A stretch of 64,000 bases of DNA, taken from assembly GCA_003278095.1 (NCBI GenBank), contig QCHB01000003.1, positions 1 through 64,000 of the forward strand, written 5' to 3'. Numbering within the stretch: position 1 is the first letter of the stretch; the number at the start of each line of letters is the position of its first letter. Shown here in pieces: positions 1 through 64,000 of the stretch. The notes beneath the pieces were generated by a model that did not search any database, was not told the origin of the DNA, and saw only the letters and a program-made list of their open reading frames with translations. The stretch comes from SAR116 cluster bacterium AG-390-L20 (GTDB taxonomy: Bacteria; Pseudomonadota; Alphaproteobacteria; Puniceispirillales; Marisalimonadaceae). The position numbers and the translations under genes are program-made.

Positions 1-464
1 AAGGTATTAAAGGAGAAGTGAAGCTAAAAAGTTACACCGAAGTCCCTGAAAATCTTTTTTATTATAAAGAGTTTTATTTAGACAATTCTAGTAAATCAAT
101 AAATTTAACATTTATTAGAAAAGTTAAACAAAACCTTATTTGTAAAATTGAAAATATTACCACACGAAATGATGCAGAAAAATTAAGAGGTTTAAAATTA
201 CTTATTAAGAGAGATCAATTATCAACGCTTGCAGATGATGAGTTCTATCAAGTAGATTTATTAGGTTTTCAAGTTTATAACTTAAATCGAGATAGTTTAG
301 GTGAAATTATAACGTTCAACGATTTTGGTGGTGGTCTGTTAATAGAGGTAAAAAAAAATGATAAAAAATTTTATTTGCCTATGAGCTCAGATTTTTTGGA
401 AGATATTAATTATGTGGAACGAGAGGTTGTATTAAACTTAGATCTTAATTTTATAAAAGATTAA
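1..464 (+). CDS. rimM: RimM, 16S rRNA processing factor (5' end cut by window)
   Basis: RimM assists maturation of the 30S subunit head and binds ribosomal protein S19. The ORF track starts it at a GTG at position 18, but that GTG is an internal valine. The frame is open to the window edge and reads GIKGEV just before KLKSYT, the conserved RimM glycine-rich motif. The true start therefore lies upstream and perhaps 10-20 residues are missing. The C-terminal PRC-barrel part (from about FYQVDLLGFQVY) is intact and ends in YLPMSSDFL. It is followed 15 bases later by trmD, the usual pairing; rpsP would be expected just upstream of the window. Confidence 0.93.
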   Translation, partial: GIKGEVKLKSYTEVPENLFYYKEFYLDNSSKSINLTFIRKVKQNLICKIENITTRNDAEKLRGLKLLIKRDQLSTLADDEFYQVDLLGFQVYNLNRDSLGEIITFNDFGGGLLIEVKKNDKKFYLPMSSDFLEDINYVEREVVLNLDLNFIKD

Positions 465-479
465 CAAGAGGAGTTTTTT

Positions 480-1166
480 GTGTGGAATGCAACTGTTCTA
501 ACATTGTTTCCAGAAATGTTTCCTGGAACCTTAGGTTGTTCTTTGGTAGGTAAGGCTCTAGAAAATGGTTTATGGAATCTTAATAAAATCAATATTAGGG
601 ACTTTGCAAATAATAAAAATGGTAAAGTTGATGACGTTCCATTTGGTGGTGGGCCAGGAATGGTTATAAATGCTGATGTTCTTGACAAAGCTTTGTCATC
701 AGCCTCCGCAGAAGAAGGACCAAGAATATATCTGTCACCAAGAGGAATAAAATTCGACCAGGCATTTGCAAAAGATTTGTCTAAAGAAAAAGGAGCCATA
801 TTTATTTGTGGTAGGTATGAAGGAGTAGATGAAAGATTTTTAATTTATAACAATGTCATTGAAGTAAGTGTAGGTGACTTCATTTTGTCTGGTGGCGAAA
901 TAGGCGCTCAATTGATGATTGATGCCACAGTTAGACTTCTTCCAAATGTGATTGGAAATTCCATAGGGTTAGTTGAGGAAAGTTTTGAAAATAATTTGTT
1001 AGAGTATCCATTATATACCTACCCTAGAGTTTGGAATGAGCTTGAAGTTCCAGAGGTTTTGCTCTCTGGGGATCACAAAAGAATAAAAAAGTGGAAAACT
1101 GAAATGTCAGAAAAATTAACTAAATCAAAGAGGCCAGACCTTTGGTCCAAATATATAAAATCTTAA
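480..1166 (+). CDS. trmD: tRNA (guanine37-N1)-methyltransferase TrmD
   Basis: TrmD methylates G37 next to the anticodon using S-adenosylmethionine, which prevents +1 frameshifting. The 228-residue length is normal. The N-terminal trefoil-knot SPOUT domain is recognisable from TLFPEMFPG, the PFGGGPGMV loop, CGRYEGVDER and the SVGDFILSGGE SAM-binding knot. The C-terminal part ends with YTYPRVW and LSGDHKRIKKW, both family hallmarks. The start is a GTG at 480, supported by an AAGAGGAG ribosome binding site about 7 bases upstream. It lies between rimM and rplS as in most Proteobacteria and is probably co-transcribed with them. Confidence 0.97.
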   Translation: MWNATVLTLFPEMFPGTLGCSLVGKALENGLWNLNKINIRDFANNKNGKVDDVPFGGGPGMVINADVLDKALSSASAEEGPRIYLSPRGIKFDQAFAKDLSKEKGAIFICGRYEGVDERFLIYNNVIEVSVGDFILSGGEIGAQLMIDATVRLLPNVIGNSIGLVEESFENNLLEYPLYTYPRVWNELEVPEVLLSGDHKRIKKWKTEMSEKLTKSKRPDLWSKYIKS

Positions 1167-1220
1167 CTAGAAAAAAAATTATTAATTTGCTATGAAGATG
1201 TTTCACGAAAGGGTAATAAA

Positions 1221-1652
1221 ATGAATGTTATTGATAAAATTGAAAAAGATCAGATGAACAAAATTGCTTCAGAAAGATCTATCCCAGAATTTGGTGCAGG
1301 TGATACTATAAAAGTTGACGTCAAAATTGTAGAAGGTGATAAGGAGAGAATACAAGCCTTTGAGGGATTATGCATTGCCCGAAGTGGTGGAGGATTGAAC
1401 GAAAGCTTTACAGTTAGGAAAATCTCATATGGCGAGGGTGTTGAAAGAATATTTCCAATTTTTTCACCAAAGATTGCAGCAATCACAGTCCTTAAAAGAG
1501 GAAAAGTTAGAAGAGCTAAACTATACTATCTAAGAGATAGAAGAGGTAAATCAGCACGTATTGTTGAGAAAATTCAAGTTAATAAAAAGGTTAATAGTCC
1601 AAAGGTTGAAAAGTCAGAAATCAAAGAAACTTCAGACGAAAAAACTTCATAA
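1221..1652 (+). CDS. rplS: 50S ribosomal protein L19
   Basis: L19 sits at the interface of the large and small ribosomal subunits. The conserved core ([12 protein letters not shown], then [34 protein letters not shown] and the basic [19 protein letters not shown]) covers residues about 20-115. A lysine- and glutamate-rich tail of about 25 residues follows (to 143 in total), longer than in E. coli L19 but common in Alphaproteobacteria. The ATG is preceded by AAAGGGT. The 54-base gap after trmD carries no clear promoter. It is the last gene of the rimM-trmD-rplS unit. Confidence 0.97.
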
Positions 1653-1723
1653 ATCGCTAACTAGTAACTTTTTTCACTTACTCAACGTCTTTAAATTGAT
1701 TTCCAACTTTATGGAGATAAAAA

Positions 1724-3127
1724 ATGAAACCTAAAACACTTTTTGACAAGATTTGGGATCACCATCTTATTGATACCCAAGAAGATGGTGCGTCATTAAT
1801 ATATATAGATAGGCATTTAGTTCACGAAGTAACTAGTCCTCAAGCATTCGAAGGATTAAGATTATCTGGAAGAACTGTTAACTCACCAAAAAGAACCCTT
1901 GCAGTCGCTGATCATAATGTCCCTACTACTGACAGAGCTGGTGGAATAGATGAAGAAGAATCACGAATTCAAGTTGAAGCATTAGATAAAAATGTTGAAG
2001 ATTTTGGTATTCCTTATTTTAATATGATGGACAAAAGACAGGGTATTGTTCACGTTATAGGACCTGAGCAAGGTTTTACTCAGCCAGGAATGACGATAGT
2101 TTGTGGAGATAGCCATACTGCTACGCATGGAGCCTTTGGTGCTCTTGCTTTTGGAATTGGAACATCAGAGGTTGAACACGTTTTAGCTACACAAACCTTA
2201 ATACAAAAGCCAGCCAAGAATATGCTTATTAATTTAGAAGGTGAGCTTCAAACTGGTGTTTCTCCTAAAGACTTAGTTCTTGCTATTATTGGTGAAATTG
2301 GAACAGCTGGTGGAACAGGTCACGTCATAGAATATTCGGGAGAGGCTATAAAAAAACTCTCTATGGAGGGTAGAATGACAGTATGCAATATGTCAATAGA
2401 GGCAGGTGCCAGAGCTGGTATGATAGCACCTGACCACGTTACTTTTGATTATTTACAAGATAAGCCGATGTCACCTAAAGGCAATGATTGGGACCTTGCA
2501 ATTGAATGGTGGAAGTCATTGCCTTCAGACGAGGGTGCTTTTTATGATAAAAGAATAACTATTGATGCTACTAAAATTAAACCTACTGTAACTTGGGGGA
2601 CAAGCCCTGAAGATGTTGTATCTATTGATGGTTTCATCCCAGATCCAAGTAAAATTCAAGACGACGATGCTCGACTAAAAGTTGAAAGATCGCTTGAGTA
2701 TATGGGTTTGAAAGGTGGCCAAAAGATTTCGGATGTTGAAATTAACACAGTATTTATTGGTTCTTGTACTAATTCGAGGATAGAGGACTTGAGATCAGCA
2801 GCTAGAATTATTGAAGGTAAAAAAGTGAAACAAGGCATAAGAGCTATGGTTGTTCCTGGCTCAGGATTAGTTAAAGCTCAAGCTGAAGAAGAAGGTCTTA
2901 ACTTAATGTTCACAGAAGCAGGTTTTGAATGGAGAGAGCCTGGTTGTTCAATGTGTTTGGCGATGAATGAAGATAAATTACAGCCTGGAGAAAGATGCGC
3001 TAGTACTTCAAATAGAAATTTTGAAGGTAGACAAGGAAAAGGCGGAAGAACTCATTTGGTAAGTCCACAGATAGCCGCTGCTTCTGCAATAACTGGAAAA
3101 TTAACAGACTGTGATTCATTAAGCTAA
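1724..3127 (+). CDS. leuC: 3-isopropylmalate dehydratase large subunit LeuC
   Basis: LeuC and LeuD form isopropylmalate isomerase, the second step of leucine biosynthesis (2-isopropylmalate to 3-isopropylmalate), a cytoplasmic aconitase-type enzyme. At 467 residues it is full length. The three 4Fe-4S cysteines are present: one in [13 protein letters not shown] (about residue 347) and two in [11 protein letters not shown] (about 407 and 410). [13 protein letters not shown] and [12 protein letters not shown] are substrate-site signatures. A GGAG ribosome binding site lies 6 bases before the ATG. leuD follows after 19 bases and leuB after that. The position directly behind rplS is characteristic of Alphaproteobacteria. 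Confidence 0.97.
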
Positions 3128-3146
3128 TTATTTAAGAGGATATATC

Positions 3147-3752
3147 ATGGAAAAATTTACTAATCTTAAAGGTATAGCTGCTCCTTTTAACTTTATAAAT
3201 GTTGATACTGACAAAATAATACCTAAACAATTCTTAAAAACTATTAAGAGAACAGGTTTGGGTCAACATCTATTTGATGAGATGAGATTTAATGACGATG
3301 GCACTGAAAAGAAAGATTTTATATTGAACGAAGAACCTTATAGATCTAGCAATATTATTGTTGCGGGTGATAACTTTGGATGCGGCTCTAGTAGAGAGCA
3401 CGCGCCTTGGGCGTTATCTGATTTTGGCATAAAATGTATTATATCAACTTCATTTGCAGATATTTTTTATAATAATTCTTTCAAAAACGGCCTTCTACCT
3501 ATTAAAGTAACCCCTGAACAAAGAGAAGCTTTAATGGCTGATGCTAAAGACAAAGAAAACCCTGAACTAGAAATAGATTTGCCATCACAGGAAATCAGGA
3601 GGCCAAATGGATCTGTAATAAAATTTGACATAGATCCATTTAGAAAAAAATGTCTTCTCGAAGGTTTAGACGATATTGGTTTAACCATGCAAAAGTCGAG
3701 TGAAATTGAAAACTTTGAAACAAAAATGTCTTCTGAAAGACCATGGTTATAA
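3147..3752 (+). CDS. leuD: 3-isopropylmalate dehydratase small subunit LeuD
   Basis: This is the swivel-domain partner of LeuC. The 201-residue length is normal. Family motifs are [13 protein letters not shown] near the N terminus and [17 protein letters not shown] at about residues 72-90, the latter contributing substrate-binding residues. An AAGAGGA ribosome binding site precedes the ATG, and the short spacing from leuC suggests one transcript and coupled synthesis of the two subunits. A 25-base gap separates it from leuB. Confidence 0.97.
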
Positions 3753-3777
3753 TAATAAATAAAAGCTAGGAAATGTA

Positions 3778-4893
3778 ATGTCGTCAAATAGAACATTAAT
3801 GGTGTTGCCTGGGGACGGAGTTGGTCCAGAGGTGGTAAATGAAACATTAAGAGTAGTCGATTGGTTAGCAAAAAACAAAAACATTAGTTTTAATATCAAA
3901 GAAGGTTTAGTTGGTGGAGCTTCTTTTGATAAATTTGGAACGCCACTTTCGGATGAAACTTTGGCAGATACTATGGATGCAGACGCTGTTTTATTTGGAG
4001 CTGTTGGAGGACCAAAATATGATGGTGTAGAATTTGAAAAAAGACCAGAGAACGGTCTCTTAAGATTAAGAAAAGAAATGGACTTGTTTGCCAATCTTAG
4101 ACCTGCAATGGTTTTTCCAGCTTTAGTCGATGCCTCTTCACTTAAGCCAGAAATAATTTCTGGTTTAGATATATTAATTTTGAGAGAATTGACAGGTGGT
4201 ATTTATTTTGCTGAGCCACGTGGAATTGATGAAATTAATGCAGAGCTAAAAAAAGGATATGATACTAACTTATATACCACCCCTGAAATTGAAAGAATTG
4301 GAAGGGTAGCTTTTGATATGGCAAGGGCAAGAAATGGAAAAGTTACCTCCGTTGAAAAGGCTAATGTTATGATGTCAGGTGTTTTGTGGCGAGAAGTAAT
4401 GATAAACCTTCACAAAAAAGAAGGTGCCGGTATTGATATAAATCATATGTATGCAGATAATTGTGCAATGCAATTAGTAAGAGACCCTAATCAATTTGAC
4501 GTAATAGTAACTGATAACTTATTTGGAGATATTTTGTCTGATTGCGCAGCTATGTTAACTGGTTCACTTGGCATGCTCCCATCTGCAAGTTTAGGTTCAG
4601 TTGATAAAAACACTGGAAAGAGATATGCCATGTATGAACCAGTTCATGGTTCAGCTCCTGACATAGCAGGTAAAGGATTGGCTAACCCTTTAGCTGAATT
4701 ACTAAGTTTATCAATGTTATTGAGATATTCCTTTGATATGAAAGAAGAAGCTGACTTAATCGACAAAGCTGTCTCAAAAGCGTTAGACGCAGGGCCAAGG
4801 ACGCCAGATATAATGGCCAAAGGAAGAGAAAAAGTTGGAACTACAGGAATGATGGACTTAGTTATACATAAATTAGAGGAATTAACTAATTAA
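3778..4893 (+). CDS. leuB: 3-isopropylmalate dehydrogenase LeuB
   Basis: LeuB is the NAD-dependent oxidative decarboxylase that makes 2-oxoisocaproate, the leucine precursor. At 371 residues it is full length. It shows LPGDGVGPEV at the N terminus, GAVGGPKYDG, the arginine-rich substrate site LLRLRKEMDLFANLRPA, RELTGGIYF, the metal-binding aspartates in VTDNLFGDILSDCAAML, and EPVHGSAPDIAGKG near the cofactor site. Its TAA stop is immediately followed by the ATG of asd with no spacer, so the two are very likely translated from one message. Confidence 0.97.
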   Translation: MSSNRTLMVLPGDGVGPEVVNETLRVVDWLAKNKNISFNIKEGLVGGASFDKFGTPLSDETLADTMDADAVLFGAVGGPKYDGVEFEKRPENGLLRLRKEMDLFANLRPAMVFPALVDASSLKPEIISGLDILILRELTGGIYFAEPRGIDEINAELKKGYDTNLYTTPEIERIGRVAFDMARARNGKVTSVEKANVMMSGVLWREVMINLHKKEGAGIDINHMYADNCAMQLVRDPNQFDVIVTDNLFGDILSDCAAMLTGSLGMLPSASLGSVDKNTGKRYAMYEPVHGSAPDIAGKGLANPLAELLSLSMLLRYSFDMKEEADLIDKAVSKALDAGPRTPDIMAKGREKVGTTGMMDLVIHKLEELTN

Positions 4894-5922
4894 ATGGCTT
4901 ATAATGTTGCTGTAGTTGGTGCAACTGGCGCCGTTGGAAGAGAAATGCTTCAAACTTTGTTTGAAAGAAAGTTTCCGGTAAAAAATATTTATGCGTTAGC
5001 CTCTAAATCATCCATTGGAAAAGAAGTCTCTTATGGAGATGACAAAGTTTTAAAAGTTAAGTCTGTTGATGATTTTAATTTTGAAAATGTGGATATAGCT
5101 CTTTTTTCAGCAGGTTCCAATATTGCTAAAAAATTCGCTCCAGTTGCAGGAAACAAAGGTTGCATAGTTATTGATAATTCTTCTTGCTTCAGAATGGATG
5201 ATGAGGTTCCCTTAATAGTTCCTGAGGTTAATCCCGAGGCTATTAATAATTATAATAAAAAAAATATCATAGCTAATCCTAACTGTTCTACCATTCAGCT
5301 AGTTGTAGCGTTAAAGCCAATTCATAAAAAATTTGAAATATCAAGAGTAGTTGTTTCGACCTATCAGGCTGTTTCTGGTGCTGGAAAACCAGCTATGGAT
5401 GAATTATTTAATCAGACAAAAGGTGTATTTGTGCATGATCAGGCAACACCTGAACAATTCACAAAAAAAATAGCTTTCAACGTCATACCACATATTGATA
5501 TTTTTATGGATGATGGATTTACAAAAGAAGAATGGAAAATGAATGTTGAAACTAAAAAAATACTAGACCCCAGTATAAATTTAGTTGCGCATTGTGTTAG
5601 AGTTCCTGTCTTTATAGGTCATAGCGAAGCTGTTTTCGTCGAATGTAAAAAAGATATTGATGAAAGACAAGTTAGAAACTTATTACGGGATGCTAATGGA
5701 ATTACAGTTGTTGACCATAGGGCTGATGAGGGTTATGTGACACCTGTAGAGGTTGCTGGTGAGGACGATGTTTATATAAGTCGTATAAGAAAAGATCCAT
5801 CAGTTAAAAATGGAATAGCTTTTTGGTGCGTAGGAGATAATTTAAGAAAAGGTGCAGCGTTAAACACAGTTCAGATTGCTGAGTTATTGGCCAGTAAAAA
5901 ACTTAAGGGAGCTTCACTCTAA
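4894..5922 (+). CDS. asd: Aspartate-semialdehyde dehydrogenase
   Basis: Asd reduces aspartyl phosphate to aspartate semialdehyde with NADPH, the branch point to lysine/diaminopimelate, threonine and methionine. The 342 residues include the N-terminal Rossmann motif VGATGAVGREML, the catalytic cysteine in ANPNCSTIQ (about residue 131), YQAVSGAGKPAM, and the catalytic histidine in VFIGHSEAVFVE (about residue 243). The C terminus RKGAALNTVQIAELL is typical. The gene abuts leuB with zero spacing. In this lineage it also supplies diaminopimelate for the cell wall handled by the recycling genes further along. Confidence 0.96.
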   Translation: MAYNVAVVGATGAVGREMLQTLFERKFPVKNIYALASKSSIGKEVSYGDDKVLKVKSVDDFNFENVDIALFSAGSNIAKKFAPVAGNKGCIVIDNSSCFRMDDEVPLIVPEVNPEAINNYNKKNIIANPNCSTIQLVVALKPIHKKFEISRVVVSTYQAVSGAGKPAMDELFNQTKGVFVHDQATPEQFTKKIAFNVIPHIDIFMDDGFTKEEWKMNVETKKILDPSINLVAHCVRVPVFIGHSEAVFVECKKDIDERQVRNLLRDANGITVVDHRADEGYVTPVEVAGEDDVYISRIRKDPSVKNGIAFWCVGDNLRKGAALNTVQIAELLASKKLKGASL

Positions 5923-5954
5923 TGCTTTGTTTGATTAATTTTTTGTCGGAATAA

Positions 5955-6869
5955 ATGGAATACGTATGGATTGTAGCAGCAATTTTTGCTGCAGGTTGTC
6001 AAACCGCCCGATCAGCTTTTCAGAAAAATATGATATCTAAACTTGGTGATTACGGTGCTGCTTACATAAGATTTTGTTATGCGCTTCCTTTTACTTCTCT
6101 TGTATGGTTTGTCTGGATTAATATTCCTGGTAATTCAATCCCTATTTTATCAAACTATTCTATCATGCTTTGTTTTTTAGGATCTATTTTTCAGGTTCTT
6201 TTTACTTACGTTCTCATGAAAGTTTTCTCTCATAAAAGTTTTGCTGCAGGAATTGCTTTCTCTAAAACAGAAGTAATATTGATAGCATTTTTGGAGATGT
6301 TGATATTAAGTGAAATTTTTTCTTTGCCGATAACTCTTGGAATACTATTAGGTGTAATATCTGTTTTGTTATTGTCATATGCAAAAAAAGCAGAAAGTTT
6401 CCTGGATACAATAAAACTTTTATTTATGTCTGTAACGTCAATTGGAACGTTGATTGGTCTTTTGTCAGGCCTACTTTTAGCTGCATCAGTTGTAACTTTT
6501 AGAATGTCTATAATTTCGGTAGATGGTCCACTTTTAGATAGATCAATATTCATTTCTTTTATCGCGATAATCTTTCAAACAATTATTGTTGGTATATATA
6601 TGTTTGTACTTAAAAGAGACCAACTAAAAGCTGTTTTTAAATTTTGGAAACCTAGTTTGCCCGCTGGGCTGTGTGGAACTGGTGCAACTTTTGGATGGTT
6701 TGTAGCTTTTGGGTTGGCTACAGCTGCAGAAGTCAGGGCGGTAGGACAAATTGAGTTAATTTTTTCAATTTTAATATCAATGATTTTTTTCAAAGAAAAA
6801 ATTAAACAAACTGAATTTATTGGTATTATGCTACTTGGAACGTCAATTTTAATAATTATTAACCAATAA
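5955..6869 (+). CDS. EamA-family (DMT superfamily) inner-membrane transporter
   Basis: The 304-residue protein is almost wholly hydrophobic, with about ten predicted membrane helices arranged as two five-helix repeats, the EamA pattern. It starts MEYVWIVAAIFAAGCQ, and the second half holds GLCGTGATFGWFVAFG and ends ISMIFFKEKIKQTEFIGIMLLG, typical of the family. The substrate is not predictable; EamA proteins often export amino acids or metabolites. It sits on the same strand between asd and sdhC, 32 bases after asd, and may be read through from the leucine operon. No strong ribosome binding site is visible. Confidence 0.85.
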   Translation: MEYVWIVAAIFAAGCQTARSAFQKNMISKLGDYGAAYIRFCYALPFTSLVWFVWINIPGNSIPILSNYSIMLCFLGSIFQVLFTYVLMKVFSHKSFAAGIAFSKTEVILIAFLEMLILSEIFSLPITLGILLGVISVLLLSYAKKAESFLDTIKLLFMSVTSIGTLIGLLSGLLLAASVVTFRMSIISVDGPLLDRSIFISFIAIIFQTIIVGIYMFVLKRDQLKAVFKFWKPSLPAGLCGTGATFGWFVAFGLATAAEVRAVGQIELIFSILISMIFFKEKIKQTEFIGIMLLGTSILIIINQ

Positions 6870-6949
6870 GTTAGAATTTTCCTTATTTGTAATTGAAATT
6901 TTTATGTTATTAGTTCATTTATTAAATATTAAAAATCATGGGTAAAATA

Positions 6950-7336
6950 ATGAGTAGACAAAGACCACTATCACCTCATCTCCAAATTTATAAGCCACAA
7001 CTTACCTCAATTCTGTCAATTATGCATAGAGGTACAGGTATTGTTTTATCAATGGGGAGTATAATTTTAGTAGTATGGATAATATCACTTACACTTGGCA
7101 AAGAAACATATCTTTTATACTCTAAAGTTGTAAATCATTGGTTTAGTCACGTAGTTCTTCTTGGCTTCACTTTTGGTCTTTTTTATCATTTATCAAATGG
7201 CATAAGACATTTATTTTGGGATGCCGGCTATGGCTATGATTTGAAGCATGCTTATATTTCGGGCGGGGCAGTAGTTTTTTGCTCTTTGCTTTTAACTATT
7301 TTAACTTGGTCAATAATTTACCTTAGTGTGATTTAA
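6950..7336 (+). CDS. sdhC: Succinate dehydrogenase cytochrome b556 subunit SdhC
   Basis: SdhC is one of two membrane anchors that hold haem b and the quinone site of complex II. The sequence begins MSRQRPLSPHLQIYKPQ, the classic SdhC start, followed by SIMHRGTGIVLS. Three membrane helices follow, and the haem-ligand region HLSNGIRHLFWDAGYG lies at about residues 80-95. The ORF track starts at 6938. I prefer the ATG at 6950 because the sequence GGGT just upstream then serves as the ribosome binding site and the protein matches the family start. First gene of sdhCDAB. Confidence 0.95.
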   Translation: MSRQRPLSPHLQIYKPQLTSILSIMHRGTGIVLSMGSIILVVWIISLTLGKETYLLYSKVVNHWFSHVVLLGFTFGLFYHLSNGIRHLFWDAGYGYDLKHAYISGGAVVFCSLLLTILTWSIIYLSVI

Positions 7337-7340
7337 GTGG

Positions 7341-7724
7341 ATGAATAGTAATATTGATGAAAAGTTTATTAAGGTCGAAGATATGAAAACTCTAAAAACA
7401 CATGGAGTTGGTCACTGGAAATTGCAGAGAATTTCTGCTATTGCTATGATACCTTTAGTGATATGGTTCACAACTTCACTTATGTTAACATTAATGGATG
7501 GTTACGAGCAGTCAATTGAATGGTTGCAGAGTCCTTTTAATGCCACAGGATTAATACTTCTTTTTGGTACTCTTTACTTTCATGCGGCTTCAGGATTACA
7601 AGTGGTGATAGAGGATTATGTTCATCATGAGGGGTTGAAAATTGTATCTTTAATACTTATAAAATTAATAGCGACAGTTTTAGGTGTCCTATCAATTCTA
7701 TGTGTATTAAAAATTTTTTTATAA
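7341..7724 (+). CDS. sdhD: Succinate dehydrogenase membrane anchor subunit SdhD
   Basis: This is the second complex II membrane anchor, 127 residues with three hydrophobic helices. The family motifs [11 protein letters not shown] (after the cytoplasmic N terminus) and [18 protein letters not shown] (haem- and quinone-side histidines) are clear. It begins 4 bases after the sdhC stop and is followed 16 bases later by sdhA, so it belongs to one operon. The N-terminal extension [17 protein letters not shown] is typical of alphaproteobacterial SdhD. Confidence 0.94.
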
Positions 7725-7740
7725 TTATGAAAGTTTACTA

Positions 7741-9531
7741 ATGTCTGAATACGAAATTATAGATCATGAACACGATGTTGTTGTAGTAGGTGCTGGTGGT
7801 GCAGGTTTAAGGGCAACTTTAGGTATGGTATCTGGTGGCTTAAAGACAGCCTGTATTACCAAAGTTTTCCCAACTAGAAGTCACACCGTTGCAGCACAAG
7901 GTGGAATTGGTGCTGCACTGAATAACATGGGTGAAAATGATAGTTGGCAATTTCATATGTATGACACTGTAAAAGGATCTGATTGGCTAGGTGATCAAGA
8001 TGCGATTGAATATATGTGTAAAGAAGCTATACCTTCTGTCACAGAATTAGAAAACTTCGGAGTCCCGTTTTCTCGTACAGAAGAAGGTGAAGTTTACCAG
8101 CGACCTTTTGGTGGACACACCCTAGATTATGGAAAAAAAATGGCTAGAAGAGCATGTGCGGCAGCTGACAGAACTGGTCACGCAATTTTGCATACTCTTT
8201 ATCAACAATGTTTAAAACATAAAGCTGAATTTTTTGTCGAGTATATAGCTCTTGATTTGTTAATGGATGATAATGGTAAATGTGTTGGTGTTTTAGCTTT
8301 GTGTATGGATGATGGGAAAATTCATAGGTTTCGCGGTCATCAAACTGTATTAGCTACTGGTGGTTATGGACGTGTTTACTTTTCTTGTACCTCAGCACAT
8401 ACATGTACGGGAGACGGTAACGCTATGGTTTTGAGAGCCGGTTTACCACTCCAAGATATGGAATTTGTGCAATTTCATCCAACAGGTGTTTATGGTGCTG
8501 GAGTTCTAATTACGGAAGGCTCACGAGGAGAAGGTGGTTATCTAACAAATTCTGAAGGCGAAAGGTTTATGGAAAGATATGCCCCTACAGCTAAAGATTT
8601 AGCAAGTAGAGATGTTGTATCTAGGTCAATGACAATTGAAATTAATGAAGGTAGAGGTGTAGGACCTAATAAAGATCATATTTTTATGCATCTTGAACAT
8701 ATTGATCCTGCAACTTTACATATGCGATTGCCAGGAATAAGTGAAACTGCAAAAATATTTTGTGGTGTCGATGTAACTAAGGAGCCTATTCCTGTCTTAC
8801 CAACTGTGCATTACAATATGGGTGGTATACCAACTAATTATAATGGTGAAGTTGTTACCAGAAAGGGCAATGATCAAAATGCAGTAGTATCAGGATTAAT
8901 GGCTATTGGTGAGGCTGCATGTGTCTCTGTTCATGGAGCAAATAGGTTGGGCACAAACTCATTGCTGGATATAGTTGTGTTTGGAAGAGCTGCAGCCCAA
9001 AGAGCATTAAAAATAGTTGAAAAAGGTGCTTCACACGCTCCCTTATCCAAGCATGTGACAGATAAGATTTTGGCAAGATTAGATAAAATGAGATATGCTA
9101 AAGGTGACGTCTCTGTCGGTGAGATAAGAAATTCAATGCAAAATGCAATGCAAAAACATGCAGCTGTGTTTAGGTCTAACTCATCAATGAATGAAGGTGT
9201 AAAAAAAGTTGATAAAATTGCAAATAGTTTGGATGGGGTTGGTATTAAAGATAGGTCATTGATATTTAATACTGACTTAGTTGAGGCATTAGAACTTGAA
9301 AATTTAATGCAACAAGCAATAGTTACAATTAAATCCGCTGATCAAAGAAAAGAATCTCGAGGTGCTCATTCTCATGAGGATTATCCAGATAGGGATGATA
9401 AAGATTGGATGAAGCATACAATCATGTGGTTAAATGAGAAAAATAAGACTAAAATTGATTATAGAGATGTTCATTTAAATACCCTAACTAACGAGGTTGC
9501 TTCAATTCCTCCAGCAGCAAGAGTATACTAA
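7741..9531 (+). CDS. sdhA: Succinate dehydrogenase flavoprotein subunit SdhA
   Basis: SdhA oxidises succinate to fumarate through covalently bound FAD. The 596-residue length is normal. Visible are the dinucleotide fold [12 protein letters not shown], the flavinylated histidine in [14 protein letters not shown], the active-site region [21 protein letters not shown], the RDVVSRSM arginine site, [11 protein letters not shown] and the C-terminal capping residues [12 protein letters not shown]. It ends with the usual PPAARVY. It is in operon with sdhB, 17 bases downstream. Confidence 0.98.
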
Positions 9532-9548
9532 TTTAAAAGGAGTTATTT

Positions 9549-10328
9549 GTGGCTGAATTTGCCCTTCCAAAACATTCAAAAATTGTTAAAGGTATTGATT
9601 ATCCTTTACAGAGTGAATCTGAAAACCCAAAAAAAGTTAACGTTTATAGATGGTCTCCAGACGATGACGAAAATCCTAGGATTGATAGTTATACTATTGA
9701 CTTAGATGACTGTGGACCTATGGTTTTGGATGCATTGATAAAAATCAAACAAGAAGTTGACTCAAGCCTTACTTTTAGACGTTCATGTAGAGAAGGTATA
9801 TGTGGTTCGTGTTCAATGAATATTGACGGCACTAATACATTAGCATGTTTAAAGTCAATTGAAGATATTAAGGGTGATATTAATATTTATCCTTTGCCAC
9901 ATATGGATGTTGTAAAAGATCTTGTGCCCGATTTAACAAAAGCTTATGCTCAGTTAACATCTGTTAAACCCTGGCTGCAATCTGATAGCAGGCCAGAAGA
10001 AGGGAAGTCTCGTAAACAATCTCCAGAACAAAGAGAAAAAATTGATGGTTTGTGGGAATGTGTTTTATGTTTTTCTTGCACTACCTCTTGCCCTTCATAT
10101 TGGTGGAATGGTGATAAATATTTAGGCCCAGCTGTATTACTGCAAGCATATAGATGGATAGCAGATAGTAGAGACGAAAACACAGAAGAAAGATTAAATG
10201 ACTTAGAGGACACCTTTAAACTATATAGGTGTCATACAATTATGAATTGTACAAAAACCTGCCCAAAAGGGCTAAATCCGGCAAAGGCTATCGGAGAAAT
10301 TAAAAAGCTTCAGCTTGAAAGAAAATAA
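9549..10328 (+). CDS. sdhB: Succinate dehydrogenase iron-sulfur subunit SdhB
   Basis: SdhB carries electrons from FAD to quinone through three iron-sulfur clusters. The 2Fe-2S ligands are in [12 protein letters not shown] plus the cysteine of LACLKS. The 4Fe-4S and 3Fe-4S ligands are in [15 protein letters not shown] and [17 protein letters not shown]. The 259-residue length is standard. The start is a GTG at 9549 behind an AAAAGGAG ribosome binding site about 7 bases upstream. It ends the sdhCDAB set; zapE starts 34 bases later. Confidence 0.98.
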
Positions 10329-10362
10329 TTTCAAATAGTTTACTTATATATGGCTAAATGGT

Positions 10363-11436
10363 TTGGAAAAAGTAATAGAACAAAACCTGCAAAATATAGC
10401 ATTAAGTAATTCCATTAATTTAGATAAAGGTCAGCTGATCGTTGCTTCCTACTTTGATAAACTTAATGAAAAATTAGCTCAATTAAACACCAAAAAAAAT
10501 TTTATAAATAAAATATTTTCAAAAAAAAACTCCGATTATATAAAAGGGATCTACTTGTACGGGGGTGTTGGAAGGGGTAAATCCATGATCATGGATTTAT
10601 TTTTCCAGTATGTCCCTATCAAAGAAAAAAGAAGATTACACTTTCACGATTTCATGAAAGAAGTTCATCAACGTATTTTACAGAAAAGTAAAGTCGAAAA
10701 AAACAAAGATTGTGTTCTTTTAGTTGGTAAAGATTTAGCAAGTTCGGCAAAATTACTTTGCTTTGATGAAATGGAAGTTAGAGATATTGCTGACGCTATG
10801 ATTTTATCACGTCTATTTAATGTAATGTTTACTGAAGGAACAACTTTAGTAACAACGTCAAATCAACCTCCTACTGGTTTATACAAAAATGGTTTACATA
10901 GAGATCGAATTTTACCTTTTATAGAGAGCTTAAAGTTAAAAACAGAAATTATTGAAATTCAAAATGGTGATGACTGGCGTGAGAGATCTCTAAGTGGTAA
11001 CAAGGTATGGTTAAGTCCTATAAACAAAGAAAATAAAAAGAAGATAAATAATATATTTTTAAAACTTAGTATGGGTTTTGTAAAACAACAAGAAACAATT
11101 GAGATCTCAGGTAGAACAATTCTAATTCCTCAAGTGGCTGCAGGTATTGCAAGAATTAATTTTGACAATTTATGTAACAAACCTTTAGCAGCTTCTGATT
11201 ATATAGAAATAGGTGAAAGATATAAGGGAATTATAATAGAAAATATCCCAATTCTTGATGATAAATCTCGTAATGAAACTAGAAGGTTCATTTGGTTAAT
11301 AGATGCATTATATGACAAAAATTGCTTTTTAATAGCTAATGCAGAGGCTGATTTTAGAAAAATATATCAAGGAGAAGAATGGGAATTTGAATTTCAAAGA
11401 ACCATTTCTAGGATAGTAGAAATGTCTCAAGTTTGA
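10363..11436 (+). CDS. zapE: Cell division protein ZapE (AFG1-like AAA+ ATPase)
   Basis: The 357-residue protein has a Walker A motif in GGVGRGKSM, a Walker B in LLCFDEMEVRDIADAMIL, and the family motifs RRLHFHDFMKEVH, TSNQPPTGLYKNGLHRDRILPFI and RTISRIVEM. ZapE/AFG1 ATPases bind FtsZ in E. coli, and their mitochondrial relatives help assemble or turn over respiratory complexes. A position between sdhB and mdh is common in Alphaproteobacteria and fits the second role. The start is a TTG at 10363 with no strong ribosome binding site, so the exact N terminus is uncertain. Confidence 0.92.
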   Translation: MEKVIEQNLQNIALSNSINLDKGQLIVASYFDKLNEKLAQLNTKKNFINKIFSKKNSDYIKGIYLYGGVGRGKSMIMDLFFQYVPIKEKRRLHFHDFMKEVHQRILQKSKVEKNKDCVLLVGKDLASSAKLLCFDEMEVRDIADAMILSRLFNVMFTEGTTLVTTSNQPPTGLYKNGLHRDRILPFIESLKLKTEIIEIQNGDDWRERSLSGNKVWLSPINKENKKKINNIFLKLSMGFVKQQETIEISGRTILIPQVAAGIARINFDNLCNKPLAASDYIEIGERYKGIIIENIPILDDKSRNETRRFIWLIDALYDKNCFLIANAEADFRKIYQGEEWEFEFQRTISRIVEMSQV

Positions 11437-11551
11437 TAAACACCTAATAATTAATCTTACCTTGATAGCAAAGAAAAAAAAGTTTAAAAGATAACCAGAA
11501 ATCATAAAAGTATAGTCAATTTTAAATAGTGATTAAACTAACTTTATTTAA

Positions 11552-12532
<981 letters not shown>

Positions 12533-12554
12533 ATATCATAGAGAGGTATAAGTT

Positions 12555-13724
12555 TTGGATATTCATGAACATCAAGCTAAAGAGCTATTAAAAGAATATA
12601 ATATTCCAACTCCAAAGGGAAAAGCTGTTTTTTCAGTTGAGGAGGCTTTAATTGCAGCAAAAGAATTACCTGGTCCAGTTTATGTCGTGAAAGCACAAAT
12701 TCATGCAGGTGGAAGAGGCAAAGCTGGTGGTGTAAAAGTTGTAAAGGATTTAGAAACATTAAAAAATGCAGCTGAAACAATCCTTGGCCAAAAGTTAATA
12801 ACACATCAAACTAGTAGTGAAGGAAAACTTGTTCAGAGATTATATATAGAAGACGGATGTAATATAGATTCAGAATATTATTTTTCTATGGTCATTGACA
12901 GAGTTAGCAGTAGAATTTCATTAATAGCTTCAACAGAAGGTGGAATGGATATTGAAAAAGTTGCCGAAGAAAATCCAGAAAAAATATTATCTTTTAATAT
13001 TGATCCTACAATAGGCTTTCAACCTTTTCATTCTAGATTGATAGCAAATAGTCTTAACTTAACTGGAACAAGTTTTAAACAAGCTGGAGATTTTTTTAGT
13101 CAGTTGTATAAGCTTTTTACTGAAAATGATGCAAGTCTATTAGAGATAAACCCCTTAGTTTTAACTTCTGAAAATAACTTGATAGCCCTAGATGCAAAAA
13201 TGTCATTTGATAACAATGCACTTTATAGACATCCAAAAATAATGGCTTTAAGAGATGAAACTGAAGAAGATCCCGCGGAAATTTTAGCCAGTAAATATGA
13301 TCTAGCTTATATCAAACTAGATGGGACTATTGGGTGTTTGGTAAATGGAGCTGGTCTTGCAATGGCAACTATGGACATTATTAAATTAAAAGGTTCGTCC
13401 CCTGCCAATTTCTTAGACGTTGGTGGCAGTGCTACAAAAGAAAAAGTTACAGAAGCATTCAAAATCATACTATCAGATGAAGCTGTTGAAGGTATTTTAG
13501 TAAATATTTTTGGAGGAATAATGCGATGTGACATCATCGCAGAAGGAGTTGTAGCAGCAGCAAAAGCCTTGTCATTAACAAAACCATTAGTAGTCAGGTT
13601 GGCAGGTACAAACGTTGATGAGGGCAAAAAAATATTATCAGATTCTGGTCTAAAAATAACACCAGCGGATGACTTAGATGACGCAGCTGTTAAGATTGTA
13701 AATGCAGTTAAGGAGATAAATTAA
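12555..13724 (+). CDS. sucC: Succinyl-CoA synthetase beta subunit SucC
   Basis: With SucD this enzyme converts succinyl-CoA to succinate with ATP or GTP formation. The ATP-grasp domain is at the N terminus ([18 protein letters not shown], then [16 protein letters not shown]). The C-terminal CoA-ligase domain contains [13 protein letters not shown] and [15 protein letters not shown]. The 389-residue length is standard. The start is a TTG at 12555 behind GAGAGG at 8 bases. The stop and the sucD ATG are directly adjacent, ensuring equal synthesis of the two subunits. Confidence 0.97.
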
Positions 13725-14606
13725 ATGTCTGTTTTGATCAACAAAGATACGAGAGTAATTTGCCAGGGATTTACAGGCGGCCAGGGCACTTTTCATTCAG
13801 AGCAGGCTATAGCGTATGGGACTAAAATGGTTGGAGGTGTAACACCAGGTAAAGGTGGAACAATTCATTTAAACCTTCCAGTTTTCAATACAGTTAGAGA
13901 ATGTGTTGAAGAAGTTAATCCGGATGCATCAGTAATTTATGTACCACCTCCATTTGCAGCGGATTCAATTTTAGAAGCTATTTCTTCAAACATACCATTA
14001 ATTATCTGTATCACTGAAGGTATTCCGGTCCAAGATATGATTAAAGTTAAGCAGTACCTCAATAAGTCGAATTCTAGGTTGATTGGACCAAATTGCCCTG
14101 GCGTAATTACACCAGGGCAATGTAAAATTGGTATAATGCCTGGACATATTCATACTCCTGGAAAAGTTGGAATAGTCTCTAGGTCAGGTACATTAACCTA
14201 TGAGGCTGTTGCTCAAACAACTGCCGCAGGGCTGGGTCAGTCAACTTGTATTGGAATTGGGGGTGATCCTATCAATGGCACTAATTTCATTGACTGTCTT
14301 GAAATGTTTTTGAATGATGAACAAACAGAAGCAATACTAATGATTGGAGAAATTGGAGGTAGCGCTGAAGAAGATGCAGCTGCTTTTATTCAAAATCATA
14401 AAATAAAAAAACCTATAGCTGGCTTTATAGCAGGTAAGACGGCTCCTCCTGGAAGAACCATGGGGCATGCGGGAGCAATTGTTAGTGGAGGCAGTGGTGA
14501 CGCAAATTCAAAAGTTAAAGTTATGAAAGACTGCGGCTTTATAATGTCTGAATCGCCTTCAGGTTTGGGTAAAGCAGTCGTAAAAGCAATACAACTATGG
14601 AAATAA
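13725..14606 (+). CDS. sucD: Succinyl-CoA synthetase alpha subunit SucD
   Basis: This subunit holds the CoA-binding site ([15 protein letters not shown]) and the phosphorylated histidine, which is in [10 protein letters not shown] at about residue 247. [20 protein letters not shown] and RSGTLTYEA are also hallmarks. The 293-residue length is normal. The codons for [11 protein letters not shown] form an unusual near-perfect palindrome, listed separately. The ATG follows the sucC stop with no gap. A 68-base spacer separates it from the sucA start. Confidence 0.97.
14092..14121 (+). repeat. 30-bp near-perfect palindrome inside sucD
   Basis: Two 10-base arms, ATTGCCCTGG and CCAGGGCAAT, are exact reverse complements. 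They enclose a further self-complementary GTAATTAC, leaving a single C/A mismatch pair on each side of it. The whole forms one of the most stable potential hairpins in this AT-rich window. It encodes the conserved [10 protein letters not shown] stretch, so part of the symmetry is forced by the protein, but the GC-rich codon choice is not. Confidence 0.8.
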
Positions 14607-14674
14607 CTTGATTTAATTGTCAACTTTTTGTGTAGTATACCTTTATTAATCACTTGTTAAAAGGATTTGTAGCT

Positions 14675-17569
14675 ATGGACGATCAAAACCCTGATCAAAG
14701 TTTTCTTTCTGGTACAAATGTGACTTTCATTAATGATTTGTACAAAGAATGGAAGATTAATCCAAATGCAGTACCGAAGGAATGGGATCTGTGGTTTAAG
14801 AGTAATGGAGATGAACCTATACTTGATGATGGCCCAAGTTGGGCCAAAAAAAACAGTCAAGTTGTTGGAGCAATAGATACTGTTGAGAGTGTAAGAGCAG
14901 TAGCAAGAGGTATTGTAGGGAAAGGTGATTTATCAGCCACAGATTTAAGAGCAGCAACAACTGACTCAATACGTGCTATAATGCTTATTAGAGCTTTTAG
15001 AATAAATGGACATCTTTTAGCTAAGTTAGATCCTCTTAATTTACAACAGGGTGATATACACCCAGAACTAAATCCTAAAACATATGGTTTTAGTGATGAT
15101 GACTGGGACAGACCAATATTTATAGACAATGTTCTAGGAATGGAGTCAGCATCCTTAAGACAAATAATGGAAATTGTAAAAGAAACTTATTGTGGATCTA
15201 TAGGGATAGAGTTTATGCATGTGCAAGATCCAGCTCAAAAAGCCTGGATACAAGAAAGAATAGAATCGATAAGAAACGCAACAGAATTTACCAAACGAGG
15301 TAAAAAAGCTATTTATGAAAGATTAGTTGGAGCAGAGACCTTTGAGCAATTTCTTCATAAAAAATACGCTGGAACCAAACGATTTGGTTTAGACGGATCA
15401 GAGTCTGTTGTACCAGCTATCGAGCAAATATTAAAACGTGGTAGTCAGTTAGGCATGAAAGAAGTTGTAATTGCAATGGCTCATAGAGGAAGATTAAATC
15501 TTTTGTATAACATATTAAATAAACCCTTTAGAGCAATTATTTCGGAGTTTTTGGGCAATCAAGCAAATCCAGAAGAAGCAGGTGGTTCTGGGGATGTTAA
15601 ATATCATATGGGTGCTTCCGCAGATAGAGAGTTTGATGGCAATAACGTACATTTATCGTTACAAGCAAATCCTTCTCATTTAGAAGTTGTAGCTCCTGTT
15701 GTTATTGGAAGGGTCCGTGCGAAACAAAATCAACATAACGATACAAATGATAGATTATCGGTTTTAGGAATTGTATTGCATGGAGATGCTGCTTTTGCAG
15801 GTCAAGGTATAGTGGCTGAGACTTTTGATTTTTCTGGATTAAGAGGCTACAGAACGGGTGGAACTATTCATATAGTTGTAAATAATCAAATAGGATTTAC
15901 TACTAGCCCAAACTACTCTCGTTCAAGCCCATATTGTACAGACGTAGCAAAAATGGTTATGGCTCCAATTATGCATATCAATGGTGACGACCCTGAAGCT
16001 GTTGTTCACGCATCAAGAATAGCAACTGAGTTTAGACAAAAATTTGCATGTGATGTTGTTTTAGATATTATTAGTTACCGTCGTTATGGTCATAATGAAG
16101 GAGATGAACCTGCTTTCACTCAACCAATTATGTATAAAACTATTGGATCTCACGATAGTATTAGCAAAATTTATGCGTCAAAACTTATTAATGAAGGTAT
16201 ATTGACTGACCAAGAAGCAAAAGATGAAGTTAACAACCACAATAAATTTCTTGAAAAAGAATTTGAAGCAGGAACTAATTATAAACCTAATAAAGCGGAT
16301 TGGTTAGAAGGTCAGTGGTCAAGTTTAAGAGCTGCCCATGGAGATGACCGAAGAGGTGAGACATCAGTATCCAAAGATGATTTAAAATTAATTGGAAAAG
16401 CAATAACTACTATACCTGCAAATATAAAAGTAAATAAAAAACTTCAACGTATAGTTGTATCTAGAAAAAAAGCTATTGAGACTGGTGAAGGTATAGATTG
16501 GTCTACAGCTGAACACCTTGCATTTGGCTCATTATTATTAGAAGGACATCCTGTAAGATTGTCTGGACAAGATAGTTGTAGAGGAACTTTTTCCCAAAGG
16601 CATTCTGTGTTTATTGACCAAATGTCAGAAGAAAGATACACGCCGCTAAATAATATAACTTCCAACCAACAAAATTTTGAAGTTATCGACTCTCCTTTAT
16701 CAGAAGCTTCTGTATTAGGTTTTGAGTATGGTTATTCTCTTACAGAGCCAACTGCTTTAGTAATGTGGGAAGCTCAGTTTGGAGATTTTGCTAATGGAGC
16801 CCAGGTAATAGTCGATCAATTTATTTCAAGCGGTGAAGCTAAATGGTTAAGAATGTCAGGGCTTGTTATGTTACTTCCTCATGGTTACGAAGGTCAGGGA
16901 CCAGAACATTCTTCAGCAAGATTGGAGAGATATCTTCAATTATGTGGTGAAGATAATATGCAAGTTTTAAATTGCAGTACACCTGCAAATTATTTTCATG
17001 CCTTAAGAAGACAACTTAAGAGAGATTTCAGAAAACCATTGATTATAATGACACCAAAAAGTCTTCTTAGAAATAAGGCTTGTGTTTCTAATTTATCCGA
17101 TATGTCGGAGAATACTGCTTTTAGAAGAGTTATAAGAGACCCGAATACAAACCTTAAGGATAATGATATTAAAAAGGTTGTTATTTGTTCTGGTAAAGTT
17201 TTCTACAATTTATTGGAAGAAAGAGAAAATAGAAAACTAGACAATGTAAAAATTTTGAGATTAGAACAAATCTACCCGTTTCCTTATTCAACTTTAAAAG
17301 AAATATTATCCGACACACCAAACGCTGAATTTGTTTGGTGCCAAGAAGAACCAAAAAATATGGGCGCATGGTTTTTTGTAGATAGAAAAATCGAAGATGT
17401 TCTTAGATCATTTAAAGCAAAATTTTCACGACCCTCATATGCTGGTCGAGCGGAGGCTGCTTCTCCTGCGACAGGATCTTTATCTAGGCATAATAAAGAA
17501 CAAGCAGATTTAGTAAATGAAGCGTTAGAAACGACCACAAAAAAACCAACTAAGCACGCGGCTGAATAG
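14675..17569 (+). CDS. sucA: 2-oxoglutarate dehydrogenase E1 component SucA
   Basis: SucA is the thiamine-diphosphate decarboxylase of the 2-oxoglutarate dehydrogenase complex. From the ATG at 14675 it has 964 residues. The N-terminal segment [24 protein letters not shown] is the usual E2-contact region. [21 protein letters not shown] and the metal/ThDP motif [14 protein letters not shown] follow. The C-terminal half has [26 protein letters not shown] and [21 protein letters not shown]. The ORF track's TTG at 14654 overlaps the AAGGA binding site, which sits 9 bases before 14675, so the ATG is the better start. sucB follows after 8 bases. Confidence 0.97.
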
Positions 17570-17577
17570 TTAGATAT

Positions 17578-18870
17578 ATGGAAGATGAAAATAAAATTAC
17601 CAGCAAAATAGCCATGCCCTCTGCTGCAAAAATTATAAAGGAAAAACAATTAGATATTTTAGATATAGCTGGTACAGGTATCGATAATAGAATAACAAAA
17701 GGTGATGTTCTTTTATATTTAAATCAAATCAAAACTGAAGATGGATTGAAGGTAAAAAACATAAACAAAGAAAAACAAATAAATGTACGAAAGGGTAGTG
17801 GAATGGATGTTTTGGTTCCAGTGTTAGGAGAGTCTGTTGTAGAAGCAACAGTTTCTAAATGGATAAAAAAACAAGGAGAGTTTGTTGAAGTAGATGAGCC
17901 AATTGTAGAGTTAGAAACAGATAAAGTGACATTAGAAGTTCCAGCAGCCACTTCTGGTATTCTTGATAACCTCACCGTTTCAGAAGGTGATACTGTTGAG
18001 GTGGGTGCATTATTAGGAGTAATAATTGCTGGAGAAAAATCTGATCAAACTTCTACACCTGCGACAAAACAAGATAACAAAAAGATTGATGAACAAGTAA
18101 GTATACCTGAAAAAGTTGAAAGTAAGATAAGTAGCAATAAATCTGATGTAATTGAAGAGGCCGTTAATAAAAACCTTGAAGAACGTGTCCCAATGTCCCG
18201 CTTACGTCAAGCTATCGCTCGTAGATTAAAGGAAGCACAAAATACTGCTGCTATGTTAACAACATACAACGAGGTTGATATGACAGCTTTAATTGAAATG
18301 AGAAATAATTACCAAGATAGTTTTGAAAAGAAAAATGGAGTTAGACTTGGATATATGAGTTTTTTTGTTAAAGCCTCAATAGATGCACTAAGCCAATTTC
18401 CTGCAGTTAATGCAGAAATAGATAACAATGACATTATTTACAAAAATTATTATAACATAGGTGTTGCAGTTGGTACTTCTCAAGGTTTAGTCGTGCCAGT
18501 CCTAAAAAATGCAGATAAAATGTCTTTTGGTGAAACTGAAATTGCTATTGCAGATTTTGGTAAAAAAGCAAAAGATGGAAGTCTAGGTATATCTGATATG
18601 GCCGGTGGAACTTTTACAATTTCTAATGGTGGAGTTTATGGTTCTCTAATGTCGTCACCAATTTTAAATCCACCTCAGTCAGGTATTCTAGGAATGCATA
18701 AAATTCAAAAAAGACCAGTTGCAATAGGGGATAATATCGAAATACGTCCAATGATGTACTTGGCTTTATCTTATGATCATCGTATTATTGATGGGCGAGA
18801 GGCTGTTTCTTTTCTAGTAAGAATTAAAGAAATTATAGAAGATCCAAGACGTCTAGTTGTTGGAGCATAA
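17578..18870 (+). CDS. sucB: 2-oxoglutarate dehydrogenase E2 (SucB) with permuted domain order
   Basis: This is the dihydrolipoyl succinyltransferase core of the oxoglutarate dehydrogenase complex, 430 residues. The catalytic domain (about 203-430) is normal: [15 protein letters not shown] at its start and [12 protein letters not shown] with His401 and Asp405 at the end. The lipoyl domain is at about 76-152 ([16 protein letters not shown]) with lipoyl-lysine 116 in ETDKV. A peripheral-subunit-binding domain, [20 protein letters not shown] then [12 protein letters not shown], lies at residues 9-50, ahead of the lipoyl domain. The linker at 153-202 is charged and shows no such domain. The usual order is lipoyl, binding domain, catalytic. 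A possible second start at Met76 is listed separately. The family assignment is firm; the effect of the arrangement is unknown. Confidence 0.95.
17791..17805 (+). promoter_or_regulatory. Candidate internal ribosome binding site and ATG in sucB
   Basis: AAGGG followed 7 bases later by an in-frame ATG (Met76 of SucB) lies exactly where the lipoyl domain begins, which is the usual first methionine of E2 proteins. The string CGAAAGGGTA also occurs before the rplS start. If used, it would give a 355-residue E2 without the binding domain. By contrast the upstream ATG at 17578 has a poor Shine-Dalgarno. Use of this site is an inference. Confidence 0.45.
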
Positions 18871-18889
18871 TTGTAAGTAAAGGTTTAGT

Positions 18890-20302
18890 ATGTCTGAAGA
18901 AAAATATGATCTTGTAATTATAGGTACTGGTCCAGGAGGTTATGTTGCATCTATAGTTGCGGCACAAAAGGGTATGAAAGTTGCCAGTATAGAAAAAAGA
19001 ACAACCTTAGGTGGGACTTGTTTAAATGTTGGTTGTATTCCATCTAAAGCAATGCTTCATGCATCTGAGCAATATGAAAACTCAGTTAAATTAAATGGTA
19101 ACAAAGAATGGGGCATAACTTGTAAAGATGTTAAATTAGATTTAGCAAAATTATTGAAAAAAAAATCTGGTATAGTTGACGAACTTACTCAGGGAATTGA
19201 TTTTCTATATAAAAAAAATAAAGTAAGAAAGTATATTGGAACAGCAAAGCTCATTACAGCAAACTCGATTGAAATTACTAGTGATAATACTAGAGATCTT
19301 ATACATGCTGAAAACATAATAATTGCAACAGGATCAGAAGCGACTCATCTTCCAAATATCAATATTGATGAGAAGAAAATAGTCACCTCGACGGGTGCAT
19401 TAGAATTAAAAGAAGTCCCAAAAAAAATGATAGTTATTGGAGCTGGTATTATAGGCCTTGAAATGGGAACTGTATGGAGAAGACTTGGTTCAGATGTTGA
19501 TGTCATAGAGTATTTACCAAGAATTTTACCTGGAATGGATAATGAAGTTGCTGAAAAATTCATGAAAATTCTCGAGAAACAGGGCTTAAATTTTAAGTTG
19601 GGTCAAGCAGTAGAATCGTCAAAAATCGTAGATAATAAGGTTATATTATCAATAAGAAATGTCACTAAAGAAAATAAATATGAAGTAGATGCAGATGTTG
19701 TTTTAGTGGCAGTTGGTAGAAAGCCCAACACTCATGGATTAGGTCTTAAAGATTTAAACATTGATATTGATAAACAAGGTTTTATAAAAACAAATAATTA
19801 CTTTCAAACTTCTATTAATAATATTTATGCAATCGGAGACGTCATAAAAGGTCCAATGTTAGCTCATAAAGCTGAAGAAGACGGAGTTGCTGCAGTCGAA
19901 ATAATTAATGGGGAGGCTGGGCATGTAGATTATAATCTTGTTCCAGGTATTATTTACACTTCACCAGAAGTTGCAGTAATTGGTAAAACTGAAGAAGAAT
20001 TAAAAGAGCAAGGAATTGAATTTAATAAAGGTGTTTTTCCTTTATCAGCAAATAGTAGAGCTAAAGCTATAAGTCATACTGATGGAATGGTAAAAATACT
20101 CTCTGATAAATCGACTGACAAAATTTTAGGTGCTCATATGATAGGTCATGAAGCGGGAACTGTGATACATGAGTTATCAATTGCGATGGGTTTTGGCGCA
20201 TCGTCTGAAGATGTGGCAAGAATATGTCATGGTCATCCTACCGTTAACGAAGCCATTAAAGAAGCCGCTTTGGCAACATACTCTAAAGCTATACATTTTT
20301 AG
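18890..20302 (+). CDS. lpdA: Dihydrolipoamide dehydrogenase (E3)
   Basis: E3 reoxidises the dihydrolipoyl groups of E2 and passes electrons to NAD. The 470 residues include the FAD motif IIGTGPGGYVAS, the redox-active disulfide GGTCLNVGCIPSKAM (cysteines about 44 and 49), the NAD motif VIGAGIIGLEMG, the second FAD motif YAIGDVIKGPMLAHKAEEDG and the C-terminal catalytic pair in CHGHPTVNEAIKEAA. It begins 19 bases after sucB and closes the TCA operon. Its last 4 bases overlap the stop of the convergent SMR gene. Confidence 0.97.
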   Translation: MSEEKYDLVIIGTGPGGYVASIVAAQKGMKVASIEKRTTLGGTCLNVGCIPSKAMLHASEQYENSVKLNGNKEWGITCKDVKLDLAKLLKKKSGIVDELTQGIDFLYKKNKVRKYIGTAKLITANSIEITSDNTRDLIHAENIIIATGSEATHLPNINIDEKKIVTSTGALELKEVPKKMIVIGAGIIGLEMGTVWRRLGSDVDVIEYLPRILPGMDNEVAEKFMKILEKQGLNFKLGQAVESSKIVDNKVILSIRNVTKENKYEVDADVVLVAVGRKPNTHGLGLKDLNIDIDKQGFIKTNNYFQTSINNIYAIGDVIKGPMLAHKAEEDGVAAVEIINGEAGHVDYNLVPGIIYTSPEVAVIGKTEEELKEQGIEFNKGVFPLSANSRAKAISHTDGMVKILSDKSTDKILGAHMIGHEAGTVIHELSIAMGFGASSEDVARICHGHPTVNEAIKEAALATYSKAIHF

Positions 20303-20628
20303 TTTGCACCCATTTTACTGTAAAAAACTAAAATTATTACACCAACTATAATCAAACCCAACCCTAAAAGTGCCATCAAATCTGGAATTTCTTTATATTT
20401 TAATGCTCCTAAAATTGTAATGGCTGAAATACCAACACCTGCCCATATTGAGTATGTTATGGCAATAGGTATTGTCTTCATTGCTAGCATCATAAAGTAA
20501 AAGGCTGTTGCATAGCCAATGACAACATAGGTGCTAGGCAATAACTCTGAAAAGTTGTTTGTACTTTTCAGATAGGTGGTACCAACTACCTCTCCAATAA
20601 TTGCAAGTAATAGGTAAAAATATCCCAT
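20299..20628 (-). CDS. Small multidrug resistance (SMR) family exporter
   Basis: The 109-residue protein has four membrane helices, the SMR architecture. The essential membrane-embedded glutamate is Glu13 in LLAIIGEVVGTTYLK, and AITYSIWAGVGISAITILG matches the conserved second and third helices. These proteins work as antiparallel dimers that exchange protons for quaternary cations or guanidinium. The sequence looks nearer to EmrE/QacE than to the guanidinium exporter Gdx, but that is not certain. It converges on lpdA and diverges from the aldolase gene across an 89-base AT-rich spacer. Confidence 0.9.
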   Translation of the reverse strand: MGYFYLLLAIIGEVVGTTYLKSTNNFSELLPSTYVVIGYATAFYFMMLAMKTIPIAITYSIWAGVGISAITILGALKYKEIPDLMALLGLGLIIVGVIILVFYSKMGAN

Positions 20629-20717
20629 GTTAATCCTAATAAATTATGTTATTTAAATTATAATATTTGACTCTGTTGAAAACAACGTGAAAAATTAAAA
20701 ATTTAGGAAAATATAAA

Positions 20718-21494
20718 ATGAATGAAATAAAATCAGCTTCACATCACATATCAAACAATTTATTTCAAGAAGAAAGAAAAGATTTAGCTGCTGCCTTTAG
20801 ATGGGCTGAAAGAAGTAATTTACATGAGGCTGTTGCCAATCATTTCAGTTTAGCTGTTAATTCTGAAGGAACAGAATTCTTAATGAACCCTAATATGTGG
20901 CATTTTTCTAGAATCAAAGCTTCTGATTTGTTGTTATTAGATGTTAATGACAAAACTGTGCTAACAAAAGATAATCCACCTGACGCGACAGCTTGGGGTT
21001 TACACGGAGCTATACACAAATTGTGTCCTCACGCAAGATGCATAATGCATGTTCATTCAGTGTATGCAACTACTCTGGCTTCTCTTGAAGACTGTATTTT
21101 GCCACCAATAAATCAGGTGGCAGCAATGTTTTTTGGGAGACAAGTTATTGATAAGAATTATGGTGGTTTAGCTTTTGAAGATGAAGGTACAAGGTGTGCA
21201 AATCTTTTGTCAAATTCTAAAAAACACACATTTATAATGGGTAACCATGGTGTATTAATTTTTGGTAAAAATGTAGCAGAAACTTTCAATAGACTATATT
21301 ATTTTGAAAGAGCCGCTCAAACATATATCAACGCCCTTCAAACTGGAAAAAAAATAAGTATTTTAAATGATATAATAGCAGAAAAAACTGCGGAAGAATT
21401 AGACAAAGAAGAATATCCAAACCCTGCAGGAACAGCTTTCTTGAGAGAAATAAAGTCAATATTAGATCAAGAAAGTCCTGATTATGCAGATTAG
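20718..21494 (+). CDS. Class II aldolase/adducin family protein
   Basis: The 258-residue cytoplasmic protein belongs to the zinc-dependent FucA/AraD/adducin fold. Metal-binding histidines are visible in ARCIMHVHSVYATTLASL, and NHGVLIFG matches the conserved region downstream. ANHFSLAVNSEGTEFLMNP is the usual N-terminal substrate loop. Members of this branch, often next to dehydrogenases, act on small hydroxy acids or as decarboxylating aldolases; the substrate cannot be read here. The convergent neighbour is a beta-hydroxyacid dehydrogenase, which may or may not be related in function. An AGGA binding site lies about 9 bases before the ATG. Confidence 0.85.
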   Translation: MNEIKSASHHISNNLFQEERKDLAAAFRWAERSNLHEAVANHFSLAVNSEGTEFLMNPNMWHFSRIKASDLLLLDVNDKTVLTKDNPPDATAWGLHGAIHKLCPHARCIMHVHSVYATTLASLEDCILPPINQVAAMFFGRQVIDKNYGGLAFEDEGTRCANLLSNSKKHTFIMGNHGVLIFGKNVAETFNRLYYFERAAQTYINALQTGKKISILNDIIAEKTAEELDKEEYPNPAGTAFLREIKSILDQESPDYAD

Positions 21495-21497
21495 AAG

Positions 21498-22388
21498 TTA
21501 GTTATTTAATTTTTTATTAATATAAAGACTTAATAAGGAAGCGTCATGATCTGACCAACCCTCATTCATGGCCCCTTGAACATAAGATTTAGTACTTTTG
21601 ATAACATGTAATTCATTATTAAAATTTGATCCTTCTTCAATCATTAAATTAATGTCTTTTAAAGATGATGAAACGTTAAATGTTGAACTCAAGTTAGTCT
21701 CATTATTTTTAGCTTGTAATATAGTATTAGATTTTAGGTGAGCCACTTTAGCTGCTCCAGAGCTATCAAACATAATATCCAAAGCTTTATCAAATTTAAT
21801 TCCTGAGTTTGTCGCTAAAGACATCGCTTCACCTAAAGCGTGCCAATAAACCATCAATGGTAGATTAATAGCTAACTTCATAGCACTTCCCTTACCAACT
21901 TCACCAAGGTATTCATATCTTCTACAAATAAGCTTTAATACATGCTCAACCTTTTTAAAAGTTTCCTTGTTTCCCCCTACTAACCCTAATAAATTTCCAT
22001 CTCTTGCTGGCTTTGTCGACCCTCCTACTGGGCATTCTAAAAATTCTCCATTTAAGGAATAAGTTACCCTTTCTAAAGATTGCATTTTCTTAATGCTCGT
22101 CGTACTTAGTTCAATTATAATTTTGTTAGTTAAATCTTGATTTTTAATACCCTGAGAACTTGTATACACATAATCAAGTGCTACATCATTTCCCATAATG
22201 ATTAAAATTATGTCGTTATTTTCAAACAATTCTTTTACACTATTAGCTCTTCTTGCGCCTAATTCAACTAAAGGTGTTACTTTATTTTGCGTTCTGTTCC
22301 ATGCTGATACAATCTGATCACAATCCAAAAGCCTTTTACCAATTTCCTTACCCATTTTACCTGTACCGCAAATGCCTATTTTATTCAT
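21498..22388 (-). CDS. NAD-binding beta-hydroxyacid dehydrogenase (HIBADH-like)
   Basis: This protein of about 296 residues has an N-terminal Rossmann domain (IGICGTGKMGKEIGKRLL) and the substrate motif ECPVGGSTKPARDGNLLGLVGG. The catalytic lysine region is GKGSAMKLAINLPL, typical of the 3-hydroxyisobutyrate/6-phosphogluconate dehydrogenase superfamily. The exact substrate is unknown; GSTKPARDG differs from the commoner GGxxGAxxG of 3-hydroxyisobutyrate dehydrogenase. The ATG at 22388 has AGGAG 7 bases upstream; the GTG at 22394 in the ORF track is too close to that site. It is transcribed divergently from htpG. Confidence 0.85.
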   Translation of the reverse strand: MNKIGICGTGKMGKEIGKRLLDCDQIVSAWNRTQNKVTPLVELGARRANSVKELFENNDIILIIMGNDVALDYVYTSSQGIKNQDLTNKIIIELSTTSIKKMQSLERVTYSLNGEFLECPVGGSTKPARDGNLLGLVGGNKETFKKVEHVLKLICRRYEYLGEVGKGSAMKLAINLPLMVYWHALGEAMSLATNSGIKFDKALDIMFDSSGAAKVAHLKSNTILQAKNNETNLSSTFNVSSSLKDINLMIEEGSNFNNELHVIKSTKSYVQGAMNEGWSDHDASLLSLYINKKLNN

Positions 22389-22427
22389 AAACACACTCCT
22401 TTTAAATTTACAAAAGTAATATTATAT

Positions 22428-22457
22428 CTTGAAAATACAAATTTAAGTAACCAATTA
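22428..22457 (+). promoter_or_regulatory. Candidate heat-shock (RpoH) promoter of htpG
   Basis: CTTGAA at 22428-22433, then 17 bases, then CCAATTA at 22451-22457. This resembles the alphaproteobacterial sigma-32 pattern of CTTGAA and a CC-N-AT-type -10 box; one position of the -10 element is off. It lies about 35 bases before the htpG ATG, leaving a short leader with a GGGGA binding site. The match is by eye against remembered consensus, so confidence is moderate. Confidence 0.5.
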
Positions 22458-22491
22458 ACTAATCATAGTAATTAATTAATGGGGATTGTCG

Positions 22492-24390
22492 ATGACCAAC
22501 ATGAATAATAAATTTGAAGCAGATACCGGTAAAATTTTAGATATAGTGATTAATTCTCTTTATTCGGAAAGAGAAATTTTTTTGCGTGAGTTGGTGTCAA
22601 ATGCCTCAGATGCACTTGATAAAAGAAAATATCTTGGCTTAACAGATAAAAAAATTGCTATCTCCTCAGAAGCTTCTGAAATAAAAATTGAGGTTAATAA
22701 TAAAGACAAAACTTTATCAATTCTAGATAATGGTATTGGAATGAATGAAGAAGACCTTAAATCTTCATTGGGTACTATTGCGAGGTCAGGAACAAAGGCA
22801 TTCTTAGAACAAATTGCAACAAACGCTAAAGATAAAAAACCAGATATGTCAATGATTGGACAATTTGGTGTAGGTTTTTATGCTTCTTTTATGGTAGCCG
22901 ACAGTGTTGAAGTATTATCTAAAAAAGCAGGAGAAAACCAAGCATGGAAATGGTCTTCAGATGGAAAGTCAGGTTTTAATTTAGAAAAAGCAGATAAAGA
23001 TGATGTTGGGACATCTATTACACTTAAACTAAAAAAAGATGCAAAAGAGTTTTTAGAAGAAACTAGACTTCAATTTATTGTCAGAAAATATTCAGATCAT
23101 ATTTCTTATCCAGTTAAATTACACGAAATTGACAAAAAAGATGCAGAAATAAAAACTTTAAATGAAGCTTCAGCTTTATGGACCAGACCAGCAAAAGAAA
23201 TTAAAGAAGAGCAATACCAAGAATTTTTCTCACATATTGGCGCAGGTTTTGGAAAACCACTTTTAACCATGCATAACAATACAGAAGGGACTATTAGTTA
23301 TACTAATCTTATATGTATTCCGTCTACAAGACCGTTTGACTTATTCAATCCAGATAGAAAATCATCATTAAAATTATACATAAACAGAGTATTTATTACA
23401 GACAAGTGCGATGCATTAATTCCTAGTTATTTAAGGTTCATAAAGGGTCTAGTTGACACTCAAGATATAGATCTGAATGTAAGTAGAGAAATGTTACAAA
23501 ACAACCCTGCCGTAGCAAAGATAAGTAAATCATTAGTAGGAAAAATCTTAAGAGAACTTAAGAAAGTAAGTGAAAAGAACGCAGATGGTTATAAAAGTTT
23601 TTGGAAGGAGTATGGCGCTGTTTTGAAAGAAGGCTTGTATGAAGATGCAGAAAGAAAGGAGGCATTATTAGATTTATGTAGGTTCTCAACTAATGAAAAT
23701 GACGAACCAATATCTTTATCTGGATATGTAGAAAAAATGCCTGAAAAACAAAAGGACATCTACTATATTTCAGCTGAAACAAAAGACCAAGCCTTAGCAA
23801 GTCCTCACTTAGAAGGTTTTAAATCCAAAAAAATACCTGTTTTAATTATGACAGACGCAATTGATCAGTTTTGGTTACCTATGGTTGGATCTTTTAAGGA
23901 AAAGAAGTTTACTTCAATTACACAAGGACAGATTAATTTAGATGATCTTGGTGAAAAAAATAAAGACAAGAAAAAAGACGATAAGAATGAAAAAGAAAAA
24001 AAAGATAAAGAATATGTTGATTTAGTTGCCCAATTAAAAGTTGTATTAGGGGATCAAGTTAAAGATATTAGATTATCCTCTAAACTGACTGACAGTCCAG
24101 TCTGCCTAGTTGCTGACGAAGGCGATATGGATATTGCTATGGAGCAATTGATGGCACAGAGAGATACAAACTACAAGGGGGCTCCAAGAATATTAGAAAT
24201 TAATGGAGACCATTCACTTATTAAAAATATGAAGTCATTATTAAGTAAAAAAGAAAACAATGATTTAGTTAGTGACGCTGGAACTCTCTTATTTGAACAA
24301 GCTAGATTAATGGAAGGTAAAATGCCGGCTGATCCCGCTCAGTTTAGTAAAATAATGAACCAGTTTTTATTAAAAGCAATTCCTAACTAA
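22492..24390 (+). CDS. htpG: Chaperone HtpG (bacterial Hsp90)
   Basis: HtpG is the cytosolic ATP-dependent Hsp90 homodimer. The N-terminal GHKL ATPase domain shows FLRELVSNASDALDK, LDNGIGMNEEDL and GQFGVGFYASFMVAD. The middle domain has the LYINRVFITD and GLVDTQDIDLNVSREMLQ segments. The C-terminal dimerisation domain follows a highly charged lysine-rich linker at about residue 485-505. It has 632 residues from the ATG at 22492, which has GGGGA 6 bases upstream; the TTG at 22486 in the ORF track overlaps that site. A candidate RpoH promoter lies just upstream. The gene ends 3 bases from the convergent MFS gene. Confidence 0.97.
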   Translation: MTNMNNKFEADTGKILDIVINSLYSEREIFLRELVSNASDALDKRKYLGLTDKKIAISSEASEIKIEVNNKDKTLSILDNGIGMNEEDLKSSLGTIARSGTKAFLEQIATNAKDKKPDMSMIGQFGVGFYASFMVADSVEVLSKKAGENQAWKWSSDGKSGFNLEKADKDDVGTSITLKLKKDAKEFLEETRLQFIVRKYSDHISYPVKLHEIDKKDAEIKTLNEASALWTRPAKEIKEEQYQEFFSHIGAGFGKPLLTMHNNTEGTISYTNLICIPSTRPFDLFNPDRKSSLKLYINRVFITDKCDALIPSYLRFIKGLVDTQDIDLNVSREMLQNNPAVAKISKSLVGKILRELKKVSEKNADGYKSFWKEYGAVLKEGLYEDAERKEALLDLCRFSTNENDEPISLSGYVEKMPEKQKDIYYISAETKDQALASPHLEGFKSKKIPVLIMTDAIDQFWLPMVGSFKEKKFTSITQGQINLDDLGEKNKDKKKDDKNEKEKKDKEYVDLVAQLKVVLGDQVKDIRLSSKLTDSPVCLVADEGDMDIAMEQLMAQRDTNYKGAPRILEINGDHSLIKNMKSLLSKKENNDLVSDAGTLLFEQARLMEGKMPADPAQFSKIMNQFLLKAIPN

Positions 24391-24393
24391 CCA

Positions 24394-25629
24394 TTAATCG
24401 GATCTTTTAAAGAAAAAATAAAAAATAGTTATCAGCAGACAGAGCAATCCTAAAAGCACATTTATTTGGATTGTTCTGTCTACTGAAATTAGTGTCATAA
24501 TCCAAGATAAATTCAGTAGACCAATTGGTGCTGTTCCGATACACGTCACTAATATACCAAAATTATTTCCTTTTGATTTAGTAGATGCTTGATAAACAAG
24601 TGCACCTTGCATTGTACTAAAACCTGATAAAAAAATGCCGCCAAATGTTAAACTTACAAAAGCCAATATCAGACTAGGTGAGTAAGAAAATAAAAACATA
24701 CCTAAAAAAAATCCACTTACACCTGTAATAAAGATAACTGACAGATATTTTTGTGGAGAAAGATTACCAATAATTAAAGCCCCTATAAGAGCTCCTAAAC
24801 CTTCAGAGGAAGCTAAGATTCCAATATTAAATTCAGATAATAATAATTTTTCTCTACCTAATACGGGGATTAAAGATACTAATGGAAAACCAAAAATATT
24901 AAAGATAAGGGTTGTTATCAATACCATTCTTAAACTAACAAGACTGTATACACTTTTACCTGTTTTTAATATTTCATTTAAAAGACCATGTGCCCAATGC
25001 TCTTTTATCGCTAATGGATTTTTTTGGGCAGAATTTAGAGCAGTATCCTTATTAGAATTTTTTCTAAATATAATGATCAATCCTAAAGCTAACAGATACA
25101 TTATAAATTGAAGACTAAAAATTCCAGTAAGACCAACTAAAGTATAGAGTGTTCCAGCAAATATTGGTCCTATCAGTCTTGTTGCATTGTTGGATAATGT
25201 TTCCATAGCAAGTGAGGAGCTCAAAAGTTTCTTTTTAATATTATCCGCTAACACTCTACGCCTTACTGCAAGGTCAACCACCCATGTAATTCCATTTACA
25301 AAGGCAAGAATAAGTGCAAAAAGCATATTAAAATTATCTGTAGAAACTAAAATAACAGCCATACCAGTGAAAATATTTGAAAGTAAGTAAATGTTTTTAA
25401 TAACTAAAATTGGAGACACCCTCTCTGAAATTGTACCTATAACTATTCCCAAAAGGCTCATTGGTAACATTCTTGCTGCGAATATTACTGTAACTAAATA
25501 TGGAATTCCTAGTTCTTGGAGAGCATAAAGACTCAAAGCTAAAAACTCCATAGCACGTGCAATGCCAGTCATACAACCTGCACCCCAGAGTATCCTAAAG
25601 TCTTTATTTTTAAAACATTCCTTAATCAT
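24394..25629 (-). CDS. Major facilitator superfamily transporter (MFS_3/EntS-like)
   Basis: The 411-residue membrane protein has about twelve helices. The NKDFRILWGAGCMTGIARAM start, the inter-helix ISERVSPILVIKN segment and DLAVRRRVLADN resemble the EntS/macrolide-exporter branch of the MFS. Transport direction is therefore probably export of a small hydrophobic or siderophore-like compound, but no substrate is evident and no siderophore genes are nearby. The VOC gene lies 6 bases upstream on the same strand, so the two are probably co-transcribed. Confidence 0.82.
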   Translation of the reverse strand: MIKECFKNKDFRILWGAGCMTGIARAMEFLALSLYALQELGIPYLVTVIFAARMLPMSLLGIVIGTISERVSPILVIKNIYLLSNIFTGMAVILVSTDNFNMLFALILAFVNGITWVVDLAVRRRVLADNIKKKLLSSSLAMETLSNNATRLIGPIFAGTLYTLVGLTGIFSLQFIMYLLALGLIIIFRKNSNKDTALNSAQKNPLAIKEHWAHGLLNEILKTGKSVYSLVSLRMVLITTLIFNIFGFPLVSLIPVLGREKLLLSEFNIGILASSEGLGALIGALIIGNLSPQKYLSVIFITGVSGFFLGMFLFSYSPSLILAFVSLTFGGIFLSGFSTMQGALVYQASTKSKGNNFGILVTCIGTAPIGLLNLSWIMTLISVDRTIQINVLLGLLCLLITIFYFFFKRSD

Positions 25630-25635
25630 TATAAG

Positions 25636-26052
25636 CTAGGAAATTTTTTGATGTACTTCGACTACATTGCCTTCTGGATCTTGAAAGAAAATTTGGTGCC
25701 ATTCTTTAGCGAAAGTGGTTCCATAATCCGAAAATGGTATTTTTTCTTTCTTAAGCCTTTTAATGAATGTGTTAATATCATCAGTCCTAAAAGCTATATG
25801 CCCTTTGTCAACAGGATTAATTGCCTGATTATTTTTAAAAGCTACATTTAAATCTCGTTCTGCAAGATGCATTTCTATTTTACCTTCTGTTACGAAATTA
25901 ATTTTACCACTATACCCTCTTTTAGATGTCTCTTCTGTTCGTGGAAAATTTTCTATTGGAATACTATTCATACTAAGGATATTTTTATAAAAATTATTCA
26001 TATTATCTATATTTTTTGATACAAAATTTATATGGTGAAACTCTAATTTCAT
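25636..26052 (-). CDS. VOC-family (glyoxalase/dioxygenase-fold) protein
   Basis: The 138-residue single-domain protein has paired beta-alpha-beta-beta-beta modules. Candidate metal ligands are the histidine in LEFHHINFVSKNI, the histidine in KGHIAFRTDDI and the glutamate in DPEGNVVEVHQK. Members range from glyoxalase I and fosfomycin-resistance enzymes to ring-cleaving dioxygenases; the EMHLAER and WHQIFFQDPEGN strings fit a generic lactoylglutathione-lyase-like entry. The true reaction is not predictable. It is upstream of and probably in operon with the MFS gene. Confidence 0.8.
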   Translation of the reverse strand: MKLEFHHINFVSKNIDNMNNFYKNILSMNSIPIENFPRTEETSKRGYSGKINFVTEGKIEMHLAERDLNVAFKNNQAINPVDKGHIAFRTDDINTFIKRLKKEKIPFSDYGTTFAKEWHQIFFQDPEGNVVEVHQKIS

Positions 26053-26193
26053 TTATAATCTCCAAATTATTTAATAATCATTACATTTATGCTATATAAA
26101 ATAATTAATACTAAATAGGATAAATAAGCTAGTATTATAAGATAGAAATATTATATCTAATCATACACACGCAAAATATTTATGAGGATCAAA

Positions 26194-27384
26194 ATGCCTG
26201 ATAGTACCATTCAATTAGAAAATTCAGAAACCCAAGAAAGCATAATTAGTGAAGTAAGAGAGTCTGTCGCTAAACTTTGTGGTGATTTTCAAGGTGAATA
26301 TTGGAGAAAACTTGACAGAGAGCAAGGTTACCCTACAGAATTTGTTAAAGCTTTGACTGATGCGGGTTTTTTAGGAGCCCTTATACCGGAAGAATATGGT
26401 GGTGTTGGTTTAGGAATGGTTGCAGCATCTGTCATTTTAGAAGAAATACATAATCAAGGTTGTAATGCCGCAGCGTGTCACGCACAAATGTATACAATGG
26501 GAACTGTTCTAAGACATGGATCTGATGAACAAAAAAAGGAATATTTACCTAAGATTGCTGACGGAACTCTGAGGTTACAAGCATTCGGCGTAACTGAACC
26601 AACTAGTGGTACAGACACTACAAGTTTGAGAACTGTGGCTGTCCGTGATGGAGATGATTACATAATTAATGGACAAAAAATTTGGACTAGTAGGGCTGAA
26701 CATTCAGATTTAATGTTGTTGTTAGCTAGAACAACACCTTTAAATCAAGTTAATAAAAAGACTGAAGGTCTCTCTGTTTTTCTTTTAGATATGAGAAAGG
26801 CAAAAGGAAACGGTCTTACTATCAGGCCTATAAGAACAATGATGAACCACTCAACGACTGAAGTTTTTTTCGATAACCTTAGAATTCCTGCTTCTAATCT
26901 TATAGGTGAGGTAGACAAGGGTTTTAGATACATTTTGTCAGGTATGAATGCAGAAAGAATTTTAATTGCTGCAGAGTGTATCGGTGATGCAAAGTGGTTT
27001 ACTAAAAAATCAACTGATTATGCTAATGATAGAAATATTTTTGGAAGAGCAATTGGTAAAAACCAAGGTATTCAGTTCCCAATTGCCAAGGCTTATGCTC
27101 AAATGAGGGCTGCAGAACTTATGGTTTATCATGCAGCTAGACTATATGAAGCTGGCAAGCCGATTGGTGAAGAAGCAAATACTGCAAAATTGCTTGCAGC
27201 TGATGCCTCATGGGCGGCTGCTGAAGCTTGTGTGCAAACCCATGGTGGCTTTGGCTTTGCAGAGGAGTATGATGTTGAAAGAAAGTTTAGGGAAGCTAGA
27301 TTGTATCAAGTAGCTCCAATTTCTACTAATTTAATATTATCTTACTTAGCTGAGCATGTTTTAGGAATGCCTAGATCATATTAA
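26194..27384 (+). CDS. Acyl-CoA dehydrogenase
   Basis: This FAD enzyme of 396 residues oxidises an acyl-CoA at the alpha-beta bond and hands electrons to ETF. Visible are LIPEEYGGVGLG, the FAD-loop motif FGVTEPTSGTDTTSL, WTSRAEHSDLMLLLART and QTHGGFGFAEEYDVERKFREARL. The usual C-terminal catalytic glutamate (YEGT) is replaced by YQVAPIST. A glutamate in the isovaleryl-CoA-dehydrogenase-type position is present in GMNAERILIA and may be the base. The ATG at 26194 has GAGG 6 bases upstream and is preferred over 26182. Substrate unknown. The stop region forms a hairpin shared with the convergent gene. Confidence 0.92.
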   Translation: MPDSTIQLENSETQESIISEVRESVAKLCGDFQGEYWRKLDREQGYPTEFVKALTDAGFLGALIPEEYGGVGLGMVAASVILEEIHNQGCNAAACHAQMYTMGTVLRHGSDEQKKEYLPKIADGTLRLQAFGVTEPTSGTDTTSLRTVAVRDGDDYIINGQKIWTSRAEHSDLMLLLARTTPLNQVNKKTEGLSVFLLDMRKAKGNGLTIRPIRTMMNHSTTEVFFDNLRIPASNLIGEVDKGFRYILSGMNAERILIAAECIGDAKWFTKKSTDYANDRNIFGRAIGKNQGIQFPIAKAYAQMRAAELMVYHAARLYEAGKPIGEEANTAKLLAADASWAAAEACVQTHGGFGFAEEYDVERKFREARLYQVAPISTNLILSYLAEHVLGMPRSY

Positions 27385-27401
27385 AGATCATTTATCTTTA
27401 A
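27381..27401. terminator. AT-rich hairpin between two convergent genes
   Basis: TTAAAGAT and ATCTTTAA are perfect 8-base arms around a 5-base loop. The repeat spans the stop codons of the acyl-CoA dehydrogenase (+) and the DUF4340 gene (-), so it could act for both directions. There is no GC-rich stem and no clean T-tract, so its efficiency as an intrinsic terminator is doubtful. Confidence 0.35.
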
Positions 27402-28413
27402 CTGCAAGGTCTTCAGGCTTCAATCTTAGAATGTCGCTTGTAATAATATTTGCTAAGAACTCGAAACCTTCAGTTTTGTTCCTTATGTCTTGGGCTAGTT
27501 TTTCTGATTTTTTGTCAGTAGATTTAACTTTAATAGTTACCCAACTTTCACCATCTTTATTTGGTTCAACAGAGGTTATTGATATAACCAAACCATCTTT
27601 AATTTCATAAGTTATAGTTGGAAGATTGTCAGAATATTTTTTCAATGATTTTTTTACATCATAAAAATAAAAACTACTAATAACATCTCTAATATCACTC
27701 AGCTGAGTTTCGTCAATTTCAAAATTTAAAGATTTAGGAGCTGTTAAACTTAACTTATTATCTTTATTCTCAACTTCAAAAGTTCCATCTTTGTTGTTTA
27801 AAGTGGCTTTCATGAATTGATCGTTTTTTATTGTAAAAATTAAACTTTCAAACCAATCAGATTTAGTTGTAGGCATTCTTATAGCACCTTTTAGAAGATA
27901 GCTTTGATTTTCTTCTGGAAATCTTGCAAATTGCCCCCCGCTTAATCCTCCAACAGTCCGATCCACTTTACCAAATAAAATAGATGAATAAATTGTTCCG
28001 TCTTGTTTTTTCAAAGTAATCTTTGTTCCATAACCTTCATCCTCCTCCTTACTTTTATTTCTTTCTGGAAGAAGTAAATTTAAATCAGCATGTCTTTGTG
28101 AATCTTTTGTTTTTAATTCCTCAATTCTTAACAATGACAGACTTGTAATTAAGTTTTCCCACATACCCTGCTTAAGTGGATAACCAGATTCTGAAATATA
28201 AATATTATCTTTTTTTACCAAATTAATGTTATTTTCAAATGAGTTTATGGAAATATTATCAATTTTATTAATATTTTTGGTGAAGTCTTTTAGAAATAAA
28301 CTTCCTCTGTCTTCAAAAACGTGATTATTTGAATTTAAATTTATAGATATGATTGCTAAAATAACAAAAGTTAAAGTTACTATCGAAGTATTCATAAATT
28401 TTATTTTTGTCAT
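27388..28413 (-). CDS. DUF4340 domain protein of Gld-type ABC operon
   Basis: The protein of about 341 residues has an N-terminal membrane anchor (NTSIVTLTFVILAIISINL) and a large periplasmic region. The pattern of ETA-like beta repeats (DNISINSFENNINLVKKDN, then WENLITSLSLLRIEELKTKD, then YGTKITLKKQDGTIYSSILFGK) is that of DUF4340. Such proteins are encoded after GldG-like genes in many Proteobacteria, and the function is unknown. Start uncertain: the GTG at 28428 lacks a binding site, while the ATG at 28413 has a weak GGA 7 bases upstream. It is the last gene of the four-gene ABC operon, read from 31970 downwards. Confidence 0.8.
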   Translation of the reverse strand: MTKIKFMNTSIVTLTFVILAIISINLNSNNHVFEDRGSLFLKDFTKNINKIDNISINSFENNINLVKKDNIYISESGYPLKQGMWENLITSLSLLRIEELKTKDSQRHADLNLLLPERNKSKEEDEGYGTKITLKKQDGTIYSSILFGKVDRTVGGLSGGQFARFPEENQSYLLKGAIRMPTTKSDWFESLIFTIKNDQFMKATLNNKDGTFEVENKDNKLSLTAPKSLNFEIDETQLSDIRDVISSFYFYDVKKSLKKYSDNLPTITYEIKDGLVISITSVEPNKDGESWVTIKVKSTDKKSEKLAQDIRNKTEGFEFLANIITSDILRLKPEDLAVKDK

Positions 28414-28434
28414 ATTATAATCCAACACTCATAT

Positions 28435-30246
28435 TTAATAAGAACTTTTCTTTCTTCTAAAAGATATAATCAAGGCTAGGCCAGCAAATATGACGGGGAG
28501 TATTGCAACATTAAAAGCAATAACCCACTTTTTCAAATTTTCTACGTCTCTTCTTAAGTCAAATTTAACACTTCTTAGTTGAGATCTAGTTGACATCATT
28601 TCAGCTTTAAATCCATCAATCGCCTCGATAGTTTCAGGAGATAATATATCTATATCATCCTCATTATTCTGAGTAAGACTTCTTATTTTGTCTTCCATAC
28701 CTTTCAGCTTTTCAGCCAGTTGCTGTTCTTCTAAAAGAAACTTTTCTTCAGCAATTTTTTCAAGGGCTATAATTTTATCAAAAGGCCTATAAGAGGTACT
28801 CTTTCCTCTTAGATCAGATAAAGCACTACCTCCAATCATTTTTTCGATGACATTTAAAACAAAGTCACCATTATTCGCAAATGCACCTCTTTGTGTTAAC
28901 CAATTACGATCCATCAACATATCGGCGTCCGAAACTAATAAAATATTAGACTTATTTTGTGATTTTAATATTTGCGTTTCGTCTTTATCTTTAAAGGATG
29001 AGTTTAGTGGAGATTTTATCCAACCAGCCAGAATTAAATTTTGATTGTCTTTTTTGATATTCGGCAATAGATCTCTTGGGTCTCCTTCAGGATTACCTGC
29101 CTTTTGCGCATCACCAAGACCAGCATTTTGGCTTGAAACAATAATAGGTTCTAAGTTTGTCTTCTTGTCAATTGACTCAAAAGATCCAGCAGTTGTCATT
29201 ACTATGGTACTCAGATTTGAAAGTACACTCTCATTTTTGTTAAGTCCATTTCCCCTTATATTTAACCAAGGATAATTAGTGACCTGTATATCTCTGCCAT
29301 TTAAATTTCTAGAGATGCGAAATCCAAATTCTGAATCTAATACAGCTTTTTTGTTGTCAAACTTAATACCCCAAGTGTCCAATAATTTTTTTAGATTAGA
29401 CCTAGGGTTCATTGGAGGCATCCCTTGTTGTCGGCTAATTTCAGTTTCAGCATAAGGATCTAAAAATATTAACGTTGCTCCACCGTTTAGGATCCATTGA
29501 TCTATCATATAAAGTGTCTCATCGGACAGAAACTTTGGATGAATAATCATTAATACTTTAGTGTTTTTATTTAATTCATTGGTAGTTTCATTAACTGTTT
29601 CAACCACAAACATTTCTCTCATTTGTTTTAATATTTGTTGTTCTGGTTTACCAATTCTACTGTCAGCTTGAAGTCCAAGGTTGTCGATAATACTTATTAC
29701 TGGTTTTTTAATTTGACTAAGCTCTGAAATAAGACTTGAAAGATCATACTCTAAGAAAGTTTCTCTTTCAGGTGAAAAAATAGGAATGTTTTTTTGACCA
29801 GTAGTAGAGTTAGTAGCTGCTAATCCAAAATATAAAGCATCTGACATTTCAGTTGCAGTAAAAGAATTAATCCCCATGCCAACTGCCCTATCTTCGTAAT
29901 CAGAGAATGGTTTAGGGTCAATGATTTCAAGTGAAATCTTTCCATTAGAAATATTACTGTATGTTTTTAAGACAGTTTCCACTCTATTTGCATAAGTGGA
30001 AAGTTGGGGTACTTCTTTAACTAAATTGCCTGAAACAAATAATCTGACGTGTATTGGTTCTTTAAGATTTTTTAATAGATTAATTGTACTATCAGATAAT
30101 GAGTAAAGTTTTTTTTCAGTAAAATCAATTCTGGAGGAATTAAAGACATTATTTATAATAATATTTACACTAAAAAAGACCAAAACAGAAAAAAGTATAG
30201 ATAATCTCACAAATGTTCTTGTCTTTATATTATTTAAAAATTCCAT
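28435..30246 (-). CDS. GldG-family periplasmic ABC auxiliary protein
   Basis: The protein of about 603 residues has one N-terminal membrane helix (FVRLSILFSVLVFFSVNIIIN), a large extracytoplasmic GldG/IFT52-like domain and one C-terminal helix (VIAFNVAILPVIFAGLALII). The C-terminal helix is preceded by a long coiled-coil segment at roughly residues 500-570. Motifs such as YSLSDSTINLLKNLKEPIHVRLF, ALYFGLAA and GGATLIFLDPYAE are typical. In gliding Bacteroidetes GldG works with an ABC transporter; in Proteobacteria its role is unresolved. The ORF track's TTG at 30279 lies inside the upstream permease gene. The ATG at 30246, 7 bases after the permease stop, is the likely start. Confidence 0.85.
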   Translation of the reverse strand: MEFLNNIKTRTFVRLSILFSVLVFFSVNIIINNVFNSSRIDFTEKKLYSLSDSTINLLKNLKEPIHVRLFVSGNLVKEVPQLSTYANRVETVLKTYSNISNGKISLEIIDPKPFSDYEDRAVGMGINSFTATEMSDALYFGLAATNSTTGQKNIPIFSPERETFLEYDLSSLISELSQIKKPVISIIDNLGLQADSRIGKPEQQILKQMREMFVVETVNETTNELNKNTKVLMIIHPKFLSDETLYMIDQWILNGGATLIFLDPYAETEISRQQGMPPMNPRSNLKKLLDTWGIKFDNKKAVLDSEFGFRISRNLNGRDIQVTNYPWLNIRGNGLNKNESVLSNLSTIVMTTAGSFESIDKKTNLEPIIVSSQNAGLGDAQKAGNPEGDPRDLLPNIKKDNQNLILAGWIKSPLNSSFKDKDETQILKSQNKSNILLVSDADMLMDRNWLTQRGAFANNGDFVLNVIEKMIGGSALSDLRGKSTSYRPFDKIIALEKIAEEKFLLEEQQLAEKLKGMEDKIRSLTQNNEDDIDILSPETIEAIDGFKAEMMSTRSQLRSVKFDLRRDVENLKKWVIAFNVAILPVIFAGLALIISFRRKKSSY

Positions 30247-30253
30247 AGTTTTC

Positions 30254-31000
30254 TCAATCTGCTTTTTTAATTTGGACAAGCTGTACGTTTATCCAAATAC
30301 ACAAAATAATCATTGAAACGAAGAAAATGAGGGTCCTTAAATCAAAAACACCCATTTGAATTCTACTAAAATGGGATAGGAACGACATTGAACCAACTGT
30401 TTCTGTCACCCAGGTTGGTGTCCATGACCTCACAGACGATAAAACTAGATTAAAACCAGCCATTATTAAAACAAACCCACTTATTGAGGAGATTATAAAT
30501 GCAATTACTTGGTTTTTAGTAAGTGCAGATAAACAAGAAGTAAGAGCCAAAAAAGCGCCAGCCATTAACCAACTTCCTATATATGATATTAAAATAACAT
30601 TATTATCAGGATCCCCCAGATAATTAACTGTAACCCAAATAGGCATAGTTAAGATAAGTGCAATCAGAGTAAAAATCCAACTTGCTAAAAATTTACCTAT
30701 TACCAATTGCATATTAGTTACTGGTAAAGTTATTAGTAGTTCGATGGTACCGGATCTTCTTTCCTCAGCCCATAATCTCATACCAATAGCTGGCATTAAA
30801 ATCAAAAACAGCCATGGGTGCCATGCAAAAAAAGCTGTTAAATCTGCTTGATCACGCTCAAAGAACCTTCCTAAAAAGAAAGTCATACCAGATGAGAGGG
30901 CTAAAAAAACAAGCAAAAAAATAGAAGCTAATGGAGTTCTAAAATAACCCTTTAGTTCTCTATCAAATATTATATAAGTTTTTTCTAAATAAATTTTCAT
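30254..31000 (-). CDS. ABC-2 type permease (GldF-like)
   Basis: The 248-residue membrane protein has six helices. FDRELKGYFRTPLASIFLLVFL at the N terminus, MPAIGMRLWAEERRSGTIELLITLPVTNMQLVIGK (the coupling-helix region) and ISSISGFVLIMAG are hallmarks of ABC-2 permeases paired with GldA-like ATPases. It presumably forms a homodimer with two copies of the ATPase encoded just upstream. It is 13 bases after the ATPase gene and 7 before the gldG-like gene. Confidence 0.9.
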   Translation of the reverse strand: MKIYLEKTYIIFDRELKGYFRTPLASIFLLVFLALSSGMTFFLGRFFERDQADLTAFFAWHPWLFLILMPAIGMRLWAEERRSGTIELLITLPVTNMQLVIGKFLASWIFTLIALILTMPIWVTVNYLGDPDNNVILISYIGSWLMAGAFLALTSCLSALTKNQVIAFIISSISGFVLIMAGFNLVLSSVRSWTPTWVTETVGSMSFLSHFSRIQMGVFDLRTLIFFVSMIILCIWINVQLVQIKKAD

Positions 31001-31013
31001 AATCAGTTACCGA

Positions 31014-31970
31014 CTAACTTGAGGCATTTGTTGTTGTAATTTTTCTAAATATTTCTTCCAAATTTGACTTTACGAAACTAGCCTCAATTATATTAAGTTT
31101 AAATTTGTTAACTTGTTTTAACACAGCATTAAGTTCTGGTGTTTTTTTGTCATCACTTACCAATATTCTGTTAGTATCTTTATCTAATTTCTCAATTTTT
31201 ACGTCACCATAATTAATTGATGATTTTAAATTTTTTGCTAAAACAGCGTTAATTTTATTAAAAACTTTAATTGATATTATATCTTTATTTGCAAATTGTT
31301 TTTCTAGATTTGCAGGTGTTTCATTTGCAAGTAACTTACCATCAGCAATTATCATAGCTCGTGAGCAGACTGCTTCAACTTCCTCTAAAATATGGGTTGA
31401 AATCACTATTGCTTTATTTTTCGATATAGTTTTTATTAAGTTTCTCATTTCATGTTTTTGATTTGGATCTAATCCGTCTGTAGGTTCATCCAAAATTAAA
31501 ATATCAGGATCGTGTATTAATGCCTGGGCGATACCTACTCTTCTTTTAAAACCTTTAGAAAGCGTTTCAATTGGTTTGTTCCAAACTTCTTTAAGACTGA
31601 TTTGAATGGCCATTTCATCTAGCCGGGTCGTTAATAATTTTTTATTTAGACCTCTCATTTTACCAACAAATGAAAGAAACTCTAAAACATTCATATCTGA
31701 ATATGAAGGAGCACCTTCGGGTAAGTACCCTATGAATTCCTTTGCTTTCAATGGATTAGATTTTAGATCAACATTATTAATTAAAATGTCACCGCTATCT
31801 GGTTCTAGAAAACCAGTTAGCATTTTCATTGTTGTAGATTTTCCCGCTCCATTTGGACCAAGAAAACCAACTACTTCGCCTCTTAGGACGTTTAAATCAA
31901 TGTTATCTACAGCTATAAACTCTCCAAATGACTTTTTTAAGTTCTTAGCGTCTATAAGTTTTGAAGACAA
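31014..31970 (-). CDS. ABC transporter ATP-binding protein (GldA-like)
   Basis: This 318-residue ATPase has a Walker A motif GPNGAGKST, Q-loop IGYLPEGAPSY, signature LSKGFKRRVGIAQAL, Walker B ILILDEPTDGLDP and H-loop VISTHILEEVEAV. The YLPEGAPSYSDMNVLEFL segment is characteristic of the gliding/DUF4340-linked subgroup. The C-terminal 90 residues form a regulatory extension. It is the first gene of the operon; the 131-base AT-rich spacer upstream (31971-32101) is where its promoter should be, though I cannot identify boxes with confidence. Confidence 0.93.
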   Translation of the reverse strand: MSSKLIDAKNLKKSFGEFIAVDNIDLNVLRGEVVGFLGPNGAGKSTTMKMLTGFLEPDSGDILINNVDLKSNPLKAKEFIGYLPEGAPSYSDMNVLEFLSFVGKMRGLNKKLLTTRLDEMAIQISLKEVWNKPIETLSKGFKRRVGIAQALIHDPDILILDEPTDGLDPNQKHEMRNLIKTISKNKAIVISTHILEEVEAVCSRAMIIADGKLLANETPANLEKQFANKDIISIKVFNKINAVLAKNLKSSINYGDVKIEKLDKDTNRILVSDDKKTPELNAVLKQVNKFKLNIIEASFVKSNLEEIFRKITTTNASS

Positions 31971-32101
31971 CGATTAATATCCCCCAGCAAAATGTGAATT
32001 TCAAATATTATCAATTAAGTTTAATTAATTTTAAAATAATAAAATTCAAGATCTAAAATTAAATTTTTTGGTATTAATACTCCATTTTTAAAAAATTAAC
32101 A

Positions 32102-33523
32102 TTATAAAAATTTGTTCATATTTGGAAGTTCAGGTTCACCAAAGTGTTTTTCTAAAGACAAAGCAATTTCAACCGCTTTTTCATCTTCATTTTTATTACA
32201 AATAATTTGTAAACCAATCGGAAGAATATCTTGACTTTGAATTGTTGCAAACTTTTGTATGGGGTAAGTAATAGCACATATTCCAAAAATATTTACAGGT
32301 TGGGTGTTAGCTGACGCTAAAAGACTTCTTTCATGTAATTCTTTACCAATTTCAGCTTTATTTACGTCTAATGCTTGCATAACCGTAGTTGGAGACAAAA
32401 GTGCATCATATTTTATAAAATATTGATTAATCATAACTTCTAATTCACTAACCCTTTGCTTAGCTGAAATATATTCAAAAGAATGAACGTTAAGGCCTAA
32501 TTTAGCTCTATTTCCAGTTATAGGGTCCATCTCATCAACATTTTTTTTGAAGCGATCAATACCAAACGCACTTATGATTTCAGATCCAACTATTCTAGGG
32601 AATAATGAAGCTTTTTCATTAGCTTCTGGTATTACAACTTCATCAATTTTTGCACCAAGTTTTTTTAGCTCAGTACAAATATTTTCATAAGCCTCCATTA
32701 CTTGAGGATCTAGATTAGTTGTAAAAGGTTCCTTGAGTTTTCCAAAAGACATATTCTTTATTTCGATAGGCTTTATAGTATAATCTGACTTGTCATTAAA
32801 TGTATTAAAAATTAATCTTGTATCCTTAACATTACGAGTAATTGGACCAGGTGTATCCAAAGTAGGAGAAAGAGGAAAAATACCGTCTGTTGCCCATCTA
32901 TTTTTTGTTGTTTTCAATCCAACAATACCATTGAGTGATGCAGGTATTCTTACAGACCCACCAGTATCTGTCCCAATAGCGAAAGCAGCCAATCCTGAAG
33001 CAACTGCTACGGCTGATCCACTACTTGAACCTCCAGGCATCCTATGTATATTCTCATCCCAAGGATTTCTAGGTGTACCCTTATATTTATTTAATCCAGT
33101 TGCTCCCAATGCAAACTCAACAGTATGAGTTTTACCTAATATTACGCAACCAAGAGATTTTAATCTTTTGACTAAAGACCCTTCCGGGCCTGTTATATCG
33201 TCACTAATAATGTTGGAGCCGTTAGTTGTTGGCATTCCATTTACAGAACAAATATCTTTTATGGCAATTGGGATGCCCATTAGTGGGCCTAGATCAACAC
33301 CATTAGAAAACAGCTTATCAATTCCTTCTGCCCAAGATAAAGCCTTAGTTTCATTAAGATATATATATGCATTAAGCTTTGGATTTAAAAAGTTTATTCG
33401 TCTGTAATATATTGAAGTTAATTCAACACAAGTTAGAGAACCATCCCTCAATTTCATTCCTATTTCTTGAATGTTGCTTTTGATAAGAGGATCATCTGGC
33501 AAAGTTTCTTTGTTATTGTTCAT
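32102..33523 (-). CDS. Amidase signature family hydrolase
   Basis: The 473-residue cytoplasmic enzyme has the Ser-cisSer-Lys triad: the lysine in GIPIAIKDICS, the cis-serine in MPGGSSSGSAVAVASGLAAF and the serine nucleophile in IGTDTGGSVRIPAS. It resembles GatA, but it lies alone without gatB or gatC and the C-terminal half (LLASANTQPVNIFGICAITYP) fits general amidases of the AtzF/indoleacetamide-hydrolase type. The substrate is unknown. AAGGAG lies 6 bases before the ATG. The small membrane-anchored hypothetical gene is 10 bases upstream on the same strand. Confidence 0.9.
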   Translation of the reverse strand: MNNNKETLPDDPLIKSNIQEIGMKLRDGSLTCVELTSIYYRRINFLNPKLNAYIYLNETKALSWAEGIDKLFSNGVDLGPLMGIPIAIKDICSVNGMPTTNGSNIISDDITGPEGSLVKRLKSLGCVILGKTHTVEFALGATGLNKYKGTPRNPWDENIHRMPGGSSSGSAVAVASGLAAFAIGTDTGGSVRIPASLNGIVGLKTTKNRWATDGIFPLSPTLDTPGPITRNVKDTRLIFNTFNDKSDYTIKPIEIKNMSFGKLKEPFTTNLDPQVMEAYENICTELKKLGAKIDEVVIPEANEKASLFPRIVGSEIISAFGIDRFKKNVDEMDPITGNRAKLGLNVHSFEYISAKQRVSELEVMINQYFIKYDALLSPTTVMQALDVNKAEIGKELHERSLLASANTQPVNIFGICAITYPIQKFATIQSQDILPIGLQIICNKNEDEKAVEIALSLEKHFGEPELPNMNKFL

Positions 33524-33533
33524 TCAGATCTCC

Positions 33534-33932
33534 TTAATTTTTAAATTGGTTTTTCATTGACCCAAATATACCTTTTAATCTTGGTGATGTAGAACAATCT
33601 GCTTCTAAAATCATCTTTGGCTCAACAGCAACATGGATGCCAGTATATCGAACAGCTTCATATTTTGGATTTGATTGAAGTTGAACTTTTCTATCAGATT
33701 TAAGTCTTAATCTTGCTATTCCCTTTTTGAAGGGAACTATTATATCTGTACCTGGCACAGCAACTACAAAACTATCATCATCAACAGAGCATTTATTGTT
33801 CAGAGTAATAGTAACTGATATCACTTCGACTTTCTTAAAAGCAGTTTGTATGTTGGGCATACCAAACCACAACATTAATCCAATAATTGATATACCTAAA
33901 ACAAAAAAAATACTTTTAATAAAAAAACGCAT
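33534..33932 (-). CDS. Hypothetical membrane-anchored periplasmic protein
   Basis: I do not recognise this family. The 132-residue protein has one N-terminal membrane helix (FFIKSIFFVLGISIIGLMLWFG), then about 105 residues rich in beta-strand-forming residues. These contain two cysteines (Cys48 and Cys113) that could form a disulfide in the periplasm. A short basic C terminus follows. It is upstream of the amidase gene by 10 bases and probably shares its transcript. No catalytic motif is visible. Confidence 0.7.
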   Translation of the reverse strand: MRFFIKSIFFVLGISIIGLMLWFGMPNIQTAFKKVEVISVTITLNNKCSVDDDSFVVAVPGTDIIVPFKKGIARLRLKSDRKVQLQSNPKYEAVRYTGIHVAVEPKMILEADCSTSPRLKGIFGSMKNQFKN

Positions 33933-34046
33933 TGATACCTTAAAATAAACATATTAGATCTAGATGATACAAATATTTAAACTAAAAGTAAGAAATTTGA
34001 AAAGATAATATTAATAAAAATATTCAAATTTTAATTGGGATCAATA

Positions 34047-35234
34047 ATGAGTAACGAGTTTGATAGAATAAAGAGATTGCCACCTTATGTATTTGAAGAA
34101 GTTAATAGACTTAAAGCAGATTTAAGAGCTAAAGGCAAAGACATTATTGATTTTGGTATGGGCAACCCTGATATGCCTACTCCAAAACATATTAGACAAA
34201 AATTAAAGGAAACTGTAGAGAAACCAGGAACAGGCAGATATTCGTCTAGTAGAGGCATACCAGGTTTAAGAAAAGCACAAGCAGCCTATTACAAAAGACG
34301 TTTTGACGTTGATTTAAATCCAGACAATGAAGTTATAGTTACTTTAGGTTCAAAGGAAGGTTTAGCAAACCTTGCCCAGGCAATAACTTCACCAGGTGAT
34401 ATAATATTATCTCCCAATCCTTCTTATCCAATACACCCATATGGTTTTATTATTGCAGGAGCATCTTTAAGACACTTGCCTGCAATGGATGAAGGGACAT
34501 TTAATCCAAATTTATATTTAGAAAGATTAGAAAAATCGATTAAAGATAGTGTGCCAGCTCCCGTAGCATTAATAATATCATTCCCATCCAATCCAACAGC
34601 GCAAGTTGCCTCATTAGACTTTTATGAAGAGGTTGTCAAAATTGCTTTAAAATATAACGTTTATATTTTATCGGATCTTGCTTACGCAGAAATATACTAT
34701 GATGACTTTCTACCTCCCTCAATTCTACAAATACCTAGGGCAAAGGAAATAGCAGTCGAATTTACTTCTACGTCTAAAACATATGCCATGGCTGGTTGGA
34801 GAATTGGGTTTGCAGTTGGAAATATAAAGTTAATCAATGCTCTTACTAGGATCAAATCTTATTTGGACTATGGAGCCTTCACACCAGTTCAGGTTGCTGC
34901 TACTGCGGCACTTAACGGTCCACAAGATTGTGTTAAAGAGATAAGAAATATTTATCAAAAAAGAAGAAATGTATTAATTGAATCCATGGCTCGATCTGGG
35001 TGGAATATTCCTAGTCCCCAAGCAAGTATGTTTGCATGGGCACCCTTACCAGAAAAATATAAAAATAGTGGGTCATTACAATTTGCAAAAGAATTAATGT
35101 TAAAAGCTGATGTTGCTGTGGCTCCAGGCGTGGCGTTTGGTGAGTATGGAGAGGGATTTGTTAGAGTAGGTTTGGTTGAAAATGAACAGCGGATCAAACA
35201 AGCAGCAAAAAACATAAAAAAATTATTATTATAA
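34047..35234 (+). CDS. alaC: Pyridoxal-phosphate aminotransferase (AlaC-like)
   Basis: This class I/II aminotransferase of 395 residues is most like glutamate-pyruvate transaminase AlaC and the LL-diaminopimelate aminotransferase group. Visible are the start FDRIKRLPPYVFEEVNRLKA, IDFGMGNPDMPTP, the SNPTAQVASLDFY asparagine, DLAYAEIYYD, and the PLP lysine in TSTSKTYAMAGWRIGFAVG. The C terminus FVRVGLVENEQRIKQA has the substrate arginine. The ATG at 34047 has GGGA 6 bases upstream; the TTG at 34035 in the track overlaps that site. It stands alone, followed after 54 bases by the GGT-like gene. Confidence 0.88.
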   Translation: MSNEFDRIKRLPPYVFEEVNRLKADLRAKGKDIIDFGMGNPDMPTPKHIRQKLKETVEKPGTGRYSSSRGIPGLRKAQAAYYKRRFDVDLNPDNEVIVTLGSKEGLANLAQAITSPGDIILSPNPSYPIHPYGFIIAGASLRHLPAMDEGTFNPNLYLERLEKSIKDSVPAPVALIISFPSNPTAQVASLDFYEEVVKIALKYNVYILSDLAYAEIYYDDFLPPSILQIPRAKEIAVEFTSTSKTYAMAGWRIGFAVGNIKLINALTRIKSYLDYGAFTPVQVAATAALNGPQDCVKEIRNIYQKRRNVLIESMARSGWNIPSPQASMFAWAPLPEKYKNSGSLQFAKELMLKADVAVAPGVAFGEYGEGFVRVGLVENEQRIKQAAKNIKKLLL

Positions 35235-35288
35235 TAAAAAGAATCTAGAAAATTAAAATCTTAACTTTACGTTTGGAGAAAATTTACC

Positions 35289-36896
35289 TTGAGTAAACTA
35301 TTCAGAAATTTTAATAAAAGAGACTTTTCTAATTCTGGTAGGTCAAATGCTCTAAGCTCAAATGCTATGTTGGCGTCTTCTCACCCAATTGCATCATCAG
35401 TTGGATTAGATATTTTAAAAAGCGGAGGTAACGCAGTCGATGCCGCATTAGCAATGAATGCTGTTCTATGTGTCGCTGAACCTCATATGACTGGGGTTGG
35501 TGGTGATTGCTTTTCCATGCTTTCTGTTGATGGTAGCACAAATATCAAAGTTTTAAATGGATCTGGCAAATCTTCTGAGAAAGCAAGTGCAGCTTATCTT
35601 CGTAAAAATAATATTTCTGAAATTAAACCTAATATGCCTGACGCCATAACTATACCAGGTGCTGTTGCAAGTTGGTGCTTGTTACATAAAGAACATGGAC
35701 ATATGCCTTGGAAAGAACTTTTTGATCCTGCTATACATTATGCTAAGGAAGGGGTCAAAGTTCATGAAAGGGTGGCATTTGATTGGTCAAATAATCTTAA
35801 AAAATTATCCCTAGATACTGATACATCTAATTTATTCTTAAAGAATGGCACTACGTATGAATTTATGGATAATTTTAAAAATGAAAATTTATCTAAGACC
35901 TTTAGAACGTTAGCTGAAGAAGGTTTTAATGGATTTTATAAAGGTTGGGTGGCAAACGATTTAATTACAAAGCTAAATTCAATTGGTGGAAACCATACTT
36001 TAAGAGATTTTAGTAATGCTTCTGCTGAATGGGTAAAACCCATTGAAGGAAATTATAGGAATATAAAAATTCATGAAGCCCCTCCAAACAGTCAAGGTTT
36101 AGTAGCATTAATTATTTTAGCTATTCTTGAAAGGTTTAATTTCAACAAAATCTCAAAAGTAGATTATTTACATATTTTCTGTGAAGCTACAAAAATAGGG
36201 TATTTTCTCAGAGATCTATATTTAGCAGACGCTGAGTATAATCGATTATCAGTTGATCATTTTTTGAATTCTGAAATCATAGATCAATATGCTTCTAAAA
36301 TAGATATGAATAAAACGAAAACATATGATAAAAGTGATTTTCCTAATCACCCGGATACTATTTATTTAACGGTGAGAGATAAAAATGGCATGACAATTTC
36401 ATTTATTAACTCTCTTTTTGACGCTTTTGGGAGTGGAGTAACGGCTCCTAATAGTGGAGTTCTTTTTCATTGTAGAGGAAGAGCATTCAACACGATTGAA
36501 GGCCATCCCAACGAACTAGGTCCTAATAAAAGACCTGTTCACACGATAATACCAGCCATGATTTCAAAAAATGGCAAACTTTTAGGATCCATTGGAGTAA
36601 TGGGTGGTCAATACCAAGCAGCAGGCCATGCTTATGTTTTATCCCAAATGATTGATTTTGGGTTAAATCCCCAATTTGCACTAAATTATCCTCGTGTTTT
36701 TCCTAATAATAATTTTTTGGATTTGGAGAATGGCTTTGATAAAGAGGTAATAGATAAATTAAAAACTAAAGGGCATCAAATAAATTATCCTGCTTCTCCT
36801 ATAGGTGGTGGACAAATGATTTTAATAGATGAAGAAAGAGATGTTTTAATTGGTGCAAGTGATTGGCGTAAAGATGGTCTTGCCATAGGATATTAA
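35289..36896 (+). CDS. Gamma-glutamyltransferase-family Ntn hydrolase
   Basis: The 535-residue protein is a self-cleaving Ntn-hydrolase. The large-subunit start ASSHPIASSVGLDILKSGGNAVDAA and TGVGGDCFSML are family hallmarks. Autocleavage should occur before the threonine of HPDTIYLTV (about residue 357), which becomes the nucleophile; ISFINSLFDAFGSGV and PNKRPVHTIIPAM follow. There is no signal peptide, unlike periplasmic glutathione-degrading Ggt. It fits the cytoplasmic YwrD/acylase-like branch, and the true substrate is unknown. The start is a TTG at 35289 with GGAG 10 bases upstream. It ends 1 base from the convergent EamA gene. Confidence 0.9.
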   Translation: MSKLFRNFNKRDFSNSGRSNALSSNAMLASSHPIASSVGLDILKSGGNAVDAALAMNAVLCVAEPHMTGVGGDCFSMLSVDGSTNIKVLNGSGKSSEKASAAYLRKNNISEIKPNMPDAITIPGAVASWCLLHKEHGHMPWKELFDPAIHYAKEGVKVHERVAFDWSNNLKKLSLDTDTSNLFLKNGTTYEFMDNFKNENLSKTFRTLAEEGFNGFYKGWVANDLITKLNSIGGNHTLRDFSNASAEWVKPIEGNYRNIKIHEAPPNSQGLVALIILAILERFNFNKISKVDYLHIFCEATKIGYFLRDLYLADAEYNRLSVDHFLNSEIIDQYASKIDMNKTKTYDKSDFPNHPDTIYLTVRDKNGMTISFINSLFDAFGSGVTAPNSGVLFHCRGRAFNTIEGHPNELGPNKRPVHTIIPAMISKNGKLLGSIGVMGGQYQAAGHAYVLSQMIDFGLNPQFALNYPRVFPNNNFLDLENGFDKEVIDKLKTKGHQINYPASPIGGGQMILIDEERDVLIGASDWRKDGLAIGY

Positions 36897-36897
36897 T

Positions 36898-37812
36898 TTA
36901 TTTATTTTTTATTTCCCTATAAGTTATCAAAAGACAAGATCCTATTACAATTAATCCACCAACAATTTGTTGTAAACTAGGTACTTCATTCCAAATTATA
37001 TAACCAAAAAGGGTTGCTAAAGGTATTGCTAAATACCTTAGTGTAACCAAAATAGTAGCCTCAGCATATTTATAACTTTGAGCCATTAGGTACTGAACAA
37101 ATGAACCTATAATTCCAAGTGAAATTAAAGTATATAATATACTGTTTGGAGTTATAAGAATTTCTATTCCATAATCACCAGTTTTTCCATAAAACTTTGT
37201 CCCAAATAAAACGATAGTAAATGTGATAACTATCGAAGTTACTAGATTATGAATTAGAGCTGTAGTCGCAGGATGTTCCGTCTTTCCAATTTTTCTTAAA
37301 ATAAGCGCAAGTGCTGCATGTGTTATTGCACTTCCAAAGGCAAGATAAATACCAAATGCAGATAAATCTGATGTTTCATTAATGATACTAATCGGATTAA
37401 TCATTAAAAAAACTCCAATCAAACCAGCCATAACTGCGGTCCATCTAATTAATCCAATTTTTTCTCCTAAAACAAATGGAGATAAGAGAGTCACATATAT
37501 TGCAGAGCTCTGAGCAAGTGCTGTGGTAAGGCCAATAGGTATTAGTTGCAATGAGGAGAATACCATTATCATCGTAATAAAACCAAAAAAAGAACGTAAG
37601 ACAATATTTTTCCAATTGTTGGTTTGAAACAAAAGTGACTTTCTAGCTACATAAGCTAAAATAAACAGAATAGGTAATGAGTAAGCAAACCTAGAAAATA
37701 AAGTAATTATAAAATCTACGTCTCCTGATAAAGATTTGATTATCATGTGTGTAAATAGAGATAAAAATATAAATATGATCCAAATTAAAGAACCAATTAT
37801 GTTTGATGACAT
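36898..37812 (-). CDS. EamA-family (DMT superfamily) transporter
   Basis: The 304-residue protein has ten predicted membrane helices in two five-helix EamA repeats. LRSFFGFITMIMVFSSLQLIPIGLTTALAQSS and the ENxxG-like GEKIGLIRWTAVMAGLIGVFL match the family's S-adenosylmethionine- or metabolite-exporter branch. The second repeat ends IWNEVPSLQQIVGGLIVIGS. The substrate is not predictable. It is unrelated in detail to the EamA protein at 5955-6869. It is divergent from the TcuA-like gene, with a 102-base spacer. Confidence 0.85.
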   Translation of the reverse strand: MSSNIIGSLIWIIFIFLSLFTHMIIKSLSGDVDFIITLFSRFAYSLPILFILAYVARKSLLFQTNNWKNIVLRSFFGFITMIMVFSSLQLIPIGLTTALAQSSAIYVTLLSPFVLGEKIGLIRWTAVMAGLIGVFLMINPISIINETSDLSAFGIYLAFGSAITHAALALILRKIGKTEHPATTALIHNLVTSIVITFTIVLFGTKFYGKTGDYGIEILITPNSILYTLISLGIIGSFVQYLMAQSYKYAEATILVTLRYLAIPLATLFGYIIWNEVPSLQQIVGGLIVIGSCLLITYREIKNK

Positions 37813-37914
37813 TTAAGACCAAATAATAAATTGAACTTGAAAATATTAACTTTAGAGAATAACAATAATTTAACAATCTAATAAATCATTCCACCACTAA
37901 AAGGAAAATACTCT

Positions 37915-39387
37915 ATGTCAAAAAAAGTAGTAATTGTTGGTTCTGGTAATGCGGCTTTGTCTGCAGGGATAGCTGCTTTAGAAAAAGGTGCAGAAGTAAC
38001 TATTTATGAAAAAGCAGATAAAAAAATGGCAGGAGGTAATACTAAGTATACTGCTGGAGCAATGCGATTTGCTTATGAAAGTGGTGATCAATTAATGGGT
38101 CTTTTGGAAAATCCAAATGATAAAAGAATTAAAGATACAGATTTTGGATCTTACACCCAAGAAAAGTTTAAGATAGATCTATTAAATTTTAACGATGGTA
38201 GACCATTAAGTCATGAGCAAAAAATTTTAGTTTCTAAATCTTTAAAAACAATTCAATGGCTCTCATCTCATAATGTTAAGTTCGAACCCATTTATTCAAG
38301 ACAAAGCTTTATGAAAGACGGAAAACATATTTTTTGGGGAGGCTTAACGTTGGCGTCTGAAAACGAAGGAGTGGGTTTGTTTGACCAAGAATTGGATGCA
38401 TTTTTATCATTAGGTGGAAAAATTTTCTATGAAAGACCTGTTACAAATCTTATTTTTGAAGATAAAATGGTAAAAGGTATTTATATTAATCAGGAAAAAA
38501 TAAATGCTGACTCTGTTATTCTTGCATCTGGCGGCTTTGAAGCTAATGACGAACTTCGAAAATCTTATATTGGCGACAATTGGCGCAAAGCAAAAGTAAG
38601 AGGAACTCCTCATAATACAGGAGATGGGTTAAAGATGGCTTTAGAAATTGGAGCAGCAAAGCATGGTTTATATAATGGTTGTCACGCTACTCCAATGGAT
38701 TTGCATATGAAAAATTATGGTGGTTTAGATTTAGAACCCAGTGAAAGAAAAAACTATAGAAAGATATGCTATTTTTTAGGAATTATGGTAAATGCAAAAG
38801 GTAAAAGATTTTTGGATGAAGGCAAAAATTTTAGAAACTATACATATGCACAATATGGCAAAAAAGTTTTAGATCAACCAGGTCATTTTGCTTGGCAGGT
38901 TTTTGATAGTAAAGTTTTTGACTTACTTTATGAAGAATATACGTTTCATGATGCGCACTTTGTTGAGGCAGACACCATTGACGAGTTAATTTCAAAAATG
39001 GATGGTGTTGATAAAATAGAAACTAAAAAAACAATTAATGAATTTAATAATTCAGTTGACCTTAATACTTCTTTCGACCCAACTATTCTTGATGGAAAAT
39101 CAACAAATGGAATTGAAATTAAAAAATCAAATTGGGCACAGAAAATTGATAAAGGCCCATTTAAGGCTTTTCCGGTTACTGGAGGCATTACTTTTACTTA
39201 TGGTGGATTAAAAGTAGATAAAAATGGAGCAGTGTTAGACACTAAGAACAATCCCATAAATGGTTTATTTGCTTGTGGCGAATTAGTAGGAGGTGTGTTT
39301 TTTAATGGTTATCCTGGTGGATCGGGCCTAACATCGGGAGCGGTGTTTGGTAGAATAGCCGGTTATGGTTCAGTACAGGAAGGTTAG
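37915..39387 (+). CDS. FAD-dependent tricarballylate dehydrogenase-like flavoprotein
   Basis: The 490-residue enzyme is of the fumarate reductase/succinate dehydrogenase flavoprotein superfamily, most like TcuA. The FAD motif VVIVGSGNAALSAGIAA is followed by GGNTKYTAGAMRFAY. VRGTPHNTGDGLKMALEIGA, KGKRFLDEGKNFRNYTYAQYG and the C-terminal FNGYPGGSGLTSGAVFGRIAG complete the pattern. TcuA oxidises tricarballylate to cis-aconitate in Salmonella; here no tcuB or tcuC is seen, so another unsaturated acid is equally likely. The 2-hydroxyacid dehydrogenase follows after 3 bases and is almost certainly in the same operon. Confidence 0.85.
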   Translation: MSKKVVIVGSGNAALSAGIAALEKGAEVTIYEKADKKMAGGNTKYTAGAMRFAYESGDQLMGLLENPNDKRIKDTDFGSYTQEKFKIDLLNFNDGRPLSHEQKILVSKSLKTIQWLSSHNVKFEPIYSRQSFMKDGKHIFWGGLTLASENEGVGLFDQELDAFLSLGGKIFYERPVTNLIFEDKMVKGIYINQEKINADSVILASGGFEANDELRKSYIGDNWRKAKVRGTPHNTGDGLKMALEIGAAKHGLYNGCHATPMDLHMKNYGGLDLEPSERKNYRKICYFLGIMVNAKGKRFLDEGKNFRNYTYAQYGKKVLDQPGHFAWQVFDSKVFDLLYEEYTFHDAHFVEADTIDELISKMDGVDKIETKKTINEFNNSVDLNTSFDPTILDGKSTNGIEIKKSNWAQKIDKGPFKAFPVTGGITFTYGGLKVDKNGAVLDTKNNPINGLFACGELVGGVFFNGYPGGSGLTSGAVFGRIAGYGSVQEG

Positions 39388-39390
39388 GGG

Positions 39391-40347
39391 ATGAAAAAAA
39401 TTAAGGTAGCAGTTTTAGATGATTATCAAAATGTTACTCATGATTTCGCCAATTGGGAAACGTTAAGTGAAAACATAGAGCTTAAAGTCTTCAATAAATA
39501 TATCGGAGATGATAATAACTTATCAGACAAACTATTTGATTACGATGTTTTGTGTTTGATGAGAGAAAGAACTCCTCTTCCTAGTACTTTAATAAACAAA
39601 CTTCCAAATTTAAAACTAGTTATTACAAGTGGAATGTGGAACGCATCTATCGACTCAAAAGCCTTGAAAATGAAAAATATAATTTATTGTGGTACTGAAA
39701 CTAAAATCCATTCGACAGCAGAATTAACATGGGCACTTATTATGAATAGCTGGAGAGGATTGCAAATTGAAATTCAAAACATGAAAGAAGGTAATTGGCA
39801 GACAACAATTGGTAGAGGATTAAAAGGAAATACCTTAGGTATTCTTGGTCTTGGTAAACAGGGACTACAAGTGGCTAATTATGCTAAGGCTTTTGAAATG
39901 AAAGTAATTGCTTGGAGCCATAATCTAAAAAAAGAAGATTGTGAAAAAGTTGATGTAGAATATGTAAGTAGCTCAGATTTATTTCAAACTTCAGATATTT
40001 TAACAGTGCATACCAGATTATCAGATAGAACGCGTGGCTACATTGACAAAAGTAATTTAAAGCTAATGAAAAAAGAGTCTGTAATAGTTAATACTAGTCG
40101 TGGTCCAATCATAAAAGAACAAGATTTAATAAATGCTTTGAATAAAAATGAAATTTCATATGCAGCCTTAGATGTTTATGATCAAGAACCTTTACCTAAA
40201 GATCATATTCTTAGAAAAACAAAAAACTTAATTCTTACTCCCCACATTGGTTACGTGTCTTCAGAAGCTTATGAAAAGTTTTTCAATGGTTATTTAAAGG
40301 GAATAGAAGCTTATTTAAATAAAAACCCTATAAACCAAATTATTTAG
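39391..40347 (+). CDS. D-2-hydroxyacid dehydrogenase family protein
   Basis: The 318-residue NAD-dependent enzyme has the dinucleotide motif LGILGLGKQGLQVANYAKAF, the NTSRGPIIKEQDLINAL signature, the catalytic glutamate in DVYDQEPLPKDHIL and the catalytic histidine in LILTPHIGYVSSEAY. The start VAVLDDYQNVTHDFANW is typical of the branch often found beside flavoproteins and transporters of carboxylates. Substrate unknown. It shares an operon with the TcuA-like gene, suggesting two successive oxidation or reduction steps on one organic acid. Confidence 0.88.
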   Translation: MKKIKVAVLDDYQNVTHDFANWETLSENIELKVFNKYIGDDNNLSDKLFDYDVLCLMRERTPLPSTLINKLPNLKLVITSGMWNASIDSKALKMKNIIYCGTETKIHSTAELTWALIMNSWRGLQIEIQNMKEGNWQTTIGRGLKGNTLGILGLGKQGLQVANYAKAFEMKVIAWSHNLKKEDCEKVDVEYVSSSDLFQTSDILTVHTRLSDRTRGYIDKSNLKLMKKESVIVNTSRGPIIKEQDLINALNKNEISYAALDVYDQEPLPKDHILRKTKNLILTPHIGYVSSEAYEKFFNGYLKGIEAYLNKNPINQII

Positions 40348-40349
40348 AC

Positions 40350-41087
40350 TTATAACCAATTATCTAAAACCCATTGAGGTGTCTTTAATTGTTTATAAAC
40401 TTTTTTGTAAATTTGAGAATTTTTCACTGGCCATTTTCCATTAATTACGTCATCAGGATCTGGTTTACCGGTAAACGCTACAATAGATGTTTCTTTTGGA
40501 AGTTTTGCAGGTTGCCAAATTCTAAATGGCCAATTTGGAAGAAGATTATGCTTAAAACTTTGGCACCATCCTTTTGGCCAAAAAATTTGATCTTTAATTT
40601 GATCACTTATATAAATTTGCTCAATGTGGTAAGTTTTCCAATATTTATTTGGATTTTTTTCAAATTTTTCAAAAATTGCATTATACTTCCCCACAGGAAA
40701 CCTGAAACAACTAGTATTTCCAATATTTTGTCCCACTTGAGTCCAATTTTCAATTACACAATAAGAGCCTTGTTTGAAATCAAAAAAGCGATCCAAATTG
40801 CCTGTAATAACCAAATCTAAATCTAAAAATAATATATCACCTTCTAAATCATATAGTGGATATTGCCATAAACTCATTTTTCGCCAGGGCGTATAAGAAA
40901 TTTCGCTAGGTAAAGAAATTTTTGGTAAGGGTTTGCATATTATATTTTTATTTATACCTAAAACATTATCCGTAAAGCAGTAAAGTTTTGTTGCTCTTTT
41001 TGTGTGTCTTTTTATAGATTTATATAATCTATTGACATATTCGGATCCGTATCTTGAGCCCCATTTCATACACATAATTGTTTGCAA
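40350..41087 (-). CDS. Putative glycosyltransferase with DxD motif
   Basis: This protein of about 245 residues resembles small GT8/GT-A-fold transferases. ILFLDLDLVITGNLDRFF carries the metal-binding DxD, preceded by TPWRKMSLWQYPLYD and followed by an acceptor region SFKHNLLPNWPFRIWQPAKLP. No membrane segment is seen. The ORF track begins at a TTG at 41105. The TTG at 41087, giving MQTIMCMKWGSRYGSEYV, has AGGA 6 bases upstream and fits better. It is probably involved in surface-glycan assembly with the neighbouring GT4 and ligase genes; donor and acceptor are unknown. It is convergent with the dehydrogenase, with a 2-base gap. Confidence 0.7.
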   Translation of the reverse strand: MQTIMCMKWGSRYGSEYVNRLYKSIKRHTKRATKLYCFTDNVLGINKNIICKPLPKISLPSEISYTPWRKMSLWQYPLYDLEGDILFLDLDLVITGNLDRFFDFKQGSYCVIENWTQVGQNIGNTSCFRFPVGKYNAIFEKFEKNPNKYWKTYHIEQIYISDQIKDQIFWPKGWCQSFKHNLLPNWPFRIWQPAKLPKETSIVAFTGKPDPDDVINGKWPVKNSQIYKKVYKQLKTPQWVLDNWL

Positions 41088-41170
41088 TTTAAATCCTAAT
41101 ATCAAATATTAATTCTCAAGATGTCATTTTCATTTTATAACATTACAAAAAATATAATGAAGAAAAAATT

Positions 41171-42268
41171 ATGAAAATTAATATTTTATTGCCATACAAA
41201 GAAAAATTTGATGAAAACAAAGCATCTTCCGTTTCTATCACAGTTAAAAACAACCTTAATCATTCAATCTTTTTCAGGGATATTGTTGTTTATGGTCAAT
41301 ATGTCGATACTCCCCTTTTTAAAGATAATTTTCTAGGAATCAAATATCCTTTTTTTTCGTTTAGAAGTAAGAATATATTTTTAGCAAAAAAAATGTTATC
41401 GATTATTTCAAACACCTCTGAAAATAAGCAACTAATAGAAATTCATAATAGACCCTACCTAATTGACTTTATTGTTAAAGAAAACAACTTTCCTGTGAGC
41501 TTATTTTTTCATAATGATCCTAAAACAATGAGAGGATCGAAATCTGTCAAAGAAAGAGAGAATATTTTAAAAGCGTGTGCAGCGGTTTTTTGCGTAAGTG
41601 AATATATAAAAAGACAATTTCTAGAGGGTATTTCTTCAGATTATAAAAAAGTCCATGTATTATATAATGGGGTAGAAAGGAGTGCAAAAAAATTTCCTCA
41701 AAAGAAAAAGAAAATATTGTTTGTTGGTAGGTTAGTTGTTGAAAAAGGTGTCGATCTTTATGTTCAAGTAATAAATTCAATAGCAAAAAATTATCCAGAT
41801 TGGAGTTTTGGTTTAATTGGTTCTTCTAGATTAGGAGAAAATCAAAACTCTAATTCTTATGCTTCAAAAGTTATAAAAAATTTTAAGAATATTGGAAATC
41901 AAGCTAAATTTTATGGATTTAAAGATAATGATTTTGTTCAAAAAAAAATGAAACATGCTTCTATCATTATTATTCCATCTTTATGGGAAGAACCATTTGG
42001 ATTAGTTGCAGCTGAAGCAATGAGTAATGGAGTTGCAATAATTGCTTCAAGTGTTGGAGGAATACCCGAAATTGTGCAAAATAACGGAATACTAATAGAA
42101 GATATAAATTCAGAAAAAATAGAAAGAGCTCTAGTGGAACTTATTACAGATAGAAAAAAAAGAAATTACTTCCAAAAAAAATCATGGGATAATTTTAAAC
42201 TATCGTCTATTGATGCAAGTCAAAAATTAGACCACTTTCGACAAAATCTTATTGAAAATCATTTTTAG
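41171..42268 (+). CDS. GT4-family glycosyltransferase
   Basis: The 365-residue GT-B enzyme has a C-terminal donor-binding half: KILFVGRLVVEKGVDLYVQVI, then FYGFKDNDFVQKKMKHASIIIIPSLWEEPFGLVAAEAMSNGVAI, with the retaining-GT4 E-x7-E motif (EEPFGLVAAE). The N-terminal acceptor half contains LIEIHNRPYLIDFIVK and SLFFHNDPKTMRGSK. It is probably a lipopolysaccharide core or O-chain hexosyltransferase; WaaG/LgtK-like enzymes share this layout. Its last 20 bases overlap the end of the convergent ligase gene. Confidence 0.88.
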   Translation: MKINILLPYKEKFDENKASSVSITVKNNLNHSIFFRDIVVYGQYVDTPLFKDNFLGIKYPFFSFRSKNIFLAKKMLSIISNTSENKQLIEIHNRPYLIDFIVKENNFPVSLFFHNDPKTMRGSKSVKERENILKACAAVFCVSEYIKRQFLEGISSDYKKVHVLYNGVERSAKKFPQKKKKILFVGRLVVEKGVDLYVQVINSIAKNYPDWSFGLIGSSRLGENQNSNSYASKVIKNFKNIGNQAKFYGFKDNDFVQKKMKHASIIIIPSLWEEPFGLVAAEAMSNGVAIIASSVGGIPEIVQNNGILIEDINSEKIERALVELITDRKKRNYFQKKSWDNFKLSSIDASQKLDHFRQNLIENHF

Positions 42269-43550
42269 TTTTATCCCAATCTTGAAATTGAGAAACAGCA
42301 AACGCAATTGCAAACCACGTAAATAAATTACCCCATTGTCCATAAAAGCTTCCAAATTGTTGTAAAGGAAAGAAGAATGCAAAGGGAATAATAAAAGCTG
42401 TACTACTCATAGGGCAGTTAACGTTTTTCCTTCTAGCGTTATAACAAGTTGATATTATAGAAAAGAACATTAAACAACCAATTAATAAACCTATTAAGCC
42501 AGTTTCAGCAAATAATTGTATATAGAAATTATGTGGATGATTTCCACAATAATTTTTTCCAGGTAACCAAACAGGCAAATTAGTATCAAGTTTTGAACAG
42601 GTTTTTCTTGTACCTGAAGGACCTATGCCTTTTACTGGTGTTAACAATCCTTGTTGTATTCCTCCTCTCCAAGCTCCCCAATATGGATTTTTATCTAAGG
42701 ATACTGCTGATGAATAGATAAATGGTATATGGTTTAGAAAATTTTTACCTAAACGGACTTTCAAATCAGGGTTAGTGTATGCAACAAATAGTAATGCTAA
42801 AAGTTGTGTTAATATTAGCATACAATAAATTTTAAATCTTGGCTTCCAAGCAATACCAGCTATTATACCTGAGCAAATTAATATCAACACATTAACTCGT
42901 TCACCGGTTAAAATTGTCGCAGAAAAGCATAGGACACATACTAGACCCAAAACTATACTTTGTATTTTTAATCTACTCACTGAAATCGCTAGCATTATAC
43001 AAAAAGCAGGCAATGAAAATTTTGCTAAATAGCCACCAGGGGTTGTGTCTCCATAGGGCCAAGTTAATCTATGTTTGTTAGCCAAGATTGCTTCCGAAAA
43101 TAATATTATGACCATAATAATGACTCCCATTATCATTGACAATAACATCATTACTCTTATGTCTCTATCTTTAGCCAACCATACTTGAGCTGCCGCAACA
43201 TATAGTGGAAATCTGATCCATACGAAACCTTGAGAAAATGAGAACAACGGGTCTGTGCTAGTGAGGCCAGAAAATAAACTAAAAAACCAAAATATTAGTG
43301 CTAACTTGAACCACAGTTGAGACATCCAATCCCAATCTTTATTTTTAATACATCTAATTAAAAAAAATATTGCAATTACAGTGAGCCATAAATCTGCAGG
43401 ATCTCTTTCAATTAAATAAATAAATGGACCCAATAGCCAAAAAATGGTCATAGCTTTTTCAAAGCTATTTAAGTTCTTTATTTTATATAAACCATCTCCC
43501 CAACTTTTTGAAAAATTAAGTTCTGAAATAGAAATATATTTTAAAATCAT
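42249..43550 (-). CDS. O-antigen ligase/polymerase-like membrane protein
   Basis: This protein of about 433 residues has roughly eleven membrane helices and one large periplasmic loop. The loop contains IGPSGTRKTCSK and then NHPHNFYIQLFAETGLIGLLIG, the Wzy_C signature with its conserved histidine. These features fit WaaL O-antigen ligase or a Wzy-type polymerase; which one cannot be decided by eye. The ATG at 43550 is preferred to the upstream TTG at 43559. It lies between the two glycosyltransferases and the peptidoglycan cluster. The 172 bases upstream (43551-43722) hold no gene I can support. Confidence 0.82.
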   Translation of the reverse strand: MILKYISISELNFSKSWGDGLYKIKNLNSFEKAMTIFWLLGPFIYLIERDPADLWLTVIAIFFLIRCIKNKDWDWMSQLWFKLALIFWFFSLFSGLTSTDPLFSFSQGFVWIRFPLYVAAAQVWLAKDRDIRVMMLLSMIMGVIIMVIILFSEAILANKHRLTWPYGDTTPGGYLAKFSLPAFCIMLAISVSRLKIQSIVLGLVCVLCFSATILTGERVNVLILICSGIIAGIAWKPRFKIYCMLILTQLLALLFVAYTNPDLKVRLGKNFLNHIPFIYSSAVSLDKNPYWGAWRGGIQQGLLTPVKGIGPSGTRKTCSKLDTNLPVWLPGKNYCGNHPHNFYIQLFAETGLIGLLIGCLMFFSIISTCYNARRKNVNCPMSSTAFIIPFAFFFPLQQFGSFYGQWGNLFTWFAIAFAVSQFQDWDKTKNDFQ

Positions 43551-43722
43551 CGAAACCAAAAATTAGAGCTATAAAGTTTTTGTATATACAATTTATTATT
43601 AAAAACAAATCATTAATATTATGACTGGTATAAACAGACTTTGGAAGAGAATATTTAGTGAGCTTATTTTAAATTTAATGGACGTTTATTTGACTTTACA
43701 AAAACAATTTGTTGAATAGAGA

Positions 43723-45123
43723 TTATTTTGCACTTATTTTTATTTTATTTCTTATAAGCCATAGACAACTCAAAGAAGGAATTACCATAATGGTTGTTAA
43801 AATAAAAAAAATTCCCCAATCCCCATTTAGCCAATCTACAAGAGCTCCTGAAGATGAAGCAAGAGTTGTTCTTCCAGCAGTTCCTATAGACGCAAGCAAA
43901 GCATATTGAGTGGCTGTATAAGTTCTATCAACCAATAATGAAATAAATGCAACAAATGCTACTGTTGCAAATGCCGCTGCAATATCATCAGCAATCACAG
44001 CAATTGCAAATAATAATTCAGATTTGCCTGTCCAAGCCAAAATTGCAAACAGAAGGTTTGTTAGAGCCATTAACCCTCCAGCAAAAAACATTGTTTTTAT
44101 TGTTCCGGTCCTCATTGCCATTACACCCCCTAACAATGTGAAAACAACAGTAGTAATCCAACCAAGTCCTTTAGAGTAAATGGCAATCTGACCTTTTGAA
44201 AATCCAATTTCTTTATAAAAAACAATAGACATTCGGCCAAGAAATGCTTCGCCAATTTTGAACAAGAAAACAAAACCTAATATTCCTAAAGCTATAGCAA
44301 ATCCATTCTTTTTAAAGAAACTAACTATAGGCCCACCTAAAGTTCCTGCAACATACGCAAGGAATTTAGTTATAAAGTTGCTAGGTCCAAATTTTCCTGC
44401 GATAATTTTATCAGTTTCATTTTGTTTTGTTTGTCTGTCAGTTTCAATTGGCTCATTAATAAACATCAAGCCAATATTCATTAAAATTATTACGACCCCT
44501 AAAACTAAGAAAGTTGCTTGCCAGTAATCAGCAACATTTATCTTTTCAAAATATTCTGCCGTAAACAAAGCTATAACACCTCCTAGTTTATAACCTGTCC
44601 ACCAACCAACTACTGCTATTGCAGCACCAGCTGCCATAGCTTTTCCTTCATTTTGATTGATTTGTTCAATCCTTAAGGCGTCAACAGTTATGTCTTGTGT
44701 AGCCGAAGCTATAGCAATAATTAACCCAACAAAAATTAATAAAGTTAAGTTTTGAGTTGGGTTTATAAAACTCCAAACCAATAAACTTAGTAAAATTGCA
44801 ACTTGCATTAAAACTATCCATCCTCTTCGATGGCCTAGTTTTTTCGTTAACAGAGGTATCTGAATTCTATCTATTATTGGAGCCCATAAATAATTAAATG
44901 CATATACACCAAAAATTAGACCTGCCCACCCTATTGTTGATCTGCTCAGTCCTTCTTCTTTTAACCAAAGACTTAAACTACTTGCAATCAAAACCCATGG
45001 GAAACCGCTTATGGCACCAAGAAGTAAAATTCTTAGCATTCTTATATCTTTAAAAACTAAAATTGATTCAATCCAATTTTGTTTTACTATCATAATAAAA
45101 AATCCAAAAAAGTCATAGATCAT
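43723..45123 (-). CDS. ampG: AmpG-family muropeptide permease
   Basis: The 466-residue MFS-type protein brings GlcNAc-anhydroMurNAc and its peptides back into the cytoplasm. It shows RMLRILLLGAISGFPWVLIASSLSLWLKEEGLSRSTIG, the conserved AmpG start. APIIDRIQIPLLTKKLGHRRGWI, the ASATQDITVDALRIE motif and GWWTGYKLGGVIALF follow. The C-terminal half contains FLFKIGEAFLGRMSIVFYKEIGFSKGQI. It is divergent from the YkuD gene (62 bases apart). It is the entry point for the recycling genes to its right. Confidence 0.92.
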   Translation of the reverse strand: MIYDFFGFFIMIVKQNWIESILVFKDIRMLRILLLGAISGFPWVLIASSLSLWLKEEGLSRSTIGWAGLIFGVYAFNYLWAPIIDRIQIPLLTKKLGHRRGWIVLMQVAILLSLLVWSFINPTQNLTLLIFVGLIIAIASATQDITVDALRIEQINQNEGKAMAAGAAIAVVGWWTGYKLGGVIALFTAEYFEKINVADYWQATFLVLGVVIILMNIGLMFINEPIETDRQTKQNETDKIIAGKFGPSNFITKFLAYVAGTLGGPIVSFFKKNGFAIALGILGFVFLFKIGEAFLGRMSIVFYKEIGFSKGQIAIYSKGLGWITTVVFTLLGGVMAMRTGTIKTMFFAGGLMALTNLLFAILAWTGKSELLFAIAVIADDIAAAFATVAFVAFISLLVDRTYTATQYALLASIGTAGRTTLASSSGALVDWLNGDWGIFFILTTIMVIPSLSCLWLIRNKIKISAK

Positions 45124-45185
45124 ATTACGCTCATTTTTATCTAAAATATATGTTTTTTGTTTGATTAAATAATCTATAATTAGAT

Positions 45186-45728
45186 ATGCAGATAAATTGG
45201 TTAGTGATACATCTTGGTAAAAAATATTTCTTGAAAGTTGGTAATAAAGTTTTTAAGTGTCAAATAGGTTTAGGAGGCTCTAAAAAAACAATAAAAAAAG
45301 TAGAGGGCGATAAAACAACACCAATTGGAAAATGGTATTTAAAATCAATATATTATAGACCTGACAGAGTGTTAAGGCCAAAATTAAAGAAAAAAAATAT
45401 TTTAAAAATAAATCGAATAACAAAATATTGCGGTTGGTGCGATGATATAAGAAGTCATTATTATAACAAATATATCACAATTAATGATTCTCGATCGTTA
45501 AATATCAATTATGAAAGTTTGTGGCGGCAAGACAATGCTTACGATATAATCATTGAAACTTCCCACAACACTAAACCAGTTATAAAAAATAGAGGAAGTG
45601 CAATTTTTATACATTGTAGCTTTGAAAATTTAAGAACAACAAGTGGTTGTGTTGCATTAAAAAAAAGAGATTTGATGTTTCTAATTAAAAATCTTAATAG
45701 TGAAGCTTATATTCAAATTAAAAAGTAA
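45186..45728 (+). CDS. YkuD-domain L,D-transpeptidase/L,D-carboxypeptidase without signal peptide
   Basis: The 180-residue protein is essentially a bare YkuD domain. The active site FIHCSFENLRTTSGCVAL has catalytic His143 and Cys155. The N terminus (MQINWLVIHLGKKYFLKV) already forms the first strand, so there is no signal peptide or membrane anchor and it should be cytosolic. Cytosolic YkuD enzymes such as ElsL of Acinetobacter act as L,D-carboxypeptidases that trim recycled tetrapeptides. Its position next to ampG fits that role better than wall cross-linking. No clear ribosome binding site is seen at the ATG. Confidence 0.85.
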   Translation: MQINWLVIHLGKKYFLKVGNKVFKCQIGLGGSKKTIKKVEGDKTTPIGKWYLKSIYYRPDRVLRPKLKKKNILKINRITKYCGWCDDIRSHYYNKYITINDSRSLNINYESLWRQDNAYDIIIETSHNTKPVIKNRGSAIFIHCSFENLRTTSGCVALKKRDLMFLIKNLNSEAYIQIKK

Positions 45729-45803
45729 TATTTGAAAATATAAAACTTTACAGAATGAATTATTCAAATTAAAAGTTAATTTTTCTAATAATTGAGGTTG
45801 TTG

Positions 45804-47810
45804 ATGCCGTATTCACTTATATCAGTATTTCTTGGCCTTCTTGGCTTATTGTCTGCTTATGCAGTGTATTTAAAGATTAAGTCTTCTTCTGAAGGTGAGG
45901 GCCGAGTTAAAGAGATAGGAGATGAAATACACCTTGGTGCTATGGTGTTTATGTCTGCAGAATACAAAAGACTAGCTATTTTTTGTTTAGTTTGTATTTT
46001 GGCGCTTTATTTTTCTTTAGGGTGGCAAACTGCTGCCTCATTTTTACTTGGTGCATTATGTTCTGGAATTGCTGGATTTATTGGCATGTATTCTGCCACA
46101 AAAGCTAATGTTAGAACAGCTATAGCCGCAAAAGAAAAAGGAGCTGCTGAAGCATTAAATATAGCCTTTTTTGGAGGTTCAGTTATGGGCCTTACTGTCG
46201 CTGCAATGGGCTTGTTTGGGATTGGTATTTTATTCTATTATTTTGCAGGAAATGTTGAAACCATTCATGCAATTGAAGGATTTGCAATGGGCGCATCTTC
46301 TGTTGCATTATTTTCAAGAGTTGGTGGAGGTATTTTTACAAAAAGTGCAGATGTCGGAGCTGACTTAGTTGGTAAAGTAGAAGCGGGTATTCCAGAAGAT
46401 GATCCTAGAAATCCTGCGGTTATTGCTGACAACGTTGGGGATAACGTCGGCGATGTAGCTGGTATGGGATCAGATATTTTTGAATCATATTGTGGATCCA
46501 TGATTGCTTGTATTGCACTTGCAGCGTCGATGACAAGTCTTACAATAACAAATCTTGGTGGTAATCAAACGATGTTGCAATTCATGCCTTTAGCTTTAGC
46601 GTCTTTAGGCTTGATATGCTCATTGTTAGGTATAATTACTGTCAGGGTCTTTTCTTCTAAAAGTCCAGAAACTGCTCTTAGATATGGTACTATTGGCTCT
46701 GCAGTTATTTTTGTTATAACATCATATTTTTTAATTGAATTTATGGGCGTTTCATCAGGTGTTTGGATTGCTGTATTAGTTGGGTCCGTTGGTGGGATAA
46801 TAGTTGGATTAATAACTGAATATTATACTGGAGGTAGTCCAGTAAGGAAAATAGCTAAAGATGGTGAAACTGGTCCAGCTACGGTAATGATATCCGGTCT
46901 TGCTACTGGAATGCAGTCAGTTGCTATACCTGTTTTGACAATAGTAATAATTATTTTTATTTCCAATATATACGCAGGTTTATATGGCGTAGGGATTGCT
47001 GCTGTTGGTATGTTAAGTACTGTTGGAATTACAATGGCGATAGACGCTTACGGTCCTGTTGCCGATAATGCAGGTGGAATTGCCGAGATGTCTGAAATGG
47101 GCAAAGAAACCAGGGAAATAACAGATTCCCTCGACGAAGTTGGGAATACTACAGCTGCTATTGGTAAGGGTTTTGCAATAAGCGCTGCTGCATTAGCAGC
47201 ATTAGCATTAATAAGCGCTTACATTGAAAAAATTTCAAGTCAAGACGCAAGTTTCGTTTTAGCTATTAACGATCCTTTAGTTTTATGTGGTATGTTTTTA
47301 GGAGGTATTTTCCCCTTCTTAGTAAGTTCAATGACAATGACAGCAGTTGGTGACGCAGCCTTTGATATGATTAAAGAAGTTAGAAGGCAATTTAAAGAAA
47401 TACCTGGCTTGTTAGAAGGAAAAGCTAAGCCTGACACAGCTAGATGCGTTGACATTGCAACTAGAGCTGCTTTAAGAAAAATGATAGCTCCTGGTACCCT
47501 TGCAGTTTTGTCACCTGTTATAATTGGATTTTTATTAGGTCCGAAGGCTCTTGGTGGAATGTTAGGTGGAGCACTTATTTGCTGTGTAATGATGGCTTTA
47601 ATGATGTCTAATGCGGGTGGAGCATGGGACAATGCAAAAAAATTTGTTGAAAAAGGAAACTTTGGAGGGAAAGGTTCGGATGTTCACAAAGCTGCTGTAG
47701 TTGGTGACACTGTAGGAGATCCTCTTAAAGATACATCTGGTCCTTCAATGAATATTTTAATTAATGTTATGGCTATAGTAAGTTTGGTTATTGCACCACT
47801 TTTGATCTAG
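45804..47810 (+). CDS. hppA: Membrane-bound ion-pumping pyrophosphatase HppA
   Basis: This integral membrane pyrophosphatase uses PPi hydrolysis to pump H+ (or Na+) outward. It is a 668-residue protein with about 16 helices. The catalytic motif [20 protein letters not shown] and the [18 protein letters not shown] and [12 protein letters not shown] aspartate motifs are intact. The potassium-type position reads [16 protein letters not shown], with alanine where K+-independent enzymes have lysine, so K+ dependence is predicted. The ATG at 45804 with GAGG 6 bases upstream is preferred to the TTG at 45792. A long inverted repeat lies just after the stop. Confidence 0.96.
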
Positions 47811-47818
47811 TTTGATTA

Positions 47819-47853
47819 AATGAATAAAGCAATTAAAAACACATTTATTCATT
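47819..47853. terminator. Inverted repeat between hppA and the convergent dehydrogenase gene
   Basis: AATGAATAAA and TTTATTCATT are perfect 10-base arms separated by a 15-base loop. The repeat lies in the 34-base gap after hppA and covers the stop of the convergent minus-strand gene. It is AT-only apart from one GC pair, so it is either a weak bidirectional terminator or a transcript 3'-end stabiliser. Confidence 0.45.
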
Positions 47854-48717
47854 AAACTTCGTTATGGCCGAAAAGTCTAAGTCTCCTTTTTTGTCATTTA
47901 CCATTTGTCTAAAATTTTCTTGAGCTTTGATTCCAAAAGGTGCAAGTGTATTTGTATCATTTATAGCTTTAAGAGCTATACTAAGATCTTTGTACATTAA
48001 GCTTGCTGAAAAACCTGGCTCAAAACTCTTATCTGCAGGGCTTTTAGGGCCAACCCCTGCAATAGGACAATAATTGTTTACAGCCCAACATGACCCTGTT
48101 GAAGTAGATAAAATTTCAAATAATTTTTTGGGATCTAATCCTAAGTTTGTCCCTAAGTTAAAAGCCTCTCCTACTCCTATCATAGTAGTTGCTAGTAACA
48201 TATTGTTACAAGCCTTTGTAGCTTGTCCAGAACCATATGTCCCACATAAAAGTGATTTTTGTCCCATCACACCAAATAGGGGTAACATCATTTTATAAGC
48301 ATTTTCATCGCCCCCAACCATAAATGTTAGTGTTCCATTTTCGGCCCCACCAACACCTCCTGAAACTGGAGCATCAAGAAAGAAAAGGTTTTTAACTTTA
48401 CATTTTTTATGAAGCTCTTTAGCTTTATTAACATCGATTGTAGAACAGTCAGTTATTAGTGTTCCTGGTTTTAGTCTATCTATTATGTTATCTAAGGCCT
48501 CTTCTACAATGTCTCCATTAGGTAACATCGTAATGATTATATCTGTTCCTTTTGATACATCATTTAAATTATTAGCTTTTTTTAGTCCATTAGGAGACAG
48601 TTGATCTATATATTCTTGATTTATATCATAACCTACAACTTCATAATTACTTTTCAAAAGATGAGTTACCATTTTAGATCCCATATTACCTAAGCCAATA
48701 AAACCAATTTTTTTCAT
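47845..48717 (-). CDS. 3-hydroxyisobutyrate dehydrogenase-like enzyme
   Basis: The 290-residue enzyme shows all hallmarks of the beta-hydroxyacid dehydrogenases: the Rossmann motif GFIGLGNMGSKMVTHLL, the substrate motif FLDAPVSGGVGGAENGTLTFMVGG, the catalytic lysine in GSGQATKACNNMLL, and KDLSIALKAI. It is closer to valine-pathway MmsB than the paralogue at 21498. It overlaps the upstream GH84 gene by 4 bases, so the two are translationally coupled. That would be odd for valine breakdown and suggests either chance packing or action on a sugar-acid. No other mms genes are nearby. Confidence 0.88.
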   Translation of the reverse strand: MKKIGFIGLGNMGSKMVTHLLKSNYEVVGYDINQEYIDQLSPNGLKKANNLNDVSKGTDIIITMLPNGDIVEEALDNIIDRLKPGTLITDCSTIDVNKAKELHKKCKVKNLFFLDAPVSGGVGGAENGTLTFMVGGDENAYKMMLPLFGVMGQKSLLCGTYGSGQATKACNNMLLATTMIGVGEAFNLGTNLGLDPKKLFEILSTSTGSCWAVNNYCPIAGVGPKSPADKSFEPGFSASLMYKDLSIALKAINDTNTLAPFGIKAQENFRQMVNDKKGDLDFSAITKFNE

Positions 48718-49868
48718 TTTAATTCTCCTTTTTTTAAAAATTCAGATAGAGGTATTGTTTGACTTTTAATAACTCGATCAGAGGGTAGAAGTTTTTTATT
48801 AATTTGTAAATCTTGCTTTAAGCCAAATAAAAAAGGGTACCATTCTCTTGACAACTCACCTTTCCATTTCCATAAAAGATAATCTATTACTTCTATATCT
48901 TCTCTATTAATCTTAACAGATTGAATGGATGGATTTGAACCAAAGTCTGGCATTAAAAAAAATTTTTTAATTTTAAGAAATAATTCTGGGACGCCATGAG
49001 TGTAGATTATAATTTCCCACTGTCGTGTTGAAAGTTTTCTAATAACACTTCTTCCAAATATATCTAAAATTAGAAGATCTGTCTTTATCATACCTGTTGG
49101 GTTAATCATTATGTTTTTTAAATTTTCTCTCCCTGAAGTGGGCCCTATAAAAAAACGTCTTGGACAATAATCATTTGCATAAAAGTTATCCCAGATGATT
49201 ATCTCATTTGATAAGACTTTATTTATTTTTTCATAATTTTTCATATCTTTACTAACTATGTTTTTTCCGGAATAAAATATTCTTTGGTTAGGGTTTATGG
49301 TTTTGCTTAAATCTTTCAAATAAGAAGGCTCATCCTCTATTAATTCATCTGCATAAATTCTAGGTACAAAAAAAATATTCTGTCCTAATTCATCTGAAAG
49401 TTTGTTAGCCAAAATACCGTGATATGTTCCTTCAGATATATTGTCACCAAACTTTTTTTTAAAATTGTTAGGAATATCGTCTAAAAGCAAAACTATAGAT
49501 TTTGCTCCATCAGCAAGTAATTGTTTGGCTTTATCTAAAAGTGCTTGAAAATCAGAGTTTGTACTCTTTTTTTTGTTACAAATTAATTCTTTAAAATTAA
49601 AATCTAGTCCGGGAGCAATTCCAGCAATAACATCTATCTGATTTTTTTTACTAAATTCTGTAAATCTTCTAAAACTAAGGCGCCATTTTTTACTATATTT
49701 TTTTCTCCAACAAAATCTATGACAAACATCTTCTTTGGGAGCGTATAAATAAGTATTCATTTTATTTTTATAAAGTGATTTAATTATAAGATTTCTATTT
49801 TTCCAAGATAAAATTTTTCCATAATAACCTTCTATATATCCGATTATATTATTTTCAATGTTTTTCAT
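48714..49868 (-). CDS. GH84-type beta-N-acetylglucosaminidase, apparently cytosolic
   Basis: The 384-residue protein is recognised as GH84 (NagJ/O-GlcNAcase family). IIGYIEGYYGKILSW matches the first barrel strand. NTYLYAPKEDVCHRFCWRKKY matches the substrate loop. The catalytic pair Asp130-Asp131 in VLLLDDIPNNF supports substrate-assisted hydrolysis of beta-GlcNAc, and IIIWDNFYANDYCP is the later aspartate/asparagine region. It has no signal peptide and only the catalytic domain plus a short C-terminal region, unlike secreted GH84 toxins. Among anmK, murQ and ampG, its likely job is to split GlcNAc from anhydroMurNAc, the role of NagZ elsewhere; this is inference. It overlaps the dehydrogenase gene by 4 bases. 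Confidence 0.85.
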   Translation of the reverse strand: MKNIENNIIGYIEGYYGKILSWKNRNLIIKSLYKNKMNTYLYAPKEDVCHRFCWRKKYSKKWRLSFRRFTEFSKKNQIDVIAGIAPGLDFNFKELICNKKKSTNSDFQALLDKAKQLLADGAKSIVLLLDDIPNNFKKKFGDNISEGTYHGILANKLSDELGQNIFFVPRIYADELIEDEPSYLKDLSKTINPNQRIFYSGKNIVSKDMKNYEKINKVLSNEIIIWDNFYANDYCPRRFFIGPTSGRENLKNIMINPTGMIKTDLLILDIFGRSVIRKLSTRQWEIIIYTHGVPELFLKIKKFFLMPDFGSNPSIQSVKINREDIEVIDYLLWKWKGELSREWYPFLFGLKQDLQINKKLLPSDRVIKSQTIPLSEFLKKGELK

Positions 49869-49924
49869 TTGAAATCTTTTTAAATATAGGAATAGTATAT
49901 TAGCTTAATTGGGAGAAAAATATA

Positions 49925-50614
49925 ATGAAAATTTTAGCACTCGGCGCTCATCCAGATGATATTGAGATTTTTATGTATGGTTTACTTTCTATTTATAAAA
50001 AAGAAGGAAATGAAGTTTATACAATGATTGCTACTGATGGTGCAAAAGGAGGCCTTTTGGGAGATAAAACATTAGTTCAGAAAAGAGCAAAAGAGGCCAT
50101 TAATGGTTTAAAAAAAATATCTGTACCAACCTTTTTAAATCTTCCAGATGGTAGATTAGGAGAAGAACAAGTACATCAAAAAACTATTAAAGAAAATATA
50201 TTAAAAATTATGCCTGATTTAATTATTACTCATGCTCAAAACGATTATCATACTGATCATAGATCTTTGTCTCTACTTACAACTAGTGCAGTTAGTCATT
50301 ATATACCAATTTTATTTTGTGATACTTTGATGGGAGTTAATTTTTTTCCTAACTATTATGTTGATATAACAGATCATTATGAATCTAAAAAAGAAGCTGT
50401 TCTAAAACATAAAACTCAAAACCCTCAAAGATTTTTAGACTTATTTAAGTTAATGAACTCATATAGAGCTGCCCAGTGTAATGCACCAAAAGGCAAATAC
50501 GCAGAAGCATATTGCTTTACACCGTCATTTCCTTTTATAGATATAAAAGGAATATTACCTCCTTCTTTTAAATTAAGACCTTTTCATATAGAAAATCAAA
50601 ATGGTTTCTTATGA
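49925..50614 (+). CDS. PIG-L/LmbE-family zinc deacetylase
   Basis: The 229-residue enzyme has the zinc motif GAHPDDIE (His9, Asp12) and the second metal motif YHTDHRS (His112), the LmbE/PIG-L signature of N-acetylglucosamine deacetylases. VYTMIATDGAKGG and SYRAAQCNAPKGKYAEAY are also typical. There is no signal peptide. Its position between the GH84 gene and anmK suggests it deacetylates a GlcNAc-type product of wall recycling, possibly replacing NagA, although this family also acts on bacillithiol-like or lipid precursors. Its 3' end overlaps the convergent anmK gene by 6 bases. Confidence 0.87.
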   Translation: MKILALGAHPDDIEIFMYGLLSIYKKEGNEVYTMIATDGAKGGLLGDKTLVQKRAKEAINGLKKISVPTFLNLPDGRLGEEQVHQKTIKENILKIMPDLIITHAQNDYHTDHRSLSLLTTSAVSHYIPILFCDTLMGVNFFPNYYVDITDHYESKKEAVLKHKTQNPQRFLDLFKLMNSYRAAQCNAPKGKYAEAYCFTPSFPFIDIKGILPPSFKLRPFHIENQNGFL

Positions 50615-51700
50615 ACCTTTATATAATGATCCTCCTGATGAGGGTTTTGAAACTCCAGTTGTTAGAGGAAATGTAAACGGAAGTTGGTAAACAGACCTAG
50701 CTGATAAATAAGCAATTAATTCGGCTTCTATATAATCAAACTTAATGTCTAATTGTTTTTCATTAAAAATATTTATATTTAATTTATTTTTTAAGCGATT
50801 AATTAAATAAGTATTTCTATATCCACCACCAGTAACTATAAAATTATTAATTTTTTTAGGTAAAAAACTTAAACTAGCTGAAATTGAATCTAGAGTAAAC
50901 TCAGTTAATGTAGCCATAACATCAAATGCAGAATACTCTTTTTCAATTAATTGTTTATAATGACTAATAAATGAAAGCCTATCAAGTGACTTTGGAGGTG
51001 GTTTTTTAAAAAATTCATTCTGTAAAAAAACTTTAATTTCTTCCTTAATTGGTGTCCCTTTAGAGGCAAATTTACCGTCCTTATCATAATTTTTATTAAA
51101 ATGAGTAAACGAATAGTTGTCCATTAATGCATTCCCAGGCCCAGTATCAAAACCAATTAATTTCTTGCCATCCCAGTATGTTAAATTAGAAACACCACCT
51201 ATATTTAGTATACAAGATGGCAGTTCTAAATTACTTTTTTCAATTATAAATTGATGATAAATAGGTGCTATTGGTGCTCCTTGCCCTCCTAAAACCATAT
51301 CATTAGATCTAAAATCAAAAATAACATCCTTATTAAGCAATTTGGCCAACATTTGGGGGTCACCTAATTGAACAGAAGTCTTATTCTCTGGGTCATGAAA
51401 AATTGTTTGTCCGTGAAAACCTATCAAATCACATGTTTCAATTATATCTAAGTCTTTCAAAGCTAGATAATGTTGGTTAGTTACAAACTCGTTTAAGTGC
51501 TGTTTTCTTTTTAAATTAAAGTCTAAATCTTTACTTAAAATACTCATCAAAAACTTTTTAGTGTTATCAGTATATTCATAAAAATAATTTTTATCTTGCC
51601 TTATTAAATCTAACCCATTTGTTCTAACTAAACTAATATCAATCCCATCCATACTGGTTCCGGTCATAAGACCCACAATATTTAAATACTCATATTTCAA
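50609..51700 (-). CDS. anmK: Anhydro-N-acetylmuramic acid kinase AnmK
   Basis: AnmK opens the 1,6-anhydro ring of anhydroMurNAc and phosphorylates it, giving MurNAc-6-phosphate. The 363-residue length is normal. It shows GLMTGTSMDGIDISLV at the N terminus, DLIGFHGQTIFHDP, VQLGDPQMLA, FDFRSNDMVLGGQGAPI, LNIGGVSNLT and the ATP/active-site motif GFDTGPGNALMD with Asp185. VTGGGYRNTYLINRL is near the C terminus. The start is a TTG at 51700 behind AGG at 7 bases. It is divergent from murQ, its pathway partner, with 44 bases between. Confidence 0.95.
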   Translation of the reverse strand: MKYEYLNIVGLMTGTSMDGIDISLVRTNGLDLIRQDKNYFYEYTDNTKKFLMSILSKDLDFNLKRKQHLNEFVTNQHYLALKDLDIIETCDLIGFHGQTIFHDPENKTSVQLGDPQMLAKLLNKDVIFDFRSNDMVLGGQGAPIAPIYHQFIIEKSNLELPSCILNIGGVSNLTYWDGKKLIGFDTGPGNALMDNYSFTHFNKNYDKDGKFASKGTPIKEEIKVFLQNEFFKKPPPKSLDRLSFISHYKQLIEKEYSAFDVMATLTEFTLDSISASLSFLPKKINNFIVTGGGYRNTYLINRLKNKLNINIFNEKQLDIKFDYIEAELIAYLSARSVYQLPFTFPLTTGVSKPSSGGSLYKGS

Positions 51701-51744
51701 AAAAATACCTTTTTAATTTTTTAAAAAAACATATAGTTTGTTTT

Positions 51745-52488
51745 ATGAGACAAAATATACCTAAAACAGAGCGAGTATTCCAAAATAGTAAACCTATTGA
51801 TAAATTGAATATTTTTGATGGTATTACATTAATTGTTAATGAGCAAAAAAAAGCTGCGCTAGAAGTGAAAAAAGCTGCAATATCAATTAGGTTCGCAATA
51901 AATGAAATTTCAAAACATTTATCGTCTAGTAAAACTGGGCGATTAATTTACGTTGGAGCAGGTACATCAGGTAGAATAGGTGTGCAAGATGGTGTTGAAC
52001 TTTTTCCAACATTTAATTGGCCTAAGAAACGTTTGGATTTCATTATAGCGGGAGGAAATAAAGCTATTATAGAAACAGTTGAAAACGCAGAGGACTGCAC
52101 TTCAGAAGCTTTTAAATCAGTTATAAATAAAAAAATTAATTCTAAAGATGTTGTTATTTGTCTTGCAGCAAGTGGCAATACACCTTTTACGTGTAAAGTT
52201 ATTGAAGAGTCATTTAATCAAGATGCCTTAACCATTGCAATTAGCAATAATCCAAAAGGTAATATACTAAAATTTGGAAAAATTAATATTATCCTTGATA
52301 CAAAAGCAGAAGTTATAGCAGGATCAACAAGATTAAAAGCAGGGACTGCACAAAAAATTTGTTTAAATGCAATTTCTTCAATGGTAATGATAAAATTGGG
52401 TAGAGTAAAGAACGGAATTATGAGTGAAATGGTTCCAACGAACGAGAAGTTAAGAAAAAGAAAAAAATTTTTTCAAATCAAAAATTAA
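51745..52488 (+). CDS. murQ: MurNAc-6-phosphate etherase MurQ, short form
   Basis: MurQ removes D-lactate from MurNAc-6-phosphate, giving GlcNAc-6-phosphate. The SIS-domain motif LIYVGAGTSGRIGVQDGVE contains Glu85, matching the catalytic acid. FIIAGGNKAIIETVENAEDC contains Glu113 or its neighbour as the second glutamate. KAGTAQKICLNAISSMVMIKLGRVKNGIMSEM and PTNEKLRKR complete the core. At 247 residues it stops where E. coli MurQ (about 298) continues into a C-terminal helical region; that part is missing without visible frameshift. It converges on the NlpC/P60 gene with 18 bases between stops. Confidence 0.92.
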   Translation: MRQNIPKTERVFQNSKPIDKLNIFDGITLIVNEQKKAALEVKKAAISIRFAINEISKHLSSSKTGRLIYVGAGTSGRIGVQDGVELFPTFNWPKKRLDFIIAGGNKAIIETVENAEDCTSEAFKSVINKKINSKDVVICLAASGNTPFTCKVIEESFNQDALTIAISNNPKGNILKFGKINIILDTKAEVIAGSTRLKAGTAQKICLNAISSMVMIKLGRVKNGIMSEMVPTNEKLRKRKKFFQIKN

Positions 52489-52506
52489 CTTTATTCATTT
52501 AAAAAA

Positions 52507-53265
52507 TTATTTATTAAAATCCATCATTTTAATTATGGGATTTTTTTCCCCCATTCTGAAAATTATTTCCTTAAGAGGTTCAATAATAGTTTTCATATGG
52601 TAAGCATTAGCGTGAATACAATTTAATTTATCAACCATTATTCCAACATGCCCTTCCCAAAAAACCACCGATCCTCTGTCCAATTTCTTTACATCATTAA
52701 TTATTTCTTTATCAATATTAACTTGATCAGTAGTATTTCTAGGAATTTTTTGTCCGAAAGTCTCATAAGAAATTTGAAGAAGGGCAGAGCAATCAATTCC
52801 TAAAGTATCCCTTCCGCCCCATTTGTAAGGTGTTTCCAAAAGACTTTCTGATATAAAAACCCAATCTTTAGTAATATTATTAATATTTGATATGTGCTTA
52901 ATGGGTACGAACCCAGTTTTATAAGGATATTTAGAAGGTAAAAAAATTTCTGCCCAATTATTTTCCATTTGTTTTACTGACAATTTAGATCCAAGAGGAA
53001 GATAAATTATAGAGTTAGATTTTTCACTCTTTCTCTCTAAAACAAATGTTCTTTTTGATAATACTCTATGTGTAATAGTTTTAAAATTACACAAACTTTC
53101 ACTTTTCACCCAACCTTGGTAATTATCTGAAAATAATTTGCAAAAAGTCCACTCTAAATAATGATCTAAAGTTTCAACTTGTTCACCAAATAAGCATTCA
53201 GTTTCTAACGGTAAGGCTATAGAAGGCTTGGATCTCATACCAATAGATGGTTCTGCAACTATCAT
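52507..53265 (-). CDS. SH3-NlpC/P60 cysteine peptidase, apparently cytosolic
   Basis: The 252-residue enzyme has two N-terminal bacterial SH3-like segments (about residues 1-125). The NlpC/P60 domain that follows carries Cys159 in GIDCSALLQ, His206 in FWEGHVGIM and His218 in CIHANAYH. Such enzymes cut the D-gamma-glutamyl-diaminopimelate bond of wall peptides. There is no signal peptide. The ORF track starts at 53286, inside the upstream amidase gene. The ATG at 53265 overlaps that gene's TGA as ATGA and gives a protein that begins directly with the SH3 domain (MIVAEPSIGMRSKPS), so I prefer it. It is coupled to the amidase. Confidence 0.9.
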   Translation of the reverse strand: MIVAEPSIGMRSKPSIALPLETECLFGEQVETLDHYLEWTFCKLFSDNYQGWVKSESLCNFKTITHRVLSKRTFVLERKSEKSNSIIYLPLGSKLSVKQMENNWAEIFLPSKYPYKTGFVPIKHISNINNITKDWVFISESLLETPYKWGGRDTLGIDCSALLQISYETFGQKIPRNTTDQVNIDKEIINDVKKLDRGSVVFWEGHVGIMVDKLNCIHANAYHMKTIIEPLKEIIFRMGEKNPIIKMMDFNK

Positions 53266-53666
53266 AATTTCAGATTTTTTGACCATTTGATTACATTAAA
53301 ATTTGGACATGTTTTTTTAGTATTATTATCATCGCAATGACCAATAATTATAGCTCCAGGGTAAGATTTTTTCCATTTCTTTAAAATTTTTTCCAATGAT
53401 ATAAATTGTTTTTTTGTAAATTTATTACGCCCTATCAAACATACCCCTAAGCTTGTCTGATTTTTACCTTTTACATGAGCACCAATCCAATACTCTGGAC
53501 GACCATTTTCAACTTTTCCTGATCTTAGTATAACTTTGTGATATCCTATTCCGTCCCAGCCAAAGCCTAGATGCATATTATGTATATAACTTGCATCTAT
53601 GTTATTATTGTTCGGTGTATCAGAACAATGTACAACAAGCAATTTTATGTCTGACTTAAAAAGCAT
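53262..53666 (-). CDS. T7-lysozyme-like N-acetylmuramoyl-L-alanine amidase
   Basis: The 134-residue Amidase_2 domain resembles phage T7 lysozyme more than AmpD. Zinc ligands are His13 (LLVVHCSDT), His110 (IIIGHCDD) and Cys120 (TKKTCPNF); Tyr42 (GIGYHKVI) and Lys118 occupy the T7 catalytic positions. SHAKG-like GAHVKGKNQTSLGVCLIG is also shared. There is no signal peptide. It overlaps the NlpC/P60 gene by 4 bases, so both ends of the stem peptide are probably attacked by one operon. Acting in the cytosol it could play the AmpD role. It has no phage neighbours. Confidence 0.9.
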   Translation of the reverse strand: MLFKSDIKLLVVHCSDTPNNNNIDASYIHNMHLGFGWDGIGYHKVILRSGKVENGRPEYWIGAHVKGKNQTSLGVCLIGRNKFTKKQFISLEKILKKWKKSYPGAIIIGHCDDNNTKKTCPNFNVIKWSKNLKL

Positions 53667-53760
53667 ATTTCTTTTTAAAATTATTATTTTAAAATATTGT
53701 ATTATTTATACGTATTATAGAAAAGATTTTATCATGATCCAACATTAAAAAATTTTAATT

Positions 53761-54765
53761 TTATAAATTATCTATAAATTTATTAAAAGCAATTTTGTAA
53801 TTACAATTTTGATTCACCCAACTCCAACCATTAAGTGCAATTTTTCTTCGTAAGGGATAATTACTTTCTAAATCTAATAATTTTTTTCCCCATTCTTCTA
53901 TCAAATCTACCTTTACATAGTGTATTTTGTCTTCCAAACCGTATTCAGATAAATTTTTATTTGTAATTACCGGTAATCCATAACTCATCATTGAAAATAT
54001 TTTTACATTTCTTCCTGTGCCCTCAAAAATTGGCGCAAGGCCAATTTGTGCATTTAAAAAATGTTTTTTTTGTAAACTTGGAGAAAAAGAAAACTTTGGG
54101 AAATTAGAATTTAATTTTGAACCAACAATCTTCACTTTTTTGTTTAAAAAGAATGTTTGGTAATTTTTAAAAAAAGCTTCTATAGAAATAGAATTTTGTT
54201 TCCAATTACTACCTATAAAAAAATAATTAAATTCTCTAGAAGAAGAATATAAGAATTTATGAATGCGAACAGGTGTTGGCGTATACACTAGTTTTTCTTT
54301 TTTGATACCATTATTGACAAGGTATTCCTTTTCATAATTGGCGAAATCAATGATATAAGTACAACATGATAATAAATTTATTTCTTGATTGTCAGTCATA
54401 ACTGACTCATCTCTAAATTTATTATTTTCAAAATACTTTTTTCTGAAATGATATAGATCGTGACAAACTAAAACAATTGGTGTTTTACTATTAAAAAAAA
54501 TATCTTCATATATTTTCAATAATTTAGTTGTGTTTACAAAAATATATTTTGGTGATTTTTTTTTTATATATATTTTTATTTTCTTACTAAAAACTTCATC
54601 ATACTTAAGATTAAATACTGGATCAATATCGTTTGAATTATCAATTTTTAAAAAATGTACTTTGAACTTACTTTTGAGGGACAAATATAATAAAAAAACA
54701 GTATTCTGAAAACCACTTCTAACTGGTTTAAGTTTTTTTATAGAAATTATAAGGATATTATCCAT
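53761..54765 (-). CDS. Glycosyltransferase (GT-B, GT4-like)
   Basis: The 334-residue protein has weak but consistent GT-B features: NYFFIGSNWKQNSISIEAF at the start of the donor domain, FPKFSFSPSLQKKHFLNAQIGLAPIFEGTGRNVKIFSMMSYGLPVI as the nucleotide-sugar region, and YPLRRKIALNGWSWVNQN near the end. It is very lysine-rich and AT-rich, like the rest of this operon. Acceptor and donor are unknown. It is the last glycan gene of the minus-strand surface operon and overlaps the Gfo/Idh/MocA gene by 8 bases. The 94 bases between it and the amidase hold nothing recognisable. Confidence 0.75.
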   Translation of the reverse strand: MDNILIISIKKLKPVRSGFQNTVFLLYLSLKSKFKVHFLKIDNSNDIDPVFNLKYDEVFSKKIKIYIKKKSPKYIFVNTTKLLKIYEDIFFNSKTPIVLVCHDLYHFRKKYFENNKFRDESVMTDNQEINLLSCCTYIIDFANYEKEYLVNNGIKKEKLVYTPTPVRIHKFLYSSSREFNYFFIGSNWKQNSISIEAFFKNYQTFFLNKKVKIVGSKLNSNFPKFSFSPSLQKKHFLNAQIGLAPIFEGTGRNVKIFSMMSYGLPVITNKNLSEYGLEDKIHYVKVDLIEEWGKKLLDLESNYPLRRKIALNGWSWVNQNCNYKIAFNKFIDNL

Positions 54766-55774
54766 AGGAGTATATTTTAGATGTCAATTCCATAGTATCT
54801 AACGCCTCACCAAAAAAACATGGTTTTTGCTCACAATCAAATCCTAATAAACATTTTAAAATATTTTCTAACTCACTTTCAAAAACGTCCTCACCAAGAG
54901 ATTGGCTAACAATTTGTTCAGTATCGATTTGGTTATTAAAGACAGAACTTTCCCACGACCACCTCTTACCTGTTCTATATACTTGTTTGCCATAATGGCT
55001 TCCTCTGCCATTAATAATTCCATATCCATTATTGCCAAAAATAGAAATTTCAAATGAACTTCTCCACTTAAGAATAGATATATTTAAATGAATTAGAGGT
55101 ATTTTCTTAGATTCAAATAGTAAATTACATTGTTCTTCAATTCCGGTTTTCCAAAAATTCATACTAGTTAAGTGTTTTGCAACTATATTTATTTTACTAC
55201 CTACAAAAAGTTGCATTAAATTTATAACATGTATTCCAGGATCAATAATGACACCTCCTCCAGCCTTTTCTTTATTAATTTTCCATGAATTTTTTATTTT
55301 CGAACTATGGCCATGACCCATACTAATATTAAGAGAATTTATTTCACCAAATTTACAATCTTCAAGATCTTTTAAAAGAGCACTAATACCTTTAAAATAA
55401 CGATAGTTAAGGCCTACAAATATATTTTGATTTTTATTTTTCAAATCCCTTATCTTTTTAGCTTCATTAAAGTTTATACCCAGTGGTTTTTCAACAAGAA
55501 TTGAACATGATGGTTTTGATACTAAAATATCTTTTATGTATTCATAAATTAGATAATGTGGAGTACCTATTATGAAAAAACTTGCCATAGTATTTTTAAA
55601 AAATTGTCTATCAATTTTAGTTTCGCAAATAATTTTTTTACCATTCCAATCAATAGAGGCAACTGTTGGATCATAAAATCCGATAACATTAAGCTCAAAT
55701 TTTACTTTAAGTTTTTTTATGGCCCTTAACCTATGATGACCCATATTACCCATTCCTATAAAAAAAATATTCAT
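54758..55774 (-). CDS. Gfo/Idh/MocA-family sugar oxidoreductase
   Basis: The 338-residue NAD(P)-dependent protein has an N-terminal Rossmann motif IFFIGMGNMGHHRLRAI and the family hallmark VEKPLGINFNEAKKIRDL around the catalytic lysine. The second active-site region is GGVIIDPGIHVINLMQLFVG, with the conserved D-x-x-x-H. Members in polysaccharide loci oxidise or reduce nucleotide-sugars. It starts with a 4-base ATGA overlap with the SDR gene upstream, and the two may act in succession on the same sugar. Confidence 0.88.
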   Translation of the reverse strand: MNIFFIGMGNMGHHRLRAIKKLKVKFELNVIGFYDPTVASIDWNGKKIICETKIDRQFFKNTMASFFIIGTPHYLIYEYIKDILVSKPSCSILVEKPLGINFNEAKKIRDLKNKNQNIFVGLNYRYFKGISALLKDLEDCKFGEINSLNISMGHGHSSKIKNSWKINKEKAGGGVIIDPGIHVINLMQLFVGSKINIVAKHLTSMNFWKTGIEEQCNLLFESKKIPLIHLNISILKWRSSFEISIFGNNGYGIINGRGSHYGKQVYRTGKRWSWESSVFNNQIDTEQIVSQSLGEDVFESELENILKCLLGFDCEQKPCFFGEALDTMELTSKIYSYG

Positions 55775-56529
55775 TCGATTCTTCTTAATTTAAGGTAGTT
55801 TTCATCAATATTATTAAATATTTTGTCTTTATTATCTCTAATATGGATTAGTTTGCCGTTTAAGCTTTTACTATTATTTTCCAAATAATATTTTATAAAA
55901 TCACATACTTCACTCTTTGAAGTTTTTGTTCCTACTTCTGTTTGTTCAAGAACTTTTTCTAGCATTTTAGTCTCAATTGCTCCAGGAGCTATTGCAAATA
56001 TATTAAATCCATAATTTTCATACTGTATTGACAAATTTTCTACAGTTCTCACTATTGCAGCTTTACTTGCAGAATAAGCTGGAAAGGTTGGAAAAGGATT
56101 GGCTGCTCCCCCACCTGATAAAAATATTATGTTTTTTTCTTTTTTTATTCTTTTTAATGGTTCAATAAAAAAATTAAATATCTCTAAATGAGAAAATAAA
56201 TTAATATTAAAAACTTTTTTCCATTCATCTATATTTGTTTTTGTACTAAAATTTTCAATATATCCAGCACAAAAAATCAAATGTATGTTGGAAAAAGATT
56301 TAAAGTTAATTTTGTTTTGGAATAATGAAAAATCAATTTTATTTTCAAGGTCTAATATTAAATAATCTGAGGCAAGAGGATTAGACTGGTTTATGGTGTC
56401 AGATTTTTTTTTACAGTTTTTCGATTTAGAAATCAAAAGGATAAAATATTTTTTTGATAGTTTTTCAGCTAAATAAGCTCCTATTCCCTGACCTGCGCCA
56501 GTAATAACTAATAATTCTTTTTTTTTCAT
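55771..56529 (-). CDS. Short-chain dehydrogenase/reductase
   Basis: The 252-residue SDR has the cofactor motif VITGAGQGIGAYLAEKL, the serine before FLSGGGAANPF, and the catalytic YSASK in FPAYSASKAAIVRTVENL. IAPGAIETKML follows as expected. Its position between a nucleotidyltransferase and a Gfo/Idh/MocA protein suggests modification of an activated sugar such as a nonulosonate or heptose. The substrate cannot be derived from sequence. It has 4-base overlaps with both neighbours, so it is tightly coupled. Confidence 0.88.
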   Translation of the reverse strand: MKKKELLVITGAGQGIGAYLAEKLSKKYFILLISKSKNCKKKSDTINQSNPLASDYLILDLENKIDFSLFQNKINFKSFSNIHLIFCAGYIENFSTKTNIDEWKKVFNINLFSHLEIFNFFIEPLKRIKKEKNIIFLSGGGAANPFPTFPAYSASKAAIVRTVENLSIQYENYGFNIFAIAPGAIETKMLEKVLEQTEVGTKTSKSEVCDFIKYYLENNSKSLNGKLIHIRDNKDKIFNNIDENYLKLRRIE

Positions 56530-57233
56530 AAACTTGTGTAAACTCTATTAAAATTTCTTATGTCATTAGGAGTATCAATTCTTAAGGGTAAAAAAGTAGA
56601 TAATAAAAAGCTGACTTTCATTTCTTTTAATTTGCAATCATAGATAAAATCTTCTATTTTTTTATAAGGTTTTTTAACATAATTAAATATTCTTTTATCA
56701 ATAAATTTACAACCTAAATCAATATGACTACCAGTATAGTTGTATTTTTTTCCTAAAACAAAATTATCATTAACTTCAAGATTTCCTTTTAACTCTTTCT
56801 TTAAAAGTGAACATACATCTACGTCATCATTTAAAAATTTATTGTACATTGATACGACATCAAAATTAGATATTTCATCACTATTTGTATAAAAAAAATT
56901 GTTTGCAAGATTTTTTCTGATTGAGTAAATTGCATTAAATGTTCCTAGCCGCTCATTATCAGAAAAAAATTCAAAAGAAATATTTTTTTCTTTTAAATAG
57001 GGCTTTACTATATTTTTTAAAATCTCTTCTTTATAAGATGTAATAAATAAAAAGTGTTTAAAGCCTCTATTAATCAACGAATCTAATTTATGTAATATAA
57101 ATGGCCTACCCTTAATTATAATTGCAGGTTTAGGTTTGTGTTTGGTAATAGCACCAAGCCTACTTCCTAATCCACCTGCCATTAAAACACAAGGAGGAAG
57201 AAGGATATTAAATTTATTTGAAATCTTCTTCAA
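56526..57233 (-). CDS. Sugar-1-phosphate nucleotidyltransferase (HddC-like)
   Basis: The 235-residue protein begins with the nucleotidyltransferase signature PPCVLMAGGLGSRLGAITKHKPKPAI, followed by FILHKLDSLINRGFKHFLFITSY. The metal-binding aspartate is in NNFFYTNSDEISNFD. It resembles HddC, which makes GDP-D-glycero-alpha-D-manno-heptose; with gmhA, hddA and gmhB in the same operon this is a reasonable assignment, although other sugar nucleotides are possible. The start is a TTG inside the last codons of neuB (20-base overlap), the only start that keeps the signature intact. Confidence 0.8.
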   Translation of the reverse strand: MKKISNKFNILLPPCVLMAGGLGSRLGAITKHKPKPAIIIKGRPFILHKLDSLINRGFKHFLFITSYKEEILKNIVKPYLKEKNISFEFFSDNERLGTFNAIYSIRKNLANNFFYTNSDEISNFDVVSMYNKFLNDDVDVCSLLKKELKGNLEVNDNFVLGKKYNYTGSHIDLGCKFIDKRIFNYVKKPYKKIEDFIYDCKLKEMKVSFLLSTFLPLRIDTPNDIRNFNRVYTSL

Positions 57234-58293
57234 TTAAAGTCTGATCTCGTGTTTTATTTTTGGTAATTTTTTTGCCTAAGATGTCATAATATTTTGACGC
57301 TGGTATGCCTTCAAATGGTCCTTTTGTTGTTATCATGGTAGCATCGATTATGTCCCCCGCTTTTATTTCCTTAGTTGTAACTAAGCATTTCCCCAAAACA
57401 CTTATAAGTGGACCCTCGCTATCATATTTTTGTTTTATTTCAGTACCTAGGGCTATTTCAACTTCACGAATAGATTTAACCATTTCTGAAAGTTCAGACA
57501 TATCAATAGATGCAGCATGATCAGTACCATTCATTTTCTTATTAAGAGTAACATGTTTTTCAACAACTCTTGCTCCCATAGCTACTGATGCTACTGGCAC
57601 ATGAATACCAGGTTCGTGACCAGAATACCCAATAATATTTTTGTATTTTTTAAGAAAAGTCTTAATTACATTTAGGTCAATTTCATTGTATTTACTTGGA
57701 TAAGCTGAAGTGCATTGTAATAAAATAACTTCAGAATCACCCTGGGAAAGAATACTTAGTGCTTTATCAATATCGTAAATATCAGCTGTACCTGTACTTA
57801 GTATAATAGGCAGTTTAGTTCTAGAGAATTTTTCTAAAAAATGATAATTGGTAATTTCAACACTTGGTATTTTTATTATATTAATGTTCATAGAAAGTAA
57901 AAAATCTAAGCTTTCTTCGTCCCATGGGCTTGCAAAAAATTCTACACCACATTTGTTAGAAAATTCTTGGAGCTCTCTAAAGTTGTCTTCAGTTAATTCC
58001 ACCCTAATATCAGGATAAGACCAAGAACCATATTTAGGTTGGTCAGTTGAAATATCATTAATACTTTTACTTAAATAACCGATTGGATTTTTATTTATTT
58101 TACTTTCAAGCATTATAGACTCAGCTGTCCTTTTCTGAAACTTAACAGCGTCGACTCCAGCTTTTGCACTCTCTTCAATTAATTGTTTGGCAATGTCCAT
58201 ACTACCATTATGGTTGATACCTATTTCAGCAATAATATAGGTAGGTTGGTTGTGCCCAATAATTTTTTTATTAACAATAATTTCTTTATGCAT
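57214..58293 (-). CDS. neuB: N-acetylneuraminate synthase-family protein (NeuB-like)
   Basis: The 359-residue enzyme condenses phosphoenolpyruvate with an N-acetyl amino-sugar to form a nonulosonic acid. The barrel domain shows YIIAEIGINHNGSMDIAKQLIEESAKAGVDAVKFQK, FASPWDEESLDFLL, KIPSVEITNYHFLEK, STGTADIYDIDKAL, LLQCTSAYPS, GYSGHEPGIHVPVASVAMGA and EKHVTLNK. A C-terminal SAF (antifreeze-like) domain covers about residues 298-358 (GKCLVTTKEIKAGDIIDATM). Whether the product is neuraminic, legionaminic or another acid is unclear. It is separated from the pyruvyltransferase gene by 86 bases. Confidence 0.92.
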   Translation of the reverse strand: MHKEIIVNKKIIGHNQPTYIIAEIGINHNGSMDIAKQLIEESAKAGVDAVKFQKRTAESIMLESKINKNPIGYLSKSINDISTDQPKYGSWSYPDIRVELTEDNFRELQEFSNKCGVEFFASPWDEESLDFLLSMNINIIKIPSVEITNYHFLEKFSRTKLPIILSTGTADIYDIDKALSILSQGDSEVILLQCTSAYPSKYNEIDLNVIKTFLKKYKNIIGYSGHEPGIHVPVASVAMGARVVEKHVTLNKKMNGTDHAASIDMSELSEMVKSIREVEIALGTEIKQKYDSEGPLISVLGKCLVTTKEIKAGDIIDATMITTKGPFEGIPASKYYDILGKKITKNKTRDQTLIEEDFK

Positions 58294-58379
58294 ATTCGAT
58301 CTTTTCTATTAATTTCATATAAATTCTATGCCTGATTATTTAAGGTAAGTCAATAAACATATATGAAGGGTTATTAATG

Positions 58380-59474
58380 TTATTTAAGACTTAAAAAGTT
58401 TTTGTTTGTTTGTTTCCAAATATTTTCTTGGATTTTATCAATCTGTTCGTAAGATTGTGATTTTTCAGAAATTAATTTTTCAAGAAGGCGTTCAAAATTT
58501 TGTATGAACTGAGAGTCATCTATTTCTAAACCCCACTCTTCATGATCTATATCTTCAAGTAAATATTTCATTTTATTATGTGTTATTATTGATAATATAG
58601 GCTTTCTTAAACCTAGTGGAATCAATTGAGAATGACCCCTCATTCCAAATGAACAATCAACCTCAGAATAAAAATCACAAATTTCATTTGGATCACATTC
58701 AGTAAGATTCTTTACTTCATAAGTTAGATGAACCTTATCAAGAAACTTCAATATCTCAAGATCTAGATGTTTGTGGGCAACTACTATTATCTTCCAACCT
58801 CTTTTAGATGCTAATTCAAGTGATTTTACTATATTGATAATGTCTTTTTCAAGTCCGTTTGGAAATCTCATTTCAACTCTATCTAATGCTGCATTAAATG
58901 CTAAATGCTTGGAATTTTTCTTTCTGTGCTTAAAAGATTTTGTCATTAGGCTTTTATTAATCTGCCAAAGGCATGTTGTGGGACAAAATTGCAAAGATAA
59001 TTTTTCTTTTAAATCAGGATAAAGATAGTTTTGAATAGATTTTATTGATCCTGAATTTCTTAATCCTACAAAATTTGCCTTCTGCACAAGAGTATTTATA
59101 TGATCTGTGAATATACTGTCAAAATCTTCTTGTCCACGAAACCTGTTATAGCCAACTCCGAAAACATTTATTGGTATTTTAATTTCACTTAAAGCTTCTA
59201 TGCTACAATTCCATTGCCAGCCACTTTTAGAAATATCGCTACCATCTTGATCTCTCAAGAACATTCCGCCTCCACCAATTAATATTTCATCATAAGTCGA
59301 ATTTGCATTTTGAGCGTCTCGAAGACTAAATTTTTTCAAAACATGATGCAGAGACCAATCAATTTTTGAATTAAATATATCAAAACAGCTTCTTGTTACA
59401 GGAAACAAAAGTGTATCCCCAGCATTTTTGTTTGTTGTTGTATGATTTCCTATATGCAGTATTTTTTTATACAT
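58380..59474 (-). CDS. Polysaccharide pyruvyl transferase family protein
   Basis: The protein of about 364 residues matches the PS_pyruv_trans fold: ILHIGNHTTTNKNAGDTLLF near the start, DEILIGGGGMFLRDQDG, NVFGVGYNRF, and the late motif SEVDCSFGMRGHSQLIPLGLRKPILSI. Such enzymes add pyruvate ketals to surface sugars using phosphoenolpyruvate, although some members do other transfers. The ORF-track start at 59501 lies inside neuA. The ATG at 59474 leaves an 8-base overlap and begins MYKKILHIGNH, which is the more natural N terminus. Confidence 0.85.
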   Translation of the reverse strand: MYKKILHIGNHTTTNKNAGDTLLFPVTRSCFDIFNSKIDWSLHHVLKKFSLRDAQNANSTYDEILIGGGGMFLRDQDGSDISKSGWQWNCSIEALSEIKIPINVFGVGYNRFRGQEDFDSIFTDHINTLVQKANFVGLRNSGSIKSIQNYLYPDLKEKLSLQFCPTTCLWQINKSLMTKSFKHRKKNSKHLAFNAALDRVEMRFPNGLEKDIINIVKSLELASKRGWKIIVVAHKHLDLEILKFLDKVHLTYEVKNLTECDPNEICDFYSEVDCSFGMRGHSQLIPLGLRKPILSIITHNKMKYLLEDIDHEEWGLEIDDSQFIQNFERLLEKLISEKSQSYEQIDKIQENIWKQTNKNFLSLK

Positions 59475-60162
59475 TGTTTTTAAAATAAATCTCTCTAGCA
59501 TTTTTTAAATCATCATGTGAATTAATATCTATTGAATTGTCTTTGCTCATTTTATAACCTATTGCTCTTTCTGTATGAAATGTTTCTTTTTTTTTGAGAA
59601 TTTTAGCGTTAGAAATAAATATTGCACCATTAACAGTAAAAATTTCTTGTTGACCTTGTCTTTGTCTATTTGGATCAATATCATTGGATATAAAGCTTAA
59701 AACGTTATTTGTTGAAAACCTAAGATTATTTAAATTTTTACCTAAACCTGTGATGCCAATTACACTTCTATCATTTCCATTAAGGTATAAACTTACTGCT
59801 TCTTGCAGATTTTTTGAGGATCTTAAAGGGCTAGTTGGGAGTAACATAGCCACAGCTTCAGGTTCATAACTTTCTTTTTGATAAAGAAAGTCTAGTGCAT
59901 GAAGAATGACATGAACTGAATGAACGTGATCTTGTGAGAGACTTTTAGGTCTTATAAAAGGCGTTTCTGCGCCATACCTTTTTGCAACCTCTGCTATACG
60001 CTCACTATCAGTTGAAACTAATACTCTATCAAACATATTTGAGTTTAAAGCACTTAGTATTGACCATGACAATAAAGGTTTACCACAAAAATCTATTAAA
60101 TTTTTATCTTTTATACCTTTAGACCCTGACCTGGCAGGTATAATAGCAATTACCTTATTCAT
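59467..60162 (-). CDS. neuA: Acylneuraminate cytidylyltransferase (NeuA-like)
   Basis: The 231-residue enzyme activates a nonulosonic acid with CTP. The signature IAIIPARSGSKGIKDKNLIDFCGKPLLSWSI is complete. VLVSTDSERIAEVAKRYGAETPFIRP, AMLLPTSPLRSSKNL and the metal-binding DINSHDDLKNA end follow. IFTVNGAIFISNAKIL fits the NeuA/LegF/PseF group. It is co-encoded with neuB four positions away in the usual sense of the pathway, with the pyruvyltransferase between them. It overlaps hddA by 8 bases. Confidence 0.92.
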   Translation of the reverse strand: MNKVIAIIPARSGSKGIKDKNLIDFCGKPLLSWSILSALNSNMFDRVLVSTDSERIAEVAKRYGAETPFIRPKSLSQDHVHSVHVILHALDFLYQKESYEPEAVAMLLPTSPLRSSKNLQEAVSLYLNGNDRSVIGITGLGKNLNNLRFSTNNVLSFISNDIDPNRQRQGQQEIFTVNGAIFISNAKILKKKETFHTERAIGYKMSKDNSIDINSHDDLKNAREIYFKNNV

Positions 60163-61168
60163 TTAAACTAGTTTTCAATATTTCTTGAGCATACATTATG
60201 TGACTTCCTTTAAATTCAAAATTAAAAGGGATAGACCTTAAATCTAGCTTTTTAAGCTCCCTATGAAAAGTTTCTTTATCTTTTGGTACGGCCATTAAAA
60301 AAAATCCTCCTCCTCCAGCACCAATAATTTTACCTCCATTAGCTCCTGCATTTTTTAACTTAATATATATATCGTCTAAATATGAATCACTCATCATATT
60401 AGAAATATCTTTTTTTATTGCCCAATGTTCGTCCATAGCTAATCCTAATTGTTCAACATCCCCATTCATGAGGAAACCTTCTGATAAAACACCTATTTTT
60501 TTTATTTTGTCATAGCATTGCATAACATTTTTACTATCATACTGTGACTTGATTATTTTATCAGATCTTCTGTTAACTTTTGAATGGACTAAAACTAATC
60601 CAGATATGAGTTTGTCCAGGTTCAGCGTTGATATATTCAATTTTCTACAGAATATTTTGCCATCTTCATTAATCTCTATTGCTTGAATTCCCCCAAGTGC
60701 AGCAATATACTGGTCCTGATAACCACCATCCAATTTTGTAATATTTCTCTCGATATTAAAAGAAGCTTCCGCAATTTCTATCTTTGACAGAGAAAGTCCT
60801 TTAAGTTTAACAATTGCGTTAACTAAACCTACTGTAAGAGAACTTGAAGCACCTAGGCCGGTATAAGTAGGCATTGAAGAGATAGTGCTAACTTGAATAC
60901 CCTTCGTTAAACTATAGTATTTAAGAATATTTTTAATTAAACGGTGTTTTATATATTCTATGCTATCCGTCCATTCAGTTTCAGAATATTGAAGAAATAT
61001 TTTATCATCTAATATTCTTTCTGCTAAATGGACAGTTATATACTGGTCTATTCCAGCAGTAATTAAAAACCCACCTCTTTCTTTAAAATAAAAAGGCAGA
61101 TCTGTACCACCACCACCTAGTGATATTCTATAAGGGGTGTTGGTAATTACATTTTTAAAAACATTCAT
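60155..61168 (-). CDS. hddA: GHMP kinase, D-glycero-alpha-D-manno-heptose-7-phosphate kinase type
   Basis: The 337-residue GHMP kinase starts NTPYRISLGGGGTDLPFYF, a strong HddA-like opening. The ATP loop is MPTYTGLGASSSLTVGLVNAI, and KIIGAGGGGFFLMAVP is the third GHMP motif. In the GDP-heptose route it phosphorylates heptose-7-phosphate at O1. It is bounded by gmhB (sharing one base, TAATG) and neuA (8-base overlap), so translation is coupled throughout. Similar kinases act on fucose, but the presence of gmhA and gmhB supports heptose. Confidence 0.9.
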   Translation of the reverse strand: MNVFKNVITNTPYRISLGGGGTDLPFYFKERGGFLITAGIDQYITVHLAERILDDKIFLQYSETEWTDSIEYIKHRLIKNILKYYSLTKGIQVSTISSMPTYTGLGASSSLTVGLVNAIVKLKGLSLSKIEIAEASFNIERNITKLDGGYQDQYIAALGGIQAIEINEDGKIFCRKLNISTLNLDKLISGLVLVHSKVNRRSDKIIKSQYDSKNVMQCYDKIKKIGVLSEGFLMNGDVEQLGLAMDEHWAIKKDISNMMSDSYLDDIYIKLKNAGANGGKIIGAGGGGFFLMAVPKDKETFHRELKKLDLRSIPFNFEFKGSHIMYAQEILKTSLNE

Positions 61169-61734
61169 TATTTAGGACTTTCTACAAGATTTAATTCGCT
61201 TAGTTTGTTAACCTTCCTACATATCAATTTTGAATATTGTTGATTAAAGCTATGAAGTTTTAAAATAAATTCTATTTTAAGTTTTGATGCAAATATGTAA
61301 TCTTTATGAGTATCTCCAATATACAACTCAGTATCAAATGAATTTGGAAACAATTTTCTATGATGAAGTAGCATATCAGATTTCGGTTTTCTGCAATCAC
61401 ATTTATACTCAATTGTGTGAGGACAAAAGTAAGCCGCATTAATCGAAACGTGTTTTCTTATTTGATTCAGTGTTTCTAATAAGAAATTTTCGCTAATTAG
61501 ACCTCTGGATAGATCAGGTTGATTTGATATAATTACTGTGTTGTAAGATTTGCTTATAACCTCTTTATTTAATTCAAATAAATTATCATCAAGTATTAAT
61601 TCACTTAAATTTCTTGGAGAAGACATTTTAGAGCCTCTCATAATCACTTCGTTGAGAACACCGTCCTTGTCAAGATAAAGAGTATCTTTAAAAATAGGAT
61701 TTTTGAAGTTAAAACTTAGAAAATTTAACTTCAA
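61168..61734 (-). CDS. gmhB: Heptose bisphosphate phosphatase GmhB-like (HAD-IIIA)
   Basis: The 188-residue HAD phosphatase has the nucleophile motif LYLDKDGVLNE, TVIISNQPDLSRGL and the GmhB zinc knuckle FCPHTIEYKCDCRKPKSDML, then YIGDTHKDYIFASKL. It removes the 7-phosphate from heptose-1,7-bisphosphate. The N terminus carries about 15 extra residues (MKLNFLSFNFKNPIFKD) compared with E. coli GmhB. It overlaps the transaldolase gene by 4 bases. Confidence 0.9.
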   Translation of the reverse strand: MKLNFLSFNFKNPIFKDTLYLDKDGVLNEVIMRGSKMSSPRNLSELILDDNLFELNKEVISKSYNTVIISNQPDLSRGLISENFLLETLNQIRKHVSINAAYFCPHTIEYKCDCRKPKSDMLLHHRKLFPNSFDTELYIGDTHKDYIFASKLKIEFILKLHSFNQQYSKLICRKVNKLSELNLVESPK

Positions 61735-62432
61735 AAAGAATAGCCTGAATTTTTTGCATCTTCAAAAAACATTTTTACAGTTTCTAAGGAATACTCAGTT
61801 GGATCTTTACTAACAAGATTTAACTTCTTGTAAAGAGGCATGCTCATTGTAATAATATCACAATTCACTTCATTAGCTGCAAACAAGTCATAACTCATTC
61901 TTGGACTTGCCCATAGTATCTTGCAGTTACTATTTTTGTGAATAAAGTTTCCCATTTCACTCATTTTTTCTTTAGCATCAATTCCAATGTCATATAATCT
62001 ACCTGCAAAAACTGAAATTATACTGTCTGTTTTAGACATAGCGTCAATGATCTCTTTAATTTGATAAATAGTAAAAATGGCAGTAATATTTAATCTAACA
62101 TTTTCTTTTATAAGATCATTTATAATATCAGTTGTATATTGACCATTTGTTAGTGTTATAGGAATTTTAACATACACGTTCTCTCCCATACTTGAAAGTA
62201 TGAGAGCCTGTTTAATAATAGTGTGTTTGTCGTCTCCAGTAACTTCTAGTGAGATAGGTTTACCCTTAACAAGTTTAACTAATTTTTTTGAATGTGATAA
62301 ATAATCTTGGATACCAAGGTTTTTAAATAAAGTTGGATTGAAAGTATAACCATTAATATTTTCATTATGATTATTTAAAATCTCTTTCTCAGAGGCTCCA
62401 TCTAAATATATCTGTGTTTTAACATCATGCAA
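61731..62432 (-). CDS. Small transaldolase/fructose-6-phosphate aldolase-family protein
   Basis: The 233-residue TIM-barrel protein has the Schiff-base lysine in NVYVKIPITL. Family landmarks are QIYLDGASEKEI (strand 1), GYTFNPTLFKNLG, ISLEVTGDD, LNITAIFTIYQIKEI and ILWASPRMSYDL. It is close to the short transaldolase (TalC/MipB) group. Its position between gmhA and gmhB, in a tightly overlapping operon, suggests it supplies or drains sedoheptulose-7-phosphate, the substrate of GmhA. That link is inference; a decaying or re-purposed aldolase is an alternative. Confidence 0.85.
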   Translation of the reverse strand: MHDVKTQIYLDGASEKEILNNHNENINGYTFNPTLFKNLGIQDYLSHSKKLVKLVKGKPISLEVTGDDKHTIIKQALILSSMGENVYVKIPITLTNGQYTTDIINDLIKENVRLNITAIFTIYQIKEIIDAMSKTDSIISVFAGRLYDIGIDAKEKMSEMGNFIHKNSNCKILWASPRMSYDLFAANEVNCDIITMSMPLYKKLNLVSKDPTEYSLETVKMFFEDAKNSGYSF

Positions 62433-63027
62433 TTTTTTGTCTCTTTTCTTCGTCTAGATAGTCTAAATATAAACATATCAAATGAATGATTGCGATATGT
62501 GCTTCTTGAATATTAGACGTAACGTTTGAGTCCACCACTATGCTTAAGTCAGAAAAGTCTTTAAGAATACCTCCACCTTTACCAGATATGGAAAAAATTT
62601 TTACTCCCATATTTCTTGCTTTTTCCGCTGCTTTAACTAGGTTCATAGATGCTCCGTTTTCTCTATTTCCACCACCAGTAGTAATAAGGAATAATATATC
62701 ACCTGATTTACCCAGAGATTCCACTTGTCGTTCAAAATAAGTTTCAAATCCAAAGTCATTGGCCCAAGCAGTAATAGCAGAAGCATTGTTTGAGAGTGAA
62801 ATTCCTGCAATTCCGGATCTTTTAGGGTCTTTAAAGGTACATAAAAGCTCTCCTGCAAAATGCTCTGAATCAGCGCAAGAACCACCATTCCCACCAATCA
62901 TTATTTTATTTTCAGTTAACTTAAGATCAAAGATTGTTTTTGCCATTAATTTAATAATGTTTTTATCTTTATTTAAACTCGTAATAACTCGAGAGCTTTC
63001 ATTAAAATAATTGTCAAAAATGTTCAT
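62425..63027 (-). CDS. gmhA: Sedoheptulose-7-phosphate isomerase GmhA-like (SIS domain)
   Basis: The 200-residue SIS protein has KIMIGGNGGSCADSEHFAGELLCTF, the GmhA phosphate- and zinc-binding region, then ILFLITTGGGNRENG and VTSNIQEAHIAIIHLICLYLD with the active-site glutamine and histidine. It converts sedoheptulose-7-phosphate to D-glycero-D-manno-heptose-7-phosphate. It opens the heptose part of the operon; the 156 bases upstream (63028-63183) are extremely AT-rich and hold no gene, but could contain a promoter. Confidence 0.92.
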   Translation of the reverse strand: MNIFDNYFNESSRVITSLNKDKNIIKLMAKTIFDLKLTENKIMIGGNGGSCADSEHFAGELLCTFKDPKRSGIAGISLSNNASAITAWANDFGFETYFERQVESLGKSGDILFLITTGGGNRENGASMNLVKAAEKARNMGVKIFSISGKGGGILKDFSDLSIVVDSNVTSNIQEAHIAIIHLICLYLDYLDEEKRQKIA

Positions 63028-63183
63028 GTAATAGATATTGTAGATTGATTAAATAAATTAAATATAAACATTAACTTTTATTTTACAAATTATTTTTTAA
63101 GCCAATATTTCAAATATATATTATATAAATTTAATATTTATATTACTTAATCTTAATTTTAAAAAACTTTTAAAACTCAATTA

Positions 63184-64000
63184 CTAATTATTAAATTTAT
63201 TTTTTTGCCAAGTGTATTTATTAACATAATCAATATGGCTAATAATTATTTTAATAATTTTTTGGCTAACATCATTAGAAAGGTAATCTGTTACATCATT
63301 AGATTGGTTTATAATATCTAAGGCATCTAAGCCGTCAATTATTCTTTCTAAATTAAGTCCTACTAACATTACAGCAGCTTGCTCCATGGCCTCTGGTCTT
63401 TCGTGAGTTTGCCTAATATTAAGGGCTCTAAATTTTAAGATAGAAGATTCTTCACTAATTGTTCCGCTATCAGATAAAACAGTATGAGCATTTTTTTGCA
63501 AACATATATAATCAGAAAAACTAAAAGGCCTCATTAGTTTAACAGTTTCATGTAGACTAATTCCTTTAGTTTCTATTTTTTTTCTTGTTCTTGGGTGGGT
63601 GGTTACAATAATTGGAATATTATATTTTTCTCCTAAAAAATTTAAAACGTTAATTAATGACTTAAAATTCTCGGCATTTTCAATATTTTCTTCCCTATGA
63701 GCGCTAATCACAAAGTATTTAGATTTAATTAAGTTTAACTTTTCTAGAATTTTAGATTGTTCTATCTTCTTTAAATTAAATTCAATGACTTCTCGCATGG
63801 GACTGCCGGTTACAATTATTCTTTCAGGACGAATACCTTCTTGGATCAAATAACTTCTGGCAATTTGACTGTAGCATAGATTTATATCAGAAGTATGGTC
63901 TACAATTTTTCTGTTAATTTCCTCAGGAACATTTTCATCAAAACATCTATTACCAGCCTCCATATGGAAAATTGGTATTTTACGACGCTTAGTAGGTATT
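63184..64000 (-). CDS. UDP-N-acetylglucosamine 2-epimerase (N terminus beyond window)
   Basis: The frame is open past the track's ATG at 63963 to the window edge and reads RRKIPIFHMEAGNRCFDENV across it, so that ATG is internal and the first roughly 100 residues are missing. The remaining 272 residues show EEINRKIVDHTSDINLCYS, FVISAHREENIEN, the sugar-site region MRPFSFSDYICLQKNAHTVLSDSGTISEESSI and RQTHERPEAMEQ. HMEAGNRCFD recalls the non-hydrolysing FnlC/WbjD/CapG branch (L-fucosamine-type sugars) rather than WecB or NeuC; this is from memory and should be tested. It is the upstream gene of the surface operon in this window. Confidence 0.88.
   Translation of the reverse strand, partial: IPTKRRKIPIFHMEAGNRCFDENVPEEINRKIVDHTSDINLCYSQIARSYLIQEGIRPERIIVTGSPMREVIEFNLKKIEQSKILEKLNLIKSKYFVISAHREENIENAENFKSLINVLNFLGEKYNIPIIVTTHPRTRKKIETKGISLHETVKLMRPFSFSDYICLQKNAHTVLSDSGTISEESSILKFRALNIRQTHERPEAMEQAAVMLVGLNLERIIDGLDALDIINQSNDVTDYLSNDVSQKIIKIIISHIDYVNKYTWQKNKFNN

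Follow-up and report, generated by a model that had tools for sequence, protein, structure and literature searches.

The glycosidase of Gram-negative peptidoglycan recycling is usually regarded as fixed, being the GH3 enzyme NagZ, which works through a covalent glycosyl-enzyme, whereas the enzymes of the GH84 family, known for the hydrolysis of protein O-GlcNAc and of host glycans, rely on substrate-assisted catalysis with two Asp residues. Some leaderless bacterial GH84s have been used as structural models of human OGA, their own function not being known. The TtOGA of Thermobaculum is a cytosolic GH84 enzyme (PMC4683255). A precedent for an unrelated cytosolic enzyme performing a canonical recycling step (that of LdcA) is given by ElsL, a leaderless YkuD protein acting as a cytosolic L,D-carboxypeptidase (PMC8649774); it serves a different step and belongs to a different enzyme family than GH84, and a leaderless YkuD protein is encoded in the cluster described here as well.

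The window analyzed in this work, a stretch of 64,000 nucleotides from a SAR116 cluster bacterium, encodes a leaderless GH84 protein, which, on genomic evidence, very probably is a cytosolic exo-β-N-acetylglucosaminidase doing the job of NagZ in peptidoglycan recycling, the activity itself being putative. The proposed reaction and position in the pathway are those of NagZ, i.e., GlcNAc would be removed in the cytosol from GlcNAc-anhydroMurNAc(-peptide) once AmpG has imported it, while the sequence family and the catalytic mechanism are different. Among the open-licence papers searched, none was found that dealt with both an O-GlcNAcase and AnmK, those found on GH84 and NagZ concerned inhibitors, chitin or fungi, and the hypothesis itself was not found stated. 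If it is true, free-living bacteria employ GH84 for a core physiological task, and NagZ is replaceable by an enzyme of a different mechanism, which suggests a natural role for some of the leaderless bacterial models of human OGA. The absence of nagZ would then be no proof of absent recycling in abundant ocean bacteria, and cell-wall recycling in SAR116-type organisms could be sensitive to GH84 inhibitors.

The GH84 protein and its active site

The open reading frame at 48714-49868 (minus strand) starts with ATG and encodes a protein of 384 amino acids, matching the Pfam family NAGidase (PF07555) with 156 bits (E-value 1.6e-45, cut-off 25). No other domain was detected in it by Pfam profile search, and, PF07555 being its sole family match, the protein does not fall into the GH3 sequence family. 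The motifs GYIEGYYG, YAPKED and LLLDDIP, listed in a previous sequence-only reading, are all present. The N-terminus is devoid of a hydrophobic stretch, with the family motif beginning from residue 10, and the same is true of the related GH84 loci of the clade; the signal peptide and accessory modules characteristic of secreted GH84 toxins and hyaluronidases are absent, in agreement with the previous description of the enzyme as leaderless and free of such modules. A role in a defence system was rejected, as PADLOC gave no match.

The AlphaFold (AF2) model of the protein (pLDDT 93.2, pTM 0.93) matched the core of human OGA (5uhk) with a TM-score of 0.82 by target length and OgOGA of Oceanicola granulosus (2xsb) with an E-value of 1.4e-22, these two being the nearest solved relatives. 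Alignment to human OGA placed the known GlcNAc-site residues at K45, D130, D131, Y172, W226, N228, D233 and N256, all of which are invariant in 62 sequences of relatives with identity to the query down to 24%. The profile score above the curated cut-off, the barrel fold of the model, the catalytic Asp pair and the GlcNAc-site residues thus assign the protein to GH84.

The catalytic barrel and every GlcNAc-site residue are shared with the known GH84 O-GlcNAcases (human OGA, OgOGA, TtOGA, CpNagJ, BtGH84), the identity over structural alignments being 19-27%. The protein differs from them in having neither HAT nor carbohydrate-binding modules, in its diverged C-terminal part, in a fixed linkage to muropeptide recycling genes, and in Arg replacing Thr at the second position ahead of the active-site Tyr. 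Human OGA and TtOGA are likewise leaderless and already known as cytosolic; consequently, of the new role that had been ascribed to a cytosolic GH84, the pathway and substrate would be novel, but the location is not.

It is very unlikely that the enzyme acts as a protein O-GlcNAcase on O-GlcNAc-modified cytosolic proteins, with its place among recycling genes being incidental. Its closest solved structures are indeed human OGA and OgOGA, and Thermobaculum possesses a cytosolic bacterial O-GlcNAc hydrolase together with an OGT partner (PMC4683255); however, the neighbourhood of the gene and its gain and loss follow the recycling genes in two classes and, as a separate case, in the alphaproteobacterium G285 (see below), and position 170, two residues N-terminal of the active-site Tyr, is Arg in 38 of the 39 recycling-clade members, while human OGA has Thr there and the sequences outside the clade have Thr, Gln or Ser. 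As a guess, R170 might touch the MurNAc side of the substrate.

The recycling island and the proposed pathway

A nearly complete peptidoglycan-recycling cluster surrounds the GH84 gene:

43723-45123, minus strand: AmpG-family muropeptide permease (TIGR00901, 367 against a cut-off of 350)
45186-45728, plus strand: leaderless YkuD protein, probable ElsL-type L,D-carboxypeptidase (PF03734, 41 bits; no hydrophobic N-terminus)
48714-49868, minus strand: leaderless GH84 β-N-acetylglucosaminidase, proposed NagZ replacement (PF07555, 156 bits)
49925-50614, plus strand: PIG-L/LmbE deacetylase, proposed NagA replacement for GlcNAc-6-P or GlcNAc deacetylation (PF02585, 83 bits; BshB1-like below cut-off; zinc motifs HPDD and HTDH)
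50609-51700, minus strand: AnmK, anhydro-N-acetylmuramic acid kinase (PF03702, 246 bits; NF007141, 372 against a cut-off of 352)
51745-52488, plus strand: MurQ, MurNAc-6-phosphate etherase, short form (NF003915, 268 against a cut-off of 168)
52507-53286, minus strand: leaderless NlpC/P60 protein with SH3_16, YkfC-like murein peptide endopeptidase (PF00877 and PF18348; DCS active-site motif)
53262-53666, minus strand: leaderless Amidase_2 protein, AmpD-like N-acetylmuramoyl-L-alanine amidase (PF01510, 50 bits; weak match to the AmpD equivalog NF008758, below cut-off)

The proximity of the gene to anmK and murQ, pointed out in the sequence-only reading, is real, with the PIG-L gene standing between GH84 and AnmK. 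SH3_16 is a domain found in bacterial dipeptidyl-peptidases. The MurQ proteins of the order, with a median of 253 amino acids, are about 50 residues below the standard length, the C-terminal part of the profile being missing. In several members the 3' end of the GH84 gene is overlapped or directly adjoined by an M19 dipeptidase gene (L055:5918-6949, L057:7207-8226, L104:5110-6189, L106:11095-12192), whose product possibly cleaves a recycled dipeptide; in the genus of the window this position is taken by a hydroxyisobutyrate dehydrogenase gene.

With local candidates available for the AmpG-dependent recycling steps, the β-N-acetylglucosaminidase would have to be GH84. In the proposed pathway, AmpG would import GlcNAc-anhydroMurNAc-peptides, and the peptide would be processed by the AmpD-like amidase, the YkuD carboxypeptidase and the NlpC/P60 peptidase. 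GH84 would take the non-reducing GlcNAc off GlcNAc-anhydroMurNAc(-peptides) by substrate-assisted catalysis, with D130 presumably orienting the acetamido group and D131 serving as the acid/base. AnmK would then convert anhydroMurNAc to MurNAc-6-P, MurQ would split the latter into GlcNAc-6-P and D-lactate, and the PIG-L enzyme would perform the deacetylation normally done by NagA. What the analysis shows is the cluster, the conserved active site, the lack of NagZ and GH20, the co-occurrence and the structure of the clade, whereas the exact substrate, the order of the steps and the deacetylation by PIG-L are inferred.

A recycling role on another bond, e.g., in GlcNAc-MurNAc from lysozyme-type cleavage or in chitobiose, with AnmK being fed by another glycosidase, seems highly improbable. 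Enzymes of GH84 in general tolerate many aglycones, and free non-anhydro disaccharides could reach the cytosol, but AnmK acts on anhydroMurNAc, so that its partner must release anhydroMurNAc, and, GH3 and GH20 being absent, the cluster showed no further candidate for such a glycosidase.

Absence of NagZ and co-occurrence of GH84 with AnmK

The genuine nagZ (GH3) that the sequence-only reading advised to look for in the same genome was not found: the PF00933 profile search gave no match in the genome of the window (2.23 Mb, 93% complete), nor in 60 relatives of the order, among them the single-contig genomes G037, G042, G043 and G048, while the same profile, as a control, matched in 10 of 14 reference genomes. 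NagZ encoded elsewhere in the genome was rejected on this result, and so was GH20 as the alternative glycosidase, none being present in the 61 genomes (the window's own and the 60 relatives). GH84 is the sole candidate for the NagZ function among GH3, GH20 and GH84, being leaderless, cytosolic and genetically tied to AmpG and AnmK.

Within the order, GH84 was detected in 43 and AnmK in 42 of the 61 genomes; both are present in 41, neither in 17, GH84 only in two and AnmK only in one (Fisher p = 5e-12, without correction for kinship), and GH84 thus follows anmK almost perfectly, as the sequence-only hypothesis demands. The discordant genomes are G018, in which GH84 is truncated where a 3.9-kb contig ends, G052, whose GH84 lies close to one end of a contig of 4.9 kb, and G041, in which AnmK is present and no GH84 was detected. 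In 39 of the 41 genomes possessing both, the two genes lie on one contig, their domain matches being 49-3397 bases apart, and the cluster Ami2-NlpC-AmpG-YkuD-MurQ-AnmK-PIG-L-GH84 is conserved across families of the order.

In a class-wide sample of 289 genomes at ≥90% completeness, AnmK was present in 229 and a NagZ-family match in 249. The AnmK-bearing genomes without a NagZ-family match numbered 12, i.e., four of the SAR116 order, all with GH84, and eight others without it (G079, G096, G102, G126, G132, G194, G227 and G250). The latter reflect either assembly gaps or another NagZ replacement, so NagZ loss is not always filled by GH84, unless these assemblies are incomplete. Such AnmK-bearing genomes, devoid of both NagZ and GH84, indicate that other solutions may exist, and an unrecognised enzyme could in principle carry out the NagZ step in SAR116 too, with GH84 as a passenger of the recycling island. 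We regard this as extremely unlikely, since the catalytic residues are invariant even in the most distant of the aligned relatives and GH84 stays with AmpG and AnmK although the gene order varies between lineages.

Only six genomes of the order had a NagA above the cut-off; none of them was among the 30 whose cluster holds PIG-L, and two belonged to the four without it (p = 0.011). In G051 and in locus L109, NagA adjoins AnmK inside the island, while in G037 and G043 neither PIG-L in the stretch seen nor NagA over the cut-off was present. This distribution suggests, as a lead and not as a demonstration, a second enzyme replacement, in which PIG-L stands in for NagA downstream of MurQ. With the PIG-L/LmbE deacetylases (BshB, diacetylchitobiose deacetylase) the cluster protein shares the zinc motifs, and amino-sugar N-deacetylation is common to the family; in distinction from BshB, it scores below the BshB cut-offs and appears to replace NagA.

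GH84 beyond the SAR116 order

The nearest records to the GH84 protein in a scan of a genome collection came from SAR116 cluster and Candidatus Puniceispirillum genomes. Relatives with 36-43% identity were found in the gammaproteobacterial Granulosicoccaceae. There the GH84 gene lies next to AmpG and mostly also to Ami2 and NlpC, with AnmK or MurQ joining them in several cases, and the gene orders are unlike those of SAR116. AnmK is present in 10 of the 11 Granulosicoccaceae genomes, and NagZ over the cut-off in none; the weaker GH3s of three of them were rejected as cytosolic NagZ, the three strongest starting with lipoprotein-like signals. In the tree, the GH84 proteins of SAR116 and Granulosicoccaceae form one clade (SH-aLRT 99), with the latter nested in the diversity of the former, which suggests gene transfer. 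AmpG, AnmK or MurQ was nearby in the locus seen for 46 of the 48 clade members, the other two being on 6-kb contigs. The leaderless members thus fall into a single clade associated with recycling genes, a point that the sequence-only reading had proposed to check, and this clade extends into a second class.

The GH84 proteins of SAR86 and Fibrobacterota fall outside this clade. Those of Fibrobacterota (L114-L123, L137) are leaderless, close to the clade and mostly found without AnmK; the wider clade is therefore not recycling-specific. AnmK was present in 10 of 11 SAR86-type genomes tested, with only weak GH3 matches (35-56 bits) and no NagZ-like GH3. The SAR86 GH84 was rejected as a member of a recycling cluster, its neighbours including genes of a release factor and a methyltransferase (L125-L136).

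Other GH84s of the class (in G063, G164, G331 and G345) have no recycling neighbours. In the alphaproteobacterium G285 (L053:1604-10191), a GH84 from a remote branch (25% identity) is accompanied by AnmK, an AmpG-like permease, MurQ, a BadF-family kinase and D-lactate dehydrogenase, and this set fits a pathway from which GlcNAc, MurNAc-6-P and D-lactate would be released, an apparent second independent recruitment of GH84. Since NagZ-like GH3s are kept elsewhere in this genome, GH84 is not needed there as a replacement.

The absence of GH3, the tracking of AnmK, the recycling clade and the association in G285 support, on genomic grounds, GH84 as the replacement of NagZ. Somewhat less surely, though still with a fair balance in its favour, the whole marine order, and Granulosicoccaceae by gene transfer, may recycle muropeptides by means of non-orthologous replacements, with GH84 taking the place of NagZ and, in the majority of SAR116 members, PIG-L that of NagA; GH84 would then have been recruited on two or more occasions, SAR86 possibly being a third. 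Within the genus of G285, GH84 occurs in only one other of 11 genomes, where it is a longer protein whose N-terminus is hydrophobic.

Follow-up and report, generated by a model that had tools for sequence, protein, structure and literature searches.

The window, a 64,000-nucleotide stretch from the genome of a SAR116 alphaproteobacterium (order Puniceispirillales), carries a peptidoglycan recycling island that includes a gene for a 134-residue amidase of the T7-lysozyme type, coupled to a gene for an NlpC/P60 peptidase. The features of the island and of the adjoining region are listed below.

43723..45123, minus strand: AmpG-type muropeptide permease (TIGR00901, over cut-off)
45186..45728, plus strand: leaderless YkuD protein, candidate cytosolic L,D-carboxypeptidase (putatively ElsL-like)
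45792-47810, plus strand: membrane pyrophosphatase (HppA-like), found in the island of the window's genus and near relatives
48714..49868, minus strand: leaderless GH84 (NAGidase, O-GlcNAcase-type) glucosaminidase, candidate NagZ substitute
49925..50614, plus strand: PIG-L family deacetylase, a conserved island member
50609..51700, minus strand: AnmK anhydro-MurNAc kinase
51745..52488, plus strand: MurQ MurNAc-6-phosphate etherase, 247 amino acids
52507..53265, minus strand: NlpC/P60 cysteine peptidase of the YkfC/dipeptidyl-peptidase VI (DPP VI) type with two SH3b domains, assigned by profile and fold (ORF-finder start 53286)
53262..53265, minus strand: ATGA overlap, the translational coupling signal of the amidase-NlpC/P60 pair
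53262..53666, minus strand: leaderless T7-lysozyme-type N-acetylmuramoyl-L-alanine amidase, 134 amino acids (zinc ligands H13/H110/C120, catalytic Y42/K118)
57214-63027, minus strand: surface-sugar cluster (NeuB, cytidylyltransferase, pyruvyl transferase, GHMP kinase, SIS isomerase) adjoining the recycling island

The gene scan from 43.7 to 63.0 kb brought up no phage genes, the contents being peptidoglycan recycling and surface-sugar genes, in agreement with an earlier note on this DNA that had reported no holin, terminase, or other phage genes near the amidase. That note had also placed the amidase in a recycling operon; the recycling context stands, but the operon does not, since the island genes lie on both strands and the only translationally coupled unit among them is the amidase-NlpC/P60 pair. 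The coupling itself, which the note had read as ATGA, is seen on the minus strand (...AAATTATGATAG...). For the NlpC/P60 gene we prefer the start at 53265, because the resulting N-terminus (MIVAEPS...) fits the MNII/MRVI-KPS starts of homologues, the upstream start at 53286 being only the first ATG taken by the ORF finder. The MurQ of the window is short, covering its model to about position 240 of 300, with the C-terminal part missing.

From its sequence we identify the 134-residue product as a T7-lysozyme-type zinc amidase, with amidase activity predicted. It scores 50 bits against the Pfam domain Amidase_2 and, in a profile search, 156.6 bits (E=1.5e-45) against PHROG_822 ('lysis, amidase'); its closest PDB entry by sequence is T7 lysozyme (E=3e-21), and a structure predicted from 22 sequences (pLDDT 89.5) has 1aro and 1lba as its top fold matches (TM 0.87-0.88). 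In the alignment with T7 lysozyme, H13, H110, and C120 occupy the zinc-ligand positions and Y42 and K118 those of the Tyr/Lys pair, and all five residues are invariant in 22 homologues from across the order, which upholds the earlier observation that the ligands (His, His, Cys) and the Tyr/Lys pair match T7 lysozyme and not AmpD, whose third zinc ligand is Asp. The Cys ligand on its own was nevertheless dropped as proof of phage origin; it is a weak argument because Cys as the third ligand is also common to peptidoglycan-recognition proteins (PGRPs) and many endolysins. The SAR116 enzymes differ from T7 lysozyme in order-specific substitutions that are fixed or nearly fixed, namely Met31 in place of Trp and Phe35 in place of Arg/Lys, and Leu33 is a further order-specific change; as a conjecture, these changes could reflect a shift from polymeric to small substrates.

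The partner protein has its best profile matches in DPP VI (2e-29) and YkfC (5e-23), and over its full length its fold matches that of YkfC (3h41, TM 0.83). Its catalytic Cys-His-His residues (C166, H213, H225) are invariant in 37 sequences. Y56, the equivalent of the YkfC SH3b residue Tyr118 that contacts L-Ala, is invariant as well, and at aligned positions the window copy keeps YkfC Glu83, Thr84, Tyr118, Tyr226, Trp228, Asp237, Cys238, Ser239, and Arg255. At the position of YkfC Asp256, which binds the L-Ala amine, the window copy has Asn184 and so lacks the acidic residue; across the order this position is Asp in about one third of the relatives and Asn in the others. YkfC enzymes require a free N-terminal L-Ala (PMC2954226, PMC9928106), so that an amidase coupled or fused upstream makes sense as the preceding step, and MurNAc-tripeptide is not cleaved by the YkfC of Chlamydia (PMC9928106); the amidase would therefore have to act first.

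Conservation of the pair in related genomes, a check proposed with the original observation, is nearly complete: the NlpC/P60 partner is present in 53 of 54 distinct loci, directly downstream of the amidase in 40 and fused to it in 13, and the single locus without it is a short contig. The fusions (loci L064-L075 and L047) sit on basal SAR116 branches and most of the split amidases form one clade of 19 (87/79), so that separate genes may have arisen from a fused ancestor. In 52 of the 54 homologues the first Met stands 11-28 residues ahead of the first zinc His, and the remaining two, although without an ATG, have just 13 residues between a stop codon and the zinc ligand; none thus has room for a signal peptide, and the signal-peptide-bearing close homologues that would have pointed to a periplasmic enzyme were not encountered. 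With neither a holin nor a signal peptide, the amidase is predicted to stay in the cytosol.

Close relatives are SAR116 single-cell genomes and metagenome-assembled genomes, many of them incomplete. Protein and profile queries were used for the amidase family in place of PF01510; a PF01510 search of the window's own genome missed the window's Amidase_2 gene, whose domain hmmscan does find, which marks a limit of sensitivity and not an absence. The amidase gene was found in 69 of 101 relatives (30 of the 38 more complete ones) and in 14 of 18 genera. The island with AmpG, YkuD, MurQ, AnmK, PIG-L, and GH84 recurs in three families of the order, in varying orientations. Outside the window's own family, AmpG and GH84 accompany the amidase in 29 of 30 amidase-positive genomes and neither occurs in any of 13 amidase-negative ones (0/13); because adjacent genes can go missing together in incomplete assemblies, the order-level count, drawn mostly from genomes more than 85% complete, is the safer one. 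Among the genomes listed for one family (f3), amidase, AmpG, and GH84 are all absent.

Several standard recycling enzymes went undetected in the order. The canonical AmpD model (NCBIfam) matches 115 of 144 sampled alphaproteobacteria, typically at about 100 bits, and finds AmpD in none of 61 genomes of the order, where it picks up just the T7-type amidase at 23-30 bits. GH3 NagZ and S66 LdcA were likewise found in 0 of the 61 genomes, with control genomes positive for both. For Mpl nothing in the order exceeded the cut-off of 388.7, and matches under 200 bits were set aside as MurC-like paralogues. GH84 occurs in 4 of the 144 sampled alphaproteobacteria, two of which belong to the SAR116 order; with GH3 NagZ undetected in the order, the leaderless GH84 of the recycling island may hold a role new to its family. 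The leaderless YkuD gene adjoins AmpG in genomes with no detectable LdcA and is an ElsL-like candidate.

For the amidase tree, AmpD and AmiD from E. coli and alphaproteobacteria served as the outgroup, and PGRPs, which are more distant from the window amidase by sequence and fold, were left out. The 28 SAR116 amidases form one clade (98/96). It separates from AmpD/AmiD with 100/100 support and is nested within the T7-type amidases of phages, phage-plasmids, and prophages (98/73, 98/78, 98/87), its sister (98/87) comprising Zooshikella and a Spartinivicinus plasmid on which terminase and portal genes are found. A tree without AmpD gave the same grouping, and the clade is nested under both outgroup and midpoint rooting. 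Alphaproteobacterial copies from outside the order lie away from recycling genes, several of them adjoining MuA-type transposase, terminase, or tail genes, and the NlpC partner was not found within the fetched flanks of the ten other matching genomes in the phylum sample.

We consider it probable that an ancestor of SAR116 acquired, in a single event, a T7-lysozyme-type endolysin from a phage, and that this enzyme replaced AmpD as the cytosolic recycling amidase. The gene might instead be an ordinary AmpD that resembles T7 lysozyme merely through common membership of Amidase_2, as its place in a recycling island and a weak match to the AmpD model NF008758 (25 bits) would allow; that score, however, is far under the value typical of alphaproteobacterial AmpD, and in view of the tree and the invariant Cys ligand we reject this reading as highly improbable. 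The abundance of the family in phages (1668 phage records) and the phage neighbours of several other alphaproteobacterial copies would suit a lysis gene left by a prophage, or one moving in and out with phages and having no cellular role. Such a gene would hardly keep constant neighbours as one clade across most genera of the order, be fused to a recycling-type peptidase with no phage genes nearby, and be under purifying selection (pairwise dN/dS of 0.08-0.15 in the closest unsaturated pairs), and on synteny, selection, and tree we reject this explanation as scarcely credible.

The enzyme might also be an amidase or autolysin of the envelope, exported to the periplasm in some other way, whose products the island would import. 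T7 lysozyme acts on polymeric peptidoglycan and the nearby AmpG could take in what is released, but we rate this reading as quite improbable. Against it stand the want of room for a signal peptide in every homologue, the lack of a holin, and the need of AmpG-imported anhydro-disaccharide peptides for a cytosolic amidase where no AmpD was found, as well as the fusion to an enzyme of the YkfC type, the homologues of which in proteobacteria are without signal peptides (PMC2954226). Transfer in the reverse direction, from an ancestral cellular amidase of SAR116 to the phages, is in our judgement unlikely. A topology that groups SAR116 with AmpD, apart from the phage set, is not rejected by an AU test (p=0.089), so that the root, and hence the direction of transfer, is likely but not proven; the phage-to-bacterium direction rests on the nested support values given above and on distribution, the enzyme occurring across phages of very diverse hosts and, as a recycling-island gene, in one bacterial order only among the samples searched. 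The proposal in the earlier note that a phage enzyme was recruited as a cytosolic AmpD is supported: the tree does not place the amidase within AmpD, the origin in phages is likely, and the function of a cytosolic AmpD is what genomic context and gene displacement suggest.

Capture of an endolysin would give the following order of reactions. AmpG imports anhydro-disaccharide peptides, and in SAR116 it would bring them into the cytosol, where the captured endolysin would cut the MurNAc-L-Ala bond and free the peptide. Next, the bond that joins gamma-D-Glu to diaminopimelate (mDAP) in this peptide would be cleaved by the YkfC-type NlpC/P60 enzyme, whether coupled or fused, and AnmK and MurQ would process the anhydro-MurNAc sugar, with the leaderless YkuD as the candidate for the LdcA step and the leaderless GH84 as the candidate for the NagZ step. 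Two points count against this scheme: the window's NlpC/P60 copy carries Asn at the Asp256 position, and a cytosolic T7-type amidase could attack UDP-MurNAc-peptide precursors. We see about even chances for the wider proposition that SAR116 rebuilt cytosolic recycling from non-homologous parts. In it, an endolysin takes the place of AmpD, an O-GlcNAcase-type GH84 that of NagZ, and a leaderless YkuD that of LdcA, and reuse by way of Mpl gives way to a YkfC-type peptidase that in some cases is fused to the endolysin.

Each component has a known counterpart. T7 lysozyme (gp3.5, PHROG_822) shares with the SAR116 amidase its fold, its zinc ligands and Tyr/Lys pair, and its form as a leaderless short single domain, whereas the SAR116 gene is chromosomal, inherited within SAR116 as one clade, coupled or fused to NlpC/P60, and free of phage genes nearby. 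AmpD, the cytosolic 1,6-anhydro-MurNAc-L-alanine amidase, resembles it in belonging to the Amidase_2 family and in predicted location and pathway step, but falls in a separate clade, has Asp in place of Cys as the third ligand, and was itself not detected in the order. The partner is like YkfC/DPP VI (PMC2954226; Chlamydia YkfC, PMC9928106) in its two SH3b domains and NlpC/P60 domain, its full-length fold, and most substrate-site residues, and unlike it in the Asn at the Asp256 position and in being coupled, or in some relatives fused, to an amidase. The YkuD protein recalls the leaderless YkuD L,D-carboxypeptidases of the ElsL type (PMC8649774), being leaderless, near AmpG, and in genomes where LdcA is undetected, and its orthology is putative. 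Recycling in Caulobacter (PMC11980594, PMC13046382) likewise has AmpG, AnmK, and an amidase step, but uses AmpD, NagZ, and the MurU shunt where SAR116 has the T7-type amidase, GH84, and MurQ.

Searches of the open-access literature brought up neither a T7-type endolysin that serves as recycling amidase nor a part for GH84 in peptidoglycan recycling, and nothing on point for SAR116 and peptidoglycan. The enzyme families described here are known and their combination is new, an order-wide conserved rewiring of recycling. It points to GH84 as an unsuspected way to free GlcNAc from muropeptides, raises the question of how a T7-type amidase spares cytosolic UDP-MurNAc-peptide precursors, and shows a route by which an endolysin, confined to the cytosol and without a holin, may be adopted inside the cell. 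If the reading is true, this is a clear case in which a viral enzyme of cell lysis displaced a housekeeping enzyme throughout an entire order of bacteria that is abundant in the ocean.
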